NCBI GenBank assembly: GCA_903893745.1
Contig: CAITNF010000013.1
Coordinates: forward strand, 1 to 64,000
Source: an uncultured Actinomycetes bacterium
Lineage (GTDB): Bacteria > Actinomycetota > Acidimicrobiia > Acidimicrobiales > RAAP-2
Length of the DNA stretch: 64,000 nt
Direction of reading: 5' to 3'
Numbering within the stretch: position 1 is the first letter of the stretch; each line of letters starts with the position of its first letter. Below, piece after piece: positions 1 through 64,000 of the stretch. The notes beneath the pieces are model-generated. The model was not told the origin of the DNA, did no database searches, and worked only from the letters and a program-made list of their open reading frames with translations. Both the position numbers and the translations under genes were made by a program.

Positions 1-239
1 CCTACACACCTTGGATCGCCGGCGTAATCATCCAAGAGGCTTACCGAGGTATGAGAATTGGTAGGAGGTTGATGGAGGCTGCTCTTTCAGAAGCGAAGCA
101 AATGGGATTTAAAGAGATATACCTGTGGACTGACGCAAGTGTCGAATGGTACCGGCAACAAGGGTGGGGCGAGATTCATCGGCTCCAACTAGGCCCAATC
201 GAGGCAGTGGTAATGATGAAATCAATTTCCGATGATTAA
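1..239 (+). CDS. GNAT-family N-acetyltransferase, 3' end only
   Basis: The gene begins upstream of the window; the reading frame is open from base 3. The visible 78 residues contain the acetyl-CoA-binding motif A of GNAT enzymes (V-I-I-Q-E-A-Y-R-G-M-R-I-G-R-R-L-M, the Q/R-x-x-G-x-G/A pattern), then an amphipathic helix, a strand (EIYLWTD) and the usual W-Y-R-Q-Q-G-W segment near the C-terminus. GNAT enzymes move an acetyl group from acetyl-CoA to an amine. The acceptor cannot be told from this fragment. An internal ATG at base 51 lies inside motif A and is not a credible start. Confidence 0.85.
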   Translation, partial: YTPWIAGVIIQEAYRGMRIGRRLMEAALSEAKQMGFKEIYLWTDASVEWYRQQGWGEIHRLQLGPIEAVVMMKSISDD

Positions 240-475
240 TGGAAAAAATGGTGAATAAAACTGCCAAATACTCACTATCGAGTTCGCCGAGCTTATAAAA
301 GAGTGGAGCTAATCAGAGTCATCTGGGGTACGTAGAATTCATTATCAGCCGCCCCGAGGGGCAAGCAAGGTGCTGCGTGAGAACTGGAGTTAATCCGTGG
401 AAATTTACCCGTATCGATTCAAGCCAATCGACGCACCACGTCAGGTGACTCCTGGCGCTTCGCTGTGAGCAACTA

Positions 476-1312
476 ATGAGATTTGCCAATATCGCCGGTC
501 GTGCCAGCCTCATTACGGCATCAGGGGCAGTCGACGTTGCGCGAGCCAGCGAACTTCGCTTCCCTGCCCAGCCTGAGTTGCTCTACGAAATGTGGAGTGA
601 CTTTCGCGAGTGGGCTCAAACCGTTGACAGCAGCAACGGTGAGGCGTATCAAGCCAAAGATTTAGGCGCCCCTTCACCACGGCCCAGTCAAGTATTTGCA
701 CTGGCACTTAACTACGCGCCTCACGCTGCGGAAGGAGGTTTCTCGCCACCGACGGAGCCCCTTGTTTTCACAAAATTTCCGAGCTGTATAACTGGACCAG
801 AGACTGAAGTCACAATTCCTGGTTTGACTCTGGACTGGGAGATCGAGCTAGTGGTCGTGATTGGAAAGTTCGCCCGCAATGTTAAGGCTGCCGACGCTTG
901 GCACTACGTCGCCGGCTTAACCGCCGGTCAAGATCTTTCCGAACGTAGCGTTCAATACAGTGGCACACCACCGCAGTTTTCTCTAGCAAAATCTTTTCGG
1001 GGTTTTGGGCCGACTGGTCCAATGCTTTGCACTCCTGACGAGTTCGTTTCGCCCGACGACCTTGCTCTTAGTAGCCAATTGAACGGTGTAACCGTCCAAT
1101 CGTCGCGCACATCGGCGATGATCTTTTCAATTCCAACACAAATCGAAAAAATCTCTGCGATTTGCGATCTTCGACCTGGTGATCTCATCTTCACTGGCAC
1201 GCCCGAGGGAGTCGGCCATCGTCACGATCCGCCTCGGTATCTTCAAGTCGGTGACGTCCTCACGAGCAGCATAGAGACCATTGGAGAGCTTCGACAAACA
1301 TTCCGTCGTTGA
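476..1312 (+). CDS. Fumarylacetoacetate hydrolase (FAH) family protein
   Basis: 278 aa. Residues 1-60 match the short N-terminal region of FAH proteins, and residues 64-278 form the FAH/2-oxo-hept-3-ene-dioate hydratase fold. E122 and E124 (in D-W-E-I-E-L) and D153 (G-Q-D-L-S-E-R) are the expected divalent-metal ligands. K172 and the G-T-P-E-G-V-G turn near residue 245 are also conserved. Members cleave or hydrate 2-oxo or 1,3-diketo acids, or decarboxylate oxaloacetate. The next gene oxidises 2-hydroxyglutarate to 2-oxoglutarate, so a role in 2-oxo-acid metabolism is plausible, but the substrate is not identifiable. The start is supported by the family-typical M-R-F-A-N opening; the Shine-Dalgarno (SD) sequence is weak. 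Confidence 0.85.
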   Translation: MRFANIAGRASLITASGAVDVARASELRFPAQPELLYEMWSDFREWAQTVDSSNGEAYQAKDLGAPSPRPSQVFALALNYAPHAAEGGFSPPTEPLVFTKFPSCITGPETEVTIPGLTLDWEIELVVVIGKFARNVKAADAWHYVAGLTAGQDLSERSVQYSGTPPQFSLAKSFRGFGPTGPMLCTPDEFVSPDDLALSSQLNGVTVQSSRTSAMIFSIPTQIEKISAICDLRPGDLIFTGTPEGVGHRHDPPRYLQVGDVLTSSIETIGELRQTFRR

Positions 1313-1384
1313 CTTAAATCTTGCACTTCACCACCGAACCTTGTTTTGGAATACCGAACGCTTTTGAACCGAAGAGGTGAAACG

Positions 1385-2638
1385 ATGACTGCAGCTTCGC
1401 CAGAGACCTCGTCGAACCAATTTGACGTTGCAATAATCGGTGCGGGGATAGTAGGTCTTGCCGTAGCACGCGAGCTGTTGCTGCACTACCCCGGTCTCCG
1501 GATGGTAATTCTTGAACGTGAACATGAAATTGCTCGGCACCAGAGTGGTCACAATTCCGGAGTGATTCATAGTGGTATCTACTACCTGCCTGGTTCACTA
1601 AAAGCCCGACTCTGCGTTGAGGGTGCCGAATTGATGTACGCCTTTTGTGACCAGTACTCAATCCCTTACGAGCGTTGTGGGAAACTCATCGTCGCGCTCG
1701 ATGAGACCGAGATTCCGAGACTCGATGAGTTGGAACGACGTGGTCGACTCAACGGGGTATCGGGCTTGCGTCGACTAAGCGCTGCGGAAATTACTGATGT
1801 GGAACCTGGTTGCCAGGGGGTCGCCGCGTTGCACTGCCCAAGCACGGGCATTGTTGACTACCGCGAAGTATGCCGCGTGCTGGGCGAAGAACTTAAATCG
1901 AAAGGCGTAGTTTTTCACTTTGGTGAGAAGGTCACAGGATTGGAACGTACCGGTGGAACAACACAGGTTCGTAGCGAGAATGCGACTTTCAACGTGGGCT
2001 TGGCTATTGGGTGCGCCGGATTATGGTCTGACCGTTTAGCGATCTCCGCCGGAGAGTTCAGCGGACCGCGCATTGTTCCATTTCGAGGTGCCTACTTAAC
2101 GCTCAAACCCTCGCCGGTACCGCTCGTACGTGGTCTGATTTACCCAGTCCCCAATCCAGAGCTTCCCTTCCTTGGCGTGCATATCACCAAGCTCATCAAT
2201 GGCGATGTTGTGCTCGGACCGACTGCCATGCTCGTGCTGGCTCGAGATGCGTACACGTCGTGGCGAATTAATCCACGAGACTTATGGGGCGTGCTGCGAT
2301 GGCCTGGAACGTGGAAATTGTCTCGAAAATATTGGCGTACTGGGGTCAAGGAAATCTTCATGAAGATATTCCGTGGTCAGTTAATTCGTGAGGCTTCGAA
2401 CTACCTGCCGACCATCAGGCAAAACGGTGTTCGATGGGGCGAAAGCAGTGGCGTGCGAGCACAAGCTCTTGACCGTGATGGCACCTTGCTGGATGACTTT
2501 TTGGTCACCGAGGCACCAGGTTCTGTGCACGTACGCAACGCGCCGTCACCCGCTGCAACATCGTCGCTAGCCCTGGCACGAGAGATTGTTGCCCGTGTCC
2601 AGATTTCTCCCGATTGGAAATTCCATGAAAGTAGATAA
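1385..2638 (+). CDS. lhgO: L-2-hydroxyglutarate oxidase/dehydrogenase (LhgO-like FAD enzyme)
   Basis: 417 aa, DAO-type FAD-dependent oxidoreductase. The N-terminus carries the FAD dinucleotide motif (V-A-I-I-G-A-G-I-V-G-L-A), followed by the LhgO signature with N-S-G-V-I-H-S-G-I-Y-Y, in which the His sits at the flavin. The family oxidises L-2-hydroxyglutarate, a promiscuous product of 2-oxoglutarate reduction, back to 2-oxoglutarate and passes electrons to the membrane quinone pool. I chose the ATG at 1385 because AGAGGTGA lies just upstream; a TTG start 39 nt earlier would put that SD inside the coding region. It follows the FAH gene by about 70 nt and may be co-transcribed. Confidence 0.88.
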   Translation: MTAASPETSSNQFDVAIIGAGIVGLAVARELLLHYPGLRMVILEREHEIARHQSGHNSGVIHSGIYYLPGSLKARLCVEGAELMYAFCDQYSIPYERCGKLIVALDETEIPRLDELERRGRLNGVSGLRRLSAAEITDVEPGCQGVAALHCPSTGIVDYREVCRVLGEELKSKGVVFHFGEKVTGLERTGGTTQVRSENATFNVGLAIGCAGLWSDRLAISAGEFSGPRIVPFRGAYLTLKPSPVPLVRGLIYPVPNPELPFLGVHITKLINGDVVLGPTAMLVLARDAYTSWRINPRDLWGVLRWPGTWKLSRKYWRTGVKEIFMKIFRGQLIREASNYLPTIRQNGVRWGESSGVRAQALDRDGTLLDDFLVTEAPGSVHVRNAPSPAATSSLALAREIVARVQISPDWKFHESR

Positions 2639-2647
2639 CCAGTTCTA

Positions 2648-2666
2648 GCAATTCACTGAGAATTGC
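2648..2666 (+). terminator. Short hairpin after lhgO
   Basis: A 7-bp perfect stem (GCAATTC/GAATTGC) with a 5-nt loop lies 10 nt after the lhgO stop. There is no T-tract, so it could be a weak terminator or an mRNA-stabilising hairpin. Confidence 0.35.
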
Positions 2667-2724
2667 GACTTCACCATCCACTAGCCTTACCTGCGCGAAT
2701 CATTCAACACCATAGGGAGCAGAT

Positions 2725-3606
2725 ATGGCAACAGTCGGATTTATTGGCTTCGGGATTATGGGTGCGCCAATGGCCACCAATCTGGCGAAATCTGGCATCA
2801 ACGTGATTGGATTCAGCCGGACCACTCAGAAAGTCGAGGCGCTGAAATCCCACGGTGTCGTAGTTGCGCAATCTCTGGCTGATCTGGTGCGCGCTTCCGA
2901 TGTTGTCATAACCATGCTGCCCGATTCTCCAGATGTCGAAGCAATGGTGCTGGGCGATGGCGGAGTCTTCGACAATGCTGCCAAGGGCTTACTTTTTATT
3001 GATATGAGCACCATACGACCTGACGTGGCCGAGCGTATCGCTGGGCGTGGAGAGACACTAGGTATTGACTGTCTTGATGCTCCCGTGAGTGGAGGCGAAG
3101 CGGGCGCCATCGAGGGAGTTCTCTCAATCATGGTCGGTGGAACGGCGAGTGCGTTTGAGCGCGGTCGTCCCTTCTTCGAAGCCATGGGGCGCACTATCGT
3201 CCACGTCGGTCCTGCCGGTGCGGGTCAAACCGTCAAGGCAGCCAATCAATTGATCGTTGCCGCAAATATCCAAGGACTGGCCGAGGCCGTAGTCTTCCTC
3301 GAAGCACACGGCGTGGACCTACCCTCAGCAATCGAGGTACTCGGCGGAGGGCTCGCGGGCAGCACCGTGCTCCAACGTAAATCGACGAACATGCTCGATC
3401 GCAGTTTTGCCCCCGGGTTCCGTCTCGATCTCTTTCATAAGGACATGGGAATTATCCAGGCCGCTGCACGCGAAAAAGGTGTCACGACCTTGCTTGGCTC
3501 ACTAGTGGCACAAATTATTGCTTCACTCGTCGCACAAGGGGACGGCGGTTTAGACCACTCCGCGATGATCCGGATTGTTGATCAACTCTCAAAGCGAAGG
3601 GCTTAA
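2725..3606 (+). CDS. garR: 2-hydroxy-3-oxopropionate (tartronate semialdehyde) reductase
   Basis: 293 aa beta-hydroxyacid dehydrogenase. A Rossmann motif (G-F-I-G-F-G-I-M-G) opens the protein. The substrate-binding segment D-A-P-V-S-G-G-E-A-G-A lies near residue 120, and the catalytic lysine is in G-A-G-Q-T-V-K-A-A-N-Q near 170. It reduces tartronate semialdehyde to glycerate with NAD(P)H. The immediate neighbours, hydroxypyruvate isomerase and (convergent) glycerate kinase, favour this role over 3-hydroxyisobutyrate dehydrogenase, which has the same fold. An AGGGAG SD lies about 6 nt before the ATG. The Hyi-like gene starts 5 nt after the stop. Confidence 0.82.
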   Translation: MATVGFIGFGIMGAPMATNLAKSGINVIGFSRTTQKVEALKSHGVVVAQSLADLVRASDVVITMLPDSPDVEAMVLGDGGVFDNAAKGLLFIDMSTIRPDVAERIAGRGETLGIDCLDAPVSGGEAGAIEGVLSIMVGGTASAFERGRPFFEAMGRTIVHVGPAGAGQTVKAANQLIVAANIQGLAEAVVFLEAHGVDLPSAIEVLGGGLAGSTVLQRKSTNMLDRSFAPGFRLDLFHKDMGIIQAAAREKGVTTLLGSLVAQIIASLVAQGDGGLDHSAMIRIVDQLSKRRA

Positions 3607-3611
3607 CTACC

Positions 3612-4418
3612 ATGAACCGAGACCGACTCACTGTTAACTGTTCGATCGTGTTCACCGAACTTGATCTGCTCGATCGTCCCGCCGCAGCGGCGGCGGCCGG
3701 TTTTGATTCAGTTGAGTTTTGGTGGCCCTTTCCCACCGCTAATCCCGACCGCGAACAGGTCGACGCATTCATTAGCGCCCTCGAGGACGCTTCAGTCTCG
3801 CTCACCGGTCTTAACTTCTTTGCGGGCGATATGGCTGCGGGTGAACGAGGAATCCTCTCTTCTCCGGCCCGAGGTGTTGAATTTTCACAGAGTGTCGAGG
3901 TTGCTCGCTACATTGCCGAGCGGACTGGATGTCGTGTATTCAACGCTCTCTACGGAGTTCGCTTACCGGACACGACTCCGACGATTCAAGACAACACCGC
4001 GCTGGAGCGACTCGCCTCATTGGCGTCGTTCACTGACGAAACTCACTCAACCATTGTCCTTGAACCACTAAGCGCAATGGAAACGTATCCGCTAATTACT
4101 GCTCGTGACGCAATGAACGTCATTACAGCACTGAAGGCTTCGGGGGCCACGACGAATGTCACACTCCTCGCCGACTTCTACCATTTGGCCGTTAACGGTG
4201 ATGATGTTTCGGCAGTAATTGCAGAGTTCTCATCGCAGATTGGTCACGTACAGATTGCTGACGCACCGGGAAGAAATGAACCCGGGACCGGCGATTTGCC
4301 ACTGGGTCGATGGCTCAATGAGCTTACGGCAACGAACTACGCCGGGCTCGTTGGTCTCGAGTACAAACCCTCGGCACTTTCCGCCGAGAGCTTTGGATGG
4401 ATTGCAACAACCCTCTAG
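3612..4418 (+). CDS. hyi: Hydroxypyruvate isomerase family (TIM barrel)
   Basis: 268 aa xylose-isomerase-like TIM barrel. The opening V-N-C-S-I-V-F-T-E and the F-D-S-V-E-F-W-W-P-F segment are typical of Hyi. A conserved Glu in V-L-E-P-L, a D-F-Y-H segment and an H-V-Q-I-A-D segment supply the metal/acid-base residues. Hyi interconverts hydroxypyruvate and tartronate semialdehyde. With the reductase 5 nt upstream and the glycerate kinase just downstream on the other strand it forms a glyoxylate/glycerate route to a phosphoglycerate. Glyoxylate carboligase is not in the window. Confidence 0.8.
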   Translation: MNRDRLTVNCSIVFTELDLLDRPAAAAAAGFDSVEFWWPFPTANPDREQVDAFISALEDASVSLTGLNFFAGDMAAGERGILSSPARGVEFSQSVEVARYIAERTGCRVFNALYGVRLPDTTPTIQDNTALERLASLASFTDETHSTIVLEPLSAMETYPLITARDAMNVITALKASGATTNVTLLADFYHLAVNGDDVSAVIAEFSSQIGHVQIADAPGRNEPGTGDLPLGRWLNELTATNYAGLVGLEYKPSALSAESFGWIATTL

Positions 4419-4443
4419 AGGATATTCGTCCCGAACCGACCAT

Positions 4444-5457
4444 TCAGTTCTGCAACGACTCTTTGACCACGACGGCTGCACAATCGAGAACTTGGTTCAG
4501 GGCAATTTCTAGTCCGAAGCGCCTTTCAAGACTCGCAATCGACGAATTGGGGAATCGTCCGCTAAAGATTGCGGCCGCATCGTCGTCGACCGATCCGCAC
4601 ACCACTAAGACTGGTGTTCGACCGGCGGCCAATTGAGCCATTCCGACAGTGACCTTCCCTTCGAGACTGCCCGAATCGAAGCGTCCCTCACCCGTGATAA
4701 CTAGCTGCGCCGATTCAATTCGCTCAGGTAAGCCCACCGCTGAGGACACTGCGTCAAATCCACTCACGAGCGTGGCACCGAGCGAAGCGAGCGCTCCCGC
4801 AATTCCTCCCGCGGCACCGGCCCGCTCCAGTAGTTCAACATCCACTCCTTGCTCATTCAGATAGCGATCTCGAATCGAGCTAAGTCGCTCGTCAATGATT
4901 AATAAATCTTCCGAACGAACTCCTTTTTGTGCGGCGTAGCGTCGAGCACCCGAGAACAATGCATCAATATCGGTGGCGGCAATGACTGGAATTGGTAGCC
5001 CTCCGGCCTCGCGAAGTACTTGGTAACAACCAAGTCCGCCGTCCGATGTTGCCGAACCGCCACACCCCACTACAACCTCACTGGCCCCTAAACGAGCCGC
5101 CGCCAAGATCAGTTCGCCCACACCTCCGCTCTGCGCCGCTAACGCCTGGTGAGGTGCGGGATTCTTAAGAAGTTGTCGCCCAACGGCGTCGGCGACCTCG
5201 ATCACTGCGCGTCGCCCATGCGACGTAGTTACGAAAGTGACGGAAGCTTCGACCCGCTCGCCCAGTGGACCCGCAACATCAACCACTTCAACATCACCAA
5301 CAAATGCATCGCGAAATCCCTCGCCACCGTCGGACATCGGTTGCACATCAGCGGCAAGACCCATGGATTGAACGGCGCTTGCAACCGCTTCGCTCATTTC
5401 ACGAGCGCTCGCGGTGCCGCGAAACTTGTCCATTGCCACGAGCACGTTCGAGTTCAT
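4444..5457 (-). CDS. glxK: Glycerate kinase (GlxK/GarK family)
   Basis: 337 aa. The opening V-L-V-A-M-D-K-F-R-G-T and the M-S-D-G-G-E-G-F segment near residue 42 are hallmarks of the type-I glycerate kinase fold. G-C-G-G-S-A-T-S-D-G-G near 130 and I-T-G-E-G-R-F-D-S-G-S near 260 are the substrate and nucleotide loops. It phosphorylates glycerate with ATP, probably to 2-phosphoglycerate as in this family. It is somewhat shorter than the usual 370-380 aa. It is convergent with hyi (25 nt between the stops) and lies 53 nt downstream of the carboxypeptidase-like gene on the same strand. Confidence 0.88.
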   Translation of the reverse strand: MNSNVLVAMDKFRGTASAREMSEAVASAVQSMGLAADVQPMSDGGEGFRDAFVGDVEVVDVAGPLGERVEASVTFVTTSHGRRAVIEVADAVGRQLLKNPAPHQALAAQSGGVGELILAAARLGASEVVVGCGGSATSDGGLGCYQVLREAGGLPIPVIAATDIDALFSGARRYAAQKGVRSEDLLIIDERLSSIRDRYLNEQGVDVELLERAGAAGGIAGALASLGATLVSGFDAVSSAVGLPERIESAQLVITGEGRFDSGSLEGKVTVGMAQLAAGRTPVLVVCGSVDDDAAAIFSGRFPNSSIASLERRFGLEIALNQVLDCAAVVVKESLQN

Positions 5458-5510
5458 GATTTTCTCATTATTTCATTCTTGCAAATCACTCGACGTACTC
5501 ACCGGCGTAT

Positions 5511-6683
5511 TCAAGAATTGCCCGGAATCGGCGAACCAGTTGTTGTGGTCGCAGGTGGTGACGTGGTGGATGTAGTCGTACTTGTGGCCGTTGTTGTGGT
5601 GGTCGGTGCCGTAGTCGTGGTCGTCGTCGGGGGTTGTACTACATCAACGGACGATCCAATCCATTTGAGCGCGCCAGTCGTGCTCATCGGATCAAGTCGA
5701 ATTAGGTTGCGCACCGAAGTTGTCAATTGAAGCGCTCGCCAACCCACCAATGTCAGTGGCACCGCACCATGCTGACCCAACACCACTGCAAAGACGCGGA
5801 CAGTAGTGGAGCCAATTTTGAATTTCGTTTCCATAACATCGCAGGCCCCAGCACTATCAGTGAAGCCGGACTTAACGCCCACCACATTGAACTGGCCCAC
5901 TAGGGGCGTATACGAGGGGAGTTGACCTACTAAAGGTAGCGACACGCTCGAAAGTGCGACGATAGTACGCACAATTGGTTCACTATCAATTAGTGCGGTA
6001 GTGAGCAAAATCTGCTCTTTTGCAGTCGAAATATCACGTGGCGAAATTCCTGTGACATCCACGTAGTGCGTGTGTACAAGACCTAAGGCCAATGCGGCAT
6101 TATTCATCTCAGCAACAAATTGTTTTTTTGACAGTTTCGTCATCTCTACTAAAAGCTCGACGTAATCCCCCGCGGAACGTACCAGTAACCCTCGCAACAA
6201 GGTGCTCTCGCACAGTGTCATACCCAGTTCAATCTTCACACTGGACTGACCAGTAACCACTTCATGTTGAAAAATAGCGACGTCGTGAGCGGTCACCGTT
6301 CGACAAGGTCCACGTTGTCCTGGGGCCAGTGGAAGCTTATGAAGTACCACCCACACAGTCATTAGCTTCGTGAGGCTCGCAATTGGAACAGTAGGTTGCG
6401 AAGGCGAAGTTGCCATAACCGCGAGCTGCGGTACCGCAATGGCCGCGCTTCCCGCTTTCGGCCAAGCGAAGGCCGACGCCGCCAGCGTCGTGGTCGTCGC
6501 CATAAGTGTGGTCGTCACTACTGAACTTGACGTTTGACCCGGAGCTGAAGTTGTAGATGTATCACTTGGCGACGATGACGCCATGAGCGGAGTTATGAGG
6601 ACGAGTAGGGCCGCCAGAACTATTCCAAGTAGGACGTCAACGACGGTGAACCAAGGTTTTCGCGCGCGCCAGAATCTACTCAT
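5511..6683 (-). CDS. D-Ala-D-Ala carboxypeptidase-like protein (peptidase S11), altered active site
   Basis: 390 aa. A membrane anchor or signal sequence spans residues 13-35, a Ser/Thr/Pro-rich spacer 36-70, and the S11 penicillin-binding domain about 75-320. The C-terminus (about 355-383) is almost pure Thr/Pro/Ser, like a cell-wall-spanning or glycosylated tail. The nucleophile motif is S103-L-T-K106 and the third motif is K271-S-G. The second motif, normally S-x-N, reads S170-A-G172-D, so the Asn is replaced by Gly. The family trims the terminal D-Ala from peptidoglycan stem peptides outside the membrane. Activity is uncertain here. A -10 hexamer TAAAAT ends 6 nt before the ATG, so the mRNA is probably leaderless. 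Confidence 0.82.
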   Translation of the reverse strand: MSRFWRARKPWFTVVDVLLGIVLAALLVLITPLMASSSPSDTSTTSAPGQTSSSVVTTTLMATTTTLAASAFAWPKAGSAAIAVPQLAVMATSPSQPTVPIASLTKLMTVWVVLHKLPLAPGQRGPCRTVTAHDVAIFQHEVVTGQSSVKIELGMTLCESTLLRGLLVRSAGDYVELLVEMTKLSKKQFVAEMNNAALALGLVHTHYVDVTGISPRDISTAKEQILLTTALIDSEPIVRTIVALSSVSLPLVGQLPSYTPLVGQFNVVGVKSGFTDSAGACDVMETKFKIGSTTVRVFAVVLGQHGAVPLTLVGWRALQLTTSVRNLIRLDPMSTTGALKWIGSSVDVVQPPTTTTTTAPTTTTTATSTTTSTTSPPATTTTGSPIPGNS

Positions 6684-6689
6684 CGACAG

Positions 6690-6695
6690 ATTTTA
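6690..6695 (-). promoter_or_regulatory. -10 element of a leaderless promoter (carboxypeptidase-like gene)
   Basis: TAAAAT on the minus strand, 6 nt before the ATG at 6683, with no SD in front of the gene. The spacing places transcription start on or next to the start codon. Confidence 0.55.
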
Positions 6696-6747
6696 GTTTG
6701 TGAATGCCCGAAAAATTCCTCACCGGTTCATGCATTTCATCTTCCGG

Positions 6748-7500
6748 TTAATTCGTGGGACCACCAGCAACGTAAAGGACTTGACCAGATACGAATCCAG
6801 AGCGTTCACTGGCAAAGAACGACACCGCGTTAGCGATATCTTCTGGCTGACCTACTCGCCGCACCGGGATCTGCCCCACTAGGGCCTTTTCAAAGTCTTC
6901 AAAGGTAACGCCCATGCGTTCAGCAGTCGCTCGTGTCATGGCCGTCACCGTAAAGCCAGGAGCGACGGCATTCACGGTTACGCCATATTTACCCAATTCG
7001 ATGGCCAGCGTTTTAGTGAATCCTTGAAGACCAGCCTTGGCGGCCGAGTAGTTCGCTTGACCGCGATTACCGAGCGCAGAAGTGCTGGAGAGGTTAATAA
7101 TTCGACCAAAACCTGCTTCAGTCATATAACGCTGAGTCGCGCGACTCATCAAGAATGCACCTTGGAGGTGCACGTTCATCACAGTTTGCCAGTCGGAAAG
7201 CTCCATCTTGAAAAGAAGATTGTCGCGAAGTACTCCAGCGTTATTAACGAGAACTGCCGGTGGTCCCAGCTTTTCAACAACGAGGTTTACCGCTGCTGTG
7301 ACGGCGACTTCATCGCTGACGTCGGCTCCGACGGCGAGTCCACGCTGTCCGGTAGCCACAACCGCAGCGACGGTCTCGGCACAGTCGGCACTATCGAGGT
7401 CAAGTACCGCAACGTCGTAGCCGTCCTCAGCCAATCTGATTGCCGTCGCCGCACCAATTCCCCTTGCCGCACCAGTCACAATTGCAATTCGACTTGTCAC
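6748..7500 (-). CDS. SDR-family oxidoreductase (FabG-like 3-oxoacyl reductase)
   Basis: 250 aa from the GTG at 7500. That start is supported by AGAGGGAAG 5-10 nt upstream; a GTG 7 codons earlier has no SD. Classical short-chain dehydrogenase: NAD(P) motif I-V-T-G-A-A-R-G-I-G-A, N-N-A-G, the catalytic Ser in L-S-S-T-S, Y-S-A-A-K for Tyr/Lys, and a C-terminal G-F-V-S-G-Q-V-L-Y-V-A-G-G. It resembles FabG/acetoacetyl-CoA reductases acting on 3-oxoacyl thioesters. The divergent acyl-CoA dehydrogenase suggests fatty-acid or acyl-CoA metabolism, but the substrate is not proven. Confidence 0.85.
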   Translation of the reverse strand: MTSRIAIVTGAARGIGAATAIRLAEDGYDVAVLDLDSADCAETVAAVVATGQRGLAVGADVSDEVAVTAAVNLVVEKLGPPAVLVNNAGVLRDNLLFKMELSDWQTVMNVHLQGAFLMSRATQRYMTEAGFGRIINLSSTSALGNRGQANYSAAKAGLQGFTKTLAIELGKYGVTVNAVAPGFTVTAMTRATAERMGVTFEDFEKALVGQIPVRRVGQPEDIANAVSFFASERSGFVSGQVLYVAGGPTN

Positions 7501-7829
7501 AGTTCTTCCCTCTCTCACCACTTGGCTTAGATATGTCTAGCAATACGTCTTAGTGAATACTACGACGACTCACCGTATTGACTCAATAGGCCGAGCAATA
7601 CTCACGATGTCAACCCGCTGCGTGAACTTGGGAGGTCCGTGATCGGCACGCCGACGCGAGCACACCGTCACCGGCTCTATCTTCGATAACTCTGGGCAAT
7701 TTGACGTATTATGGGAGTAAGCAAGAACGATCCTCGTGATTCGCTACGGCTAACTGCTGTGGTTGTTACGAAGTGGTCCGTTGTCAATTTTTCTTCTGGC
7801 CACAGTCAGAGTTCGAAAAGGGGAAAGTC
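7501..7829. other. Intergenic region between SDR and acyl-CoA dehydrogenase genes
   Basis: 329 nt with no credible gene; short frames here are shadows. As the spacer of two divergent genes it must hold their promoters. I see a perfect inverted repeat CAATACG (7541-7547)/CGTATTG (7574-7580) with a further CAATAC copy at 7596, a possible operator. A TTGACG hexamer at 7701 faces the dehydrogenase gene but has no good -10 partner. Confidence 0.5.
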
Positions 7830-9644
7830 GTGAGTCACCAAGTTTCCACAGGACCGGCGAAGCGCGAGGTGAGTTCGGGACCGGCAACTCCTTACAGCGC
7901 TCCAGTGGTCGAACTGCTCCTGGCCCTGAAGGTCGCGGGGCTTGACCAACTTTTGGCTTTGGACGACTTTGCCCACGTGGATAGTGACGCAATTTCGTCG
8001 GTACTGGAAGAGTTTGGTCGTCTGGCCAATGGCGTGTTAGCGAGTAGTGACCGAGTTGGTGACGTCATTGGCGCTCAGTACGACCCGGCTACCGGCACGA
8101 TCACGACACCGGATGAATTCCATCGAGCCTTTTCCCACTTCGTTGATGGCGGCTGGAGTGCGTTAGCTCACCCGAGAGAGTTCGGTGGTGGTGAACTGCC
8201 AACTGTGGTCAGCCTGGCCCTTCAAGAGATGTTTGCTTCAGCGAATATGGCGCTCTCGCTTAACCCCGTACTAACTCAAGGCGCCATTGAAGCGTTATTG
8301 CAGTGGGGCAACGACCAGCAGAAGGATATCTATCTGGCTCGCCTTCTGACCAGTGAATGGTCGGGGACGATGAATCTCACTGAGCCCGACGCCGGCTCGG
8401 ACCTCAACGAGATTCGAGCGATGGCTCATCAAGCTGACGATGGAACGTGGCGGGTCTCTGGAACAAAGATTTTCATTACCTGGGGTGAGCACGATCTGGC
8501 GCAGAACATAATCCACCTCGTACTGGCGCGCACCCCGGATAGCCCCCCGGGCACAAAGGGACTCTCACTCTTTGTAGTGCCCAAGTTTCTCGTTAATCCG
8601 GACGGTACCCTGGGTGAAAGAAATACCTTTCGCGCTATCGGCATGGAACACAAGCTCGGTATTCACGGTAGCTCGACCTGTGTCATGCAGTTCGATGATG
8701 CAACTGGCGAGCTCGTTGGACCTCGCCATGGTGGCATGCGCGCAATGTTCACCATGATGAACGCCGCCCGACTCTCAATCGGTGTGCAGGGTCCCGCCGT
8801 TGGTGAGCGAGCCTTTCAACATGCTTTCGAGTACGCGTCGGGACGGCTCCAAGGGCGCACCGGCAACGTAAAGCCACCCGAACGTTCACCGCTAGTTGAT
8901 CATCCAGACGTACAGCGAATGCTGCTCTTGATGTCGACGATGACTCGAGCGTCACGACTCTTACTTTTCTTAGCGGGTGGCCAGAAGGACCACGCAATGC
9001 ACCTCGAGCCAGGACCGGCCCGTGAACGAGCCCAGCAGATGGTTGACCTGCTGACTCCCGTCGCCAAGGCCTGGTCCACGGATCGAGGAGTAGACAGTTC
9101 GTCACTGGGCATTCAAGTACTTGGCGGCGCGGGCTTCATTGAAGAGTACGGCATGGCCCAACGTCTTCGAGATGTTCGAATTGCGCCGATCTATGAAGGA
9201 ACCAACGGTATTCAAGCCATCGACCTGGTGTTTCGAAAGTTGCCACGAGACGGTGGGAAGTGGGTTCGTCTCTTAATGGACGAAGTTGAGGAGTCACTCG
9301 CTAAGAGCGGCGGTGTTGATCTTTCGACCGCCACTTCTGTGGTCAGCGAAGCCATTATGCATTTGCGCGATTCGACGGAATGGATGTTGAAGACGGTAGA
9401 AAGTGCCCCCGATGATGCTCTCGCTGGAGCCACGAACTACCTCGAACTCTTCGGTAGCGCCATCGGTGGGTGGCTCATGATTGAGCGAGCACGCCTCGCA
9501 AGCGCCGAAGGCCACTCCGATGCAGAACGCATCGCCCTCGAAAGTGATTTCTTTGCCGTTGACGTCGTTGCTCGCTCAAGTGGGCTGGTTCGTTCGATTA
9601 CCGCAGGAGCGCATCGGCTCGCGGCCCACGCTCCTCAAGGATGA
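7830..9644 (+). CDS. Acyl-CoA dehydrogenase, long (about 600 aa) FadE type
   Basis: 604 aa. The domain order is that of the long FadE subfamily: N-terminal extension, N-terminal helical domain, middle beta domain with T-M-N-L-T-E-P-D-A-G-S-D and an F-I-T-W-G-E-H-D segment, helical domain with the flavin motif Q-V-L-G-G-A-G-F-I-E-E-Y-G, the catalytic Glu in I-Y-E-G-T-N-G-I-Q, and an extra C-terminal helical domain. It oxidises a fatty acyl-CoA to the 2-enoyl-CoA with FAD and passes electrons to ETF. I placed the start at the GTG at 7830 behind an AAGGGGAAAG SD; a GTG at 7773 lacks one. Confidence 0.9.
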   Translation: MSHQVSTGPAKREVSSGPATPYSAPVVELLLALKVAGLDQLLALDDFAHVDSDAISSVLEEFGRLANGVLASSDRVGDVIGAQYDPATGTITTPDEFHRAFSHFVDGGWSALAHPREFGGGELPTVVSLALQEMFASANMALSLNPVLTQGAIEALLQWGNDQQKDIYLARLLTSEWSGTMNLTEPDAGSDLNEIRAMAHQADDGTWRVSGTKIFITWGEHDLAQNIIHLVLARTPDSPPGTKGLSLFVVPKFLVNPDGTLGERNTFRAIGMEHKLGIHGSSTCVMQFDDATGELVGPRHGGMRAMFTMMNAARLSIGVQGPAVGERAFQHAFEYASGRLQGRTGNVKPPERSPLVDHPDVQRMLLLMSTMTRASRLLLFLAGGQKDHAMHLEPGPARERAQQMVDLLTPVAKAWSTDRGVDSSSLGIQVLGGAGFIEEYGMAQRLRDVRIAPIYEGTNGIQAIDLVFRKLPRDGGKWVRLLMDEVEESLAKSGGVDLSTATSVVSEAIMHLRDSTEWMLKTVESAPDDALAGATNYLELFGSAIGGWLMIERARLASAEGHSDAERIALESDFFAVDVVARSSGLVRSITAGAHRLAAHAPQG

Positions 9645-9780
9645 TTCGTCAAATAATGCAGTGAATCAGTCGATACGTTCACTCACCGAGCCAGTCCATG
9701 GTCGAATAATCTGAATCGATTAATCAAGCGTCGTGGTCACAAGGAAAGTGTCCCCCAGGGGTTACTACTTCCGTGACACC

Positions 9781-10323
9781 ATGGTTGCAGTGAGTTCATC
9801 AACCTGGCAAAGTCATTGGCATAAACATCCTGGCGTGAGGTCAGGTGATCAGCTTTCACGGGGCGAACGGGCCGCCGACAAAATGCGCAACGCCATGGGT
9901 TCGTGGCCATTCGTCTTTAGCTTCTTTGGAGTAATGATTGGCTGGGCTGTGGTGAACACCCTGCTGCTCCAGCGAGTGCTGCACCACAAGGCCTTCGATC
10001 CATTCCCCTACATTCTCTTGAATCTGTTTCTCTCGATGATGGCTGGCGTGCAGGCTGCCGCTCTCTTGATTGCCGCCAAACGAGCTGACGCAATTTCGTC
10101 GGAGGTAGCGCTACACACCTCAAATAATACCGACGACATCAAGAAGCTCATCGAGGAGAACACCGCTTTGACCTCCCAGGTGAAGAGCAATACGGACCTT
10201 TTGGAAGAGATTCACCTCCACGTGACGGCCATTAGTAATCAGTTCGGTAGCGACCCCGGCCGATTCAGCCCCGGCGAGACATCATCAGACCACGAGCCCG
10301 GGAGCCAAAAACCATCTTCCTAA
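9781..10323 (+). CDS. DUF1003 family membrane protein
   Basis: About 180 aa. An N-terminal R-G-E-R-A-A-D region leads into two membrane helices: one at W-P-F-V-F-S-F-F-G-V-M-I-G-W, one at P-Y-I-L-L-N-L-F-L-S-M-M-A-G-V-Q-A-A. Next come an I-A-A-K-R-A-D segment and a polar, probably coiled-coil, tail. This is the DUF1003 pattern. The family's function is unknown. The start is uncertain: the ATG at 9781 has no clear SD, and in-frame GTG codons lie at 9733 and 9748. It has no obvious link to the redox genes downstream. Confidence 0.75.
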   Translation: MVAVSSSTWQSHWHKHPGVRSGDQLSRGERAADKMRNAMGSWPFVFSFFGVMIGWAVVNTLLLQRVLHHKAFDPFPYILLNLFLSMMAGVQAAALLIAAKRADAISSEVALHTSNNTDDIKKLIEENTALTSQVKSNTDLLEEIHLHVTAISNQFGSDPGRFSPGETSSDHEPGSQKPSS

Positions 10324-10398
10324 TCGCCGTCGGGCAAAATTTCACGGAAATCTCATGTGTAAGAAGCGGTCTCTTCACCTATTCTTATGAACGTTCGT

Positions 10399-10404
10399 TA
10401 CCGT
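10399..10404 (+). promoter_or_regulatory. -10 element before ferric-reductase-like gene
   Basis: TACCGT followed by exactly 6 nt and a GTG at 10411, the leaderless pattern seen repeatedly in this window. A second candidate, TATTCT at 10380-10385, would give a short leader instead. Confidence 0.4.
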
Positions 10405-10410
10405 AGTGGG

Positions 10411-11808
10411 GTGACGACGACGCGCCAACAGCGCAAGACCCCTCGACCAACTTGGAGCGACCACGACGCAGTAATCACTCGTCGAGCGGGCCACGAACCC
10501 ATGCCCTGGATCCCCAACGCGCTCATCGCACTCAGCGCCGCGGGCTTTGCGCTCGTGATCGCACTCTTTGTCAGTGTCGAGATGCACGGCGCACTGTCGT
10601 CACTTGGCGGTTGGTACCTTGCGCTGGGTCGATTTTCCGGACTCACCGGAACGTACCTCATGATGATTCAGCTCATTTTGATTGCCCGACTTCCTTGGCT
10701 TGAACGAACCGTCGGCCAAGATCGTTTGGTTCGCTGGCACCGAACAGTCGCTCCCTACCCCCTGGTGCTGATTGCCATCCACGTCGTGACTATCACCATT
10801 GGCTACGCCAAATTGATGTCCGTGGGCATAGTGCACGAAGTGTGGACCTTTATTACCCACTACCCCGACATCCTGGCGTCGATGGTGGCCTTTGTCCTTC
10901 TTATGACTGCGGGCCTGACGTCAGCGCAAATTGTTCGTCGCCGATTGAAGTACGAGACCTGGTGGGTGGTGCACCTCTACATTTACGTGGCCCTTGGTTT
11001 GGCCTTCGCCCACCAAATAGTCACCGGCGTAATGTTCGTGGGCCACCCAATCAACCGCTATGCCTGGATTGGAATGTGGGTGATTACGACATCGCTGATT
11101 GTGGGGAGTCGATTTATTGCCCCAATCGTGCGCAATTCGCGTTGGAAGCTTCGAGTCGCGAGTGTCGTTCAAGAAGGTACCAATACGTACTCACTGACTG
11201 TTACCGGTGCCAACATCGACAAATTGGCTGTTTCGGGCGGCCAGTTCTTCCAGTGGCGATTCTTGACTCGTGGACTTTGGTGGCACAGTCATCCCTACTC
11301 ACTCTCGGCTCTGCCACGCCCACCTTTCATGCGCGTAACAATTAAAGGACTCGGCGATCAGTCGCACGCCGTTGCCAAGCTGAAACCTGGTACTCGCGTT
11401 TTCGTTGAAGGACCCTATGGCACGTTCACTCGACACGCCCGTTCCACTAATCACGTAACGCTCATCGCTGCCGGCGTTGGTATCACTCCACTACGGGCAC
11501 TCCTCGAAGATCTCCCCAAAGTAGTTGACGTCACGGTCATCGTGCGAGCGTCGACTCCCGACGACATGATTCATCGCGACGAAATGGCGGCCCTCGTTGC
11601 CCTACGTGGTGGCTCATTCCATGAATTAATCGGTCCGCGAGAACGTGTTCGTCTGGACGTCGGCTCGTTGCGCAAGCTCAGCCCAAAAATGTCTAGCGGT
11701 GATGTGTACATCTGTGGTCCGCAGGCCTTCGCCGAGAATATGGTGGAGCTGGCGACCCGAGTGGGTGTACCTCGTAATCGAGTGCACTTCGAAGCGTTCA
11801 CCTTCTAA
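10411..11808 (+). CDS. Ferric-reductase-like membrane flavoprotein with FNR domain
   Basis: 465 aa from the GTG at 10411 (an ATG at 10387 is the alternative). Residues about 30-220 form a six-helix ferric-reductase-like transmembrane domain with paired His in the helices (for example W-H-R-T-V-A-P-Y and A-I-H-V-V-T-I), typical haem ligands. Residues about 235-465 form a ferredoxin-NADP reductase module: FAD loop H-P-Y-S-L-S-A, pyrophosphate and NAD loops G-P-Y-G-T-F and I-A-A-G-V-G-I-T-P, and C-G-P near the C-terminus. It probably moves electrons from cytosolic NAD(P)H through FAD and haem to the outer face of the membrane. The FMN-binding protein and ApbE follow directly. Confidence 0.85.
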   Translation: MTTTRQQRKTPRPTWSDHDAVITRRAGHEPMPWIPNALIALSAAGFALVIALFVSVEMHGALSSLGGWYLALGRFSGLTGTYLMMIQLILIARLPWLERTVGQDRLVRWHRTVAPYPLVLIAIHVVTITIGYAKLMSVGIVHEVWTFITHYPDILASMVAFVLLMTAGLTSAQIVRRRLKYETWWVVHLYIYVALGLAFAHQIVTGVMFVGHPINRYAWIGMWVITTSLIVGSRFIAPIVRNSRWKLRVASVVQEGTNTYSLTVTGANIDKLAVSGGQFFQWRFLTRGLWWHSHPYSLSALPRPPFMRVTIKGLGDQSHAVAKLKPGTRVFVEGPYGTFTRHARSTNHVTLIAAGVGITPLRALLEDLPKVVDVTVIVRASTPDDMIHRDEMAALVALRGGSFHELIGPRERVRLDVGSLRKLSPKMSSGDVYICGPQAFAENMVELATRVGVPRNRVHFEAFTF

Positions 11809-11830
11809 TGGCGAGAGAGATGGTCAGGAA

Positions 11831-12382
11831 ATGAATCGAGGTCCCTTCGTCCTCGTTGGAACAATTGCCGGGTTAGCGGCCCTCTTTGGCTTTCACACCA
11901 AGCCCGCGACGTTGAGCTTTCCAACAACCGTTACTTCAACTACGAGTCCCACGAATTCCCCACCGACGACCACAAATCCACCCACTGGGCCGACTGTACC
12001 CACCACCTCGACGACTAGTAATCACGGTCCGACCACGACCACCGCACCTCATTCGACGACCACTACGGTTGCCCCAACCACGACGACCACTGCCGCCTCA
12101 GGGGTCCGCACTGTGACCGGTCCACTCGTGAACTACAACTTCGGGATTTTGTCCGTCAAAGTCACCGTCAACGGAACAAAAATTACGAACATTTCCATCG
12201 TCGGTCTCAACGATGGTGGTAACCCCCAGTCCCAGCAGATTGATCAATACTCGATACCAATTCTTGAACAGCAAGCGATCGCTGCTAACTCCTACAAAAT
12301 TCAAGGTGTGTCCGGGGCGAGCTACACCGCCGCTGGATTTGAGTACTCGCTCCAAAAGGCGCTCGCGCAGCTCGGGCTGTAG
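11831..12382 (+). CDS. Extracytoplasmic FMN-binding domain protein with Thr/Pro linker
   Basis: 183 aa. An N-terminal hydrophobic anchor (residues 5-20) is followed by a Thr/Pro/Ser-rich linker (about 30-88) and a small FMN_bind domain (about 92-183). The motif S161-G-A-S164-Y-T166 fits the site at which ApbE attaches FMN covalently to Ser/Thr, most likely at S164. The start ATG at 11831 has an AGGAA SD and lies 22 nt after the reductase. The stop codon shares one base with the apbE GTG. It is the likely electron acceptor for the membrane reductase outside the cell membrane. Confidence 0.85.
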   Translation: MNRGPFVLVGTIAGLAALFGFHTKPATLSFPTTVTSTTSPTNSPPTTTNPPTGPTVPTTSTTSNHGPTTTTAPHSTTTTVAPTTTTTAASGVRTVTGPLVNYNFGILSVKVTVNGTKITNISIVGLNDGGNPQSQQIDQYSIPILEQQAIAANSYKIQGVSGASYTAAGFEYSLQKALAQLGL

Positions 12383-13191
12383 TGATCGACGTGCAGGCGC
12401 CTCACGATCGCTCGACCACCGTGCATCATCAAGAAGCGGTGATGGGGACAGTCGTAACCATTGATCTCTTTTGTCGCGATGGACTCGACGTCGATCTCTG
12501 TGCTCAGCCAGTGCTCAACGCCGTTCGAGTCCTGCACGAGGCAGATCTCGTCTTCAGCACCTGGAAGAGTGACAGCCCCATTAGCCGTCTTCGCCGTGGC
12601 GAAATCACGATTGGTGACTGTCCTCCAGTGGTGGCCGAGGTGCTCGACATCTGTCGGACGGCGATGGCCAACGTCAATGGATGGTTTAATCCTTGGGCTC
12701 TCGATGGTGGTGTCGACCCGACTGGTCTCGTGAAGGGCTGGGCGGCAGAACGAGCCCTGGACGAACTACGGGCCGCCCCGGTCGACGGAGCAATGGTAAA
12801 CGCGTCCGGTGATATTGCGAGTTTTGGAGGTCTGGGTGACGTTACGCCCTTCAACGTGGGGATCGTGCAGCCGAATCATCCCGACCTGGTGGCCTGCGTC
12901 GTTGAACTACGCGGAGCGCTCGCGACCTCTGGCACCTACGAACGAGGTCAACACCTTCGAAACCCTTTCCTCGGAACCAACGAAGTCAGTGTCGCGTCAG
13001 CCAGCGTCACCGGTCCCGACCTCGCAATGGCTGACGCTTTCGCGACGGCTCTCGCGGTCGGTGGTCCACCAGTGATGGCCCTCATCGATCAAATTCCCAG
13101 TTACGAGGCCTTCACAATTGGCCTGGACGGTGCCTGGTCATCGACGGCGAAATTTCCATTTATCCGAGGCAACTCACCGTCCGCTTCGTGA
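12382..13191 (+). CDS. apbE: FAD:protein FMN transferase
   Basis: 269 aa ApbE family. The opening M-G-T-V-V-T-I, the D-L-V-F-S-T-W segment, the D-P-T-G-L-V-K-G-W-A-A near residue 115, the V-N-A-S-G-D segment and the T-S-G-T-Y-E-R segment are conserved substrate and Mg-binding parts. It transfers FMN from FAD to a Ser/Thr of a target protein. The overlap by one base (TAGTG) with the FMN-binding protein gene makes that protein its obvious substrate. No lipobox or signal peptide is visible, although many ApbE proteins act outside the membrane; how it reaches its target is not clear from sequence. Confidence 0.9.
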   Translation: MIDVQAPHDRSTTVHHQEAVMGTVVTIDLFCRDGLDVDLCAQPVLNAVRVLHEADLVFSTWKSDSPISRLRRGEITIGDCPPVVAEVLDICRTAMANVNGWFNPWALDGGVDPTGLVKGWAAERALDELRAAPVDGAMVNASGDIASFGGLGDVTPFNVGIVQPNHPDLVACVVELRGALATSGTYERGQHLRNPFLGTNEVSVASASVTGPDLAMADAFATALAVGGPPVMALIDQIPSYEAFTIGLDGAWSSTAKFPFIRGNSPSAS

Positions 13192-13214
13192 TGGTCCCGC
13201 TAAATCTGCGGGGC

Positions 13215-13568
13215 TCACTCACCATCACTGGCGTCGAGCTCTTCAAGAATTCCTCGCAGTTGACGGCCTTGCTCGCGAGGGTTCCCCGAGAGTTGTCCGA
13301 TGATCTCGCCTTCAACGGAAACATCATCACCGGGACGGTAGAGCGAAACGCGCATCCCACCGCCGGCACGTTCCGCCGTGACCGCCCAGGGTTGGCCAAT
13401 CGTTCCAGAATCTTTGGTGGCCATCACCTGACCGGCCCGTCCTTCACCGATACTCCAGTTTGGTGACCGAGCAGCGTCAATCACTCGCTGTAGTTCTGAA
13501 TTAGCGGCGAGACCCGGTGGAGGTGTGATACCCCACTTTAGGAGTACGCCGTAACAACGAGGTGTCAC
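13215..13568 (-). CDS. Uncharacterised protein, 117 aa
   Basis: I do not recognise this family. The protein is soluble, with no signal or membrane segment. It has a basic/Gly-rich middle (G-E-G-R-A-G-Q-V-M-A) and a segment R-V-S-L-Y-R-P-G-D-D-V-S-V-E-G-E-I-I-G-Q-L that could form a small beta domain. The first residues (T-P-R-C-Y-G-V-L-L-K-W-G-I-T-P-P-P-G-L) look conserved in style rather than random. It starts (GTG at 13568, or TTG one codon earlier) about 10 nt after the SRPBCC gene and is probably translated from the same mRNA. Confidence 0.55.
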   Translation of the reverse strand: MTPRCYGVLLKWGITPPPGLAANSELQRVIDAARSPNWSIGEGRAGQVMATKDSGTIGQPWAVTAERAGGGMRVSLYRPGDDVSVEGEIIGQLSGNPREQGRQLRGILEELDASDGE

Positions 13569-13578
13569 CAAGTCGCAA

Positions 13579-14037
13579 TTAGCTCTCGAGTTCAGCCTTT
13601 AAACGGTCGAGCGTCGTGCGAATCGAGGTCTTCGTGTAGGCCGCACGGTCGAAACCGTCTTTATCACCCGAGCGACGAATGTAGAAATTACGTCGATCTT
13701 TCCATTTCTCAATGACCCGGCAGCCTTCGCGAGTCGACTCCACGCAGAACTCCCAGCGAGAGATTCGAAAGATCCCGTAGGTGACTTCAAAAGCAAAGCA
13801 GTGCGGCGGGTCGTAGATCGCCACTCGCACGTTGGTCGACCAGTTAGCGGAACCTTGCGTGTTGGTGCCACGAAACTTGGCACCAACGGCTGGACCACTA
13901 GCGTTGGCGAGCCACTCACCACCCGTATTTTCCGGCGAACGTCGCCCCATCGCCGCTAAGTCCGACAGGGCCGCGAACGCCACCGCTGGCGCTACCGCAA
14001 TCTCAACTGAGTCCGAGTAGTCCTCACTTCGAGCCAT
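13579..14037 (-). CDS. SRPBCC (START-like) family protein
   Basis: 152 aa. The pattern is that of polyketide cyclase/START-like ligand-binding proteins: an opening strand with V-E-I-A-V-A-P-A-V-A-F-A-A-L-S-D, a G-A-K-F-R-G segment, the strand pair around V-R-V-A-I-Y-D-P-P-H-C-F-A-F-E-V, C-R-V-I-E-K-W, and a long C-terminal helix ending R-T-T-L-D-R-L-K-A-E-L. The ligand or reaction is unknown. AAGGAG lies about 10 nt upstream of the ATG. It lies 33 nt downstream of the E1-beta gene and is probably the penultimate gene of the Liv-linked operon. Confidence 0.75.
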   Translation of the reverse strand: MARSEDYSDSVEIAVAPAVAFAALSDLAAMGRRSPENTGGEWLANASGPAVGAKFRGTNTQGSANWSTNVRVAIYDPPHCFAFEVTYGIFRISRWEFCVESTREGCRVIEKWKDRRNFYIRRSGDKDGFDRAAYTKTSIRTTLDRLKAELES

Positions 14038-14070
14038 TCGTCACCATCTCCTTGACCTCACCCGTCGTAA

Positions 14071-15048
14071 TTAGGCGTTCATCGATTTAGTAATGGTGCT
14101 CACGATGCGCTCAACGGACGGTATCGCCATATCCTCGAGCGAATCAGCCGCTGGCAGTGGAATGTGTGGCGTCGTAATCCTCGTGATCGGACCATCCAAA
14201 TCAAAGAAAATCTCTTCACTCACGATTGAGGACAGTTCCCCTCCCCAACCACAAAGTCGCGGATTCTCTTCCACGGTGAAGAGGCGTCCCGTCGCGGCAA
14301 CTTCGCGCAGGATTGTCTGCGTGTCGAGCGGAACCAGTGAACGGACGTCGACGACCGTGCAGTCGATTCCCGCCGCCGCCAACTCTTCGGCCGCGCTCAA
14401 CGAACGTCCCACCATCGTGCCAATAGTCACGATGGTCGCGTCCGAACCCTGGCGCAAGACCTTGGCGGTACCCAACGTGTCAACGATGTCACCTTCGGGT
14501 ACGTCAGTCTTGACCGAATAAAGAATCTTGTTCTCGAGGAAGATCACGGGGTCGTTGTCGCGAATGGAGGCCGCCATCAAACCAACGACGTCCAACGCAT
14601 TTGACGGCACGACGACCTTGAGACCGGGAACCATCATCGCCCAGTTTTCAACGCTTTGGGAGTGTTGCGCACCAAAACGTAGTCCACCAGCGTTACCCGA
14701 TCGAATCACCAGGGGGAACGAAACCTGACCGTTCGTCATGTAGCGACTCTTCGCAATTTCGTTGACCACGATGTCCCAGCAGACAGCAAAGAAGTCGGCG
14801 AACATGATCTCGGCAATGGGCCGAAGACCAGTCATCGCCGCACCCATGGCTGCACCAAGGATTGCCTGCTCACTGATAGGAGTGTCACGAACCCGTACCG
14901 GACCGAACTCTTCAAGCAGTCCTACGGTTCCCTTGAAGACACCACCGGCGGCCCCAATGTCTTCACCGAGAAAGACCACCGACTCGTCGCGCCGCATCTC
15001 TTGGGCAATACCCCGGGCGATTGCCTCGCGGAATGTTAGTTGCGCCAT
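14071..15048 (-). CDS. 2-oxoacid dehydrogenase E1 component, beta subunit
   Basis: 325 aa transketolase-like beta subunit. The opening is typical (L-T-F-R-E-A-I-A-R-G-I-A-Q-E-M), with G-E-D-I-G at the start of the thiamine-diphosphate site and the conserved D-T-P-I-S-E-Q-A-I-L-G segment. The C-terminal transketolase domain carries V-V-D-V-R-S-L-V-P-L-D. It pairs with the alpha subunit, whose gene overlaps its 5' end by 13 nt. Together they decarboxylate a 2-oxoacid and transfer the acyl group to the lipoyl domain of an E2. Whether the substrate is pyruvate, a branched-chain 2-oxoacid or acetoin cannot be decided from the sequence. Confidence 0.9.
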   Translation of the reverse strand: MAQLTFREAIARGIAQEMRRDESVVFLGEDIGAAGGVFKGTVGLLEEFGPVRVRDTPISEQAILGAAMGAAMTGLRPIAEIMFADFFAVCWDIVVNEIAKSRYMTNGQVSFPLVIRSGNAGGLRFGAQHSQSVENWAMMVPGLKVVVPSNALDVVGLMAASIRDNDPVIFLENKILYSVKTDVPEGDIVDTLGTAKVLRQGSDATIVTIGTMVGRSLSAAEELAAAGIDCTVVDVRSLVPLDTQTILREVAATGRLFTVEENPRLCGWGGELSSIVSEEIFFDLDGPITRITTPHIPLPAADSLEDMAIPSVERIVSTITKSMNA

Positions 15049-16043
15049 GATGAACCTCCATCTGCCCAGACGTCCTTCATGAGAAGGTCCTCTCCAGGAA
15101 TACCGCCGGCCTTGGCTTCTTCCGTCGCCAGATCAACCGCGGCCGTTACTTCGGCCTCAATGGATGCCAGCTGTGCTTCGCTGACGCCCGCTTCGAGCAG
15201 GCGCGATCGATACCGAGGTATTGGATCTTTCGCCAACCACTCCGCCACTTCACTATCAGGACGGTACTTACCCGGGTCAGCCCGCGAGTGGCCACCGTGT
15301 CGGTACGTCTCGGCTTCGATCATGCTGGGGCCCTCGCCGGCTCGGGCGCGCGCAATTGCGGCGGCGGCCACGTCATACACCGCGTCCGCATCGTTGCCAT
15401 CAACAATGATGCTTTCGAGCCCGTAGGCCGACGCGCGGTCGGCGGCGGGGTGCGTCACTGCCGTCACTTCGGACGTGCGCGTGTACTCCATCCAAAGATT
15501 GTTCTCACAGACAAAGACAACTGGAAGTTTCCAAATTGCGGCGAAGTTAAGCGCCTCGTGAAATGCGCCAATGTTCGTTGAACCATCGCCAAAGAAGCAG
15601 ACGGCCACCTGTTCAGTCCCGCGATACTGGGCACTCCAAGCCGCGCCACAGGCGATGGGCAGGTGCGCACCAATAATGGCGTACGAGCCCATCATGCCGT
15701 GTTCAACGCTCGTCAAGTGCATTGAACCACCCTTACCGGCCATCAGACCGTTCGATCGCCCGAGTAGTTCGGCCAGCACTGGTGTCATGGGCACACCACG
15801 TGACAACGTGTGGGCGTGGCCCCGGTAGGTGGCAAAGGTCCAGTCGTCAGGGCGCATCGCCATAGCGAAACCAGTAGCGATGGCCTCTTGTCCGAGTGAA
15901 AGGTGACTGGTGCCCTTCACGAGATTCTCCAGGAACATGTCGTAAGCACGCTGCTCGAACTGACGAAGTTCTACTTGCATGCGATACATGCTCAGCTTTG
16001 TCTCGATATCAGCGGGTCCGGATTTCACGGCGGTGGTCGTCAT
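15036..16043 (-). CDS. 2-oxoacid dehydrogenase E1 component, alpha subunit
   Basis: 335 aa. The thiamine-diphosphate motif G-D-G-S-T-N...E-N-N is present near residues 155-185, and the phosphorylation-loop-like Y-R-H-G-G-H-S-R-A-D-P near 250. The S-H-L-S-L-G-Q-E-A segment near 45 and the T-Y-R-G-H segment are typical of PdhA/AcoA/BkdA proteins. It has a good AGGAGAG SD. It begins 8 nt after the M24-family gene. The acetoin and branched-chain types are also possible; the Liv importer upstream leans towards a branched-chain or related acid. Confidence 0.9.
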   Translation of the reverse strand: MTTTAVKSGPADIETKLSMYRMQVELRQFEQRAYDMFLENLVKGTSHLSLGQEAIATGFAMAMRPDDWTFATYRGHAHTLSRGVPMTPVLAELLGRSNGLMAGKGGSMHLTSVEHGMMGSYAIIGAHLPIACGAAWSAQYRGTEQVAVCFFGDGSTNIGAFHEALNFAAIWKLPVVFVCENNLWMEYTRTSEVTAVTHPAADRASAYGLESIIVDGNDADAVYDVAAAAIARARAGEGPSMIEAETYRHGGHSRADPGKYRPDSEVAEWLAKDPIPRYRSRLLEAGVSEAQLASIEAEVTAAVDLATEEAKAGGIPGEDLLMKDVWADGGSSWRN

Positions 16044-16051
16044 TATCTCTC

Positions 16052-17302
16052 CTAATACTTGTTGGCAATCATTAATTCTTGGGCGGGAAACTTCGTAAGT
16101 ATTGCGGGTCCTTCATCGGTAACTACGATCTCTTCTTCAATACGGGCAGCAGAAATGCCGTCAGAGGCTGGACAGTACGTCTCGAGGGCGAACACCATTC
16201 CAGTTTGCAACGTTATCGGGTCCTTTAGCGAATTCAGTCGACTGATAACAGGTCGCTCGTGCAACCCAAGACCAAGGCCATGACCAAACTGTAGACCGAA
16301 CGCGGCCATCTCATCAGGAAAACCGAACTCGGTCGCGGCCGGCCACGCTCGAGCAATTTCGTCAGTACCAACACCCGGTCGAACGAGATCAATTGCCTTG
16401 TCCATCCATTCGCGAGCCTTGGTATACGCATCACGCTGCGAGGCGGTGGAGCTGCCGACCGACATAGTGCGGTAGTAGCAAGTGCGGTAGCCGTTGTAGG
16501 AATGGATTATGTCAAAAAAGGCCTGGTCACCCGGTCGAATAATCCGATCGGTGAAATTATGCGGGTGAGGATTACACCGTTCACCCGATACGGCATTAAT
16601 TGCCTCAACCTGGTCGGAGCCCATTTCATAGAGGCGCTTGTTCGCGAGTGCGACAATCTCGTTCTCTCGCACCCCAGGTTTCAGCGCCTCAAAAATATCT
16701 TGATAGACCCCGTCCACCATGGCGGCCGCCTGGGACAGCAACATCAGCTCATCATTATTTTTTATCTGACGAGCGTCGAGCATGGTCTGTTGAGCGTCGC
16801 GAATTTCAACACCCGCGGCTTGCATCTCAAAGAGAAAGGGCAGTTCAATAATGTCAATACCAATGGGCTGACCCAGCACGCCGTGATCAGCGAGAAGGCC
16901 CACAATCTCCTTCACGGCCGACTCGAAGAGTCCCGCGCGTGGGGCAATGGCGCCACGAAGTCCGAGCATGCCCGCGCGACAGTTTTCGGGCTCCAACCAC
17001 GGTGCGAAGAGTTTGTGGTGTCGAGCGGCTGAACCAAAATCCCACACGATAGGTTCACCACCACGTGTCAACAGGCAGTAGCGCGTCATCTTGTCACCCA
17101 GGGCACCGCCCACCCAGGTGCCCGAAACGTAGCGGATGTTGTAGAAATCAAAGAGCAGCAGTGCGCCAAACTCGCTCGCTTCGAGCGCCGCTCGAGCCCG
17201 GGCCAGTCGATAGTCACGAAGTCGTTCAAAGTCAACGCGCGTCTCGAAATCAACCCCCATGTGACCCGGGGTATTCATCGTGGGACCAAAACCCTCTCTC
17301 AT
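16052..17302 (-). CDS. M24 (creatinase/aminopeptidase P) family protein with a changed metal site
   Basis: 416 aa: N-terminal creatinase domain (about 20-165) and C-terminal pita-bread domain (about 175-410). The five metal ligands of M24 peptidases align as D264, C275, H341, E373 and E389. The second ligand, an Asp 11 residues after the first, is Cys here (G-Y-R-T-C-Y-Y-R-T instead of the usual G-Y-x-x-D-x-x-R-T). It may therefore bind one metal or act on an unusual C-N bond. The start is secured by an ATGA overlap with the dehydrogenase gene and AGGAGG upstream. Its place between the dehydrogenase and the E1 genes suggests it releases an amino or hydroxy acid from an imported compound. Confidence 0.8.
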   Translation of the reverse strand: MREGFGPTMNTPGHMGVDFETRVDFERLRDYRLARARAALEASEFGALLLFDFYNIRYVSGTWVGGALGDKMTRYCLLTRGGEPIVWDFGSAARHHKLFAPWLEPENCRAGMLGLRGAIAPRAGLFESAVKEIVGLLADHGVLGQPIGIDIIELPFLFEMQAAGVEIRDAQQTMLDARQIKNNDELMLLSQAAAMVDGVYQDIFEALKPGVRENEIVALANKRLYEMGSDQVEAINAVSGERCNPHPHNFTDRIIRPGDQAFFDIIHSYNGYRTCYYRTMSVGSSTASQRDAYTKAREWMDKAIDLVRPGVGTDEIARAWPAATEFGFPDEMAAFGLQFGHGLGLGLHERPVISRLNSLKDPITLQTGMVFALETYCPASDGISAARIEEEIVVTDEGPAILTKFPAQELMIANKY

Positions 17303-18240
17303 GTGGAGGGTCCTCCTAGACCATCATCCACCGCGATCGACTCTGACTCCATAGTGAGTCCAGCTCCCCGTGCCGCTTCGAGTAGCAGCACCGCAAAATC
17401 CTGGTCCACGTAGCCCGCGCCAATTGAACTCTTGACAATCTCGGTGCACAGCGCCGAAACCGGCATCGGCACGTCGAGCTTGTAGGCGGCCGCCATCCCG
17501 AGATCAAAATCCTTACGCAGCAGTACTGGCGTGAAGGTAGGCGTGAAATCAAGATTCACGAACGCCGGCGTCTTATAACGCGAGAACATTGAACCCATGA
17601 CCGAGTTATTGAGAAACTCGAGCCAGGCGCTTCGCTTGACGCCGCCACGCTCAGCCAAGACGGTTATTTCGGCCATGGCTTGGGTCATGATGCCGAGCAT
17701 CATGTTGTGACAAATCTTTACGAGTCGTGCCACTTCGTCTTCACCAACGTAGGTAACGCCCTTGCAGATTTGGTTGAAGTACGGAAGCACTTGATCGAAG
17801 GCACTTCGAGTGCCCGACACGGCCATCGTCAAGTTTCCCGACGCCACGACTTTGGGATTTCCGCTCACCGGCGCCGCGAGAAACTCTGCACCGCGCCTCG
17901 CGCAAGCTTCGCGCACCACTGCCGAGGTCTCGGTTGAAACAGTCGAGCAGTCAACCACGATGGACGGGGCTGTTGCGGGATCACTCAGTAGACCATTTAG
18001 TCCGGTCGTCACTTCAAGTAGGTCACTATTAGCCGAGACCATTATGAAGACCACGTCACAGTTCGCGAGTTGGCTGGGACTATCGACTACTTCTGCACCT
18101 AACTTCACGAGCGGTTCAGCCTTGGCCCGAGTGCGATTCGTCACCACTACGGTATTGCCCGCCACCACGAGGCGTTTGGCCATCGCGCTGCCCATGCGTC
18201 CACACCCAATCCATCCGATTCGCGCGGCGCTTCCACCCAT
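17299..18240 (-). CDS. NAD(P)-dependent beta-hydroxyacid dehydrogenase (3-hydroxyisobutyrate dehydrogenase family)
   Basis: 313 aa. A Rossmann motif I-G-W-I-G-C-G-R-M-G-S-A-M-A opens the protein. The substrate loop is A-A-P-V-S-G-N-P-K, where most family members have P-V-S-G-G-x-x-G-A. The catalytic Lys is in R-L-V-K-I-C-H-N. The family oxidises 3-hydroxyacids to semialdehydes. The atypical loop sets it apart from the GarR-like copy at 2.7 kb. It has an AGAGAGGAA SD and lies 38 nt downstream of livF. In this operon it would turn an imported or released hydroxyacid into a semialdehyde. Confidence 0.82.
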   Translation of the reverse strand: MGGSAARIGWIGCGRMGSAMAKRLVVAGNTVVVTNRTRAKAEPLVKLGAEVVDSPSQLANCDVVFIMVSANSDLLEVTTGLNGLLSDPATAPSIVVDCSTVSTETSAVVREACARRGAEFLAAPVSGNPKVVASGNLTMAVSGTRSAFDQVLPYFNQICKGVTYVGEDEVARLVKICHNMMLGIMTQAMAEITVLAERGGVKRSAWLEFLNNSVMGSMFSRYKTPAFVNLDFTPTFTPVLLRKDFDLGMAAAYKLDVPMPVSALCTEIVKSSIGAGYVDQDFAVLLLEAARGAGLTMESESIAVDDGLGGPST

Positions 18241-18278
18241 GAACGTTCCTCTCTACCTTTGTACAGCCGATTCGCTCG

Positions 18279-19022
18279 CTAGTGAGCGGCCGGCCCCCCT
18301 GTTGACCCGCCCAAATACAGCGCGCCAATTTCGGGATTGTTCAGTACTTCTTGGCCCGAACCAGACAGGCGAACCCGACCATTTTCGAGCACCACACCAA
18401 AGTCACTCATCTTGAGTGCTTGACGGGCGTTCTGCTCAACGAGAAGCACAGTGCGCCCTTCGTTATTCATCATCTTAATGGTCTCAAATACCAACCGAAG
18501 AGTCTTGGGGTCAAGTCCCATCGACGGTTCGTCCAGAACTACTAAATCGGGTTCAAGCATGAGACATCGCGCAAATTCCACCAGACGTTGCTGCCCGCCC
18601 GAAAGACTTCCAGCTTTGTCGTTTGCTCGTTGCGCAACAATTGGAAACATCGTACGAACTCTGTCCATTCGCTCAGCAATGACTTTCTTATCTTTAATGA
18701 GAAATGCACCGAGCTCAACATTTTCATTCACACTCATCTCTCGAAAGAGACTGTGATTTTGAGGAACCTGCACGACGCCCAGCTTTAAAATCTCACGGGG
18801 ACTCTTGCCCACCAGATTGTGGCCCTTGAACCAAATCTCACCGAGGCGCGGAGTGACGAGCCCGGACACCGTTTTGAGCAGCGTGGACTTACCAGAACCG
18901 TTTGGCCCCACGATGCAAGTGAGACCACCTTGGGGCACGTCGAACTCAACCGATTTGAGGACATCGCCACCGCCGTAGCCGGCGACCACTCCCTTAAAAC
19001 TTACGAACGCGCGCTCAACCAT
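18279..19022 (-). CDS. livF: Branched-chain amino acid-type ABC transporter ATPase (LivF)
   Basis: 247 aa. Walker A is G-P-N-G-S-G-K-S-T, the signature L-S-G-G-Q-Q-R, Walker B L-V-V-L-D-E-P-S-M-G-L, and the switch region contains L-V-E-Q-N-A. The length and the V-E-Q-N form are typical of LivF. I took the ATG at 19022, giving an 8-nt overlap with livG; the frame is open further upstream, but that stretch reads through livG. It energises uptake with LivG, LivH, LivM and LivK. Confidence 0.9.
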   Translation of the reverse strand: MVERAFVSFKGVVAGYGGGDVLKSVEFDVPQGGLTCIVGPNGSGKSTLLKTVSGLVTPRLGEIWFKGHNLVGKSPREILKLGVVQVPQNHSLFREMSVNENVELGAFLIKDKKVIAERMDRVRTMFPIVAQRANDKAGSLSGGQQRLVEFARCLMLEPDLVVLDEPSMGLDPKTLRLVFETIKMMNNEGRTVLLVEQNARQALKMSDFGVVLENGRVRLSGSGQEVLNNPEIGALYLGGSTGGPAAH

Positions 19023-19794
19023 GAAGTGATCCACTGTCCGGGGCTTCGTCGTCGCCACCACCGAGGTACGCGTCCAGGACGAGTGGGTTGTGGCGAACGT
19101 CGGCCGGAGAACCCGAGACGAGATTCTTCCCTTGATGCATAACCGTGACCGAATCACAAAGGCTCATCACGAACTCCATATTGTGCTCGACAATGAGAAA
19201 TGTCTTGCCATCTTTATGAAGTGTTCGAATCTTCTCGGCAATTTCGTTAATCAGCGTTAGATTGACGCCACCGGCCGGTTCATCGAGCAGAACTACGTCA
19301 GGATCGGCTACGAGCACGTAGGCCAATTCGAGCAATTTGCGTTGACCATACGAAAGCGCCCCCGCCGGCAAGTCAGCTAGTCGCGCAATGCCCACAAAAT
19401 TAAGCCACTCCATGGCCGTGTTGACCTCGGAAGTGGTCGACTTTGAGCGCGTCAATCCCCGCAACCAACTCTCTTCGTGTTGCGTCGCGATCAGCATATT
19501 TTCGAGTACCGAAATTCTGGCGAAGATTCGCGTGAGCTGAAAGGTTCGACCAATTCCACGGGCGAATACGGCGTCAGGTCGGTGATTGGTGATATCCACA
19601 CCCTCAAATGAAACCGTGCCCGCGTCGGGTGTTACGTAGCCCGTCATTACGTTAAACAAGGTCGTCTTACCTGATCCATTGGGCCCGATAAGCCCCGTGA
19701 TGCTGTTCTTCTCAACCTCCAAGTTGCACTCGTTCAGCGCCTGCACACCTCCGAAGGCTCTCGAAATTCCCTGGGCGCGAAGTAAGACGGACAT
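19015..19794 (-). CDS. livG: Branched-chain amino acid-type ABC transporter ATPase (LivG)
   Basis: 259 aa. Walker A G-P-N-G-S-G-K-T-T, signature-like A-L-S-Y-G-Q-R-K-L-L-E-L, Walker B V-V-L-L-D-E-P-A-G-G-V-N and I-V-E-H-N-M in the switch region. This is the LivG pattern, including the Y-G-Q-R form of the signature. Its start shares one base with the livM stop (TGATG). Confidence 0.92.
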   Translation of the reverse strand: MSVLLRAQGISRAFGGVQALNECNLEVEKNSITGLIGPNGSGKTTLFNVMTGYVTPDAGTVSFEGVDITNHRPDAVFARGIGRTFQLTRIFARISVLENMLIATQHEESWLRGLTRSKSTTSEVNTAMEWLNFVGIARLADLPAGALSYGQRKLLELAYVLVADPDVVLLDEPAGGVNLTLINEIAEKIRTLHKDGKTFLIVEHNMEFVMSLCDSVTVMHQGKNLVSGSPADVRHNPLVLDAYLGGGDDEAPDSGSLHG

Positions 19795-20801
19795 CAGTGT
19801 GCTTTCTCGAGGTCGAGAGCAGCTTCATTCTCAGCAAGAACCGCGCGTTCGCGATCGGCTCGCTTGGTGACTCGATCTCGAAAGTAGACCACGACGCCTT
19901 GGGGCATAAACATGATGACTACTAAAAAGAGGGCGCCGAAGAGGATTAAGTAAAGCGAGCCGTTCGAGTACGTGACCGTTAGATACTGTTGTCCCGCCTC
20001 GAGGAGAAGCGCTCCCAGAAGTGGCCCAGTGAGTGTTCCCAAACCCCCGAGAAATGCCATAAGCGCGATACTGATGTCAAACATTGGATCAAACACGAAT
20101 TGGGGATAGATCTGACCCACGAACATTGCGTAGAGGGCGCCACACATGCCAATGGTGAATGCCGACATCGCAAAACCAGTTCGCTTTACTGCACCGACCT
20201 TCACACCGAGTCCGAGGGCTCGGTCCTCATCGTCTCGAATCGCCAGTAACTGGAGACCGAATCGAGAACGCCGCACGCTCACGGACAGTACCGTCGCGAA
20301 GATAACAACTGCGAGTGCCACGTAGTAGAAGGGGATGTTGTAGTAACTCGAGTCCCAGGTAATGAATGGCAGGGCCAGGCCAGCTGTGCCACCAGTGAAT
20401 CCAAAATTAATTGCCATATTCTGAAATACAAAGAACACCGCGATGGTAATCACGACGAAGGTATGTCGGCGAACTCGAAGAGCTGCCCATCCAACGGGAA
20501 TAGCAATGAGCGTCGCTACGACTCCGCCTAGTGGAACGAGCCAAAACATTGCCGCCCCGGGCGCCATGTGCGCGTGCACCGAAATCAAAGCCATCGTGTA
20601 CGCGCCCGACCCGTAGAAGACTCCCGATCCCAGCGCGATGTAACCCGAATAGCCCGAGAACATATTCCACGACGTGGCGCAGGCCATGTACAGTAACGCG
20701 AAGAACGCAATCGTCGTATCCGAAGGGTTCGTAACTACGAGTGGAAAAATCGCAAATGCCGCCAGAGCGAGGGTCCACCAGAGCTGCTTGCTTCGTATCA
20801 T
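19794..20801 (-). CDS. livM: Branched-chain amino acid-type ABC transporter permease (LivM)
   Basis: 335 aa hydrophobic permease with about nine membrane segments. The G-Y-S-G-Y-I-A-L-G-S-G-V-F-Y-G-S-G-A-Y segment and the A-I-R-D-D-E-D-R-A coupling loop are typical of LivM. The true start is the ATG at 20801, which overlaps the livH stop as TGATG; the frame extends upstream only as a shadow of livH. Confidence 0.92.
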   Translation of the reverse strand: MIRSKQLWWTLALAAFAIFPLVVTNPSDTTIAFFALLYMACATSWNMFSGYSGYIALGSGVFYGSGAYTMALISVHAHMAPGAAMFWLVPLGGVVATLIAIPVGWAALRVRRHTFVVITIAVFFVFQNMAINFGFTGGTAGLALPFITWDSSYYNIPFYYVALAVVIFATVLSVSVRRSRFGLQLLAIRDDEDRALGLGVKVGAVKRTGFAMSAFTIGMCGALYAMFVGQIYPQFVFDPMFDISIALMAFLGGLGTLTGPLLGALLLEAGQQYLTVTYSNGSLYLILFGALFLVVIMFMPQGVVVYFRDRVTKRADRERAVLAENEAALDLEKAH

Positions 20802-21685
20802 CAGGCAACCCGGGCGATAGGTTTGCCAAATAGGCCCTGGGGGCGTAGTAACAGCACAATGATCAGGACCACGAAGTAGGCCATCGTGGACCAGACCGGG
20901 GACCACAGCACACCGACCATGTCGCCAATAAAGACCATCGAAACGCCCGCGATCATTGCTCCGCCAAGGCTCCCCATGCCTCCGAGCACGATGATGGTCA
21001 AAAGGCGAGAGATGAGGTCGTAACTCGTGCTGGCGTTAAAGGCGTTGGTTGCGCCGTACACCATGCCACCCGCGGCCGTGACGGCAACCCCAATGCCAAA
21101 ACAGATTGTTGACACTCGACGCACATCAATTCCCACCAGTGCGGCCGAAGTCTGATCAGCCAACGATGCACGAACGCTGACACCAAACCGGGTGCGGTAC
21201 AACATGAAGTACAGAGCGCTCAAGAGAATCACCGCCATGACGAAACCGGCGACGTAAATAAAGCTGAAGTGGATTCCACCAATCAGGAACGATTTATTGA
21301 CGTACGAGGCGTGCAGCTGCACATCGTTGACGGTAAAAATTATATTGAGAGCGCCCTCGATCAATAGCGAGACTGCGTACGTCACCAAAATTGACATTGC
21401 TGTTTTTTCGGGGCCCTTGAGCCGACCAATAAATGCCCGCTCGATCACCACCCCCACCACAAACAGTGAGGGGATGGTGATCAGCAGGCCCAAAAACAGG
21501 TCAATGCCGAGATGTACCGAGAGGGCATAGCTCAAGTAAGCACCAAGGATCACCAAAATCCCCTGGGCCACGTTGATGATGTCCATTACTCCGAAAATCA
21601 GCGTTAAACCTGTCGCCATGAGGGCATAGACCGAACCGGTCAAAATGCCATCCTTGGCGGCGTCAATAAGTGCGGTGGCGTTCAA
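20801..21685 (-). CDS. livH: Branched-chain amino acid-type ABC transporter permease (LivH)
   Basis: 294 aa with about eight membrane segments. Conserved LivH parts are A-L-M-A-T-G-L-T-L-I-F-G-V-M-D-I-I-N-V-A-Q-G near the N-terminus, the coupling loop R-T-R-F-G-V-S-V-R-A, and G-G-M-G-S-L-G-G-A near residue 235. The gene begins 3 nt after livK. Confidence 0.92.
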   Translation of the reverse strand: MNATALIDAAKDGILTGSVYALMATGLTLIFGVMDIINVAQGILVILGAYLSYALSVHLGIDLFLGLLITIPSLFVVGVVIERAFIGRLKGPEKTAMSILVTYAVSLLIEGALNIIFTVNDVQLHASYVNKSFLIGGIHFSFIYVAGFVMAVILLSALYFMLYRTRFGVSVRASLADQTSAALVGIDVRRVSTICFGIGVAVTAAGGMVYGATNAFNASTSYDLISRLLTIIVLGGMGSLGGAMIAGVSMVFIGDMVGVLWSPVWSTMAYFVVLIIVLLLRPQGLFGKPIARVA

Positions 21686-21688
21686 AAA

Positions 21689-22939
21689 CTATTTTCCCCA
21701 AGCCGGCTTCGGGAAGAGAGCCTTGACTGAGTTGGCGTCGCTGGCTGGATTGATCTGTACGAACTTCTTGCCCTGCCACTGGAACGTGTAGGCAGTCATA
21801 TTCAAGTTCTGACCGAGCGAATTAAAGGAGGTAGCGCCTTGCACGGTTTGGACAACTACACCGGAGTGCAGGTACTTAATGATCGCTGCATTATTAAATC
21901 CCTTGGTTGCATTCACCGCCGCTGCGACCGTCTGACCCACTGCGTAGGCCTCGGCAATATCCGCATTGACTCCAGAAGGAGTGCCGCCGTACTTGGCGAT
22001 GTACTCCGCAACCATGACCTTGCTCATGGGATTGGCAGAGCCGCCGTACCACGAGTTCGGCACCATGATGCCGTTCGCATTCTTCGCACCAACAGCCTTC
22101 AAGAAGCTACTGCCCTGATCGGGCCCGGCTGTGGCGATAAAGACCTTGGGATTGTATCCAGACTGTTCGAACGCTTGCATAAACGACGACACCGTCGGCA
22201 CGTCAACTGCACCGAGCACCACAACTTGAGGCTTAGCCGAAGCGACGGCGTCGGCAATGGGCGTGAAGTCGGTCTGCTCTGCGGCGAAGACTTTGTTGTA
22301 CACGGTCTTAATGCCCGCTTTTTCCATAATCTTCTGCGCTACTGGTAACTGCGGTTGGGTGAACGGGTCATTAGAGGTTACGTAGGCAGCCGTTGTCGGA
22401 CGCTTACTAGCCGAAAGTGATGCAATCCACTTGGCGAAGGGCTGGAGGTCGTTCGCTACTGGCAGTGTTACGTCAAACACATTCTTTAGGCCAGCTTGAA
22501 ATACCGACGGTGCGCCACCCGCGCCCTCAATCATGGCGTAGCCATAGCGAGAAACAGCCTTCGCCGCTGGCAAAGTCAGCAGCGAAGAATAAGGTCCGAA
22601 TACAAGATTCACGTGATCAGTTGAAATCAACTTCTGGTAGTTCGTGACAACCTGAGTAGGACTCGACGCATCAGAAACAATGTCGAGAACAACCTTGTGG
22701 CCCATAAGGCCGCCATGCTTGTTCACGTCCGCCGCCCAGAGCTGGTAACCCTGCTGGTACGCCAGTCCGTCAGCGGAGAAGTCGCCAGACAGCGAAAGTG
22801 AAATCCCGATTTTTACCGGTGCTCCCATAGCGAGCGTGCCACTTGAGGCGGCTCCGCTTGATGATCCGATGGTCAACAGTGACGCACCGGTAACCGCTGA
22901 AACGGCTAGAGCGCGAAAGAATTTTCCCCTGATATTCAT
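21689..22939 (-). CDS. livK: ABC transporter periplasmic-type substrate-binding protein (LivK family)
   Basis: 416 aa. A Sec-type signal peptide covers about residues 1-31 (R-G-K-F-F-R-A followed by a hydrophobic stretch ending S-S-G-A-A-S). There is no lipobox Cys. The rest is a type-I periplasmic-binding fold with V-K-I-G-I-S-L-S-L-S-G-D-F-S near the start. In a monoderm cell it would stay near the membrane by other means. LivK-type proteins bind branched-chain amino acids, but also amides, urea and aromatic acids, so the ligand is open. AGGGGGAAA is a strong SD. It is first in the operon, with its own promoter at 23022-23050. Confidence 0.9.
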   Translation of the reverse strand: MNIRGKFFRALAVSAVTGASLLTIGSSSGAASSGTLAMGAPVKIGISLSLSGDFSADGLAYQQGYQLWAADVNKHGGLMGHKVVLDIVSDASSPTQVVTNYQKLISTDHVNLVFGPYSSLLTLPAAKAVSRYGYAMIEGAGGAPSVFQAGLKNVFDVTLPVANDLQPFAKWIASLSASKRPTTAAYVTSNDPFTQPQLPVAQKIMEKAGIKTVYNKVFAAEQTDFTPIADAVASAKPQVVVLGAVDVPTVSSFMQAFEQSGYNPKVFIATAGPDQGSSFLKAVGAKNANGIMVPNSWYGGSANPMSKVMVAEYIAKYGGTPSGVNADIAEAYAVGQTVAAAVNATKGFNNAAIIKYLHSGVVVQTVQGATSFNSLGQNLNMTAYTFQWQGKKFVQINPASDANSVKALFPKPAWGK

Positions 22940-23021
22940 AGTTTCCCCCTGCGTTTTTACATTCTGGAAACTTCACCTACTGTGTCGTGACTGGAATGAC
23001 CGCTCGATGAGCGATGGCGTA

Positions 23022-23050
23022 ACCCTAACGACGCTTGCTGGGAACGTCAA
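23022..23050 (-). promoter_or_regulatory. Sigma-70-type promoter of the liv operon
   Basis: On the minus strand TTGACG (23045-23050) and TAGGGT (23022-23027) are separated by exactly 17 nt. Transcription would start near 23015, giving a leader of about 75 nt to the livK ATG. Confidence 0.65.
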
Positions 23051-23155
23051 GCGAAAAACGGCCGAAAGGGACTTAATTTCTATGAAAAGAATTCAACAGA
23101 TTCTTTCTTTCTGACTTATCCGAATGTCTATTACCATCTGCGACTGCGGCGCAAA

Positions 23156-24232
23156 ATGAAAGAGGCCATTACGGACGATTTACTCGAAATGGCTATCGCG
23201 AACTGGGAGCCCCGATTTACGGCTAATGGCGTCGACGTGGGCGACTATGCGCGTATCACCCATAGTCTTAATCACTGGGACGACTGGTGCAACGCGTGGT
23301 GTGAAGGTGCCGCACAACATGTGGCCCTTGGTGAAGCTGCGTGGTCAGAGGACCGATATCTCAGCGCTGGTGAGTGCTTTTCGCGAGCGGCGACCTACTA
23401 TCACTTTGGCAAATTTCTTTTCGTTCACAGACCCGACCAAGCGCGAATTGCTCAGAAAAATGCTGTTGATCTTCTCAATCGGTCGCTGCCACTACTCTCG
23501 CCAGCGGGAAGTCGCCACGAAATTCCCTTCGAAACCTCGAAGCTCGTGGGCATCTTTCGAGCTCCGCACGGTGCCGGTCCCCACCCGACAGTCCTTCTAG
23601 TAGCGGGTCTGGACTCGACAAAGGAAGAGTTTCGGGAGGTTGAGCGGGCATTTCTTGATCGCGGTGTTGCGACCTTCGCTTTTGACGGTCCGGGCCAAGG
23701 AGAGGCTGAGGCCACGCTGCCAATTCGGCCCGACTGGGGCGCGGTAGGTGCGGCAGTATTTGACTATCTCGCCACGCTGCGCGAAGTCGCCATTAACCGC
23801 GTTGGAGTGTGGGGAGTCAGCCTTGGTGGCTACTACGCCGCTCGCCTCGCCGCAGCTGACCTGCCCATCAAAGCAACCATCTGTCTTTCGGGCCCCTACG
23901 ACTTCGGCAGCGCGTGGAGCCATCTCAATCCTCTCACTCAACAGGCCTTTGAAGTGCGGTCGCATTCTTCGTCACCCGTCCAGGCCGCTAAACGAGCCAG
24001 ATTACTGAATTTGGAAGGAATCGCCAACAAAATTACGTCGCCACTCTTAGTGATTATGGGCCAACGAGATCGGTTATTCCCATGGCGTGATGCGGAACGA
24101 CTAGTGAATGAAGCGCAGGGAGAAAGTACTCTGGTCTTGTTGGAAGAAGGTAATCACGGTTGCGCCAATGTGGTCTACCAGCATCGGCCACTCAGCGCGG
24201 ACTGGATGGCTGGCGAACTACGGCGTTCATAA
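23156..24232 (+). CDS. Alpha/beta hydrolase, 2,6-dihydroxypseudooxynicotine hydrolase/FrsA-like
   Basis: 358 aa. Residues 1-120 form the helical N-terminal region typical of this group and 125-355 the alpha/beta-hydrolase core. The D-G-P-G-Q-G-E-A-E motif near 180, the nucleophile elbow G-V-S-L-G-G-Y near 220, an acid in G-Q-R-D-R-L-F-P and the His in G-N-H-G-C-A-N complete a Ser-Asp-His triad. Related enzymes cut C-C bonds of 1,3-diketone-like substrates or hydrolyse esters. The natural substrate is unknown. The E2 gene follows after about 45 nt, so a shared transcript is possible. The start has no clear SD. Confidence 0.8.
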   Translation: MKEAITDDLLEMAIANWEPRFTANGVDVGDYARITHSLNHWDDWCNAWCEGAAQHVALGEAAWSEDRYLSAGECFSRAATYYHFGKFLFVHRPDQARIAQKNAVDLLNRSLPLLSPAGSRHEIPFETSKLVGIFRAPHGAGPHPTVLLVAGLDSTKEEFREVERAFLDRGVATFAFDGPGQGEAEATLPIRPDWGAVGAAVFDYLATLREVAINRVGVWGVSLGGYYAARLAAADLPIKATICLSGPYDFGSAWSHLNPLTQQAFEVRSHSSSPVQAAKRARLLNLEGIANKITSPLLVIMGQRDRLFPWRDAERLVNEAQGESTLVLLEEGNHGCANVVYQHRPLSADWMAGELRRS

Positions 24233-24279
24233 ATACGTGCGATGCTAAATTCGGGTACTACCTAAAGAAAGTTCTAGCA

Positions 24280-25629
24280 ATGTCTGACGTGATTATGCCT
24301 CAACTAGGAGAGACCGTTGCCGACGGCACCGTGACCAAGTGGTTTAAATCTGTCGGCGATGACGTCATCCGTGGTGAACCTCTCTTTGAAGTATCGACCG
24401 ACAAAGTCGACACTGAAATTCCAGCTCCCTGCGACGGTGTTCTCACTGCGATTCTCGTCAAGGAGGGTTCCACGGTAGATGTTGGAACAACGCTCTGTGT
24501 CATTGGTGGAGAGGGGGAGGCAGTTACTGCTCCCGCGAAGGTAGCCGTCTCGACGACACCAACACCTTTAACTACCGCTCCTCGCGTTGCACGAAGCGAG
24601 GTCGTAACCGGCGAGAAGCTCTCGCCGGTAGTGCGACGACTCTTGAGTGAACATGGTCTATCAGCCGAGCAAGTGAACGGGACTGGGCCAAATGGTCGTA
24701 TCACCCGTGATGACGTCCTCGCCTTCGCCTCGAAGGCGCCTGAAGTCCAAGCAACCGGCGTAGTTGCTCCCCTGTCCCCGGTCGTACGTCGTCTCTTAAG
24801 CGATCACCAAATTGATGCCGCAACAATCACCGGAACCGGACCAGATGGACGAATCACACGACGAGATGTTGAATCGGCAATCAGTGGCGGTGGAAAATCA
24901 GCGACGGCGCAGCGGAGTGGTGATGAAGTAATTCCGTTCACCAAAATCCGTCGACTCACTGCCGAGCACATGGTCCGATCCAAAGCGACGTCCGCCCACA
25001 CCCTTATGGTGAAGGAAATTGATTTCGAAAATGTAGAGGCCGTGCGACGGGCCCGCGGGCAAGAATTTAAGGACCAGGAGGGCTTTGCGCTTACCTACTT
25101 GCCCTTTTCCGCGTTAGCCACTCTCGCAGCATTGCGCGACTACCCACACTTAAACGCTTCGGTGGGCGACAACGAATTAATTATTCATCACGACCTCAAC
25201 CTTGGAATAGCTGTCGACCTCGATGCAGATGGTCTCGTGGTACCAGTTCTTCGTGGAGCTGATCAGCTCAGCCTTCGCGAGATGGCTCGATCGATTCGTG
25301 ATGTGGCAACGCGAGCACGCACCAAGAAACTGTCAGTTGAGGACTTGGCCCGTGGGACCTTCACGATTACGAATCCCGGACCATTTGGTACCCTTCTCAC
25401 GGGAGCCGTTATCAATCAGCCACAAGTGGCGATTCTGTCAACCGATGGTGTTTCGCGAAAACCAGTTGTTGTCACCAGCGCCCAGGGCGAAGAGTCAATT
25501 GCTATTCATTCGACGGGAATGCTGGCACTCACCTTTGATCACCGCGCAATCGATGGCGCCTACGCCGCTCGATTCCTCGTTCGAATGGGCGAAATTCTCT
25601 CTACTCGGGATTGGGCGAGCGAACTCTAG
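24280..25629 (+). CDS. 2-oxoacid dehydrogenase E2 (dihydrolipoyl acyltransferase) with two E3-binding domains
   Basis: 449 aa. A lipoyl domain spans 1-77, with the lipoylated K42 in S-T-D-K-V-D-T. There are two peripheral-subunit-binding domains, 115-149 and 166-201, both with S-P-V-V-R-R-L-L-S and G-T-G-P-x-G-R-I-T-R. The catalytic acyltransferase domain spans about 215-449, with D-H-R-A-I-D-G near the C-terminus. One lipoyl domain plus two binding domains is unusual; most E2 proteins have one to three lipoyl domains and one binding domain. It probably serves the E1 encoded at 14-16 kb; no E3 gene is in the window. The frame is open to 24160, but that stretch overlaps the hydrolase gene. Confidence 0.9.
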   Translation: MSDVIMPQLGETVADGTVTKWFKSVGDDVIRGEPLFEVSTDKVDTEIPAPCDGVLTAILVKEGSTVDVGTTLCVIGGEGEAVTAPAKVAVSTTPTPLTTAPRVARSEVVTGEKLSPVVRRLLSEHGLSAEQVNGTGPNGRITRDDVLAFASKAPEVQATGVVAPLSPVVRRLLSDHQIDAATITGTGPDGRITRRDVESAISGGGKSATAQRSGDEVIPFTKIRRLTAEHMVRSKATSAHTLMVKEIDFENVEAVRRARGQEFKDQEGFALTYLPFSALATLAALRDYPHLNASVGDNELIIHHDLNLGIAVDLDADGLVVPVLRGADQLSLREMARSIRDVATRARTKKLSVEDLARGTFTITNPGPFGTLLTGAVINQPQVAILSTDGVSRKPVVVTSAQGEESIAIHSTGMLALTFDHRAIDGAYAARFLVRMGEILSTRDWASEL

Positions 25630-25667
25630 ACAACCCGGGTAATAAATTTGGGGAGTATCCTCGAATT

Positions 25668-26276
25668 ATGACGCGCGACCGAATACTCGAGGCCGCAGCT
25701 CACGAAATTGAACGAAATGGATTGACCCAATTTCGCGTCAAGCGCGTCGCGAGCGAAGCGGGCGTTTCGGTAGCTCTGCTCTACAGCTACTTTGATGATC
25801 GCGAAGGACTCATTGCCGAGACGATTGTCCATGGTTATCGCCAGGTGCTGCTTAGCCTGGCCGAAATATTTACGAAGCCGCTCAAGGAAGTTGAGACAGC
25901 TCAAGATCTTCGCGATGCGATCAAGACCATGATCGCTGAAGCCCAACTTCCCGATCGCACCGAAGCACGAATTCTCAGGATTGAGGGTATTTCCTTCGCA
26001 CAGCACAATCCCACCGCAACTATCGGGATTGCGTCAGCGAAGGACGAAGTGAGCGAACTAATACTGAGTCACGTTCAACCTTTGGCCGAAAAAAATCTAC
26101 TCATCCAAGGAATGAGTGGTGTCGCTTTCGCGCGTATTTGGTACGCGCTCTTCTTTGGTCAAATTGCGCTGGACGGTGAGCGCGCACTCTCAATTGAGCC
26201 AGATGATTGGCTTCAATCACTCAACGTTTTAGCTGAGGCCATGGTCACGAATAGTGACCGCGAAAGCATTTCTTAA
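25668..26276 (+). CDS. TetR-family transcriptional regulator
   Basis: 202 aa. Residues 1-48 hold the TetR helix-turn-helix: R-I-L-E-A-A, F-R-V-K-R-V-A-S-E-A-G-V-S-V-A-L-L-Y-S-Y-F. The rest is the variable ligand-binding and dimer domain. The ATG at 25668 lies 38 nt after the E2 stop, behind GGGGAG. It probably controls the hydrolase/E2 unit or the acyl-CoA genes nearby. The last four bases overlap the stop of the convergent ppa gene. Confidence 0.85.
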   Translation: MTRDRILEAAAHEIERNGLTQFRVKRVASEAGVSVALLYSYFDDREGLIAETIVHGYRQVLLSLAEIFTKPLKEVETAQDLRDAIKTMIAEAQLPDRTEARILRIEGISFAQHNPTATIGIASAKDEVSELILSHVQPLAEKNLLIQGMSGVAFARIWYALFFGQIALDGERALSIEPDDWLQSLNVLAEAMVTNSDRESIS

Positions 26277-26755
26277 ATCTTAAAGCGTGCGCGCGAGGCT
26301 TCTAGTTCGACTAATGCTTCTGCTCGTCCGACCCAGTTCTCAACCTTTACCCATTTGCCTTCATCGAGATCTTTGTACACCGTAAAGAAATGCGCGATTC
26401 GATCGAGTACTTCTTTAGGGACGTCACTAATATCAGTCGCTGACTTCCACTTGGGATCGTACGAAGGTACCGCAATCAACTTGGCGTCTTCGCCCTTCTC
26501 GTCAGTCATGATGCACATACCTAATATCTTCGACTCGATTTGGCAACCGGGAAACGTGGGGTACTCGGTCAGCACGAGAATGTCCAAGGGGTCCCCATCA
26601 CCACCCAGCGTGTCGGGAATGAATCCGTACTCCGCGGGATAACCCATTGAAACGATGAGGTGGCGGTCCAGCATCATCGTATGCGTCGTGTGGTCATACT
26701 CGTACTTGTTCTGACTCCCTCGAGGAATCTCCACAATGGCGTTTACCGTATCCAT
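26273..26755 (-). CDS. ppa: Inorganic pyrophosphatase (family I)
   Basis: 160 aa, the short bacterial family-I form. The active-site residues lie in E-I-P-R-G-S-Q-N-K-Y-E-Y, Y-P-A-E-Y-G-F-I and the signature D-G-D-P-L-D-I-L-V near residue 55; K-W-V-K-V-E-N-W lies near the C-terminus. It hydrolyses pyrophosphate to phosphate in the cytoplasm with Mg. An AGGACAGG-like SD precedes the ATG. It is convergent with the TetR gene, sharing TTAA. Confidence 0.95.
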   Translation of the reverse strand: MDTVNAIVEIPRGSQNKYEYDHTTHTMMLDRHLIVSMGYPAEYGFIPDTLGGDGDPLDILVLTEYPTFPGCQIESKILGMCIMTDEKGEDAKLIAVPSYDPKWKSATDISDVPKEVLDRIAHFFTVYKDLDEGKWVKVENWVGRAEALVELEASRARFKI

Positions 26756-26857
26756 GACTGACCTGTCCTCTTTCGATTACTGCGCAATTCGACCACGGCC
26801 ATCGTAGCGAGCGCCTACCCATCACACCATCAGTTCCGTGATAGACCAGATTTACGT

Positions 26858-27478
26858 ATGACGACCCCACGACTTCTCCCCGATTTGCGCGGTCAGCGCT
26901 ACGGCGAGGTCATCCTTGCGTATATCGACGACCAACCTCGAGTTGAGGTCTACAACTCCTTCCTTTTGAACGACTGCCCCGATGTACTTTGGCAGGCACT
27001 TGAGCCAATCAACATTGCCGCCCAGTTCGGTGCGACTCTCGCGATTATGAATGGACCTCGGTACTGGCTCATGGACGGCATTGGAAAGATTGATCCGGTT
27101 GAGCCGATCCTCCAAGATTTTGGTGGGATCACCATGCGACGAATTGCCATGATCGAAATTGACAGTTCATTCGTGCGAGCCCCTTATCGAGAGCTACAAG
27201 TAAACCGTGGAGCAATTTGGTACTTCAATGCGGGTACCGTCGTGCACGAATTACGGACTGCCGATGGGCGAAAGTTTGTTATGCAGGCCTACTGCGTTGA
27301 CATCGATGCAACGCTCAATCAAACGACGCTTGATCAACTCGGTGGCCGACTACAGCTTCCCGAGGGCTGGACGTACACGACCCGAGTACTCGATGAAGAA
27401 CTGATTGTTGATACCACTCATCGTCCGGCCACTGTTTTGCAGGATGAGTTTAATAATACGTACACCCTCCTTGATTGA
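26858..27478 (+). CDS. Uncharacterised protein, 206 aa
   Basis: I do not recognise the family. The protein is soluble and rich in beta-forming stretches (V-E-V-Y-N-S-F-L-L-N, W-Y-F-N-A-G-T-V-V-H-E-L, F-V-M-Q-A-Y-C-V-D-I-D). It is one long domain with no signal peptide or membrane helix. The phrase M-N-G-P-R-Y-W-L-M-D-G-I-G-K-I near residue 64 looks like a conserved core. It reads as a genuine protein: codon use matches its neighbours and no other frame is plausible. It lies alone between ppa and an acyl-CoA dehydrogenation gene. Neither an SD nor the leaderless -10 pattern is clear at the start. Confidence 0.65.
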   Translation: MTTPRLLPDLRGQRYGEVILAYIDDQPRVEVYNSFLLNDCPDVLWQALEPINIAAQFGATLAIMNGPRYWLMDGIGKIDPVEPILQDFGGITMRRIAMIEIDSSFVRAPYRELQVNRGAIWYFNAGTVVHELRTADGRKFVMQAYCVDIDATLNQTTLDQLGGRLQLPEGWTYTTRVLDEELIVDTTHRPATVLQDEFNNTYTLLD

Positions 27479-27550
27479 TTTGGTACCAAGCGAGTGACCT
27501 CAACGGCCTAAGATTGAGCCGCAGCATTTTCTGTCGTATGAGGAGGACTC

Positions 27551-28405
27551 GTGGAACGTATTGGTGTGGTGGGCTGTGGACTTATGGGCTCGGGTATCGC
27601 CGAGATTGCCGCCCGAGCCGGTGCTGACGTCATCGTCATCGAGCGAGACCAAAACGCCATCGCCTCGGGCCAAGCCCGAATAGAAAAATCACTGTCGCGC
27701 GCAGTTGCCTCGGGCAAAGTCCCAGAGAATGAAGCGAACGAAGCTCGCGGAAACTTACTGTTTAGTGACGACTTCTCTCGCCTTGCCGACCGAGAACTGG
27801 TCATCGAGGCCGTCGCCGAAGATGAGTCCACCAAGGTGGAAGTATTCGAGAAACTCGACGCCGTACTCAAAGATCCCTCGGCAATTTTGGCCACTAATAC
27901 GTCATCAATTCCAATTATCAAACTGGCTATGGTGACCAAGCGCCCCGAGCAGGTAATCGGAATGCACTTTTTCAATCCAGTGCCAGTACTGAAACTCGTT
28001 GAACTGATTTCGTCCCTCTTGACGAGTGCCGAAACGACGACTCGCGTTACTGAGTACGCCACGACCGCCCTGAAGAAGAGGGTCATTACCTCACCGGACC
28101 GAGCCGGTTTCGTCGTGAACGCCCTCTTAATCCCCTACCTGCTTTCGGCCGTGCGCATGCTGGAGTCTGGATTTGCCAGTGCCGAGGATATCGACACCGG
28201 CATGGTGGTGGGCTGTGCGCACCCCTTGGGGCCACTGGCGCTAAGTGACCTCATCGGACTCGACACCACGTTGGCAGTTGCCGAGTCGCTCTACGCAGAA
28301 TTCAAAGAGCCGCATATGGCGCCGCCACCACTGCTCTCTCGCATGACTCAAGCAGGACTTCTCGGACGTAAATCAGGTCAGGGCTTTTATTCCTACAAGT
28401 CGTAG
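27551..28405 (+). CDS. 3-hydroxybutyryl-CoA/3-hydroxyacyl-CoA dehydrogenase
   Basis: 284 aa. An NAD-binding motif I-G-V-V-G-C-G-L-M-G-S-G-I-A opens the N-terminal domain, which runs to about 190. The catalytic His is in M-H-F-F-N-P-V-P and the paired Glu lies in the E-L-I-S region. The C-terminal 3HCDH domain carries G-P-L-A-L-S-D-L-I-G-L-D and ends G-R-K-S-G-Q-G-F-Y-S-Y. It interconverts 3-hydroxyacyl-CoA and 3-oxoacyl-CoA with NAD(H). The GTG start has GAGGAG 4-5 nt upstream. Confidence 0.92.
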   Translation: MERIGVVGCGLMGSGIAEIAARAGADVIVIERDQNAIASGQARIEKSLSRAVASGKVPENEANEARGNLLFSDDFSRLADRELVIEAVAEDESTKVEVFEKLDAVLKDPSAILATNTSSIPIIKLAMVTKRPEQVIGMHFFNPVPVLKLVELISSLLTSAETTTRVTEYATTALKKRVITSPDRAGFVVNALLIPYLLSAVRMLESGFASAEDIDTGMVVGCAHPLGPLALSDLIGLDTTLAVAESLYAEFKEPHMAPPPLLSRMTQAGLLGRKSGQGFYSYKS

Positions 28406-28417
28406 TCCGCGACCTCC

Positions 28418-28423
28418 TACGCT
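28418..28423 (+). promoter_or_regulatory. -10 element of a leaderless purU promoter
   Basis: TACGCT followed by 6 nt and the GTG at 28430; no SD is present. The motif lies only 13 nt after the preceding gene's stop. Confidence 0.5.
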
Positions 28424-28429
28424 GTGTCG

Positions 28430-29290
28430 GTGGAAACGTTGAAAACAACCTACGTCGCAACGCTTCAGTGCATTGATCAACCCGGCATCGTGCGAGCGCT
28501 CAGTGCCGCAGTTTTTGCAATTGACGGCAACATTCTCGAAAACGATCAGTTCACGGACCCCGTCACTGGTCAGTTCTGTATGCGTACTCGGTTCGAGACC
28601 AATAGTGATGACGTTGTTAAAGTCCGAGATCACCTTGCTGGTGAGCTCACTCCGTTTGCCCCCACGCTGACACTCCGAAGTGAAGCAATTCGGCGACGGG
28701 CTTTGGTGATGGTCTCCAAGGTAGACCACTGTCTCGCCGATCTTTTATATCGACGTGAGCAGGGAGACCTCCCCCTCGATGTGGTAGCGGTAGTGAGTAA
28801 CCACGACGACTGCGCATCACTCGCGGCCCGTTACGATGTCCCCTTTTTTCCACTGTCGGTGACCGAGCACTCGAAAGAATCAATCGAAGAACTGGTCCGC
28901 GATCTGATGACCCGTCTGAACGTTGACTTTATTGTCCTGGCGCGTTACATGCAGATTCTCTCACCCGAACTTTGCCGTGACTTTAGTGGCCGAATTATTA
29001 ATATCCACCACTCGTTCCTACCTGGTTTCAAGGGTGCTCGTCCCTACCACCAGGCCTACGAACGAGGCGTGAAGCTCATTGGCGCAACCGCTCACTTCGT
29101 GACGTCGAATCTCGATGAGGGACCAATTATCGAGCAAGACGTGGTGCGAGTAACTCACGCTCGGATTCCGACGGACCTGACCGCACTGGGACGAGATATC
29201 GAACGCACGGTGTTGGCCCGCGCGGTTCGACTCGTGGCCGAAGACCGTGTGGCCCTCGTGGGCGATCGTACCGTCGTCTTTTCGCAGTAG
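28430..29290 (+). CDS. purU: Formyltetrahydrofolate deformylase
   Basis: 286 aa. Residues about 5-80 form an ACT domain (C-I-D-Q-P-G-I-V-R-A-L-S), the rest the formyltransferase fold. I-N-I-H-H-S-F-L-P-G-F-K-G-A holds the catalytic Asn/His, and L-D-E-G-P-I-I-E-Q-D the Asp. The enzyme releases formate from 10-formyl-tetrahydrofolate and so balances one-carbon pools and purine synthesis. The GTG at 28430 fits the leaderless -10 spacing; a GTG two codons earlier (28424) would overlap the -10. Confidence 0.92.
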   Translation: METLKTTYVATLQCIDQPGIVRALSAAVFAIDGNILENDQFTDPVTGQFCMRTRFETNSDDVVKVRDHLAGELTPFAPTLTLRSEAIRRRALVMVSKVDHCLADLLYRREQGDLPLDVVAVVSNHDDCASLAARYDVPFFPLSVTEHSKESIEELVRDLMTRLNVDFIVLARYMQILSPELCRDFSGRIINIHHSFLPGFKGARPYHQAYERGVKLIGATAHFVTSNLDEGPIIEQDVVRVTHARIPTDLTALGRDIERTVLARAVRLVAEDRVALVGDRTVVFSQ

Positions 29291-29294
29291 CGAA

Positions 29295-30527
29295 CTACGT
29301 CACAGGATTTCGTACTGCAAAACGCTGATCTCTGTACGATTCACTCTCCATGACACTGACGAGGTGTTGCACCGAATCGTAAATGTCAATAAATCGAAGA
29401 TAGAGCGGAGCAAAGCCAAAGCGGCACATGTCGGGCTCACGAAAATCACCGATAACCCCGCGCTCGATAAGTGCTTGCACAATCTCGTAAGAGAATTCAT
29501 GACGCAAAGAGACCTGACTGCCCCGGCGTTCGTGCTCGCGAGGTGTCACTACTTCAAAGACTCCCGGTAGCAGTTCCTCCACCAGGGAAATAAAGAGATC
29601 GGTGAGAGCCAGACTCTTGCGCCGAACCTGTTGCATCGTCACACGGTCCCACACGTCAAGCGCACCGTCTAACGCCGCGAGGGCTAGCACTGGAGGCGAA
29701 GACGTTACGTAGGCCTGCATCCCTTCAGCGGCAACGTAGGCAGACTCAAAATCAAAAGGTCGGGCGTGGCCCAACCATCCCGGGAACGGATTTTGTAACA
29801 GGCCCTGCCAACTCGAGCGAACGTACATAAAAGCGGGTGCGCCAGGTCCACCATTTAAATACTTGTATCCGCAGCCCGCCGCGAAGTCAACATTCGCCTC
29901 CGTAACGTCAAGTGGGACGGCTCCCGCCGAGTGGGCGAAATCCCACAACATCAGCGCGCCAACTTCGTGCACATCACGAGTAATTCCGCTGAGATCGAGC
30001 ATCTCACCGGTACGAAAGTCAACATGGGTCAACATCACTAAGGCCACGTTGTCGTTGAGTTCTTCGTGCAGCGTTAAGCGGTTGATTCGTTTTACAATTA
30101 TCGGTCGGCCCGCACGAGCCGCCATGGCCTCAACAATGTAGAGATCCGAGTGGAAATTTGCAGCATCCGTCAAAACGACGTCACGATCGGGACGAAGTTC
30201 GAGCGCCCCACCAATCAACTTCGCCAAAATAAACGTCAGGGTGTCCGCCACCAGCACTTCGCCCGGCTGCGCTCCAATTAGGGGAGCCAGGCGATTGCCG
30301 ACAGCTGTTGGTGCGGCCATCCAGCCTGCGCTGTTCCAACTGCGAATCAATCCATGAGCCCATTCACCCTCAATGGTTTCGCGGACTCGACGAAGTACTC
30401 CCTCGGACACCGGCCCTAGGGAGTTTCCGTCGAGATACAGCATTCCGTCTTCCAGGGTGAAGGCTTGGCGCAGCGCCCCCAGTTCATCGCCATCGTCTAG
30501 AACTGAGCAATCTTGACGTGTGGTCAC
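29295..30527 (-). CDS. kynU: Kynureninase
   Basis: 410 aa PLP enzyme, the usual length. Y-L-D-G-N-S-L-G-P near residue 33 is the kynureninase N-terminal signature. The PLP-binding Lys is in G-C-G-Y-K-Y-L-N-G-G-P-G-A near 225, and D-F-A-H-S-A-G holds the PLP-ring Asp. It cleaves kynurenine or 3-hydroxykynurenine to (hydroxy)anthranilate and alanine. No other tryptophan-degradation gene is in the window, so its pathway partners lie elsewhere. The start is the GTG at 30527, behind AAAGGATG; an upstream open frame overlaps ettA. It is convergent with purU (5 nt apart). Confidence 0.92.
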   Translation of the reverse strand: MTTRQDCSVLDDGDELGALRQAFTLEDGMLYLDGNSLGPVSEGVLRRVRETIEGEWAHGLIRSWNSAGWMAAPTAVGNRLAPLIGAQPGEVLVADTLTFILAKLIGGALELRPDRDVVLTDAANFHSDLYIVEAMAARAGRPIIVKRINRLTLHEELNDNVALVMLTHVDFRTGEMLDLSGITRDVHEVGALMLWDFAHSAGAVPLDVTEANVDFAAGCGYKYLNGGPGAPAFMYVRSSWQGLLQNPFPGWLGHARPFDFESAYVAAEGMQAYVTSSPPVLALAALDGALDVWDRVTMQQVRRKSLALTDLFISLVEELLPGVFEVVTPREHERRGSQVSLRHEFSYEIVQALIERGVIGDFREPDMCRFGFAPLYLRFIDIYDSVQHLVSVMESESYRDQRFAVRNPVT

Positions 30528-30552
30528 CTGAACATCCTTTCGCCGATTTGGA

Positions 30553-32232
30553 CTATGAGCGCGTGAGCGGTTTGTACCTAAACCGGTGAGGCTGGTCGGC
30601 ATCGGTGCCCAGTCGCTTGTGGCGCTCGGCTTCGTAATCGGAGAAATTTCCCTCGAACCAACGAACTTCGGCTTCACCCTCAAACGCGAGCACGTGCGTG
30701 GCAATTCGGTCAAGAAACCAGCGATCGTGACTAATCACGACGGCGCAACCGGGAAATGAAAGTAGTCCATCTTCGAGCGCCCGCAACGTATCGACATCGA
30801 GGTCGTTGGTGGGCTCATCCAAGAGCAGCACGTTGCCACCACTGCGCAGCACCTTGGCCAACTGGACCCGATTTCGTTCGCCACCCGAAATCTCACCCAC
30901 CTTTTTCTGCTGATCACTTCCCTTAAATCCAAAACTCGCTACGTACGCACGAGCATGAATCTCACGATTGCCCACGACCATGTGTTCCTGGCCACCGCTC
31001 ACCTCGTCGAAGACCGTGGCATCCGCATCGAGCGAATCACGAGACTGATCCACGTAGGCAAACTGCACCGTCGAGCCAATTTCAATATCGCCTGAATCAG
31101 CTTTTTCCTGACCAATCATCATCTTGAAGAGCGTGGTCTTACCCGCACCGTTTGGTCCGATCACGCCGACAATGCCACCGGGAGGGAGTAGGAACGAGAG
31201 ATCCTCAATCAGTAAACGATCATCAAAACTCTTTACGAGGTGACTGGCGTTCACCACCACATCACCCAGTCGAGGTCCGGGCGGAATCGCAATCTCAAGT
31301 TTGTCGGGTCGCTGATCTGCGGACTCGGACTGGGCAACCAATTCTTTAAACGCGCTCACGCGCGCCTTACCTTTGCTCTGGCGAGCACGAGGTGACATGC
31401 GAATCCACTCGAGTTCGCGTTCCAGTGCACCTTGACGAACCTTGTCAGCTTTTTCTTCCGAAGCGAGTCGGGCCTGCTTTTGCTCTAACCACGAGGAGTA
31501 GTTGCCCTCCCAGGGAATCCCGTGTCCACGATCAAGTTCGAGAATCCACGAAGCGGCGTTGTCGAGGAAGTAGCGATCGTGGGTAATCGCCACCACGGTC
31601 CCGCTGTAGTCCTGCAGCGTTCGCTCCAACCACGCCACCGACTCAGCGTCGAGGTGATTGGTTGGCTCGTCGAGTAAAAGTAGGTCGGGCTTTGAGAGCA
31701 GCAGACGACAGAGGGCGACTCGACGTCGCTCGCCGCCCGACAACTTGGTCACGTCGGCATCGGCCGGTGGGAGGCGTAGCGCATCCATTGCAATTTCTAA
31801 GGTCCGCTCGAGGTCCCACGCATTGAGCGCATCAATCTTGGTTTGCAGACTCGACTGCTCGGCCAGTAGTGCATCAAAATCGGCATCGGGGTCAGCAAAC
31901 GCCGCACAGACTTCGTTGAAACGAAGAAGCAGATCGCGCTGTTCGCCAACGCCGTCAGCCACGTTACCGACGACATCCTTGGTCGAATCGAGTTGTGGCT
32001 CTTGTGACAGGTAACCAACCGTGAAGCCCGGCGTCAGTCGTGCTTCACCGCTGAAACCATCATCCAGTCCAGCCATGATGCGCAGCAGTGACGACTTACC
32101 TGATCCATTGGCCCCGATGACGCCAATTTTGGCACCGGGATAAAAGGAGAGATTGATGCCTTTCAGCACCTCACGGTCGGGTGGATAGAAGCGCCTCAGG
32201 TCGCGCATGGTGAAGATGAACTGGGCCGCCAT
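30553..32232 (-). CDS. ettA: Energy-dependent translational throttle protein (ABC-F ATPase)
   Basis: 559 aa ABC-F protein with two ATPase domains: Walker [10 protein letters not shown] and G-P-N-G-A-G-K-T-T, signatures L-S-G-G-E-R-R-R and I-S-G-G-E-R-N-R, Walker [13 protein letters not shown] and [12 protein letters not shown]. The arm inserted in the first domain and the interdomain linker with [14 protein letters not shown] match EttA. EttA binds the ribosomal E site and gates entry into elongation according to ATP/ADP. The start M-A-A-Q-F-I-F-T-M matches the family; the 30 codons upstream are not part of it. The SD is poor. Confidence 0.95.
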
Positions 32233-32521
32233 GCCCTCTAGTGTGTCGCAGATTCGAACCAGTCGGGCGCGTCGTCCGCAACCAAACTGGCCGGGGCCGT
32301 ACCCGTCCTCGGGGAATGCCAAAATTTACGGGTGTTTCAAGCCCAAAATACCCAGAATTTTGATTTTTAGCCGCCTGAGCCTACCTTGTGGGGCCGAACA
32401 GACCCCCGCAGCCGGACTTCTTGGGGCGCGGACGCTTGCGCTGCAAAATAAAGCACGAGCCACTAGTCTCAGAGGCAATCAAGAATCTGTCGCATGACGC
32501 ATCCGCGTCGGAGGAAACACC
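32233..32521. other. Intergenic region between ettA and the bmpA leader ORF
   Basis: About 290 nt without a credible gene, between two divergent units. It holds an imperfect palindrome, GGGTGTTT (32330-32337) and AAATACCC (32346-32353), which could be an operator. A TAGTCT hexamer at 32464 could be a -10 for bmpA but has no clear -35. No riboswitch fold is recognisable by eye. Confidence 0.45.
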
Positions 32522-32605
32522 ATGCGCCAGCAACAAATCCTTTGGAGGGATGAATCATGCAAAAGGTACAGATCAGGGGGCGCCTGCGCCACCTCGGAAT
32601 GGTAA
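32522..32605 (+). CDS. Putative leader peptide ORF overlapping the bmpA start
   Basis: 27 codons, ATG to TAA, in the +2 frame relative to bmpA. It has a better SD (GGAGGA, 6 nt before the ATG) than many genes here. It overlaps the first 49 nt of bmpA. The peptide is basic and Trp/Arg/Cys-containing, with no family. Translation of this ORF would run through the bmpA SD and start codon, so it could couple or attenuate bmpA expression. It could also be a chance ORF. Confidence 0.3.
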   Translation: MRQQQILWRDESCKRYRSGGACATSEW

Positions 32606-33669
32606 TTGGTGCGAGTTCACTCGTCCTTGGAACGTTGACAATCAGCGTTGCGGCCAACACTGTTTCGGCAACTGCGGCAACGAAATTTAAAGCGTGTGTC
32701 GTTACCGACACTGGTGGAGTCAACGACAAGTCCTTCAACGCTTCGGCGTGGCAGGGTGCGAAGGACGCCAAGAAAATTAACAAGAACATCAGCATTTCGT
32801 ATCTCTCGTCAACTTCGTCTACGGACTACGTCCCGAACATCAACAAGTTCATTCAGCAGCGCTGTGGTCTCATTGTGACCGTCGGCTTCTTAATGGATGA
32901 GGCGACTTCGACGGCGTCCAACGCACATCTATCGCAGAAGTTTGCGATCGTCGACGATGCGCCAAGCACGAAGTCGAAGAACGTCCTTTCCCTTCAGTAC
33001 GAAACTGACCAGGGTGCCTTCCTCGGTGGTTACCTCGCTGCGGCGAGCACCAAGACGGGTGCAGTAGGCACGTTCGGTGGCATGCAGTTCCCATCAGTCA
33101 CGCTCTACATGAACGGTTTTGTGGCCGGTGTGCGTTACTACAACAAGACTCAGGGCGCAGCCGTGAAGGCTCTTGGTTGGAACCCCGCATCTGGCAAGTG
33201 TTCGCTGGGCAAGTGTGACGGAACGGGTACGTTCGTTGGAAACTTCTCCGACCAGACTGCCGGAAAAACCATCACCGCTGGTGACTTCGCGGCTGGCGCG
33301 GACATTGTCTTCCCAGTTGCTGGTTCAGTCGGTCTCGGCTCTGTCGCGGCGGCCCAGCAGGCCGGCGCTGGTCACAGCGTGATGTGGGTTGACACCAACG
33401 GTTGTGTCAGCGACGCACAGTACTGTTCGTCATTTATTGGCAGTGTCACCAAGGGCGTTGAGCCTTCGGTGCGCGACGCAATTCTGTCAGCGGCCAAGGG
33501 CAAGTTCCACGGTGGAACCTACGTCGGTACCTTGAAGAATCAAGGCACGGGCGTGACCTACGGCGGCATTACGGTACCCGCGTCGGTGAAGGCCAAACTC
33601 AATGCTGTAGCCGCCGGTATCAAAAACGGCAGCATCTCGGTCAACCCGAACGACTACCCAGCTTCGTAG
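32557..33669 (+). CDS. bmpA: BMP-family ABC transporter substrate-binding protein (nucleoside type)
   Basis: 370 aa. A signal peptide covers about residues 1-41 (basic start, hydrophobic G-M-V-I-G-A-S-S-L-V-L-G-T-L, A-T-A-A end). The BMP/PnrA fold follows, with V-V-T-D-T-G-G-V-N-D-K-S-F-N-A-S-A near residue 50, typical of purine-nucleoside-binding BMP proteins. Most BMP proteins are lipoproteins; no lipobox Cys is visible here. SD GGAGGG lies 7 nt before the ATG. A strong terminator follows the gene, so the substrate-binding protein can be made in excess over the ATPase and permeases downstream. Nucleosides are the most likely ligand, given the salvage genes nearby. Confidence 0.9.
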   Translation: MQKVQIRGRLRHLGMVIGASSLVLGTLTISVAANTVSATAATKFKACVVTDTGGVNDKSFNASAWQGAKDAKKINKNISISYLSSTSSTDYVPNINKFIQQRCGLIVTVGFLMDEATSTASNAHLSQKFAIVDDAPSTKSKNVLSLQYETDQGAFLGGYLAAASTKTGAVGTFGGMQFPSVTLYMNGFVAGVRYYNKTQGAAVKALGWNPASGKCSLGKCDGTGTFVGNFSDQTAGKTITAGDFAAGADIVFPVAGSVGLGSVAAAQQAGAGHSVMWVDTNGCVSDAQYCSSFIGSVTKGVEPSVRDAILSAAKGKFHGGTYVGTLKNQGTGVTYGGITVPASVKAKLNAVAAGIKNGSISVNPNDYPAS

Positions 33670-33695
33670 TCTTACGCGGTCGATTGACTGCACGA

Positions 33696-33735
33696 ATGCA
33701 AAAGACCCGGGTCACTCGACCCGGGTCTTTTGCAT
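33696..33735. terminator. Strong 17-bp terminator hairpin after bmpA
   Basis: ATGCAAAAGACCCGGGT (33696-33712), a 6-nt loop and its perfect complement (33719-33735). The GC core is flanked by A- and T-runs, so it can work as an intrinsic terminator in both directions. It separates bmpA from the ATPase gene. Confidence 0.9.
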
Positions 33736-33744
33736 GACTACGAT
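33716..33744 (+). promoter_or_regulatory. Promoter of the ABC ATPase/permease genes, embedded in the terminator
   Basis: TCGACC (33716-33721) and TACGAT (33739-33744) are 17 nt apart and the ATG follows 8 nt later. The -35 lies in the loop and 3' arm of the preceding terminator, so bmpA read-through and initiation here may interfere. Confidence 0.5.
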
Positions 33745-33752
33745 GACTTGAT

Positions 33753-35264
33753 ATGCAATTAGAGCTTCGGGGAATTACTAAGCGATTCGGTAGTTTCACG
33801 GCGAACGACCGCATCGATCTCGTCGTCGAGCCCGGACAGATCCACTGTCTTTTAGGTGAAAACGGAGCCGGCAAGTCAACCCTCATGAATGTCCTCTTCG
33901 GACTCTTGCATCCCGATGAGGGCGAAATAATTCTTGACGGTGAAGTTACCAACTTTGCTGATTCGGGTGCCGCCGTGCGCAGAGGTATTGGCATGGTTCA
34001 CCAACACTTCATGTTGGTGCCAGTCTTCACGGTCGCCGAAAACGTCATTCTCGGCTTTGAACCAACCAAGTCCTTGGGGCGACTCGACTACGAAAAGGCG
34101 GCCGTGGATATTCGAAGAGTCTCTAAAGCATTTGACCTTGAGGTCGATCCGGACGCCATTATCGAAGAACTTCCCGTCGGGCTCCAGCAACGAGTTGAGA
34201 TCCTAAAGGCCCTGAACCACGACGCCGAACTACTAATTCTCGATGAACCAACCGCCGTCCTCACTCCCCAGGAAATCGAAGCCCTCATGGCCATCATGCG
34301 CTCACTGGCGGCGGCAGGAAAATCAATCCTCTTTATAACGCACAAACTCAAAGAGGTTCGAGCGATTGCCGACGTCATCACCGTCATCCGTCAGGGTCGA
34401 GTAGTCGCGACGGCCAAGCCGACCGATTCTGAAGAACAGCTTGCCTCGTTGATGGTTGGACGCGACGTCAATCTCACTGTCGAGAAACCGGCCTCCACAA
34501 CCGGTGGCAACATTCTCGAAATTCGAGATTTGGTGGTCCGAGATGACCGTGGCATCGCCGCCGTCAATGGCGTCACCCTCGACGTCCGCGCCGGGGAGAT
34601 TTTGGCGCTGGCGGGCGTCCAGGGAAACGGCCAAACGGAACTGGTAGAAGCGCTGGCGGGAATTCGGTCCGTTGAATCAGGCACCATCACGATAAATGGG
34701 CGTGACATCACCAATTGTTCTCCACGACAGATCCTCGACGCGGGATTAGGCCACGTACCCGAAGATCGCCAACGTAACGGTCTGGTTCTTTCAATGTCCG
34801 TGGCCGACAACTTGGTACTCAATACCCCTCGCCGGCATCCCTTTGCTTCTCGAGGGTCGCGCAACCTCGCTGCAGTAAATTCGTACGCTGAAACTCTCGT
34901 TCAAAATTTTGATATTCGTACTGGCTCGACCCAAGCAGTGGTTGGTTCACTCTCTGGCGGCAACCAACAGAAGGTAATCGTCGCCCGTGAACTTTCCAGA
35001 ACCCTGTCATTTTTTGTTGCCTCGCAACCCACCCGTGGGCTCGACGTTGGCTCAATCGAATACGTGCATCAGCAAATTGTGAAGCAGCGTGGTGAAGGAC
35101 TCGGCATTCTCATCGTTTCATCCGAGTTGGATGAAGTAATGGCCCTGGGTGATCGCATCGCGGTGATGCATCAGGGTCGCATCAGTGGCATCGTGACGCC
35201 CTCGGCCAGCCGCGAGACGATTGGTCTCTTGATGGCGGGCGTCGTGGAGGTGGCGAGTGCCTAG
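33753..35264 (+). CDS. Nucleoside-type ABC transporter ATPase (two ABC domains)
   Basis: 503 aa, two ABC domains fused head to tail, as in the NupA/YufO and ribose-type importers. Domain 1 has Walker A G-E-N-G-A-G-K-S-T, V-G-L-Q-Q-R-V-E in the signature region and L-L-I-L-D-E-P-T-A-V-L. Domain 2 has a degenerate Walker A (G-V-Q-G-N-G-Q-T-E), L-S-G-G-N-Q-Q-K and V-A-S-Q-P-T-R-G-L-D-V-G, where the Walker B Glu is replaced by Gln. One functional and one weakened site is normal for this group. It overlaps the first permease gene by 8 nt. Confidence 0.92.
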   Translation: MQLELRGITKRFGSFTANDRIDLVVEPGQIHCLLGENGAGKSTLMNVLFGLLHPDEGEIILDGEVTNFADSGAAVRRGIGMVHQHFMLVPVFTVAENVILGFEPTKSLGRLDYEKAAVDIRRVSKAFDLEVDPDAIIEELPVGLQQRVEILKALNHDAELLILDEPTAVLTPQEIEALMAIMRSLAAAGKSILFITHKLKEVRAIADVITVIRQGRVVATAKPTDSEEQLASLMVGRDVNLTVEKPASTTGGNILEIRDLVVRDDRGIAAVNGVTLDVRAGEILALAGVQGNGQTELVEALAGIRSVESGTITINGRDITNCSPRQILDAGLGHVPEDRQRNGLVLSMSVADNLVLNTPRRHPFASRGSRNLAAVNSYAETLVQNFDIRTGSTQAVVGSLSGGNQQKVIVARELSRTLSFFVASQPTRGLDVGSIEYVHQQIVKQRGEGLGILIVSSELDEVMALGDRIAVMHQGRISGIVTPSASRETIGLLMAGVVEVASA

Positions 35265-36510
35265 AGCATTCACGCAATTCGCGAACGCCTGGGTTCGACT
35301 CACGTCGAAGAGCCCAATTGTGGTGACATTCTTTGCCATCGTCCTCGGGCTACTGATTGGTGCGCTAATCATCATTACTACGACGCCTGCGGTCTTAGTG
35401 TCGTGGCGAGGCCTATTCCATAGTTGGGGAGGACTAGGTCACGCCCTCAAGGTGACCTTCGACAACGTGGGTAGTGCGTATCGTGACATGTTCTCTGGCT
35501 CGGTCGTCAATCCACCAGAATTTTGGCACGCTCTGACTACTGGAAAAAATTGGAACCAAGCACTCACGCCCATTTCCGAAACGCTGACCTACGCCACGCC
35601 GCTCATCATTGCGAGTATCGGGGTAGGCCTCGCGTTCCAAACTGGAATCTTCAATATTGGCGCCAACGGTCAGGCCATCCTGGGCGGCATCGCCGGGGCT
35701 TCGGTGGCAACTCTGATTCACCTACCTATGATCTTGCACCTCCCGTTGACGATGCTGGCGGGAATTGCTGGCGGGATGATTGCTGGATCGATACCCGGCT
35801 TATTAAAAGCCTTTACCGGAGCCCACGAAGTCATCGTGACCTTGATGTTGAACTACGTGGTTGCGCTTTTCCTTATTTTCTCATTGCTCTCAACTGCCCT
35901 ACAGCGGCCCAATCAATCAAACGATATTTCGCGAAACTTTGATCCGAGCGCGCAGTTGGCGCCTCTCTTTGGTACGGCGTCCGGTTTGCGCGTGAGTTGG
36001 GGAATTTTCATAGCTCTTGCTGTAGTGGTCTTTGCTTGGTGGTTCCTCGATCGTTCATCACTTGGTTTTGATTTTCGAGTGACTGGGGCGAACCCGAATG
36101 CGGCGCGAGCATCGGGTATCAATGCCAAGGCCGTCATCGTTATGGTCTTTCTACTTTCGGGTGGACTCGCCGGACTCGCCGGAGTAGTCCAGGCTTCCAG
36201 CACGACGCACTTAATCGACGGGGGCTTTCTTATTGGCAACGCCGGAATTGGCTTTACTGCGATTACGGTTGCGTTGCTCGGGCGCAATCGACCAATGGGC
36301 ATTCTGTGGGCGTCACTACTCTTTGCCGCACTCGGCGTCGGTGGCCGGGCAATGCAAGCCAGCACCGGAATTCCGCTGGACCTGGCGACCGTTATCCAGT
36401 CGGCAATCGTTCTCTTTGTTGCCACCCCAGTGTTGGTGAAAGAGATTTTCCGCCTGCACACGGCCCAGACTGGGGCGGTCCAACTCGCCACGAAGGGCTG
36501 GAGTTCATGA
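35257..36510 (+). CDS. Nucleoside-type ABC transporter permease 1
   Basis: 417 aa with about ten membrane segments, family of BPD_transp_2/NupB-like permeases. The A-F-Q-T-G-I-F-N-I-G-A-N-G-Q segment near 125 and D-F-R-V-T-G-A-N-P-N-A-A-R-A-S-G-I-N near 270 are the conserved coupling parts. The start GTG lies inside the ATPase gene's end. It ends in an ATGA overlap with the second permease. The two permeases form the channel. Confidence 0.92.
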   Translation: MPRAFTQFANAWVRLTSKSPIVVTFFAIVLGLLIGALIIITTTPAVLVSWRGLFHSWGGLGHALKVTFDNVGSAYRDMFSGSVVNPPEFWHALTTGKNWNQALTPISETLTYATPLIIASIGVGLAFQTGIFNIGANGQAILGGIAGASVATLIHLPMILHLPLTMLAGIAGGMIAGSIPGLLKAFTGAHEVIVTLMLNYVVALFLIFSLLSTALQRPNQSNDISRNFDPSAQLAPLFGTASGLRVSWGIFIALAVVVFAWWFLDRSSLGFDFRVTGANPNAARASGINAKAVIVMVFLLSGGLAGLAGVVQASSTTHLIDGGFLIGNAGIGFTAITVALLGRNRPMGILWASLLFAALGVGGRAMQASTGIPLDLATVIQSAIVLFVATPVLVKEIFRLHTAQTGAVQLATKGWSS

Positions 36511-37808
36511 GCGTCACTGAATCCCCGACAACCGTGGCGATCTCGCCTCGCGCCGCCGCCAACACTCGCACGAGGGTCATCGGTCTGTTGATGGCGGTGA
36601 TCGGTCTGATTACCACGTTCATATTTGGGATGGGATCGGTCGGAAGTGCAAAATCTTCTCTGACGTTCACTCCCGTCAACTTGCAGTCAGCACCGTGGCA
36701 CTTAGGGGCGTTGACACTTTCCACACGACTCTGTGACGTCATCATTGGACTGCTCATGATCGCTCTCGGTGTCGAAGTGGTCGTGCGACACCCCGCCAAG
36801 GGTGTCATGGCTCGATTTGGCCTTGTTGCTGTACTCTTTTTTCTCGCGCTGCTGGTGTGGGCGGCACGGAGTCCTGGTCCCTCGCAGGTGCCCTTCATTA
36901 ATCTGACCTCCATACTCATCGGAAGTTCGACTCTGGCGATGGTCCTTATTTTTGGTTCGCTCTCGGGAGTGATGTGCGAACGTGCCGGCGTTGTCAACAT
37001 CGCCATCGAAGGTCAATTCATCGGTGGTGCATTTCTTGGCAGCATGATTGTCTCGACGACGCACAGTTTTATTTACGCCGCCCTCGCCGGGGCCGTCATG
37101 GGTGGACTACTCGGACTCATCCTCGCTTTTCTGGCCCTTCGTTACTTGTCGGATCAAATCATTGTCGGGGTCGTGCTCGTCACCATGCTCGGCAGTCTCT
37201 CGTCCTACCTCAACTTGCAGGTCTTAACGCCGTATCCGCAGTACAACACTGGGCATACGGCACCCAACCTGGCCATTCCACTACTCTCAAAAATTCCAAT
37301 TCTGGGTCCGGTCTTCTTTAACCAAACGGGTTTCTTCTACGTGATGCTCGTACTCGTTGTGGTAATCAGCTTTGGCTTGTTTAAGACTCGATGGGGGCTT
37401 CGAGTCCGTGCAGTCGGTGAGCACCCCGAAGCGGCCTCGTCAGTCGGTATTAACGTCATTCGCACGAGATACACCAGCGTCATCATGGGCGGGGCAATTG
37501 CCGGCATTGGCGGTGTGGCCTTCATGGCCGCCCAGGGCCAATTCCAACCTGGCTACACCTCGGGCTTGGGCTACATCGCACTGGCGGCTTTAATCTTTGG
37601 CCGCTGGCGTCCTTCTGGAGCGGTCGTTGCGTCGGTGCTCTTTGGAATTTCGGTCTACCTCGCGGATAACTTACAGACCTATCAAATCCCCGTTCCGACC
37701 GAAGTGCTCGGCATGTTCCCCTACCTCATCACCATTGCCGTGGTATCGGGCTTAATTGGGCGTGTGCGCCCTCCCGCGGCCGACGGCCAGCCATACCAGC
37801 GCGACTAG
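36507..37808 (+). CDS. Nucleoside-type ABC transporter permease 2
   Basis: 433 aa, with an N-terminal extension carrying about four extra hydrophobic segments before the conserved permease core. The core contains C-E-R-A-G-V-V-N-I-A-I-E-G-Q near 155 and G-L-R-V-R-A-V-G-E-H-P-E-A-A-S-S-V-G-I-N near 300. The ATG at 36507 overlaps the previous stop (ATGA); the longer open frame upstream is a shadow. The stop is tail-to-tail with psuK, sharing CTAG, with no room for a terminator. Confidence 0.92.
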   Translation: MSVTESPTTVAISPRAAANTRTRVIGLLMAVIGLITTFIFGMGSVGSAKSSLTFTPVNLQSAPWHLGALTLSTRLCDVIIGLLMIALGVEVVVRHPAKGVMARFGLVAVLFFLALLVWAARSPGPSQVPFINLTSILIGSSTLAMVLIFGSLSGVMCERAGVVNIAIEGQFIGGAFLGSMIVSTTHSFIYAALAGAVMGGLLGLILAFLALRYLSDQIIVGVVLVTMLGSLSSYLNLQVLTPYPQYNTGHTAPNLAIPLLSKIPILGPVFFNQTGFFYVMLVLVVVISFGLFKTRWGLRVRAVGEHPEAASSVGINVIRTRYTSVIMGGAIAGIGGVAFMAAQGQFQPGYTSGLGYIALAALIFGRWRPSGAVVASVLFGISVYLADNLQTYQIPVPTEVLGMFPYLITIAVVSGLIGRVRPPAADGQPYQRD

Positions 37809-38686
37809 CCCCGAGCGCCCAGGCCGCGAACAACGCCCGCAGCAGTCTCCATAGCAACGTCTAGTGCAGTGGCCATCGAAGATCCCTTCAGCCGAGCAGC
37901 CAAGTAACCACCCGTCGCGGCGTCGCCCGCACCCGTGGTGTCAACAACGTCATGACTCTGGGAACTCGACGTCACGACTTCATCACCGCAACGGCTGATC
38001 GCGCCGGCTCCACCTCGCGTGATGACGACTTCGGAAAATTGATTGACCAGGAATGCCAGAGCCTCCTCAGCGTCCGCGGCACCACTCAACGCCAGCGCCT
38101 CTTCTTCGTTGGCGAACAAGTGTGTAGCACCACTGGCTGCACCGAGAAATGTCGAAACCCCCACCGACAAGAGTGGACCCACCGAACAGACGTCAATCGA
38201 AACACTACGACCGCGATCGCGGGCTCGAGCGAGTGCCTTTTGAGCTAGCGGCCGAGTCAGTTGATCGAGCAACGTGTAGCCCGAGATGTGCAAATGATCG
38301 AAGTCAACACCCATTTGGGCCGCGACGAACGAATCACTGAGCAGTGGATTCGCCCCGCGATCAGTCAGCATTGAACGTTGACCGTCGGCGCCAACGAGGG
38401 CCACGACCACACCAGTCGGTCGGTCGACTACTTGCAAGTGTGTTTGCGCATTAACCCGTTCCATCTCATTAATAAAAAGACGTCCGGCAGTGTCGTCACC
38501 AACCGCACCGAGGTAACGAACTTGACAGTTCGCCATCGCCATCGCGACCGCGATATTCGCGGCCGACCCGCCACGACTTAACTTCACGTTGGCGGGTGTG
38601 TCGCTCGTAGACGCCAGTGGCGCCGTGGGCTGAACCACTACGTCCAACATGACGTCACCAATGAGAAGTACCGAAGGATTCGTCAC
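37805..38686 (-). CDS. psuK: PfkB-family kinase, probable pseudouridine kinase
   Basis: 293 aa ribokinase-like fold. G-G-S-A-A-N-I-A-V near residue 39 and the C-terminal anion-hole motif D-T-T-G-A-G-D-A-A-T-G-G with catalytic Asp are clear. PfkB kinases phosphorylate ribose, adenosine, pseudouridine and related sugars. The GTG start overlaps the psuG stop by 4 nt (GTGA), and the PsuK-PsuG pair is the known route for pseudouridine: phosphorylation to pseudouridine 5'-phosphate, then C-C glycosidic cleavage. Pseudouridine kinase is therefore the best call; ribokinase or adenosine kinase activity is possible. Confidence 0.8.
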   Translation of the reverse strand: MTNPSVLLIGDVMLDVVVQPTAPLASTSDTPANVKLSRGGSAANIAVAMAMANCQVRYLGAVGDDTAGRLFINEMERVNAQTHLQVVDRPTGVVVALVGADGQRSMLTDRGANPLLSDSFVAAQMGVDFDHLHISGYTLLDQLTRPLAQKALARARDRGRSVSIDVCSVGPLLSVGVSTFLGAASGATHLFANEEEALALSGAADAEEALAFLVNQFSEVVITRGGAGAISRCGDEVVTSSSQSHDVVDTTGAGDAATGGYLAARLKGSSMATALDVAMETAAGVVRGLGARG

Positions 38687-39612
38687 GCCGAGAGGGTTGC
38701 CAATTCGGTCGCGACCCGACCAGCGAGACGGGCGTTGCCCACCACTAAATCGCGATTCACTTGAACGCTGAGCCCCGAGGTGAAGCGCGCAAACTCACCC
38801 AGCAGAACTGGGGTGACCTCTTTGCCCGTGATCGAGAGCGCGGCAACCTGGGCTAGTCCACTCGCCAGAGCCTGATCATGCAGCGCTTCGTCAAGTTGGC
38901 GTTCCTGATCAACGGGGTTCGCCAGGAGCAGACCCGAGGAAGAAAATAGTTGGTGGGCCAAAAATGCCGCTGCTACTTCACGAGCATTCTCGACCGACCA
39001 GTCCACCACGAAGCCGCTGTCACTTCGATAGAACCCGGGGAAGCTTTTCGTCTGATAGCCAATGACCGGTACGCCAAGTGAATCGAGACGTTCCAAAGTC
39101 GCCCCAATATCCAAAATTGATTTCACTCCGGAAGCGACCACGAGGACCGACGTACGCGACAGCGCTGTTAAATCAGCGGACTCATCAAAACTGGTTATCG
39201 CGTCACGGTGCACCCCACCGAGCCCTCCGGTCGCCATGACCTTGATACCCACGCGAGCAGCACACGCGATGGTCGCGGCCACTGTGGTGGCGCCGTCTTG
39301 TCGCGTCGCAAGCGCGGGGCCGAGGTCGCGCGTCGAGAGCTTGGCCGTTCCATGTGATGGTGCAGCGAGACGAGCGACTTGCTCCATAGTCAGACCGACG
39401 ACAATGCGCCCATCGAGCAGACCAATGGTTGCGGGGACCGCACCACCTTCGCGAATCACTGCTTCGCAGTCAGCCGCCACCTCCAAATTGATCGGGGCGG
39501 GCAGGCCCTGCACCACAATGGTCGATTCCAATGCCACCACCCCGCGCCGTTCGTGCAGGGCGGTGCGGACCTCGTCGTTCACCACGATTGACGTCTCTTC
39601 AAAGTTATTCAC
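38683..39612 (-). CDS. psuG: Pseudouridine-5'-phosphate glycosidase
   Basis: 309 aa, the family's usual size. A-L-E-S-T-I-V-V-Q-G-L-P-A-P near the N-terminus, P-A-T-I-G-L-L-D-G-R-I-V-V-G, K-L-S-T-R-D-L, and M-A-T-G-G-L-G-G-V-H-R with the Schiff-base region are diagnostic of PsuG (formerly YeiN/indigoidine A-like). It cleaves pseudouridine 5'-phosphate to uracil and ribose 5-phosphate. The gene starts at a GTG 25 nt from the divergent cdd start; a TACACT -10 lies 10 nt upstream. Confidence 0.93.
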   Translation of the reverse strand: MNNFEETSIVVNDEVRTALHERRGVVALESTIVVQGLPAPINLEVAADCEAVIREGGAVPATIGLLDGRIVVGLTMEQVARLAAPSHGTAKLSTRDLGPALATRQDGATTVAATIACAARVGIKVMATGGLGGVHRDAITSFDESADLTALSRTSVLVVASGVKSILDIGATLERLDSLGVPVIGYQTKSFPGFYRSDSGFVVDWSVENAREVAAAFLAHQLFSSSGLLLANPVDQERQLDEALHDQALASGLAQVAALSITGKEVTPVLLGEFARFTSGLSVQVNRDLVVGNARLAGRVATELATLSA

Positions 39613-39622
39613 GCACTGCGAA

Positions 39623-39631
39623 GTGTACTGT
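39623..39631. promoter_or_regulatory. Overlapping divergent -10 elements of psuG and cdd
   Basis: TACTGT (39626-39631, plus strand) ends 6 nt before the cdd GTG. TACACT (39623-39628, minus strand) ends 10 nt before the psuG GTG. The two hexamers share three bases, so RNA polymerase cannot open both at once. Confidence 0.5.
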
Positions 39632-39637
39632 TGAACG

Positions 39638-40057
39638 GTGAGTTCATTAGGTAAAATCCCCTGGCCGTTACTACGTGAACAGGCCCGTAGCGCTACTAGT
39701 CGATCGTACGCTCCCTATTCGCACGTGACGGTTGGCGCGGCTGGTTACACGAGCAACGGCGAAATCATCACTGGCTCAAATATCGAGAACGCTAGTTACG
39801 GTCTCACCCTGTGTGCCGAATGCTCACTGATAAGTGCCCTCATTGGCCAAGGTGGTGGACGGCTCGTGGCTGTCGCCATCGTGGCGGGTGACGGTGAACC
39901 CATCGCCCCCTGCGGGCGCTGTCGCCAACTGCTCTTCGAACACGGGGGCGCCGAGCTCTTAGTTGACGCCGGAGAAACAGCAGCGCCCCACACCCTTGGA
40001 GCATTACTACCCGAAGCTTTTGGACCGAGTGATCTCGGAGTGCGACGCACGCCATGA
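39638..40057 (+). CDS. cdd: Cytidine deaminase
   Basis: 139 aa, homotetrameric-type size. Zinc and catalytic residues: C-A-E in L-C-A-E-C-S-L-I near 56-60, and P-C-G-R-C-R-Q near 90. N-I-E-N-A-S-Y-G-L-T is the substrate loop. It deaminates cytidine and deoxycytidine to (deoxy)uridine. The GTG start fits a leaderless mRNA. Its stop overlaps the deoA ATG (ATGA). Confidence 0.95.
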   Translation: MSSLGKIPWPLLREQARSATSRSYAPYSHVTVGAAGYTSNGEIITGSNIENASYGLTLCAECSLISALIGQGGGRLVAVAIVAGDGEPIAPCGRCRQLLFEHGGAELLVDAGETAAPHTLGALLPEAFGPSDLGVRRTP

Positions 40058-41331
40058 GTACGTTTTCAGCCGTTGACGTCATCACGACCAAGCGCGACGG
40101 TGGCGTGCTGAGCAACGACGCCATTGGTTGGATGCTCAATAGTTACGTGGCGGGTTTAGTAGCGGACGAGCAAATGTCGTCGCTGCTGATGGCCATCTTC
40201 TTTAACGGTCTCAGTCCCGAGGAACTACGAACGTGGACTGCGTGCATGATCGATTCGGGTGAACGGCTCGATCTTCGAGGACTTTCTCGACCGACCGTGG
40301 ACAAACACTCCACCGGCGGGGTTGGCGACAAAATTTCTCTGATCCTGGCCCCTCTGGTCGCAGCCTGTGGTGCCGCAGTACCGCAACTCTCGGGCCGCGG
40401 TCTCGGGCACACGGGTGGCACGCTCGACAAATTAGAAGCAATTCCCGGCTGGCGAGCAGTACTGACCAACGACGAGATCCGCGACCAGCTCGAAGAGGTC
40501 GGCGTCGTCATCTGTGCCGCCGGGGCCGGACTCGCTCCAGTGGATCGCAAGCTCTACGCGCTGCGCGACGTCACGGCAACCGTTGAATCCATCCCCCTCA
40601 TCTCGTCCTCAATCATGTCCAAGAAGATTGCCGAAGGAACCGGCGCCCTGCTCTTGGACGTGAAGGTCGGGCGTGGGGCGTTCATTAAGGACTACGAACG
40701 GGCCCGCACCCTTGCCGCCACCATGGTCTCGTTGGGCAACGACCACGGTGTGGCGACGGTCGCTCAGCTCACGGCGATGGACGCTCCGCTCGGCCGAGCC
40801 GTTGGCAACGCGCTCGAAGTGACTGAATCGGTTGATGTGTTGCGTGGTGAGGGGCCAGCGGACGTTCGAGAACTCACCCTGGCACTAGCGCGCATCATGG
40901 TGTCGCTTGTGGGTATCGACGTCGATCCCGAAACCAAACTCAACGATGGCTCAGCCTACGAGGTCTACAAACAGATGATCACCGCCCAAGGAGGCGACGC
41001 TGACGCCGAGATGCCGCTGGCGACGCATCGATCAACCGTGGACGCCACCCGTAGTGGCGTCATTCAGTCCATTGACGCTCTCCAGGTTGGTCTGGCCGCG
41101 TGGCGACTCGGCGCCGGTCGGGCCCGAAAGGAAGATCCCGTCAGCGCTGGTGCGGGTGTGCTCTGTTTAGTGCGCCCGGGCGACCAGATTGAAGCCGGCC
41201 AGCCACTATTCGAAATTCACGCCGATGACGTCGAGCACCTGGAGCGGGGCCACCAGAGTCTGAGTGATGCACTAGTAATTGGCGAAGGCGCCGTGACCCC
41301 GACACCACTACTCCTCGATCGAATTCAGTAG
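40054..41331 (+). CDS. deoA: Thymidine phosphorylase (pyrimidine nucleoside phosphorylase)
   Basis: 425 aa. The opening A-V-D-V-I-T-T-K-R-D-G-G, the signature D-K-H-S-T-G-G-V-G-D-K near residue 82 with the phosphate-binding K/S/T, S-G-R-G-L-G-H-T-G-G-T-L-D-K and the C-terminal barrel-sandwich domain are all present. It converts thymidine, deoxyuridine or uridine plus phosphate to the base and (deoxy)ribose 1-phosphate. It is co-translated with cdd through a 4-nt overlap. Confidence 0.95.
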   Translation: MSTFSAVDVITTKRDGGVLSNDAIGWMLNSYVAGLVADEQMSSLLMAIFFNGLSPEELRTWTACMIDSGERLDLRGLSRPTVDKHSTGGVGDKISLILAPLVAACGAAVPQLSGRGLGHTGGTLDKLEAIPGWRAVLTNDEIRDQLEEVGVVICAAGAGLAPVDRKLYALRDVTATVESIPLISSSIMSKKIAEGTGALLLDVKVGRGAFIKDYERARTLAATMVSLGNDHGVATVAQLTAMDAPLGRAVGNALEVTESVDVLRGEGPADVRELTLALARIMVSLVGIDVDPETKLNDGSAYEVYKQMITAQGGDADAEMPLATHRSTVDATRSGVIQSIDALQVGLAAWRLGAGRARKEDPVSAGAGVLCLVRPGDQIEAGQPLFEIHADDVEHLERGHQSLSDALVIGEGAVTPTPLLLDRIQ

Positions 41332-41352
41332 GCGCTGCTTGCTGGCTAGCCT
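41324..41352 (+). promoter_or_regulatory. Leaderless promoter of add
   Basis: TAGCCT (41347-41352) ends 6 nt before the ATG at 41359 and there is no SD. A weak -35, TTCAGT (41324-41329), is 17 nt upstream and lies in the end of deoA. add can thus be made apart from cdd-deoA. Confidence 0.5.
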
Positions 41353-41358
41353 TGTTTC

Positions 41359-42450
41359 ATGGCAACGACGCCCCTGACCCCCGAGCTCATCAAACTCGCT
41401 CCCAAAGTTCTGCTGCACGACCACCTTGATGGTGGCGTCCGGCCCGCGACGGTGCTGGAGCTCGCACGAGAGAGCGGCTACCAGGGACTACCTACTTCTG
41501 ACCTGGACGAACTTGCCACCTGGTTTATCGCCGACGAACCCGGGAGTGACCTTGTGCGCTACCTCGAAGGTTTCGCCCACACCACGGCAGTTATGCAGAC
41601 GCGTGATCAACTCGAACGCGTCGCCAGTGAGTGCGCCCTCGATTTGGCTCGCGACGGGATTGTCTACGCCGAAGTTCGCTTCGCGCCAGAACTTCATCAA
41701 CAGGGTGGACTCACGCTGGACGAAATTGTGTCGTCCGTACTTGACGGCTTCGTTCACGGCACGGACCAAGCCGCCAGCGAGGGACGACACATTGTTGTTC
41801 GTACAATTCTTTCGGCGATGCGCCAAGCGAACATGACGAGCACTATCGCGGCGCTGGCCGTCCAATTTCGTGATCGTGGCGTCTGCGCCTTTGATATCGC
41901 GGGACCGGAAGACGGTTTCCCGCCCACGCAACACTTAGACGCATTCCATCTCGTGCAGCGCGAAAACTTTCATCTCACCGTGCACGCGGGAGAGGCATTC
42001 GGCCTGCCTTCAATTTGGGAGGCAGTGCAATTTTGCAACGCCGAACGTCTCGGTCACGGCGTACGTATCATTGATGACGTGGTGCAACAAGGTGACCACT
42101 ACGAACTCGGACGTCTCGCCCACTACATCCGAGACCGGCGGATTCCCCTGGAAGTCTGTCCCACCTCGAACGTGCACACGGGGGCCGCTCGCTCGATTCA
42201 CGAACACCCGATTGAGTTACTGCGTAAACTTCGCTTCCGCGTAACCGTGAATACCGACAACCGTCTCATGAGCGGCATCACGCTGAGCAGCGAGTTCGCC
42301 GCCTGCGCGGCCGCCTTCAACTGGACACTCGAGGATATGGAGTGGCTGACTCTCAACGCGGCGAAGAGTTCGTTCTACCCCTTTGACCAGCGACTCGCCA
42401 TGATTGACACGGTGATCAAGCCGGGTTACGCCGCTCTGCGGTCTCGCTAA
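41359..42450 (+). CDS. add: Adenosine deaminase
   Basis: 363 aa TIM-barrel metal hydrolase. Zinc ligands: the paired His in L-H-D-H-L-D-G near residue 19, H in T-V-H-A-G-E near 213, and the second Asp in N-T-D-N-R near 295. The catalytic Glu is in the H-A-G-E motif and the His in R-L-G-H-G. It converts adenosine and deoxyadenosine to inosine and deoxyinosine. It ends tail-to-tail with the mutase gene, sharing CTAA. Confidence 0.95.
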   Translation: MATTPLTPELIKLAPKVLLHDHLDGGVRPATVLELARESGYQGLPTSDLDELATWFIADEPGSDLVRYLEGFAHTTAVMQTRDQLERVASECALDLARDGIVYAEVRFAPELHQQGGLTLDEIVSSVLDGFVHGTDQAASEGRHIVVRTILSAMRQANMTSTIAALAVQFRDRGVCAFDIAGPEDGFPPTQHLDAFHLVQRENFHLTVHAGEAFGLPSIWEAVQFCNAERLGHGVRIIDDVVQQGDHYELGRLAHYIRDRRIPLEVCPTSNVHTGAARSIHEHPIELLRKLRFRVTVNTDNRLMSGITLSSEFAACAAAFNWTLEDMEWLTLNAAKSSFYPFDQRLAMIDTVIKPGYAALRSR

Positions 42451-44105
42451 AGCCGCAGTCGACGTTCTAGGTCTTCGGCGATTGCGGTCAGTCGAATATT
42501 TGCGGCGGCGCGCTGCGGCGCCAGCGCCATCTTGTCGTCACGCGGCGGGGTTAGTTCAAGGTACGCCTTCAATTTAGGTTCGGTCCCCGATGGGCGCACT
42601 ACGACCCAGCCAGCGTCACCAAACTGTAGATACACGCCTTCGGTTGGTGGAAGTCCCCGAAAGCCCGTGGCGAGGTCAACGACCATCGTCACATCCTGTC
42701 CACCCAGAGTGGCGGGAGGTTCAACCAAGAGCCGCGCCACCGACGCACTAATGGTGGCCATGGCACTATCGCCCTCGGCACGAATAGCCACTTGGCAACC
42801 AGCGTGAACTCCGTATCGCTTCTCAAGTTCATCGAGCCGATCAAGCAGCGACGCGCCGTATCCGTCAAGTTCCACCGCTAGTCGACAGAGCACCAGAGCT
42901 GCCGACATACCGTCCTTATCGGCCACGAGTGGATCGACCGCGTAACCCAGCGCTTCTTCGTAACCAAAGGCGAGTATTCCTTCTCCAGCCGCTCGACCAA
43001 TCCACTTGAAACCGGTTAACGTTCGGGCGAATCGCATCCAGTGCTTTTCGACCATCTTTTCGAGCATGGTTGACGACACAATGGTGGTAGCCATGACGTT
43101 GCCCGGCGCCCCGGGGTCTTCGAGAATGGCCGACGCAATGAGCCAACCAATCTCGTCGCCCCGCAACACTCGCCACCCTTCGCGCCCCTTGACCGCTACA
43201 CCGAGACGATCGGCATCAGGGTCGTTGGCTACTACCAATGACGAGCCCGTTGCGTTGGCCTCAGCCAGAGCCAAGTCGAGAGCACCGGGCTCTTCGGGAT
43301 TAGGGAAGGCGAGTGTGGAAAAGTCGGCGTCCGGAACGAACTGCGACGCGACTGGATTCACGCCACGGTAGCCCGCCGCCACAAACAGCTCCATCATCGT
43401 GACGCCGCCAACGCCGTGTAGCGGCGTATAGGTAATCGGGAAATCAGTTCCCCCCTTGACGCCAAAGCGACTCGCGAAGTGATCGCGATAGCGCGCCAGT
43501 AGTGACGCAGTTAAGTAGTGATGGAGCGGACTGGTACGTTCGCCCAGGGCGGGCGTGCCCGCCGTGCGGGCGCCGTTCTCAACAGTGGCATCGTCTGGGG
43601 CAATGATCTGTGATCCATCCGCGGCAAAGAGTTTGTATCCGTTGTCACCAGGGGGGTTATGACTCGCCGTGATCATGATGCCGGCCACCGCTCGTAACTC
43701 TTTTACCGCAAACGCCACCAAGGGGGTGGGTAGTGGTCGAGGCATTTCATGTACGACAATGCCCGCACCGAGCAGCACGGCAACCACTTCGTCATTGAAA
43801 GCCTCTGAGCCGTGTCGCGCATCACGTCCGACAACCACGCCCAGCGAGCAGTCCGCACCGCTCTCTTCAAGCCACTGAGCAACGCCCTGAGTGGCCCGTC
43901 GAACCGTGCAGCGATTCATCCCCGCCGGACCAGCCATAACAGGACCACGCAGCCCGGCGGTGCCAAAGGTGAGTGGAGCACTAAATCGGCGTTGAAGTTC
44001 GGCCTCATTACCCTCGTCAAGAAGTTGTTGCAACGTGGCAACGTCGAGCGGATCGGGGTCAGCGGCCAGCCACGCCGCTACCTGTTCTTCAAGCTCGTGG
44101 TTCAC
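42447..44105 (-). CDS. Phosphosugar mutase (PMM/PGM family), candidate phosphopentomutase
   Basis: 552 aa alpha-D-phosphohexomutase fold. The phosphoserine loop is T-A-S-H-N-P near residue 145, the Mg loop D-P-D-A-D-R near 290, the sugar loop G-Y-E-E-A-L-G near 400 and the phosphate loop R-P-S-G-T-E-P-K near 510. The family interconverts sugar 1- and 6-phosphates (or 1- and 5-phosphates). The GTG start overlaps the punA stop (GTGA). In this nucleoside operon without deoB, phosphopentomutase activity is a reasonable inference; mycobacteria pair a similar gene (pmmB) with the nucleoside phosphorylase gene. Glucose or mannose phosphate could also be substrates. Confidence 0.88.
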   Translation of the reverse strand: MNHELEEQVAAWLAADPDPLDVATLQQLLDEGNEAELQRRFSAPLTFGTAGLRGPVMAGPAGMNRCTVRRATQGVAQWLEESGADCSLGVVVGRDARHGSEAFNDEVVAVLLGAGIVVHEMPRPLPTPLVAFAVKELRAVAGIMITASHNPPGDNGYKLFAADGSQIIAPDDATVENGARTAGTPALGERTSPLHHYLTASLLARYRDHFASRFGVKGGTDFPITYTPLHGVGGVTMMELFVAAGYRGVNPVASQFVPDADFSTLAFPNPEEPGALDLALAEANATGSSLVVANDPDADRLGVAVKGREGWRVLRGDEIGWLIASAILEDPGAPGNVMATTIVSSTMLEKMVEKHWMRFARTLTGFKWIGRAAGEGILAFGYEEALGYAVDPLVADKDGMSAALVLCRLAVELDGYGASLLDRLDELEKRYGVHAGCQVAIRAEGDSAMATISASVARLLVEPPATLGGQDVTMVVDLATGFRGLPPTEGVYLQFGDAGWVVVRPSGTEPKLKAYLELTPPRDDKMALAPQRAAANIRLTAIAEDLERRLRL

Positions 44106-44920
44106 AAGATCGGAAGCAGCTGCCGCAACAAAGCCCCTAGTGACGCCGACGCCGCTTGCCCCGCTTCGAGAACTTCGAGATGGTTCAACGGCGTGTCCGC
44201 AACACCAGCAGCGAGATTGGAGACCAGGCTCAGCCCCATAACTTCGGCCCCGAGGTGGCGAGCAGCAATGGCTTCAAGCACCGTCGACATTCCCACCAAC
44301 GTGGCGCCCATAGTGCGGGCCATCGCAATCTCCGCTGGTGTTTCGTAGTGCGGACCGCGAAATCCCGCATAAATTCCTTCACTCAGGCCCGGTACTGCGG
44401 CCAATGCGAGAGCACGAAGGCGCGCACTGTAGAGATCAGTCAGGTCCACGAATCGAGAACCGAACTCTTCCGGTGGTGGAGGTCCCTCCATTGGTGAGGT
44501 CGCCGTGAGGTTCAGATGATCGCGAATGAGCACGACGGTACCGGCGGGCTTGGCGCGATCAATTCCCCCGCAGGCATTTGTCAACACGACACGGCGTGCG
44601 CCGGCCGCGATCACGGTACGAATCGGATGAACCACCTGATCAACCGCGTGCCCCTCGTAAAGATGGACGCGACCGGCGACCAGAGCAACATTGCGGCCCT
44701 CAACGTTCAGCGAAAGAATCTGACCGTGGTGACCAGCCACCGTCGGGGCAAAAAAACCTGGCAGAGACGTGGTGGCGACGTCACTGGTCGGAGCACCGAG
44801 CGCCGTTGCGCCTTCTCGCCAGCCCGATCCCAGCACAATGGCGACGTCGTATGAATCGACACCACTCTTTGATCGCAGCTCATCGGCTGCCTGGCGCGCC
44901 AATTCATAAGGGTTCGTCAT
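44102..44920 (-). CDS. punA: Purine nucleoside phosphorylase
   Basis: 272 aa, trimeric PNP type. V-L-G-S-G-W near residue 32 is the phosphate loop, G-R-V-H-L-Y-E-G-H-A near 80 the ribose/phosphate site, T-N-A-C-G-G-I near 112 and F-R-G-P-H-Y-E-T-P-A-E near 195 the purine site. It cleaves inosine/guanosine and the deoxy forms to the base and (deoxy)ribose 1-phosphate. The ATG at 44920 overlaps the preceding stop by one base (TAATG), with GGTGGG upstream. Confidence 0.95.
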   Translation of the reverse strand: MTNPYELARQAADELRSKSGVDSYDVAIVLGSGWREGATALGAPTSDVATTSLPGFFAPTVAGHHGQILSLNVEGRNVALVAGRVHLYEGHAVDQVVHPIRTVIAAGARRVVLTNACGGIDRAKPAGTVVLIRDHLNLTATSPMEGPPPPEEFGSRFVDLTDLYSARLRALALAAVPGLSEGIYAGFRGPHYETPAEIAMARTMGATLVGMSTVLEAIAARHLGAEVMGLSLVSNLAAGVADTPLNHLEVLEAGQAASASLGALLRQLLPIL

Positions 44921-45771
44921 TACTGTCCCACCGTGTGCCAAACCGTCGACGTCTCGACAAATGCTCGAAGGCGTCGCAGCGACGAGTCGTCGCTTGCTGC
45001 TGGTCGAAGTACCCGCTTGATTGTTGCCGCGCCGGCCACGGCCAGCTCTCCAGCCTGCGCGCCAGCACCTTCGAGATCAAGTCCATCGACGTCCTCGTGC
45101 GTGGCCAATGTCGAGGCGAGTTCACTCGTGATGCCAGTCACGATATTAAAAACACCCCCAGGAAAGTCTGAGGTGGCGGTCATCTCTCCGAGCAAGAGCG
45201 CCGGAGTAGGCCGTCGCTCTGACGCCAGAACCACAACGGAATTACCCACGGTCACCGGTGCCAGCACGGCATCAACAAAACCCTCCAGCGAAGAGTCCTG
45301 GGGGGCGATTACGGCGATGACGCCACTCGGCACCGGCATCGAGAAATTGAAAAATGGACCAGCGACGGGGTTCGCGCCACCAAAGACCTGAGTAATTTTG
45401 TCCGTCCAGCCGGCGTACCAAACAATTCGATCGATTGATCTCGCCACCACTGCTTGAGCTTCTTTCGTCTTGAGACCCTCCGCGACTTGCACGTGTTCGG
45501 TCAGTTCATCGCGGCGTGATTCGGCCATCTCGGCTAATCGATAGATCACTTGGCCACGGTTATACGCAGATGCGGCCCACCACTTAGGCTGTGCAACTCG
45601 AGCGGCGTACACGGCTTCGCGTACATCCTTCTTCGACCCTTGCGCAATATTGGCCCAGTAGGCACCTTTCGCGGTCTTCACTTCGTACGTTCGCCCGGAC
45701 TCTGAGCGAGGGAAGGCGCCATTGATCAAAAGCTTGTAGGTCTTGCGAACTTCCAAACGTTTCTTAGACAT
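44920..45771 (-). CDS. Half-length aldehyde dehydrogenase-like protein without catalytic Cys (ALDH16 C-terminal domain-like)
   Basis: 283 aa from the ATG at 45771, which overlaps the full ALDH gene by 8 nt. It matches the N-terminal oligomerisation and coenzyme-binding half of ALDH: W-Y-A-G-W-T-D-K, P-S-G-V-I-A-V-I-A-P-Q, P-G-G-V-F-N-I-V-T-G. It stops soon after the region that should hold E-L-G-G, so the catalytic domain and Cys are absent. Full ALDH (488 aa) plus this piece (about 771 aa) has the size and domain order of ALDH16, whose C-terminal part is a non-catalytic ALDH-like domain. It is therefore probably a structural partner of the upstream enzyme rather than a pseudogene. Confidence 0.75.
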   Translation of the reverse strand: MSKKRLEVRKTYKLLINGAFPRSESGRTYEVKTAKGAYWANIAQGSKKDVREAVYAARVAQPKWWAASAYNRGQVIYRLAEMAESRRDELTEHVQVAEGLKTKEAQAVVARSIDRIVWYAGWTDKITQVFGGANPVAGPFFNFSMPVPSGVIAVIAPQDSSLEGFVDAVLAPVTVGNSVVVLASERRPTPALLLGEMTATSDFPGGVFNIVTGITSELASTLATHEDVDGLDLEGAGAQAGELAVAGAATIKRVLRPAASDDSSLRRLRAFVETSTVWHTVGQ

Positions 45772-47230
45772 TGAGGTACGCCTCCAATCCGTGACGTCCA
45801 CCTTCGCGACCAAAGCCCGATTCGCGCATGCCGCCAAAAGGACTTGTGGGGTCGAACCGGTTGTAGGTGTTCGCCCACACGACTCCCGCACGGAGTCGCT
45901 CCGCCACCCAGAGCGTTCGACTTCCTTTCTCGCTCCACACGCCACAGGCCAGTCCGTACTTGGTGTTGTTGGCTTTCGCCACCGCCTCTTCGGGGGTTCG
46001 AAACGTCAACATGGACAGCACTGGACCGAAGATCTCTTCACGAGCTATTCGATGTGATTGACTCACGTCAGCAAAAATGGTTGGAGAAAACCAGTAACCA
46101 GTGTCGGGGAGTCGACACGAACTGGTGTAACGAGTCGCTCCTTCCAACTCACCGTACGCAGTGAGTTCGCGAATCTTTTCTAGTTGCGCCGCGGAGTTAA
46201 TGGCGCCCACGTCAGTGTTCTTGTCGAGCGGATCGCCTACGCGGAGTTGGTCGACGCGTCGGACTAATCGACGCAGTACCTCGTCCGCCACGGATTCTTG
46301 GACGAGCAGCCGTGAACCAGCACAACAGACGTGGCCCTGATTAAAGAAGATTCCATCGATAATGCCCTCAACGACTTCGTCAATGGGGGCATCCTCAAAG
46401 ACAATGTTGGCGCCCTTGCCACCAAGTTCTAAGGTCAAGCGCTTATCAGTCGAAGCGAGCCGTTCTTGGATCAGACGACCGACTTCGGTCGAACCAGTAA
46501 AGGCAATCTTGTCGATCCCCGGATGCGCGACGAGTGCCGAACCGGTGGACCCATCGCCGGTCAGAATGTTCACGACCCCCGCGGGTAGTTCGGCCTGTTC
46601 GAGAATCTCCGCCAAAATCAACGCACTCAGTGGTGTTGTTTCGGCCGGTTTCAAGACGCACGTATTACCGGCCGCGAGTGCCGGAGCGAGTTTCCACGCC
46701 GCCATCAAAAGTGGGAAGTTCCAAGGAATGATCTGACCCGCCACACCAATCGGTTGGGGTGACGAACCAAAGCCGGCGTGGTCCAATTTATCGGCCCAAC
46801 CTGCGTAATAGAAGAAGTGGGCAGCCGCAAGGGGTAAGTCAATATCGCGTGACTCTCGTATTGGCTTACCGTTATCGAGTGTTTCGACCACCGCGAGTTC
46901 GCGCGCGCGTTCTTGAATTAGCCGAGCGATGCGAAAAAGGTACTTGCCCCGCTCCGCGCCACTCATCGTGGACCAAACGTTGTCGTACGCCCGGCGGGCA
47001 GCCTTCACGGCGTGGTCTACGTCGCGCACGTCAGCCTGGGCCACCATAGCGAGGGGTAGCCCCGTCGCCGGATTAAGCGTCGCAAACTGCTGATGCTTCG
47101 ACGGATCAGTAAACGCACCGTCAATGAAGAGTCCATAGCTGGGCTGCAACTTGGCCAGTGCCGCTGATTCCGGCGCCGGGTCGTACGCCAATGCCCCTAA
47201 ACGAGAGATCTCCATATTGTTTTCGCTCAC
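45764..47230 (-). CDS. Aldehyde dehydrogenase (NAD-dependent, full length; ALDH16 N-terminal-like)
   Basis: 488 aa. It has P-W-N-F-P at the coenzyme site, F-T-G-S-T-E-V-G, the catalytic Glu in L-E-L-G-G-K and the catalytic Cys in N-Q-G-H-V-C-C-A-G-S-R, then E-E-I-F-G-P-V and S-P-F-G-G-M-R-E-S-G-F-G-R-E-G near the C-terminus. It oxidises an aldehyde to the acid. Just downstream of deoC (GTG one base after its stop, SD GGAG), acetaldehyde from deoxyribose phosphate is the natural candidate. The 3' end overlaps the half-length ALDH gene. Confidence 0.9.
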   Translation of the reverse strand: MSENNMEISRLGALAYDPAPESAALAKLQPSYGLFIDGAFTDPSKHQQFATLNPATGLPLAMVAQADVRDVDHAVKAARRAYDNVWSTMSGAERGKYLFRIARLIQERARELAVVETLDNGKPIRESRDIDLPLAAAHFFYYAGWADKLDHAGFGSSPQPIGVAGQIIPWNFPLLMAAWKLAPALAAGNTCVLKPAETTPLSALILAEILEQAELPAGVVNILTGDGSTGSALVAHPGIDKIAFTGSTEVGRLIQERLASTDKRLTLELGGKGANIVFEDAPIDEVVEGIIDGIFFNQGHVCCAGSRLLVQESVADEVLRRLVRRVDQLRVGDPLDKNTDVGAINSAAQLEKIRELTAYGELEGATRYTSSCRLPDTGYWFSPTIFADVSQSHRIAREEIFGPVLSMLTFRTPEEAVAKANNTKYGLACGVWSEKGSRTLWVAERLRAGVVWANTYNRFDPTSPFGGMRESGFGREGGRHGLEAYLNV

Positions 47231-47231
47231 G

Positions 47232-48224
47232 TCAATCTCCACTAAATTCGTCAGCTCGCACGTACGCACCGCGCTGCTGTTTTAATCGTTGCATCAATAG
47301 GTCATTCAGCAGCGACGAAGCACCAAATCGGAATCGCTGCGGCGTCAACCAGGCTGAACCCACTGTCTCATTGACGAGCACTAGATAGCGAATTGCATCT
47401 TTCGCAGTTCTAATACCACCAGCGACTTTTACACCAATCACTTCACCAGTGGCCTCAGCAAAATCGCGAACCGCTTCGAGCATAATGAGCGCTACTGGCG
47501 TCGTCGCAGCCACCGCGACCTTCCCGGTCGATGTCTTAATAAAATCAGCGCCACCGAGCATCGCGAGCCAACTTGCCCGGCGGACGTTGTCGTAGGTGAC
47601 CAACTCCCCGGTCTCGAGAATGACTTTGAGATGTGCTGAACCACAGGCCGCCTTCACTGCGACGATCTCGTCAAAGACTTGTCCTAAGCGTCCACTCAGA
47701 AACGCCCCCCGATCGATGACCATGTCAATTTCGTCAGCTCCGCTAGCCACTGCTTCTCGAACGTCGAGCAGCTTTACGGCCAGGGATGCGCGGCCTGAAG
47801 GAAAGGCCGTCGCCACCGACGCCACCGCCACCGACGAATCACCCAAGACGGAGCGAGCATGTGCCACCAGGTCCGGGTACACGCACACTGCCGCTACCGC
47901 GGGAACAGAACTATCGAACGGGTCAGGCCGAAGCGCCTTCGTACAGAGCGACCGCACGCGGCCCAGAGTGTCGGCACCTTCCAGCGTCGTCAGATCCACC
48001 ATTGAAATCGCCAAATCAATTGCCTGCATTTTGGACGACTTCTTGATTGATCGAGTAGCAAGTTTCGCGGCCCGCGCTTCCACGCCTACAGCGTCAACAC
48101 CCGAAAGCCGACTGAGGAGTGAACGCAACTCAGTTTCCGACGCAATTTTCGGGAGCACGGCGGCTCCCGCTATTCGCACCGCCCGGTCATTGGCAGTGAC
48201 GAGCCGTAATGGTGCGGTGCTCAC
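47232..48224 (-). CDS. deoC: Deoxyribose-phosphate aldolase
   Basis: 330 aa from the GTG at 48224. The Schiff-base Lys is in A-D-F-I-K-T-S-T-G-K, the second Lys in G-V-K-V-A-G-G-I, and an Asp in E-I-D-M-V-I-D. It is a long form (about 330 aa, against about 250 in E. coli), with an N-terminal extension of roughly 60-70 residues. It splits 2-deoxyribose 5-phosphate to glyceraldehyde 3-phosphate and acetaldehyde. A TAGCGT -10 ends 7 nt before the GTG, so I read it as leaderless. It heads the operon deoC-ALDH-halfALDH-punA-mutase. Confidence 0.9.
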   Translation of the reverse strand: MSTAPLRLVTANDRAVRIAGAAVLPKIASETELRSLLSRLSGVDAVGVEARAAKLATRSIKKSSKMQAIDLAISMVDLTTLEGADTLGRVRSLCTKALRPDPFDSSVPAVAAVCVYPDLVAHARSVLGDSSVAVASVATAFPSGRASLAVKLLDVREAVASGADEIDMVIDRGAFLSGRLGQVFDEIVAVKAACGSAHLKVILETGELVTYDNVRRASWLAMLGGADFIKTSTGKVAVAATTPVALIMLEAVRDFAEATGEVIGVKVAGGIRTAKDAIRYLVLVNETVGSAWLTPQRFRFGASSLLNDLLMQRLKQQRGAYVRADEFSGD

Positions 48225-48231
48225 CCGCCTA

Positions 48232-48237
48232 ACGCTA
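48232..48237 (-). promoter_or_regulatory. -10 element of leaderless deoC promoter
   Basis: TAGCGT on the minus strand, 7 nt before the GTG at 48224. It supports the chosen start over the longer open frame, which runs into rmlC. Confidence 0.5.
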
Positions 48238-48267
48238 CAACGAACCGAGACCGCGCGGTGGCGGTAC

Positions 48268-48834
48268 TTAACGACGAAATACTGGCAGTTCGTTCGCGGC
48301 TCGCCGCGTCGCCAGTGAGGGCGCCGCGCCGTCCTTTTCCGACACAATCGGCGCGCCGTCTACGCCCCACACGACGTTCAGCTCGTCATCAAAGGGGTTG
48401 ATTTCGAGTTCCATGGTGGCGTTGAATGGCGACGACAGTAAGTACGAAAGAACGGCGTGCTCACTCGTGACGCCAAAGCCGTGCGCGACACCTTCTGGCA
48501 ACAGAACCGACAGTCCCTCCTCGGCCGACAGAGGAACGACGACGACGCGACCGTACGAGGGCGAGCCAACTCGGATGTCGACAATCACGTCATTGAGTGT
48601 TCCAGCAACGCAAGTCACTACTTTGGCTTGTCCTTGCGGAGCTATTGAGTAGTGGAGTCCTCGAACCACGTTGCGACGTGACTGCGAAAGGTTAGATTGT
48701 CGGGTCTGAAAACTTACTCCGCCTCGCTCAAGGTCGTCTGCTTTAAACCACTCACGAAAAAACCCGCGATCGTCTTGCCACACGGGCGACTTCAGAATGA
48801 GAAGTCCCTCGATTTCAGACTCGATGAAATCCAC
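48268..48834 (-). CDS. rmlC: dTDP-4-dehydrorhamnose 3,5-epimerase (RmlC-like)
   Basis: 188 aa cupin. The catalytic His is in V-V-R-G-L-H-Y, with the Asp-containing D-V-I-V-D-I-R and V-A-H-G-F further on. R-G-F-F-R-E-W near residue 24 is the substrate arm. It epimerises C3 and C5 of dTDP-4-keto-6-deoxyglucose. I chose the GTG at 48834, which overlaps the rmlB stop by one base (TAGTG). No rmlD is present, so the final sugar could be rhamnose (reductase elsewhere) or another 6-deoxy sugar. Confidence 0.88.
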   Translation of the reverse strand: MDFIESEIEGLLILKSPVWQDDRGFFREWFKADDLERGGVSFQTRQSNLSQSRRNVVRGLHYSIAPQGQAKVVTCVAGTLNDVIVDIRVGSPSYGRVVVVPLSAEEGLSVLLPEGVAHGFGVTSEHAVLSYLLSSPFNATMELEINPFDDELNVVWGVDGAPIVSEKDGAAPSLATRRAANELPVFRR

Positions 48835-49808
48835 TATCCGCGACCTTTCAGCGGACGCCACCAGGACTCATTTTCTTGATACCACTTCACGGTGTTGGCG
48901 AGTCCTTGCTCGAAGTCGACCTGGGGTCTATACCCAAGTTCTTGTTTGATTTTTGACCAGTCAACGGAGTAGCGCCGATCATGCCCGAGCCGATCAGTAA
49001 CAATCTCAATCATCGATTCGTCACTCGTACAAAGCGCCAGAAGCTGACTCGTTAGCTCGCGGTTGGTCAACTCAGTTCCGCCACCAATGTTATAAATCTC
49101 GCCAGCGCGGCCACCCTCCAGCACGGCCAAAATGCCCCGACAGTGATCATCAACGTGCAACCAATCACGTACGTTCATTCCATCACCGTAGAGGGGGACC
49201 TTTAGGCCATCAAAGAGATTGGTAACGAAGAGCGGAATCAACTTCTCGGGAAACTGTCGTGGTCCATAGTTATTGGAACAGCGTGTCACCACGACGTTGA
49301 GTCCGTACGTCCGGTGATACGCCAGAGCGGCCAGATCGGAACCCGCCTTTGACGAAGAGTACGGCGAGTTTGGTTCGAGAATGTGATCTTCGGTCCACGA
49401 TCCCTCTTCAATTGAACCGTAAACCTCGTCGGTCGATACGTGGACAAAACGTTCTATTCCATGCTGGCGTGCACTCTCCAGTAACTGCTGGGTGCCCAGT
49501 ACGTTCGTCTCAAAGAATGCTTTGGCGCCGGTAATAGAGCGATCGACGTGACTCTCCGCTGCGAAATGCACTACCGAGTGCGTGTCGCGAAGTACCTGCT
49601 CGGTGACGGCGGCATCGGTAATCGAACCGTGAATAAATTGCACCCGACTATCGCTCAGCACGTTAACCAAATTTTCAAGGCGACCTGAATACGTCAGCGC
49701 GTCGAGCACCACAATTTCGTCATACCCAAATTGATCTGCCTGCTGGAGGAGCAGCTCAATGAAGCGCGACCCAATGAACCCCGCGGCCCCGGTGATTACT
49801 ACGCGCAT
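48834..49808 (-). CDS. rmlB: dTDP-glucose 4,6-dehydratase
   Basis: 324 aa extended SDR. NAD motif [20 protein letters not shown] near 80, catalytic S/T-D-E in V-S-T-D-E-V-Y, Y-S-S-S-K-A, and [14 protein letters not shown], all characteristic of RmlB. It converts dTDP-glucose to dTDP-4-keto-6-deoxyglucose. A GAGG SD lies 8-9 nt upstream of the ATG. It is divergent from rmlA with 52 nt between the starts. Confidence 0.95.
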
Positions 49809-49848
49809 TGAAGTACCTCGGCCAAAAGAGAAGGGGTTACTGGACTTC

Positions 49849-49854
49849 TATACT
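49849..49854 (+). promoter_or_regulatory. -10 element of leaderless rmlA promoter
   Basis: TATACT, the best -10 match in the window, ends 6 nt before the GTG at 49861. No SD precedes the gene. Confidence 0.6.
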
Positions 49855-49860
49855 AATGGA

Positions 49861-50643
49861 GTGAAGGGAATCATTCTCGCTGGTGGCAGCGGTACGCGTC
49901 TCTACCCCATAACACGGGCAGTCTCGAAACAGTTACTGCCGATTTACGACAAGCCAATGATTCACTATCCCCTCAGTACTTTGATGCTGACTGGCCTGCG
50001 CGAGATTCTTATTATCACCACGCCCCACGATCAAGAAGCATTCCAACGACTTCTCGGCGATGGTTCGCAACTCGGCCTCTCAATCACCTACGTGATTCAA
50101 GATCAGCCCAATGGACTGGCCCAGGCGCTCATCCTCGGGGAGTCATTTCTCGCGGGTGAAAAATGCGCGTTAATTCTTGGCGACAATCTCTTTTATGGGC
50201 CTGGTCTCGGCACTCACCTGCAAAGCCACGTTGACGTGCAGGGCTCGCTGATTTTTGCCTACCAAGTGAGTGATCCGACGGCCTACGGAGTTGTTGAATT
50301 CGATGACACCGGGAAAGTTCTATCCATTGAAGAAAAGCCAGAAACACCCAAAAGCAGCTACGCGGTACCCGGCATCTACTTCTACGATGAAAAAGCATCG
50401 GCGTTAGCCCGCGAACTCACACCCAGCGCGCGGGGGGAACTTGAAATTACTGCGCTCAACAATGCCTACCTCGAGCGCGGTGAGTTGCGCGTTGAAGTGC
50501 TCTCGCGAGCAACAACCTGGCTCGACACTGGCACACACGAGTCGCTCTACGAAGCGGGTGGACTGATTCGCACCCTGCAGCACCGCACCGGACTGCGCAT
50601 TGGCGACGTGGAGCAAATTGCCCGCGACCAAGGCTGGATTTAA
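49861..50643 (+). CDS. rmlA: Glucose-1-phosphate thymidylyltransferase, short form
   Basis: 260 aa. The nucleotide-binding [11 protein letters not shown] and [12 protein letters not shown] are at the N-terminus. D-N-L-F-Y-G near 110, E-E-K-P and [10 protein letters not shown] near 220 are the sugar and metal parts. It makes dTDP-glucose from dTTP and glucose 1-phosphate. It ends right after D-Q-G-W-I and lacks the last 25-35 residues present in typical 290-aa RmlA, a part linked to the allosteric and dimer interface. The start is the GTG just after TATACT; 34 upstream codons in frame overlap rmlB and are not used. Confidence 0.9.
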
Positions 50644-50650
50644 ACGCCTT

Positions 50651-50700
50651 CGAACTCCACACGAGTTCGTCTAGAGTTGGTCGCACCAACGACCAAGGAG
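50651..50700 (+). promoter_or_regulatory. bioY control region: two palindromes around a -10
   Basis: Palindrome 1 is CGAACTC-5 nt-GAGTTCG (50651-50669). TAGAGT (50672-50677) is a candidate -10. Palindrome 2 is TTGGTCG-6 nt-CGACCAA (50677-50696), which abuts the bioY SD. Both stems are perfect over 7 bp. The first could also terminate rmlA. Confidence 0.5.
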
Positions 50701-50706
50701 CCCTTG

Positions 50707-51294
50707 ATGTCAACACTCGCACTTTCCGCCCCACGTCGCGCAACCCTTGCCGACACCCTCTCGCCCACTTTCGCGCTGAACGTGGCTTTGGTAGTCGGTG
50801 CCGCGGCCCTGGTGGGTGTGCTCGCTCAAGTGAGTATTCCTCTCGGCTTTACGCCGGTACCAATAACCGGTCAAACACTTGGCGTGTTACTCGCGGGTGC
50901 GGCCCTTGGATGGCGTCGAGCCAGTCTCTCCATGGCCCTCTACCTCGTCGCCGGTATGGCGGGACTTCCTTGGTACGCCGGTCACTCCAGTGGCATGCCC
51001 GTGACACTTGGTTACATCGTGGGGTTCGTGCTGGCGGGCGCCGTGCTTGGTTCACTGGCCCAGCGTGGAACTGATCGCACCGTTATCCGTGCCGTTCTTA
51101 CGATGATTCTCGGCGAACTAGCGATCTACGTGATTGGCGTGCCGTGGCTCGCACTCTCAATCCACGTGTCGTTGGCCAAGGCAATTTCATTGGGACTCAC
51201 CCCGTTCCTGGCCGGTGACGCCATAAAGGCCGCCATTGCGGGAGTGGCCCTGCCCGCATCGTGGCGACTGGTTGGGCGCCTCACTAACCGTTAA
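50707..51294 (+). CDS. bioY: Biotin transporter S component
   Basis: 195 aa, about six membrane helices. V-P-I-T-G-Q-T-L-G-V-L-L-A-G near residue 55 and the G-M-A-G-L-P-W segment near 85 are typical BioY parts, and the C-terminal helices carry the L-G-L-T-P-F-L-A-G-D-A-I-K motif. It binds biotin as the substrate-specific part of an ECF transporter. No bioM or bioN is adjacent, so it would use a shared energising module or work alone. AAGGAG lies 7 nt before the ATG. Confidence 0.93.
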   Translation: MSTLALSAPRRATLADTLSPTFALNVALVVGAAALVGVLAQVSIPLGFTPVPITGQTLGVLLAGAALGWRRASLSMALYLVAGMAGLPWYAGHSSGMPVTLGYIVGFVLAGAVLGSLAQRGTDRTVIRAVLTMILGELAIYVIGVPWLALSIHVSLAKAISLGLTPFLAGDAIKAAIAGVALPASWRLVGRLTNR

Positions 51295-51306
51295 GGCAGT
51301 GTCTGC

Positions 51307-51969
51307 TTAAGAGTTAAAGCCGAGGTAACTCGCCGCGGCACCGTGTACCAGGCGTTTGTGCGAGGCGACGACCGTTCGGTCTTTCGTGGTCATCGCTTGG
51401 GCTACTTCCACCGCTCGGGCCAGCAAATTTGTCTCACTGGCACTTTCTTGCACGATTCCAGCCACGATTGCTTCCGCGGCCCCGTAGCGTCGCGCCGTCA
51501 GCATGGCGTCAACGGCCGTGGCGTGAGGCAGGCGATGTTCCAAAATTGACCACAGATACTCATCGAGCGGAAGACCAATGTCCACTTCGTTCATGCACCA
51601 AAATCCTCGGTCATCACGCATTATCCGATAGTCGAACGCGCACGATACGAGCGCCCCACCCGCGAACGTATGTCCATTCAGTGCGGCCACGGTATAGGCC
51701 GGAAACACGAGCAAGCGTCCGATGGTTCGCTCCATCTCACGCACTGTTGCGGCGAATTCGCTGGGGTTGGATCCGATGCGGTCCAGGTCTAGACCATTAG
51801 AGAAGAACTTGCCCTCACCAGTGACGACCACGGCTAGCGGACCCTCAATTGTTGCCAGCTCGTCCAAAATCTCATTGAGTCGACCCAACGAGTCAACATT
51901 GAGGCGGTTTTCGCCATCACGCCAGGTGATTACCGCGACGTCGGCAACCCGACTGAGTGAAATTTCCAT
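51307..51969 (-). CDS. Enoyl-CoA hydratase/isomerase family protein
   Basis: 220 aa crotonase fold, shorter than the usual 255-270 aa. V-V-T-G-E-G-K-F-F-S-N-G-L-D-L-D is the first oxyanion segment, and A-L-N-G-H-T-F-A-G-G-A the second. The catalytic region around residues 110-140 reads E-V-D-I-G-L-P-L-D-E. This resembles the delta-enoyl-CoA isomerase branch more than hydratases with two Glu. The ATG at 51969 follows a TATGCT -10 at 6 nt, so the mRNA is leaderless and the longer open frame is a shadow. It acts on unsaturated acyl-CoA thioesters. Confidence 0.82.
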   Translation of the reverse strand: MEISLSRVADVAVITWRDGENRLNVDSLGRLNEILDELATIEGPLAVVVTGEGKFFSNGLDLDRIGSNPSEFAATVREMERTIGRLLVFPAYTVAALNGHTFAGGALVSCAFDYRIMRDDRGFWCMNEVDIGLPLDEYLWSILEHRLPHATAVDAMLTARRYGAAEAIVAGIVQESASETNLLARAVEVAQAMTTKDRTVVASHKRLVHGAAASYLGFNS

Positions 51970-51975
51970 ACTCGG

Positions 51976-52005
51976 AGCATACGTGCGCGCCGAGTTAGGT
52001 AAATT
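51976..52005. promoter_or_regulatory. Divergent leaderless promoters of enoyl-CoA hydratase and pepP
   Basis: TATGCT on the minus strand (51976-51981) ends 6 nt before the hydratase ATG. TAAATT on the plus strand (52000-52005) ends 7 nt before the pepP GTG. Only 43 nt separate the two start codons, so each -35 must overlap the other gene's -10 region. Confidence 0.5.
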
Positions 52006-52012
52006 GAGTTTG

Positions 52013-53506
52013 GTGAGCGCAAACGAAATCCCCATACCCGAGCCTGACGTCAGCGCGGAGCATCCAGTCTCGGAACACTGGATATGGGTCGGACCACATC
52101 GCCCCGCCTGTCCACGAGCACTCGTTGAGCACATGACGGCAAACTGGCAGATCGATAAACCCTCAAGCGAGGTGCACCCGGCGGCGACCTATAACGCCAA
52201 CCGTCGCACGCGTCTGGGTGCCCAATTCCCCAACACCACGCTCGTCATACCCACTGGAAATCTCAAGGTTCGCGCTAACGACACCGACTACCGCTTTCGA
52301 GCCGGTACCGATTTTTATTACCTCACGGGCTGTCATGAACCTGACTGCGTACTCGTACAGACGACTGACGCCAACGGACTTCGCTCGACGCTGTACGTAC
52401 CCGACCGACGCGACCACCACACCCACGAATTCTTCACTGACGCTCGTTACGGCGAGCTTTGGGTGGGCGCTCGACGCGGTGTGAGCGAAGCTACTGAGTA
52501 CTACGCCATTGCGAGTGCCCCCCTCGAACAACTCGCCAAGGACCTCGCCACCCTTGATCCAAACTCGGTGCGGACCGTTCGAGGTTTTGATCAAAGCGTC
52601 GATGCCATGATCGCGCCGCACGAGCACGACAACCACTTAAGCGAAGCGCTCAGCGAGGCGCGTCTCGTCAAAGATGATTTCGAAATTGCCCAACTACAGC
52701 TAGCCATCGACGCCACCATCAAAGGTTTCGAAGATGTAGTGCGAGTACTGCCCGCGGCGCAAGACCGCAGTGAGCGAGTGATCGAAGGTATCTTCAATCT
52801 GCGTGCCCGTGTCGAAGGTAACGACGTTGGATATGACACTATTGCGGCCACGGGCTCGAACGCCACGGTGTTGCACTGGACTCACAACAATGGCACCGTC
52901 CGTAGAGGTGACATGCTGCTCCTTGACGCTGGCGTCGAGTGTGAAAATCTCTACACCGCCGACGTCACGCGAACCTTGCCAATTAGTGGCGTATTTTCAC
53001 CGGCCCAGCGCCGGATCTACAACCTGGTACTGGCCGCCCAAAAGGCCGCCCTCGCCGCAGTGAAGCCGGGCGTTGCTTTCAATGTTCCTCACGACGCTGC
53101 CATGCGAGTGCTCGCGCAGGGACTCATCGACCTCGGCATCCTGAGTGGCGACCTCGATACCACCATGCGTCGGGACCGTCAGCTGCATCGCCGCTACACC
53201 TTGCACGGGACTAGTCATATGCTCGGACTTGACGTGCACGACTGCGCCCAGGCCCGTGACGACGTCTATCGAGGTGAGCTCCACGAAGGTTACGTACTCA
53301 CGGTGGAACCGGGCCTCTACTTTCAGCCCAACGACCTCACCGTCCCCGAGGAGTATCGCGGTATTGGGGTGCGCATCGAAGATGACGTACTCGTTACCGC
53401 TGAGGGAGCGTTAAATCTCTCTCGTGCACTTCCGCGCGAGCCCGATGAAGTCGAGGCGTGGATGCGCGCTATCTGGTCCGCCGGAACGACCGACCTACAC
53501 CTCTAG
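52013..53506 (+). CDS. pepP: Xaa-Pro aminopeptidase (aminopeptidase P, M24B)
   Basis: 497 aa from the GTG at 52013. The N-terminal creatinase domain starts around residue 45 (W-Q-I-D...N-R-R-T-R-L-G-A-Q-F-P), with T-D-Y-R-F-R-A-G-T-D-F-Y-Y-L-T-G. The C-terminal metallopeptidase domain has L-L-D-A-G-V-E...A-D-V-T-R-T (both Asp ligands), the H ligand in H-G-T-S-H-M-L-G-L-D-V-H-D, and Glu in V-E-P-G-L-Y and G-V-R-I-E-D-D. It removes the N-terminal residue before Pro. Actinobacterial PepP proteins have a similar N-terminal extension, which supports the far upstream start over the ATG at 52133. Confidence 0.92.
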   Translation: MSANEIPIPEPDVSAEHPVSEHWIWVGPHRPACPRALVEHMTANWQIDKPSSEVHPAATYNANRRTRLGAQFPNTTLVIPTGNLKVRANDTDYRFRAGTDFYYLTGCHEPDCVLVQTTDANGLRSTLYVPDRRDHHTHEFFTDARYGELWVGARRGVSEATEYYAIASAPLEQLAKDLATLDPNSVRTVRGFDQSVDAMIAPHEHDNHLSEALSEARLVKDDFEIAQLQLAIDATIKGFEDVVRVLPAAQDRSERVIEGIFNLRARVEGNDVGYDTIAATGSNATVLHWTHNNGTVRRGDMLLLDAGVECENLYTADVTRTLPISGVFSPAQRRIYNLVLAAQKAALAAVKPGVAFNVPHDAAMRVLAQGLIDLGILSGDLDTTMRRDRQLHRRYTLHGTSHMLGLDVHDCAQARDDVYRGELHEGYVLTVEPGLYFQPNDLTVPEEYRGIGVRIEDDVLVTAEGALNLSRALPREPDEVEAWMRAIWSAGTTDLHL

Positions 53507-53509
53507 TAC

Positions 53510-54718
53510 TCAGGCGAGAATACGGATTGGGAGATTGCGCGGCCCCCGCACCTGGCCTTGCGCCCACGTCACCGCGGAAGAATCCGCCAGTTCGAAACGG
53601 GGGAAACGCTTAATGAACTCCTCGATGGCACAACGCAGTTCAAGCCGAGCCAAGTTCGATCCCGCGCACCGGTGAATTCCTAAACCAAAGGCGAGGTGGC
53701 GATTCTCTCGACGGTCAATGATGAACTTATCCGCATCCTCAAAAACATTGGGATCGCGATTTGCTGCCGGAAATCCAAGCAGAATCCAGTCGTTCTCTTT
53801 CATCGGACAGCCCAAGTACTCCATGTCGTGCTTCACGAGTCGAGCCATCGTGACGGGCGCGTAGAAGCGCAAAAACTCCTCAATGGCGACGGGCATCAAA
53901 TCAGGTTCGTTTACCAGTCGCGCCAAATCGTCAGGGTGGCTGGCGAGGTGCCAGAGCGACGCGCCAATAGCCGACCAGGTGGTGTCAATACCCGCCACCA
54001 AAATCAAAACCATCGTGCCAAAGACGTGCTCCATGGCTAACTTCTGCCCACCAACTTCGACATTGAGAAGATACGAAGTGAGGTCATCGCGCGGGTTCTC
54101 TTGGTGCTCTTCAATCTGCTGCACGAAGTAGGCCTCGATTGGCGCGAATGCCTCAATCCGCTCCTCGATGGGGAGATCAATTCCCTCAAGAATGATGTGC
54201 ACGAACTCACGAAAGAGGTCCTCATCACCGGCGGGGAAACCCAACATCTGCTTAATCACCGACGGTGGGATGAACTGCGCATACTCCGTGCCCCCGTTGA
54301 CGATCTCGTGGCCCTCCATCTGATCAATCAATCCGGCACAGAGCGCGCGGATCTGTGGCTCGAGTGCGTTCACGGCGCCGGGTGAAAATGCCGGCAGGAT
54401 GAGTCGACGAGCAATTTGATGAAAGGGCGGATCCGACGTAATCGGTGGGGCGACACCAATTGGGGCGGGCGGGGCATCTTCTTGGGGGCGTCCGTTGCCA
54501 ACCACCACGGTGCGGCTCGTGAAATTTTCCGTGTCGTTCGCGATAGCCGATACGCCCGCGTGAGTGGCGGGAAACCACGCGCCACCGTAGCGGTCGGTAT
54601 GCGCCACGGGACAGCGACCACGCAACTCATCCCAAATGGGATACGGGTTATTCACCCATGCTGGATCAGTGTGATCCCAGTCAGTGGCAAAGTCTTGGAC
54701 GATGGGCTTGTCGGTCAT
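53510..54718 (-). CDS. Cytochrome P450
   Basis: 402 aa, bacterial class-I length. The I-helix is A-G-I-D-T-T near residue 245, the K-helix E-E-F-L-R near 285, and the haem loop F-G-L-G-I-H-R-C-A-G-S-N-L-A-R near 350 with the axial Cys. It hydroxylates or epoxidises an organic substrate. The ferredoxin gene overlaps its start by 4 nt (ATGA) and is the obvious electron donor; the reductase is not nearby. The substrate is unknown. Confidence 0.95.
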   Translation of the reverse strand: MTDKPIVQDFATDWDHTDPAWVNNPYPIWDELRGRCPVAHTDRYGGAWFPATHAGVSAIANDTENFTSRTVVVGNGRPQEDAPPAPIGVAPPITSDPPFHQIARRLILPAFSPGAVNALEPQIRALCAGLIDQMEGHEIVNGGTEYAQFIPPSVIKQMLGFPAGDEDLFREFVHIILEGIDLPIEERIEAFAPIEAYFVQQIEEHQENPRDDLTSYLLNVEVGGQKLAMEHVFGTMVLILVAGIDTTWSAIGASLWHLASHPDDLARLVNEPDLMPVAIEEFLRFYAPVTMARLVKHDMEYLGCPMKENDWILLGFPAANRDPNVFEDADKFIIDRRENRHLAFGLGIHRCAGSNLARLELRCAIEEFIKRFPRFELADSSAVTWAQGQVRGPRNLPIRILA

Positions 54719-54915
54719 GGCGCCTCGTCAATCTCAATGGCGTGTTCGGGACAGTTGACCTGAGCCAGGCGAGCCAACTCGAGTGTCTGGCTGTCCAACC
54801 GACCGTCACCGATCACGACACCATTACCCAATTCGTCAAACTCAAAGAGTGTGGGGGCGAGCGAAAAGCAGCGACCGTGCCCTTGGCACCGATCGGCATC
54901 AATCAAAACCTTCAC
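54715..54915 (-). CDS. [3Fe-4S]-type ferredoxin, P450 partner
   Basis: 66 aa. C10-Q-G-H-G-R-C16 with a further Cys in N-C-P-E-H-A-I near residue 54 gives the three-Cys cluster of P450-linked ferredoxins; the position of the usual fourth Cys is His13. The opening M-K-V-L-I-D-A-D-R is typical. A GGAGGGG SD lies just before the GTG. It passes single electrons to the co-encoded P450. Confidence 0.93.
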   Translation of the reverse strand: MKVLIDADRCQGHGRCFSLAPTLFEFDELGNGVVIGDGRLDSQTLELARLAQVNCPEHAIEIDEAP

Positions 54916-55020
54916 GACCCCTCCTTCGCTTTCGTATCGGACATTACTACCCAGTAAGGGTGGAGTGGACTTCAGCCCGGGAATTCCACCGGTTGGCAGC
55001 GGGCCAGCACCGATCAGCCG

Positions 55021-56196
55021 CTAGGGCGTGTCGATTTCCTCGCGGCTAATGCCCAGGAAATAGAGGACGGCGTCCAAGTACGGAACCGAAAGCGCCGCGT
55101 CGGCGTGCTCACGCACCACTGGCTTGGCGTTAAAGGCAATACCGAGACCAGCGACCGACAACATGTCGATATCGTTCGCCCCATCACCGACCGCGACGGT
55201 CTGTTCCAGTGGTACACCGACCTCTTCGGCAAAACGGCGCAGCGCCCGAGCCTTGCCCGCACGGTCCACAATGTCGCCAGTCAGCTGGCCCGTCAGGGCG
55301 CCGTCAACAATTTCTAAGTGATTCGCTTCGAAGTGGGTGACGTCAAGTTCACGCAGCAGTGGGGCCAGTACTTCTACAAAGCCGCCCGACACCACTGCCG
55401 GTACGTAACCCAATCGGCGCAACGTGCGCAGCAATGTGCGAGCTCCCGGCGTTAAGCGAATCTTCGCTCGGACGTCATCAAGCACCGAGACTGGAAGTCC
55501 GGCCAACAGAGCGACGCGGCGGCGCAGCGATTCAGCAAAATCAATCTCGCCCGCCATGGCGGCCTCAGTAATTTTCGAAACTTCCTCGGCGCAGCCACAC
55601 TCGTCGGCGAGTAAATCAATCACTTCATCTTGTAGAAGAGTCGAGTCAGCGTCCATCACCACCAGATGCTTAGAACGACGGTGCAGTCCCGCTCGCTGAA
55701 CTGCGATATCCAGACCGAGTTGTTGGGCGACGCTCGTAACTCGCTCACGAAGCGCGACCTGATCTGATCCACGCACGACTAGTTCGTAGCAATCAACGGG
55801 GTAGGTGGCCAAGTGCACAATCCGCTCACACGTTGCGCCACTCGTCGCAATCGCGCCAAAGACTCCCTCAAGTTGCGACGCACTAATCGTCGGTGCGAGC
55901 AACGTCACCAGTAGTCGACGTCCATCACTTTCACTGTTCGAGATAACGGGTGCCACCACGGCGGTGATGCCGTTGGCCACAATGTGGCGGGCCGCCAGAG
56001 CAGCTTCAATTGCGCTCACCGTCACCTGGTCGTTAACGGTTACTTCAGCGCACAGTACGAGCGAACCGCGAATCGTGATTTGAGCCACGTCGGCGAGCGT
56101 CGCACTTTCACTTAACTGTGAAAGTGCGCCAAAGAGCTCGGCACCAACGCCGACGCGGTCCGGTCCGCTGATCGTGACTAAATACGTCGTTGCCAT
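55021..56196 (-). CDS. serB: Phosphoserine phosphatase with N-terminal ACT domains
   Basis: 391 aa. Two ACT-like domains span residues about 1-170 (V-T-I-S-G-P-D-R-V-G-V at the start) and the HAD phosphatase domain about 180-391. D-A-D-S-T-L-L holds the nucleophile, V-S-G-G-F near 300 the Ser, and G-D-G-A-N-D-I near 340 the Mg-binding Asp. It makes serine from phosphoserine. ACT domains let serine bind as a regulator, as in mycobacterial SerB2. The ATG at 56196 follows a TACGCT -10 at 6 nt; the 79 codons open upstream are a shadow of the MFS gene. Confidence 0.93.
   Translation of the reverse strand: MATTYLVTISGPDRVGVGAELFGALSQLSESATLADVAQITIRGSLVLCAEVTVNDQVTVSAIEAALAARHIVANGITAVVAPVISNSESDGRRLLVTLLAPTISASQLEGVFGAIATSGATCERIVHLATYPVDCYELVVRGSDQVALRERVTSVAQQLGLDIAVQRAGLHRRSKHLVVMDADSTLLQDEVIDLLADECGCAEEVSKITEAAMAGEIDFAESLRRRVALLAGLPVSVLDDVRAKIRLTPGARTLLRTLRRLGYVPAVVSGGFVEVLAPLLRELDVTHFEANHLEIVDGALTGQLTGDIVDRAGKARALRRFAEEVGVPLEQTVAVGDGANDIDMLSVAGLGIAFNAKPVVREHADAALSVPYLDAVLYFLGISREEIDTP
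56101..56128. repeat. Perfect 11-bp inverted repeat inside serB
   Basis: CGCACTTTCAC and GTGAAAGTGCG around a 6-nt loop, about 70 nt into the serB coding sequence. As RNA it would form a stable hairpin near the 5' end of the mRNA; as DNA it looks like an operator. Confidence 0.5.
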
Positions 56197-56202
56197 TGGA
56201 GC

Positions 56203-56208
56203 AGCGTA
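56203..56208 (-). promoter_or_regulatory. -10 element of leaderless serB promoter
   Basis: TACGCT on the minus strand, 6 nt before the ATG at 56196, with no SD. It overlaps the spacer after the MFS gene. Confidence 0.5.
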
Positions 56209-56227
56209 ATTGACCGACGACCGGGCT

Positions 56228-57499
56228 TCAGTCGTCGACGAGATTGGCACGTTCCGCGCGTACAGCGGCGACGTGTGGGTTGGTACGTGCGTCGAACTGC
56301 CACAACGACGGTAACGCCGCGCCCACCACCGCCATTGACCCCGTACAGGCCAGCCCTCCCGCCGTGAGTGAGAAGCGCAGTGACGTCCACGCGGCCATGG
56401 CCCCGGCCCGGAACTGACCGGCCATTGGCCCAAGCGCGTACGAAATCATCTCGAGTCCACCCATTCGACCTCGAACGTCCACTGGTATCGACTCATTCCA
56501 CATAGTTGAGCGAAAGACAGCCGAGAAGGAGTCCGCAGCGCCCGCGACCGCGAGTCCGCCAAAGACCAGCCATAGCGACGAGGAGAACCCAAATATGGCA
56601 ATGCCTACGCCCCATCCCGCCGCGGCGAGAATAAGACCTCGTCCCATATGGTGCACTCGATGAGTCCACGACGACGTCACGGCCGCGATGAGAGCCCCAC
56701 CCGGTAACGCACAGTACAGCAGCGAAAGTGCGTAGGTCTCGTGAAATCGCACCGCAACGAAGGGCAGCATAACGACGGGATACGCGAGCGTCATCGCCAA
56801 AAGATCAACGATGTAGGTACCCACAATGTCGGAGCGAGTGAACGCGTAGTGCACACCTTCACGAAGTTGACCAAGTTGGCTCACCACGCTCGTGGCCATC
56901 CGTTCTACCGGGGCCAGCGAGATCAACAAGGTCAGTGAAAACGCGAACGTCACCACATTAAGAAAGTACGACCAGCCCGGTCCTACTGAAACGGACAAGA
57001 GGCCGCCAAGCGCCGGACCAATAATTGACATTGAGGTCTGGCGCAGCACGCCCAGTCGAGCCGCTGAACGTTGTTGATCGTGACTGACGAGGGCTTGATT
57101 AAGTGCCGAAATGCTTGGGGTTTGCACACTACCCGCCGAAACAATGAACGCGTCGAGGACGTAAATGGCCCAGGCTTGCGGATGGCCAAGAAAAGAATTA
57201 ACAACGAGCAGTGAAGTTGCGATCAACAAGACAACCTCACTGATGATGATGACTCGACGTCGATCCCAGCGGTCCGCAATAACCCCACCGTAGAGACCGA
57301 ACACGAGTAACGGGAGCAGTTCAACCAGCCCGAGCGAACCAACGGCCAGGGTCGAGTGCGTCAGGTCGCGCAGCTGGTACGCCGTGGCAACGTAGGTAGC
57401 TTGGCCGCCCAGCGCGCCAAAGAGGCCCGCCACGTAGAGACGGCGATATTGGCGAGAGTCGCGCAGTGGGGAGAGATCAATCCCGACCAAGCGTTTCAC
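56228..57499 (-). CDS. MFS transporter (EntS/MMR-type exporter)
   Basis: 423 aa with about twelve membrane helices. The MFS loop motif G-V-I-A-D-R-W-D-R-R-R lies between helices 2 and 3 near residue 80. The pattern matches the EntS/MFS_3 branch of drug and siderophore exporters. The substrate is unknown. The GTG start overlaps the acyltransferase stop by 4 nt (GTGA), so the two are co-translated. Its end (V-D-D) lies about 30 nt before serB. Confidence 0.88.
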   Translation of the reverse strand: MKRLVGIDLSPLRDSRQYRRLYVAGLFGALGGQATYVATAYQLRDLTHSTLAVGSLGLVELLPLLVFGLYGGVIADRWDRRRVIIISEVVLLIATSLLVVNSFLGHPQAWAIYVLDAFIVSAGSVQTPSISALNQALVSHDQQRSAARLGVLRQTSMSIIGPALGGLLSVSVGPGWSYFLNVVTFAFSLTLLISLAPVERMATSVVSQLGQLREGVHYAFTRSDIVGTYIVDLLAMTLAYPVVMLPFVAVRFHETYALSLLYCALPGGALIAAVTSSWTHRVHHMGRGLILAAAGWGVGIAIFGFSSSLWLVFGGLAVAGAADSFSAVFRSTMWNESIPVDVRGRMGGLEMISYALGPMAGQFRAGAMAAWTSLRFSLTAGGLACTGSMAVVGAALPSLWQFDARTNPHVAAVRAERANLVDD

Positions 57500-58137
57500 G
57501 CCGGTGCCCCCGCCTGCCAGCCATTGGTGTCGGTGTAGTGCCGAAGAATTTTTGCCGGTACCCCACCTAACACCACGTGGCTGGGAAAGATTCCGCGCAC
57601 TACTGCCCCGGCCGCCACCGTCGTGTGTTCACCGAGCTCCGTTCCAGGAAGAATTACGACGTTGGCGCCTAGCCAACTACCAGAACCAATCCGCACCGCG
57701 GCTTCCGTCGGCACCTGCCAGCCAATTGCCACCGTGGGATCTTCGTACGAGTGATTCTGGTCAGTGATGTACACGTAGGGGCCAGTTTGAATCTCATCAC
57801 CCAGCACAATGGACCAGTGTCCAATGATGTGTGAACCCCGGCCGATCACACACTTACGACCAATGCTGACCACCGGATTCGTCAGCATCTCCTGATCGCC
57901 GCTGATGCCCGCCGTAAGACAGACCTGTGGCCCGATAAGGGTTTCATCGCCAATCGACAGGTATCGCTCGTTATAGATAACTCCCTGGGGTGATAGCAAC
58001 GCGGCCCGGGCTCCGAAGTAGTGAAAGTTCCGCGCGTAGGGATCATCGGGGCCCACCGTCGCAATTTCGTTGAAATACACGCGAAGACTTCGAATCCTCG
58101 CACCGAGGAAACGCCGGAAGCGGAGCCGCGGGTTCAC
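57496..58137 (-). CDS. Hexapeptide-repeat acyltransferase (left-handed beta-helix)
   Basis: 213 aa from the GTG at 58137. Repeats of the L/I/V-G-x-x-x-x type run from about residue 70 to 185 (I-G-D-E-T-L-I-G-P-Q-V, I-G-R-K-C-V-I-G-R-G-S-H-I-I-G, I-G-S-G-S-W-L-G-A-N-V-V-I-L-P-G). The H in D-Q-N-H-S-Y-E-D is the likely catalytic base, and P-A-K-I-L-R ends the fold. It transfers an acetyl or acyl group to a sugar or small acceptor. The TAGCGT -10 ends 7 nt before the GTG. The longer open frame upstream crosses the divergent monooxygenase and is a shadow. Confidence 0.85.
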   Translation of the reverse strand: MNPRLRFRRFLGARIRSLRVYFNEIATVGPDDPYARNFHYFGARAALLSPQGVIYNERYLSIGDETLIGPQVCLTAGISGDQEMLTNPVVSIGRKCVIGRGSHIIGHWSIVLGDEIQTGPYVYITDQNHSYEDPTVAIGWQVPTEAAVRIGSGSWLGANVVILPGTELGEHTTVAAGAVVRGIFPSHVVLGGVPAKILRHYTDTNGWQAGAPA

Positions 58138-58144
58138 GATTGCC

Positions 58145-58182
58145 ACGCTACTGCGCCGCCCAAGCAGCGAACTGTGTAGCGT
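58145..58182. promoter_or_regulatory. Divergent leaderless promoters of acyltransferase and monooxygenase
   Basis: TAGCGT on the minus strand (58145-58150) is 7 nt before the acyltransferase GTG. TAGCGT on the plus strand (58177-58182) is 6 nt before the monooxygenase GTG. The same hexamer occurs on both strands in a 51-nt spacer. Confidence 0.55.
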
Positions 58183-58188
58183 CGAGGC

Positions 58189-59634
58189 GTGACCCTTGAC
58201 GTGGCCATCATTGGATCTGGATTTGGGGGACTGGGGGCCGCCGTGCGACTTCGCCAGGCCGGCATCACAAATTTCTCCATCTTCGAGCGAGCCTCTGAGG
58301 TTGGCGGGACGTGGCATGAAAATACGTATCCGGGGTGCCGCTGTGACGTGAAGAGCACGCTCTACTCTTTTTCTTTCGCTCCCAACCCTTCGTGGAGTAA
58401 TACCTACAGCTATCAACCAGAGATTTTCGCGTACCTGCGCAACATCGCGAACGAGTACCAACTACGCGAGGTCATCAAGTTCGAAGACGAAGTCCTCGAC
58501 ATCAGTTTCGATTCGACCTCACGACTCTGGAGGATTACCACCCAGCACGGAGTCGCTGAAGCTCGCCACGTCATCCTCGCGGCTGGCGGACTCGCCGAAC
58601 CCCGGCTCCCCGATATCGAAGGTATCGAAAGCTTCGCCGGCCCAATCATGCACACCGCGAAATGGCGCGACGACGTGGTCCTCGACGATAAGCGCGTGGC
58701 GGTCATCGGAACGGGGGCGAGCGCCATCCAGGTCATTCCCCAAATTGCGGCATCGGTACGTCACCTCTCAATCCTGCAACGTACGCCACCATGGATTCTC
58801 CCCCACATGGGTCACGCGGTACGAAAGAGGACCCAACTCCTCTTTCGATTCATTCCTTTCTCCCAGCAACTCAATCGTTTCTACGTCTACTGGCGAAACG
58901 AGTTGATGGTTTTGGGTTTCGTGAAAGACCCTTCCAAGATGAAGATCGCCGAACAGCAGTCACGACTGTTTCTGGAAAGTCAGATCACCGACCCACAACT
59001 ACGAGAGAGTCTCACCCCGCACTACCGACTCGGTTGCAAGCGGGTGCTCATCAGCAATGATTACTATCCATCGCTACGCCGTGACAACGTTGCCTTGGTG
59101 ACGAGTCCCATCACGGGCATCGAACCCGAAGGGGTCCGCACTAGTGACGGCACCTTGCACAAAGTCGATGTCTTGATATCGGCCACGGGCTTTTACGTAA
59201 CCGATAATCCCATTGGCGAACGGGTACATGGCGCTCGTGGCGAAGCACTTGCTACAGCATTCCGAGGGACCATGTCGAACTATCGCGGAACCATGTTTCC
59301 GGACTTTCCGAACCTCTTCATGTTGGGCGGACCTAATACGGCACTTGGTCATTCATCTATTGTCTTCATGCTCGAAAGCCAACTCAATTACGTAGTTGAG
59401 GCGCTCAAGAAGGCACTGCGCCAGAATGCGCTCATCGAGCCGACCCAATCTGCCGCCGATGAATGGACGGCGATGCTGCAGTCCAAGTTGCCCTCCACGG
59501 TTTGGGGAACGGGATGTGCCAGTTGGTACCTCAATGAACGTGGAATTAATACGACAATTTGGCCCGACTTTACTTTTCGATTTCGCAAAGCCACTCGCCA
59601 CTTCCAGCTTCGCGATCATCACGTCACCCGTTAA
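58189..59634 (+). CDS. Flavin-containing monooxygenase, Baeyer-Villiger type
   Basis: 481 aa. An FAD motif G-S-G-F-G-G-L-G opens the protein. The Baeyer-Villiger-type fingerprint F-A-G-P-I-M-H-T-A-K-W-R-D lies near residue 150, and the NADPH motif G-T-G-A-S-A near 172. W-H-E-N-T-Y-P-G-C-R-C-D near 45 is typical of the group. It inserts oxygen into ketones or oxidises amines/sulphur with NADPH and O2. The substrate is unknown. The start is the GTG at 58189, 6 nt after TAGCGT. A terminator shared with recA follows directly. Confidence 0.92.
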   Translation: MTLDVAIIGSGFGGLGAAVRLRQAGITNFSIFERASEVGGTWHENTYPGCRCDVKSTLYSFSFAPNPSWSNTYSYQPEIFAYLRNIANEYQLREVIKFEDEVLDISFDSTSRLWRITTQHGVAEARHVILAAGGLAEPRLPDIEGIESFAGPIMHTAKWRDDVVLDDKRVAVIGTGASAIQVIPQIAASVRHLSILQRTPPWILPHMGHAVRKRTQLLFRFIPFSQQLNRFYVYWRNELMVLGFVKDPSKMKIAEQQSRLFLESQITDPQLRESLTPHYRLGCKRVLISNDYYPSLRRDNVALVTSPITGIEPEGVRTSDGTLHKVDVLISATGFYVTDNPIGERVHGARGEALATAFRGTMSNYRGTMFPDFPNLFMLGGPNTALGHSSIVFMLESQLNYVVEALKKALRQNALIEPTQSAADEWTAMLQSKLPSTVWGTGCASWYLNERGINTTIWPDFTFRFRKATRHFQLRDHHVTR

Positions 59635-59676
59635 CGCACTAAGGCCCACTACCTCGCGGTAGTAGGCCTTAGTGCG
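59635..59676. terminator. Bidirectional terminator between monooxygenase and recA
   Basis: CGCACTAAGGCC (59635-59646) pairs with GGCCTTAGTGCG (59665-59676), with an inner stem actacc/ggtagt. It sits exactly between the two convergent stops and contains no long T-run, but the stem is long and GC-rich. Confidence 0.8.
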
Positions 59677-59683
59677 TGCCGGT

Positions 59684-60739
59684 TTAGTCGATGGTGATGG
59701 GAACGTCTACATCAATCTCTTCATTGGTTCCTACGACATCGGGTAGCTGCGCATTGGCGAGATGTTCACGAACGCGACCATCAATTTCCGCCATCATCTG
59801 AGGATTCTCACGGAGAAACGTCTTCACATTTTCACGGCCTTGACCCATCTGTTCGCCTTCATAGGTGAACCACGCGCCAGCTTTTTTCACAAAGCCCAAC
59901 TCCACGGCGACGTCAAGTACTGATCCTTCACGACTAATACCTTGGCCGTACATGATGTCGAACTCTGCTTGCTTGAATGGAGCCGCGCACTTGTTCTTCA
60001 CGACTTTGACGCGAGTTCGGTTTCCCACTACTTCGGTGCCATCTTTGATTGACTCAATTCGACGAATGTCCAGACGAACCGATGAGTAGAACTTCAACGC
60101 ACGACCACCGGGAGTTACTTCGGGCGAGCCATACATCACACCAATTTTTTCACGGAGCTGGTTAATAAAGACGGCGACCGTATTGGATTTTGAAAGTCCA
60201 CCGGTCAACTTACGCAGGGCCTGGCTCATGAGTCGAGCCTGGAGACCAACGTGTGAGTCACCCATGTCACCTTCAATTTCGGCTCGTGGCGTCAGCGCGG
60301 CGACTGAGTCAATCACGATGACGTCAAGCGCACCCGAACGAATCAACATGTCCACGATTTCGAGAGCCTGCTCACCGGTATCAGGTTGACTGATCAAAAG
60401 ATCATCGATGTTGACACCAATAGCGCGCGCGTACACGGGGTCCATGGCGTGCTCAGCGTCAATGTAGGCACAGACACCTCCATTGCGCTGCGCCTCGGCT
60501 ACGACGTGCATGGCGAGCGTTGACTTACCCGATGACTCGGGACCGTAGAGCTCAACTATTCGTCCACGCGGTAGACCACCGATTCCCAGTGCCATGTCGA
60601 GCGCCAGTGCGCCCGTCGGAATTGACTCGATATTCATGTGCAGGTTCTCACCCATGCGCATGATCGAACCCTTACCGAACTGCTTTTCAATTTGGACGAG
60701 TGCGGCGTCTAGAGCCTTTGCGCGATCGTCGGTTGCCAT
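59684..60739 (-). CDS. recA: RecA recombinase
   Basis: 351 aa, normal length and intein-free. Walker [10 protein letters not shown] near residue 68, Walker [11 protein letters not shown], loop 2 and [14 protein letters not shown] are intact. It forms filaments on single-stranded DNA for repair and triggers LexA cleavage. The ATG at 60739 lies 6-7 nt after AAGGAG; ATG codons further upstream are not preceded by an SD. A LexA box is 84 nt upstream. The usual partner recX is not adjacent; a convergent monooxygenase lies downstream instead. Confidence 0.97.
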
Positions 60740-60822
60740 TACTTTCTCCTTGTTCTTTGCCATACGAGGAACGTTAGAAACCTCGTGTGACAACGGTCGG
60801 TCCACCCGGACTTACGGTACTA

Positions 60823-60836
60823 CGAACAAGTGTTCG
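60823..60836. promoter_or_regulatory. LexA (SOS) operator upstream of recA
   Basis: CGAACAAGTGTTCG is a perfect match to the actinobacterial/Gram-positive SOS box CGAAC-N4-GTTCG. It is the core of a larger palindrome, TACTACGAACA-AG-TGTTCGTAGTA (818-841 within 60.8 kb). Confidence 0.92.
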
Positions 60837-60914
60837 TAGTAGGGATTTAGTGGCCAGACCCCATTTTGCGCCGAAAAAAGGGCGAAATGGTGGATAGATT
60901 CAAGGATTTTTTGT

Positions 60915-62144
60915 TTAGTCGACGAGGGCTTGGTAGACGAGTTGGGCCAATTCTCGCCGGATTGGATAGGTCCCGGTTGGCAGCAACTGGGTAAAGAAAC
61001 TCACGGTGAGGTCCTCGGCTGGATCGACCCAGAATGTCGTGGACGCGGCGCCACCCCACCCGAATGTTCCCTCGCTCATGAGTGACTTATTACGACTCGA
61101 ATCAATCACGACCGAGAAGCCAAGTCCAAAACCGACCCCGGCGTACTCGGGTTCGGTATACGAGTCCGCCGCGAACGCCACGAGATCCACGTCACCCGGC
61201 AGGTGGTTTTGGGTCATGAGGTCAAAGGTTCGACTGGACACAAAACGGTGACCTTCGAACTCGCCACCGCGAAGCAACATGGTCATGAATCGTTCATAGT
61301 CAACAGCCGTCGATACCAGGCCACCGCCGGCTCCGTAGAGCTGTGGCTGACGAAGTGCTCCGCGCGCAAGGTCCCCAAAGGGATGCGACTCTCCATTCGA
61401 GGGGACGTACAGCATTGACATCCGGTCGTGTTTGTCCTCGGGACACCACCATGAAGTGTCATGCATCCCCAGGGGGTCAAGAATTCGTTCGCGGAAAAAA
61501 ACGTCGAGCGGCTGACCACTCCAAATTTCGATTAACCGCCCGAGTACGTCAGTGGCCACTGAATAGTTGAAGGCGCTACCGGGCTGGAAGAGCAGTGGGC
61601 TCGAGCACCAGTCGTGCACCGCCTGACTGAGATTTGCCCCCCTTGGCCAGCCAAAGTCGTACCCCTTGGCACGGTAGATCGCGTCAACGGGGTGCAGATA
61701 GTTAAAGCCATACGTGAGTCCACTGGTGTGTGACAGCAAGTGGTGAATTCGTACTGGCTCAATCGCCGGCACGGTCTGCGGGTCGCTCGGCGTACCGCCA
61801 ACGTAGACGCGCGGAGCGGCGAGTGCCTCAATCCACTGTCCGGCATCATCGTTCAAATCGAAGCAGCCCTCTTCGTACAGCATCATGACGCCAATTGAAG
61901 TCAACGGTTTCGTCATTGAAAAGATTCGCCAAATCGTGTCGTCGGTCACCTCGAGACCCTCTTCACGATTACGGTGACCAGCACGACCGGTCCACACCAA
62001 CTCCCCACCGCGCGAGACCGTGGCTAACCATCCAGCAAGTCGTCCGTCAGTCACGTACTTTTCGAAGTGATGCTGGATGCGCTCGAGTCGAACAGGATCA
62101 AATCCCATTGACGTTGGATCAATACGTACCTCAAGTGGCGACAT
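60915..62144 (-). CDS. Serine hydrolase, beta-lactamase/class C-like family
   Basis: 409 aa. The nucleophile motif S-M-T-K lies near residue 77 (I-F-S-M-T-K-P-L-T-S). A Y-S-V segment (F-N-Y-S-V-A-T-D-V-L-G) near 190 supplies the Tyr, and G-W-G-G-A-A-S near 365 replaces the K-T-G-like third motif. This is the EstB/beta-lactamase-related esterase type. There is no signal peptide, so it is probably a cytoplasmic esterase or amidase. GATACT ends 6 nt before the ATG at 62144 and there is no SD. It sits between cinA and recA, where many actinobacteria have no such gene. Confidence 0.88.
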   Translation of the reverse strand: MSPLEVRIDPTSMGFDPVRLERIQHHFEKYVTDGRLAGWLATVSRGGELVWTGRAGHRNREEGLEVTDDTIWRIFSMTKPLTSIGVMMLYEEGCFDLNDDAGQWIEALAAPRVYVGGTPSDPQTVPAIEPVRIHHLLSHTSGLTYGFNYLHPVDAIYRAKGYDFGWPRGANLSQAVHDWCSSPLLFQPGSAFNYSVATDVLGRLIEIWSGQPLDVFFRERILDPLGMHDTSWWCPEDKHDRMSMLYVPSNGESHPFGDLARGALRQPQLYGAGGGLVSTAVDYERFMTMLLRGGEFEGHRFVSSRTFDLMTQNHLPGDVDLVAFAADSYTEPEYAGVGFGLGFSVVIDSSRNKSLMSEGTFGWGGAASTTFWVDPAEDLTVSFFTQLLPTGTYPIRRELAQLVYQALVD

Positions 62145-62150
62145 CTGGTC

Positions 62151-62156
62151 AGTATC
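62151..62156 (-). promoter_or_regulatory. -10-like element before the serine hydrolase
   Basis: GATACT on the minus strand, 6 nt before the ATG. It lacks the first T of the consensus but keeps the A and final T and the leaderless spacing. Confidence 0.35.
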
Positions 62157-62173
62157 GCAGACGACGTGAGTAC

Positions 62174-63430
62174 TTACAATTGATCGAGGCGCCGGCGCAG
62201 GGCGTCCAGGGCGCTGATGGCTCCGTAGGCCCGAATTCGTGGCCGGTCACCGGGAAGTCGCAGCGCGACCGACGTGACCTCGTCACCGAGCGCGATGCCC
62301 ACAAAGACCGTGCCGGCAGGCTGGCCATCTTGCTCTTCGGGGCCGGCTACGCCAGTAACACCGAGTCCCACGTCAGAGCCAAGGACCTGGCGAGCTCCTT
62401 GGGCCATAGCCTCAGCTGCCGCAGCGCTTACCACCGGGCCCCGTGGTACGCCCAGTAGCTCGAACTTAACTTCCGACGCGTAACTGACCACTGCGCCACG
62501 GAACCACTGCGACGCCCCGGGCACGTTGACCAGACGGCTCGCCATCAAACCACCCGTAACTGATTCAGCAACTCCTAAAGTCAGGTGGCGCGTCACCAGT
62601 CGCTGCGCGATGGCGTGTTCCATAGTTTCGTCGTCGACACCAAAAATGATTTCACCCAAACGATCAACGATGAGCGTTCGTATCTGTCGCTCCTCATCCG
62701 CGAGTAGGCGGGCCGCGTGCGCGTCGTCATCACCGCGGGCAGTAATTCGTACCTTGATTCCCTCGATGCCCGATGCGAGGAACGCAATCGTCACCCGTCC
62801 ATCGGCGGCGAGCGCATCAAATCGCTCGCCCACTGCTTCGGCGAGTCCCGACTCGCTCGATCCCCAGGTGCGCAGTACTCGACTGATGATGACCGATGTT
62901 TGACCGGCCGCTCGTTCGCGGGCCAACAGGTCGGGCAAGATTGCCCGCTCGAACATGTCGGACATCTCGTAGGGGACCCCGGGCACGGCGTAGACCACTT
63001 TTTGACCAATCGGACAGATCAGTCCGGGCGCGGTTCCGCGCGTTTGGGCAATGATTGATGCCCCTCGAGGAACGTCCGCCTGAAGAAGGTTGTTCTCGGG
63101 CATTTCGCGTCCTCGCGACTGGAACATTGCTCGAATGGCATTGACCAGCACCGGGTCGCGTTCGAGTTCGACGTTCATCACCTCGCCTAGAGCAGCCCGC
63201 GTGATGTCGTCTTGCGTCGGACCCAGTCCACCGCAGACGATTACCGCGTCGCTACGAGCGAGTGCCGTGCGAAACGCCAGCACAATTCGTTCGTGGTTGT
63301 CGCCGACGTGCTGGTGGAAGTGCGACGCAATACCATTCGCGGCCAGTTGCTCACCTAACCACTGTGAGTTGGTGTCCGGAATTTGACCGAGTAGCAGCTC
63401 AGTGCCGACGGCAACGATTTCAACTCGCAC
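62174..63430 (-). CDS. cinA: CinA family protein (competence/damage-inducible; NMN deamidase domain)
   Basis: 418 aa. The N-terminal molybdopterin-binding-like domain (1-170) opens V-E-I-V-A-V-G-T-E-L-L-L-G and holds G-G-L-G-P-T-Q-D-D-I-T. The C-terminal domain (about 265-418) has G-V-A-E-S-V-T-G-G-L and G-V-T-G-V-A-G-P, typical of nicotinamide mononucleotide deamidase. It recycles pyridine nucleotides, and the N-terminal half may act as an ADP-ribose pyrophosphatase. The GTG start overlaps the pgsA end by 11 nt. Confidence 0.93.
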   Translation of the reverse strand: MRVEIVAVGTELLLGQIPDTNSQWLGEQLAANGIASHFHQHVGDNHERIVLAFRTALARSDAVIVCGGLGPTQDDITRAALGEVMNVELERDPVLVNAIRAMFQSRGREMPENNLLQADVPRGASIIAQTRGTAPGLICPIGQKVVYAVPGVPYEMSDMFERAILPDLLARERAAGQTSVIISRVLRTWGSSESGLAEAVGERFDALAADGRVTIAFLASGIEGIKVRITARGDDDAHAARLLADEERQIRTLIVDRLGEIIFGVDDETMEHAIAQRLVTRHLTLGVAESVTGGLMASRLVNVPGASQWFRGAVVSYASEVKFELLGVPRGPVVSAAAAEAMAQGARQVLGSDVGLGVTGVAGPEEQDGQPAGTVFVGIALGDEVTSVALRLPGDRPRIRAYGAISALDALRRRLDQL

Positions 63431-63992
63431 GATTGTTTTTCGCTTTTCCCTCGACGAAGTACTGCCATCCCGTGTAGTAGGTCATAGCCACCGCCACCCA
63501 GATCGTGGCAACACCCACGAAAGTGTGATGGGCGATAAATGGAATTACGCAAAAGGCAATTGCCCAATCCTGGACAAAAGTTTTCCACTTCGCCAGGGCA
63601 CTCGCCGGTATTGAGACACCGCGCTTAGCCATGCGCGATCGATAGACACTCATCCAGATTTCACGAATCGTGATCAAAATCGAAGGAACGATGAACGAGG
63701 TGAGGCCGTGCGGACGCGAAATCACGAGGGCGTACAGCGAGCCCAGCACAATCACCTTGTCCGCTAACGGATCGAGAAACGCGCCCGAGCGCGTCGTACC
63801 GTGACGGCGGGCCACAATCCCGTCAAAGTAGTCCGATGCGGCGGCGAGCAGTCCCACCAACGTCGCCCACCAAGTAATACGGTGAAAAATTATGAGGTAG
63901 ATAAAGAGAGGCGAGACGAGAAGACGAAAAGCGGTCATCATGTTGGCCGGGGTCAACAGCGCGGTCTCGCCGTAGGTGCGTTCAGACGTCAT
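63420..63992 (-). CDS. pgsA: CDP-diacylglycerol-glycerol-3-phosphate 3-phosphatidyltransferase
   Basis: 190 aa membrane enzyme. The CDP-alcohol phosphotransferase motif D-x2-D-G-x2-A-R-x8-G-x3-D-x3-D is complete in S-D-Y-F-D-G-I-V-A-R-R...G-A-F-L-D-P-L-A-D near residue 55-80. About five membrane helices are visible. It makes phosphatidylglycerophosphate, the precursor of phosphatidylglycerol and cardiolipin. The ATG at 63992 is only 8 nt from the window end and may overlap an upstream gene (ATGA), so a longer N-terminus cannot be fully excluded. Confidence 0.92.
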   Translation of the reverse strand: MTSERTYGETALLTPANMMTAFRLLVSPLFIYLIIFHRITWWATLVGLLAAASDYFDGIVARRHGTTRSGAFLDPLADKVIVLGSLYALVISRPHGLTSFIVPSILITIREIWMSVYRSRMAKRGVSIPASALAKWKTFVQDWAIAFCVIPFIAHHTFVGVATIWVAVAMTYYTGWQYFVEGKAKNNRAS

Positions 63993-64000
63993 ACCCGCAC

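Follow-up and report, generated by a model that had tools for sequence, protein, structure and literature searches.

Two adjacent genes in the window, the whole stretch of DNA analysed here (64,000 nt), are likely to represent an ALDH16 aldehyde dehydrogenase encoded in two parts, predicted to assemble as a hetero-oligomer and to oxidise the acetaldehyde derived from DeoC. ALDH16 proteins are about 770-800 aa long and consist of a full ALDH followed by a non-catalytic ALDH-like domain. The two-gene ALDH16 is a variant of this known enzyme family, and the assignment sharpens annotation, as such genes are easily labelled merely 'aldehyde dehydrogenase family protein'. Being natural and common in one phylum, it offers a route to the role of the inactive half of ALDH16, which can be deleted, purified, and re-added without cutting a protein. 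Among the matches listed in a search of the open-access literature, no title or abstract opening dealt with a two-gene ALDH16 or its link to deoC, although prior publication is still possible.

Locus organization and the split arrangement

The long gene (45764..47230, minus strand) encodes 488 aa from a GTG start and is the putative catalytic subunit, equivalent to the N-terminal part of ALDH16. The short gene (44920..45771, minus strand) encodes 283 aa and is the putative non-catalytic partner, equivalent to the ALDH16 C-terminal domain. Both ORFs were confirmed, including the 8 nt overlap (45764..45771, minus strand) that an earlier note on this DNA had reported between a complete 488 aa ALDH and a 283 aa gene. 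The operon order is deoC, long gene, short gene, nucleoside phosphorylase, and sugar phosphomutase. The deoxyribose-phosphate aldolase gene, deoC (47232..48347, minus strand), lies upstream, separated by 1 nt from the long gene; its ORF is listed with a TTG start, the true start probably lying further in. The ATG (44920-44918) of the purine-nucleoside phosphorylase gene (44102..44920, minus strand) shares 1 nt with the stop codon of the short gene, and the phosphorylase gene in turn has a 4 nt overlap with that for a phosphoglucomutase/phosphomannomutase-family protein (42447..44105, minus strand), presumed by role to be a phosphopentomutase. On the strand opposite to the ALDH pair are genes for a cdd-like cytidine/deoxycytidylate deaminase family protein (39638..40057, plus strand), a deoA-like thymidine/pyrimidine-nucleoside phosphorylase (40054..41331, plus strand), and an add-like adenosine deaminase family protein (41359..42450, plus strand). 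Between 42300 and 48500, the promoter scan found no sites (1.6 expected) and the terminator scan found nine terminator-like sites (6.1 expected), too few above chance to be informative; an Rfam scan of the whole window gave no matches.

The overlap of the frames by 8 nt could point to one ALDH16 gene broken by a sequencing error, or to a programmed frameshift that fuses both parts at translation. Either is highly improbable, given that the short gene has its own ATG preceded at 9 nt by a Shine-Dalgarno-like GGAGG, a pattern that alone is not rare in the window (four matches, 1.7 expected), and given the arrangement in other genomes. Wherever both genes are readable in the same phylum they are split, in 64 out of 64 loci (44/44 and 20/20), with matched parts separated by -8 to +241 nt and in differing frames, and in some Verrucomicrobiota they are far apart. 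The 44 loci, the window locus included, are those left from 49 after removal of two canonical ALDHs (L027 and L028), two loci at contig ends (L020 and L024), and L056, whose fetched flank does not reach the long gene. Because the ORFs are separate, rather than forming the single polypeptide of about 770-800 aa, the pair is classed as a two-gene variant and not as a standard ALDH16.

Elsewhere, the arrangement differs by phylum. Pseudomonadota loci are fused in 27 out of 27 cases, the centre genome G325 included, and Verrucomicrobiota loci are mostly split. In the latter phylum the short part is present in 30 of 240 genomes (G326 included), and the long part alone in none at E 1e-150. In several Verrucomicrobiota 0.5-2.2 kb lies between the genes or they are unlinked, three genomes having both genes despite the lack of linkage; tight co-translation is therefore not universal. 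Three loci (L211, L217, and L223) had been labelled fused in error, since the best ALDH match there is the short protein and the long gene is elsewhere.

Relationship of both proteins to ALDH16

Structures of bacterial ALDH16 from Loktanella sp. (PDB 6mvr, 6mvs, 6mvt, and 6mvu) were reportedly described by Liu and Tanner in 2019 (J Mol Biol 431:524). By sequence, 6mvr/6mvu is the best solved relative of both window proteins, through its N-terminal part for the long protein and its C-terminal domain for the short. The long protein covers positions 3-458 of the 461 in the Pfam Aldedh model; with 6mvr it reaches 557.8 bits, whereas the top-scoring chain of any other kind stands at 429 bits. The short protein covers positions 6-232 only and is aligned by phmmer to residues 501-763 of the 6mvr/6mvu chain. 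Its pairwise preference for ALDH16 over canonical ALDHs is slim: the ALDH16 chain as a whole reaches 132.6 bits and the C-terminal domain 100.1 bits, whereas ALDH1A2, the highest canonical chain, reaches 95.4 bits (94.7 for its single domain).

The trees are clearer. Split short proteins and the C-terminal domains of fused ALDH16 form one clade with support of 100/100, and split and fused N-terminal halves another with 100/99; within the latter, the fused and the split long proteins each form a clade, sister to one another, with canonical ALDHs outside. The catalytic domain of the long protein is thus closest to the known ALDH16 N-terminal part. The test proposed in the earlier note, that the short protein should be closer to the ALDH16 C-terminal domain than to canonical N-terminal halves, came out narrowly in favour by bit score and clearly so in the tree, and these clades together with the best PDB relatives support its view of the pair as a two-gene ALDH16.

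The ALDH16 entries 6mvs, 6mvr, and 6mvu took ranks 1-3 in Foldseek for the long-protein model (53 % identity) and for the AF2 model of the short protein (31 % identity; pLDDT 87.7). VIA-align with the short-protein model returned no ALDH16 entries among the 50 matches listed, all of which were canonical ALDHs (Z 31.9-33.5); this was not taken as exclusion. With NCBIfam, no cut-off was reached among the best 25 models for each protein (36 and 44 models matched).

Equivalents of the active-site Cys, Glu, Asn, and Lys are all found in the long protein, and those of C302 (the catalytic Cys), E268, K192, and E399 are present in 79/79 split and 108/108 fused long parts. The final residue of the long protein aligns to ALDH2 position 488, the C-terminal oligomerization strand being missing. 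From the GREGG motif on, the tail is 15-64 residues in split long proteins as compared with 21-41 in canonical ALDHs; since some split tails match canonical ones in length, length alone does not show the loss of the strand, for which sequence and structural alignment are the evidence. The oligomerization flap of the long parts is also short, at 14-15 residues in all but one of the 79 split proteins (the exception has 23) and 12 in 108/108 fused ones, where nine canonical ALDHs have 18-23.

The short protein has a Rossmann/NAD-like fold and keeps the beta-flap and C-terminal strand, with the catalytic domain absent. Residues 3-283 of its model align with ALDH2 12-497 over 275 residues, the last falling on ALDH2 497. 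As the alignment reaches the final residues of canonical ALDHs, the protein resembles an ALDH from which the catalytic domain has been cut out while the C-terminal strand stayed. Its earlier description as the coenzyme-binding half of an ALDH lacking the catalytic Cys is thus borne out as to the missing catalytic domain but not as to 'only' that half. The flap in short parts is 25 residues in 79/79 split and 22-23 in 108/108 fused proteins, and the NAD-contacting lysine is lost: when all residues, not merely the four commonest, are counted, none of the 78 split and 108 fused short parts has a lysine at the K192 position. These flap and residue counts are without repeat fetches (L158-L161 and L189-L208) and without loci in which the long protein has below 45 % identity or fewer than 420 residues matched. 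The window genome (L001 and L009; its short protein once), G301 (L033 and L077), and one Loktanella genome (L078 and L165) enter them twice.

Maintenance of the short gene

Of 19 genomes in the genus, 17 carry the short gene free of internal stops, though contig ends truncate it in G004, G012, and G018; it is therefore neither frameshifted nor absent in most relatives, the outcome that would have counted against the earlier note. In the phylum, 78 of 296 genomes passed 1e-25; seven (G049, G056, G075, G138, G164, G176, and G271) were removed because their matches had E values of only 1e-26 to 1e-31, the level of canonical ALDHs, leaving 71. Both genes are found in 66 of the 296 at the cut-offs used, and the six mismatches are all at contig ends. 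In a pattern search of viral contigs, 10 stretches were found, none of them a relative.

If the short gene were the functionless remnant of a canonical ALDH that had duplicated and was decaying, it might be expected to lose catalytic and NAD-contacting residues, as it has, and to evolve faster than its partner, as it does (dN 0.18-0.35 for the short gene versus 0.11-0.18 for the long). There is, however, next to no likelihood of this, with the gene so widely intact, grouping with the C-terminal domains of fused ALDH16 in a single clade, and never without the long gene where contig ends permit judgement. Its dN/dS is about 0.1 (six comparisons gave 0.07-0.11, dS being close to saturation). Neither relaxed selection, frameshifts, nor sporadic absence was seen. 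On the basis of its presence across the genus, its dN/dS, and its co-occurrence with the long gene even when unlinked, the short gene is a maintained gene and not a decaying one.

In the two remaining genus genomes, G013 and G016, which are nearly complete, deoC and the long and short genes are all missing together. The joint absence agrees with the co-occurrence of the genes; that these members live without the set counts against the proposed reading.

Predicted assembly, substrate, and origin

The losses in the two proteins are complementary: the long keeps the active site, with a shortened flap and without the final strand, and the short keeps flap and strand but has neither catalytic domain nor NAD-contacting lysine. 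In canonical ALDHs the flap and C-terminal strand form parts of the dimer interface. The long protein would be an NAD-dependent aldehyde dehydrogenase to which the short supplies in trans the missing flap and strand, the two together building the assembly that fused ALDH16 makes with one chain. One long and one short protein are predicted to pair like the classic ALDH dimer, and two such pairs to give a 2+2 heterotetramer. Most likely this is an obligate hetero-oligomer, whose activity would depend on the short subunit. For canonical ALDH1/2 and betaine ALDHs, which resemble the long protein in fold and active site but have a longer flap and the C-terminal strand in the same chain, no obligate partner is known. 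In ALDH16, a dimer of two-part chains mimics the classic ALDH tetramer, according to the review PMC8160307.

It is unlikely that the short protein is instead a regulator or stabilizer of the long one, or a tether to DeoC for the hand-over of acetaldehyde, and not a structural part needed for activity. The dimer-interface parts of canonical ALDHs are missing from the long protein and carried by the short, and a structural role is therefore favoured, although loss of the NAD-contacting lysine with the fold kept, and the presence of deoC beside both split and fused forms, would suit a regulator. So would human ALDH16A1, described in PMC10650815 as working via protein partners.

Relative to Loktanella ALDH16, the window pair is homologous in both halves over nearly the full length, keeps the catalytic Cys, and has the non-catalytic C-terminal Rossmann domain, with deoC upstream in near relatives; it differs in being two polypeptides with no linker, the genes being even unlinked in some Verrucomicrobiota.

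The usual upstream neighbour of both forms is deoC, which accompanies 20/20 actinobacterial split loci and lies upstream in 79 of 80 fused loci. The proposed tie to deoxynucleoside catabolism thus holds in that deoC is directly upstream, but is shared with the fused form; through it bacterial ALDH16 acquires a likely pathway and a likely substrate, open to direct assay. DeoC would split 2-deoxyribose-5-phosphate to release acetaldehyde, the pair would oxidise this to acetate, and acetate would then be activated by the acetyl-CoA synthetase (Acs) encoded elsewhere in the genome, which matches above the curated cut-off. Going by gene order, acetaldehyde is the most likely substrate. DeoC releases two aldehydes, so that another, such as glyceraldehyde 3-phosphate or a nucleoside-derived aldehyde, could be oxidised in its place; the probability of this is low, as glyceraldehyde 3-phosphate already has its own central route, acetaldehyde would be the product needing a sink, and acetyl-CoA synthetase is present.

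The idea that the gene pair arose by fission, ALDH16 having been 'cut between its domains', was not established by the trees, with the long proteins in sister clades and a p-AU of 0.43 for the short protein. A single clade of split short proteins had support of 88 in a quick tree and was not recovered in the careful tree, and the claim of polarity was dropped. Tentatively, the two-gene form may be the original one, an obligate hetero-oligomer that joined an active ALDH to an ancient relative without a catalytic domain and was dedicated to the acetaldehyde branch of deoxyribose breakdown, with single-chain ALDH16, whose C-terminal domain is enigmatic, a later fusion. Such a fusion would have made a subunit contact intramolecular.

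Human ALDH16A1 is likened to the window pair by its family name and two-part layout. It is reported in PMC10650815 to be without the catalytic triad, which the long protein of the window keeps, and to be linked to gout and HPRT1. These links, set beside the place of the bacterial family in nucleoside catabolism, are a looser thought and may be coincidence.

Two adjoining ALDH16 genes in a nucleoside-catabolism cluster

The 488-aa aldehyde dehydrogenase (ALDH) and its 283-aa partner are a two-gene variant of ALDH16, a moderate surprise. The long gene (45764-47230, reverse strand, GTG start) overlaps the short gene (44920-45771, reverse strand) by 8 nt. The series opens with deoC (47232-48347 as listed, reverse strand), 1 nt before the long gene; the short gene shares a 1-nt stop/start overlap with a purine-nucleoside phosphorylase gene, which overlaps a reverse-strand PGM/PMM-family phosphomutase gene by 4 nt. 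Judging by this spacing, deoC to the phosphomutase gene would form a single tightly packed nucleoside-catabolism operon; a promoter scan of the region gave no support for it. Genes resembling deoA, cdd, and add adjoin the cluster on the forward strand. The source genome comprises 1.66 Mb in 18 contigs and is 96.4 % complete. Beside the nucleoside cluster, at 48268-51294, lie dTDP-sugar genes for an epimerase (48268-48861), a dehydratase-like protein (48834-49808), and a nucleotidyltransferase (49759-50643), with a BioY-family gene (50677-51294).

When all PDB sequences were searched with phmmer, bacterial ALDH16 from Loktanella sp. was the top match for both proteins. The long protein matches its residues 10-475, the chain scoring 557.8 bits against 429 for the best chain of another kind. 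The short protein matches residues 501-763; here the whole chain scores 132.6 bits and the matching domain 100.1, against 95.4 bits for the best canonical ALDH chain (94.7 for its sole domain), a thin pairwise margin for this sequence. Identity to the Loktanella C-terminal domain (C-domain) is 33 % for this short protein and 32 % for that of another genus member (L031), compared with 39-42 % for five short proteins of split forms outside the genus, and on these identities the genus is a divergent member of the C-domain family.

Placement is clearer in a tree of 23 long parts (N-halves), 23 C-domains (15 split, eight fused), and 10 canonical N-halves. All C-domains form a single clade (support 100/100), as do all ALDH16 N-halves (100/99). 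The earlier note, which read the pair as a two-subunit ALDH16, was thus right on identity, ALDH16 leading the canonical ALDHs narrowly in pairwise scores and clearly in the tree. Phylogenetically, the N-halves cluster with canonical ALDHs, away from the C-domains, so the short protein seems not to be a recent duplicate of its partner. Within the genus, comparisons with six members give the short gene a dN/dS of 0.07-0.11; for the long gene, five of them give 0.03-0.07 and the sixth is saturated. With dS of at least 1.7, these values are rough.

Complementary losses and a proposed activity

AlphaFold2 models were obtained for the short (pLDDT 87.7, pTM 0.87) and long (pLDDT 83.7, pTM 0.85) proteins, and ALDH16 entries took Foldseek ranks 1-3 for each. 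When VIA-align rescored the same list, canonical ALDHs led for the short model, with no ALDH16 entry among the best 50 rows; for the long model, ALDH16 entry 6mvs ranked 45th (Z 48.1, against 50.6 for the top row). The short model spans ALDH2 residues 12 to 497, yet only 275 residues align: the catalytic domain is absent, and strands are predicted at 132-135, 140-148, and 151-155, together with the last strand at 272-280. It had been proposed that the short gene matches only the coenzyme-binding half; the last strand makes the protein more than a simple N-terminal half. The ALDH2 alignment of the long model ends at ALDH2 residue 488, and the model's own residues 455-476 have pLDDT below 50, a stretch that may need a partner.

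In classic ALDHs, the dimer interface is made by the flap and the last strand. The aligned flap segment has 18-23 residues in nine canonical ALDHs, 14-15 in all but one of 79 split long proteins (that one having 23), and 12 in all 108 fused long parts; in short parts it has 25 (79/79 split) or 22-23 (108/108 fused). Equivalents of C302, E268, K192, and E399 are kept in every long part (79 split, 108 fused). Among short parts, where the alignment is mostly gaps over the missing catalytic domain, K192, C302, and E399 are matched in none (0/78 split, 0/108 fused) and E268 in two of the 108 fused rows. Across these alignments and models the losses are complementary: the long chain retains the chemistry without the full flap and strand, and the short chain the reverse.

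DeoC cleaves 2-deoxyribose-5-phosphate to glyceraldehyde-3-phosphate and acetaldehyde. The two-gene ALDH16 would oxidize the latter, its putative substrate, to acetate; the genome also encodes an acetyl-CoA synthetase, which scores 911 bits against a cut-off of 725. According to the review PMC8160307, ALDH16 assembles from two subunits into a mimic of the classical tetramer, and its C-terminal cofactor-binding domain is non-functional. By analogy, the short protein would occupy the second subunit's place in the classic dimer. Homology, losses, and co-occurrence are observed here; complex, stoichiometry, and substrate are inferred. The two-gene form is truly useful for asking what role the ALDH16 C-domain plays.

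Distribution and linkage

The short gene, whose frameshift or absence in relatives had been raised as evidence against an ALDH16 pair, is present in 17 of the 19 genus genomes and the long gene in 16. Two small genomes (G013 and G016, 1.5 Mb, both >95 % complete) lack short gene, long gene, and deoC alike, so the set producing and consuming acetaldehyde seems to have been lost jointly. In a third (G018, 75 % complete), the short gene lies at a contig end and neither the long gene nor deoC was found.

Across the phylum sample of 296 genomes, 71 carry the short gene (after removal of seven canonical-like matches), 67 the long gene (E 1e-170), and 66 both. In all six mismatches the gene concerned runs into a contig end or comes to within roughly 400 nt of it: long-gene pieces were found in four (G099, G126, G240, and G296), the long gene is cut in G164, and in G316 (61 % complete) the short gene is 235 nt from the end and the long gene was not found. 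Where both genes could be read, they were split in 44/44 loci of one set and 20/20 of a second. The two-gene form is common in its phylum and no single-organism oddity.

Among Verrucomicrobiota, 30 of 240 genomes are carriers, four fused (G326, G733, G831, and G841) and 26 split (17 read as loci, nine judged by coordinates). The two genes are distant from each other in three genomes (G862, G791, and G840), and a long gene without a short gene was found in none of the 240 (E 1e-150). The best indications that the two genes cooperate, also with DeoC, come from their pairing even when unlinked and from their shared loss in G013 and G016. In seven other verrucomicrobial loci (L209, L212, L214-L216, L219, and L220), 564-2224 nt separate the genes, room for at least one gene.

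The deoC neighbourhood, read earlier as a tie to deoxynucleoside catabolism, extends beyond the window. An upstream deoC on the same strand accompanies 20/20 actinobacterial loci with enough flank and 79/80 fused loci, the 80th being truncated by a contig end; loci as fetched in the genus, phylum-sample, and Pseudomonadota searches have flanks too short to enter these counts. It is present in 15/20 verrucomicrobial stretches and adjoins the long gene in two of the three unlinked cases; in the third (G791) it was not seen within the 6 kb fetched. By annotation, Paracoccus ferrooxidans has the order of the fused form, deoC followed by a single aldehyde dehydrogenase family protein. Nonomuraea gerenzanensis (Actinomycetota; L243), the short protein's best match in the plasmid collection (52.5 % identity), has the order of the window: deoC (1991-2890), ALDH (2906-4312), and short protein (4501-5334). 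This match suggests that the source genome is actinobacterial.

Split and fused forms

All 27 carriers among 299 Pseudomonadota genomes are fused, as are the best 80 of 589 confirmed loci in the species-genome collection (mostly Rhodobacterales by title), a list that leans toward fused forms because the query was led by the Loktanella sequence. Nearly full-length long proteins form sister split (100/99) and fused (100/96) clades with canonical ALDHs outside, so one event, in either direction, can separate them. In a careful tree of C-domains, the fused ones lie beside verrucomicrobial split ones (95/76), but a tree constrained to keep the split C-domains in one group is just 2.2 log units worse (p-AU 0.43).

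Most verrucomicrobial carriers have the two-gene form. The fused loci from Opitutales, Puniceicoccaceae, and others (L139, L147, L151, L224, and L225) lie inside the proteobacterial fused clade and, on this position, were likely acquired by transfer. A record titled Nocardioides marinus DP1N28-1 (L080) holds a fused Rhodobacterales-like ALDH16, its C-domain 73 % identical to that of Loktanella; a transfer in recent times, contaminating DNA, or a wrong label on the record would account for it.
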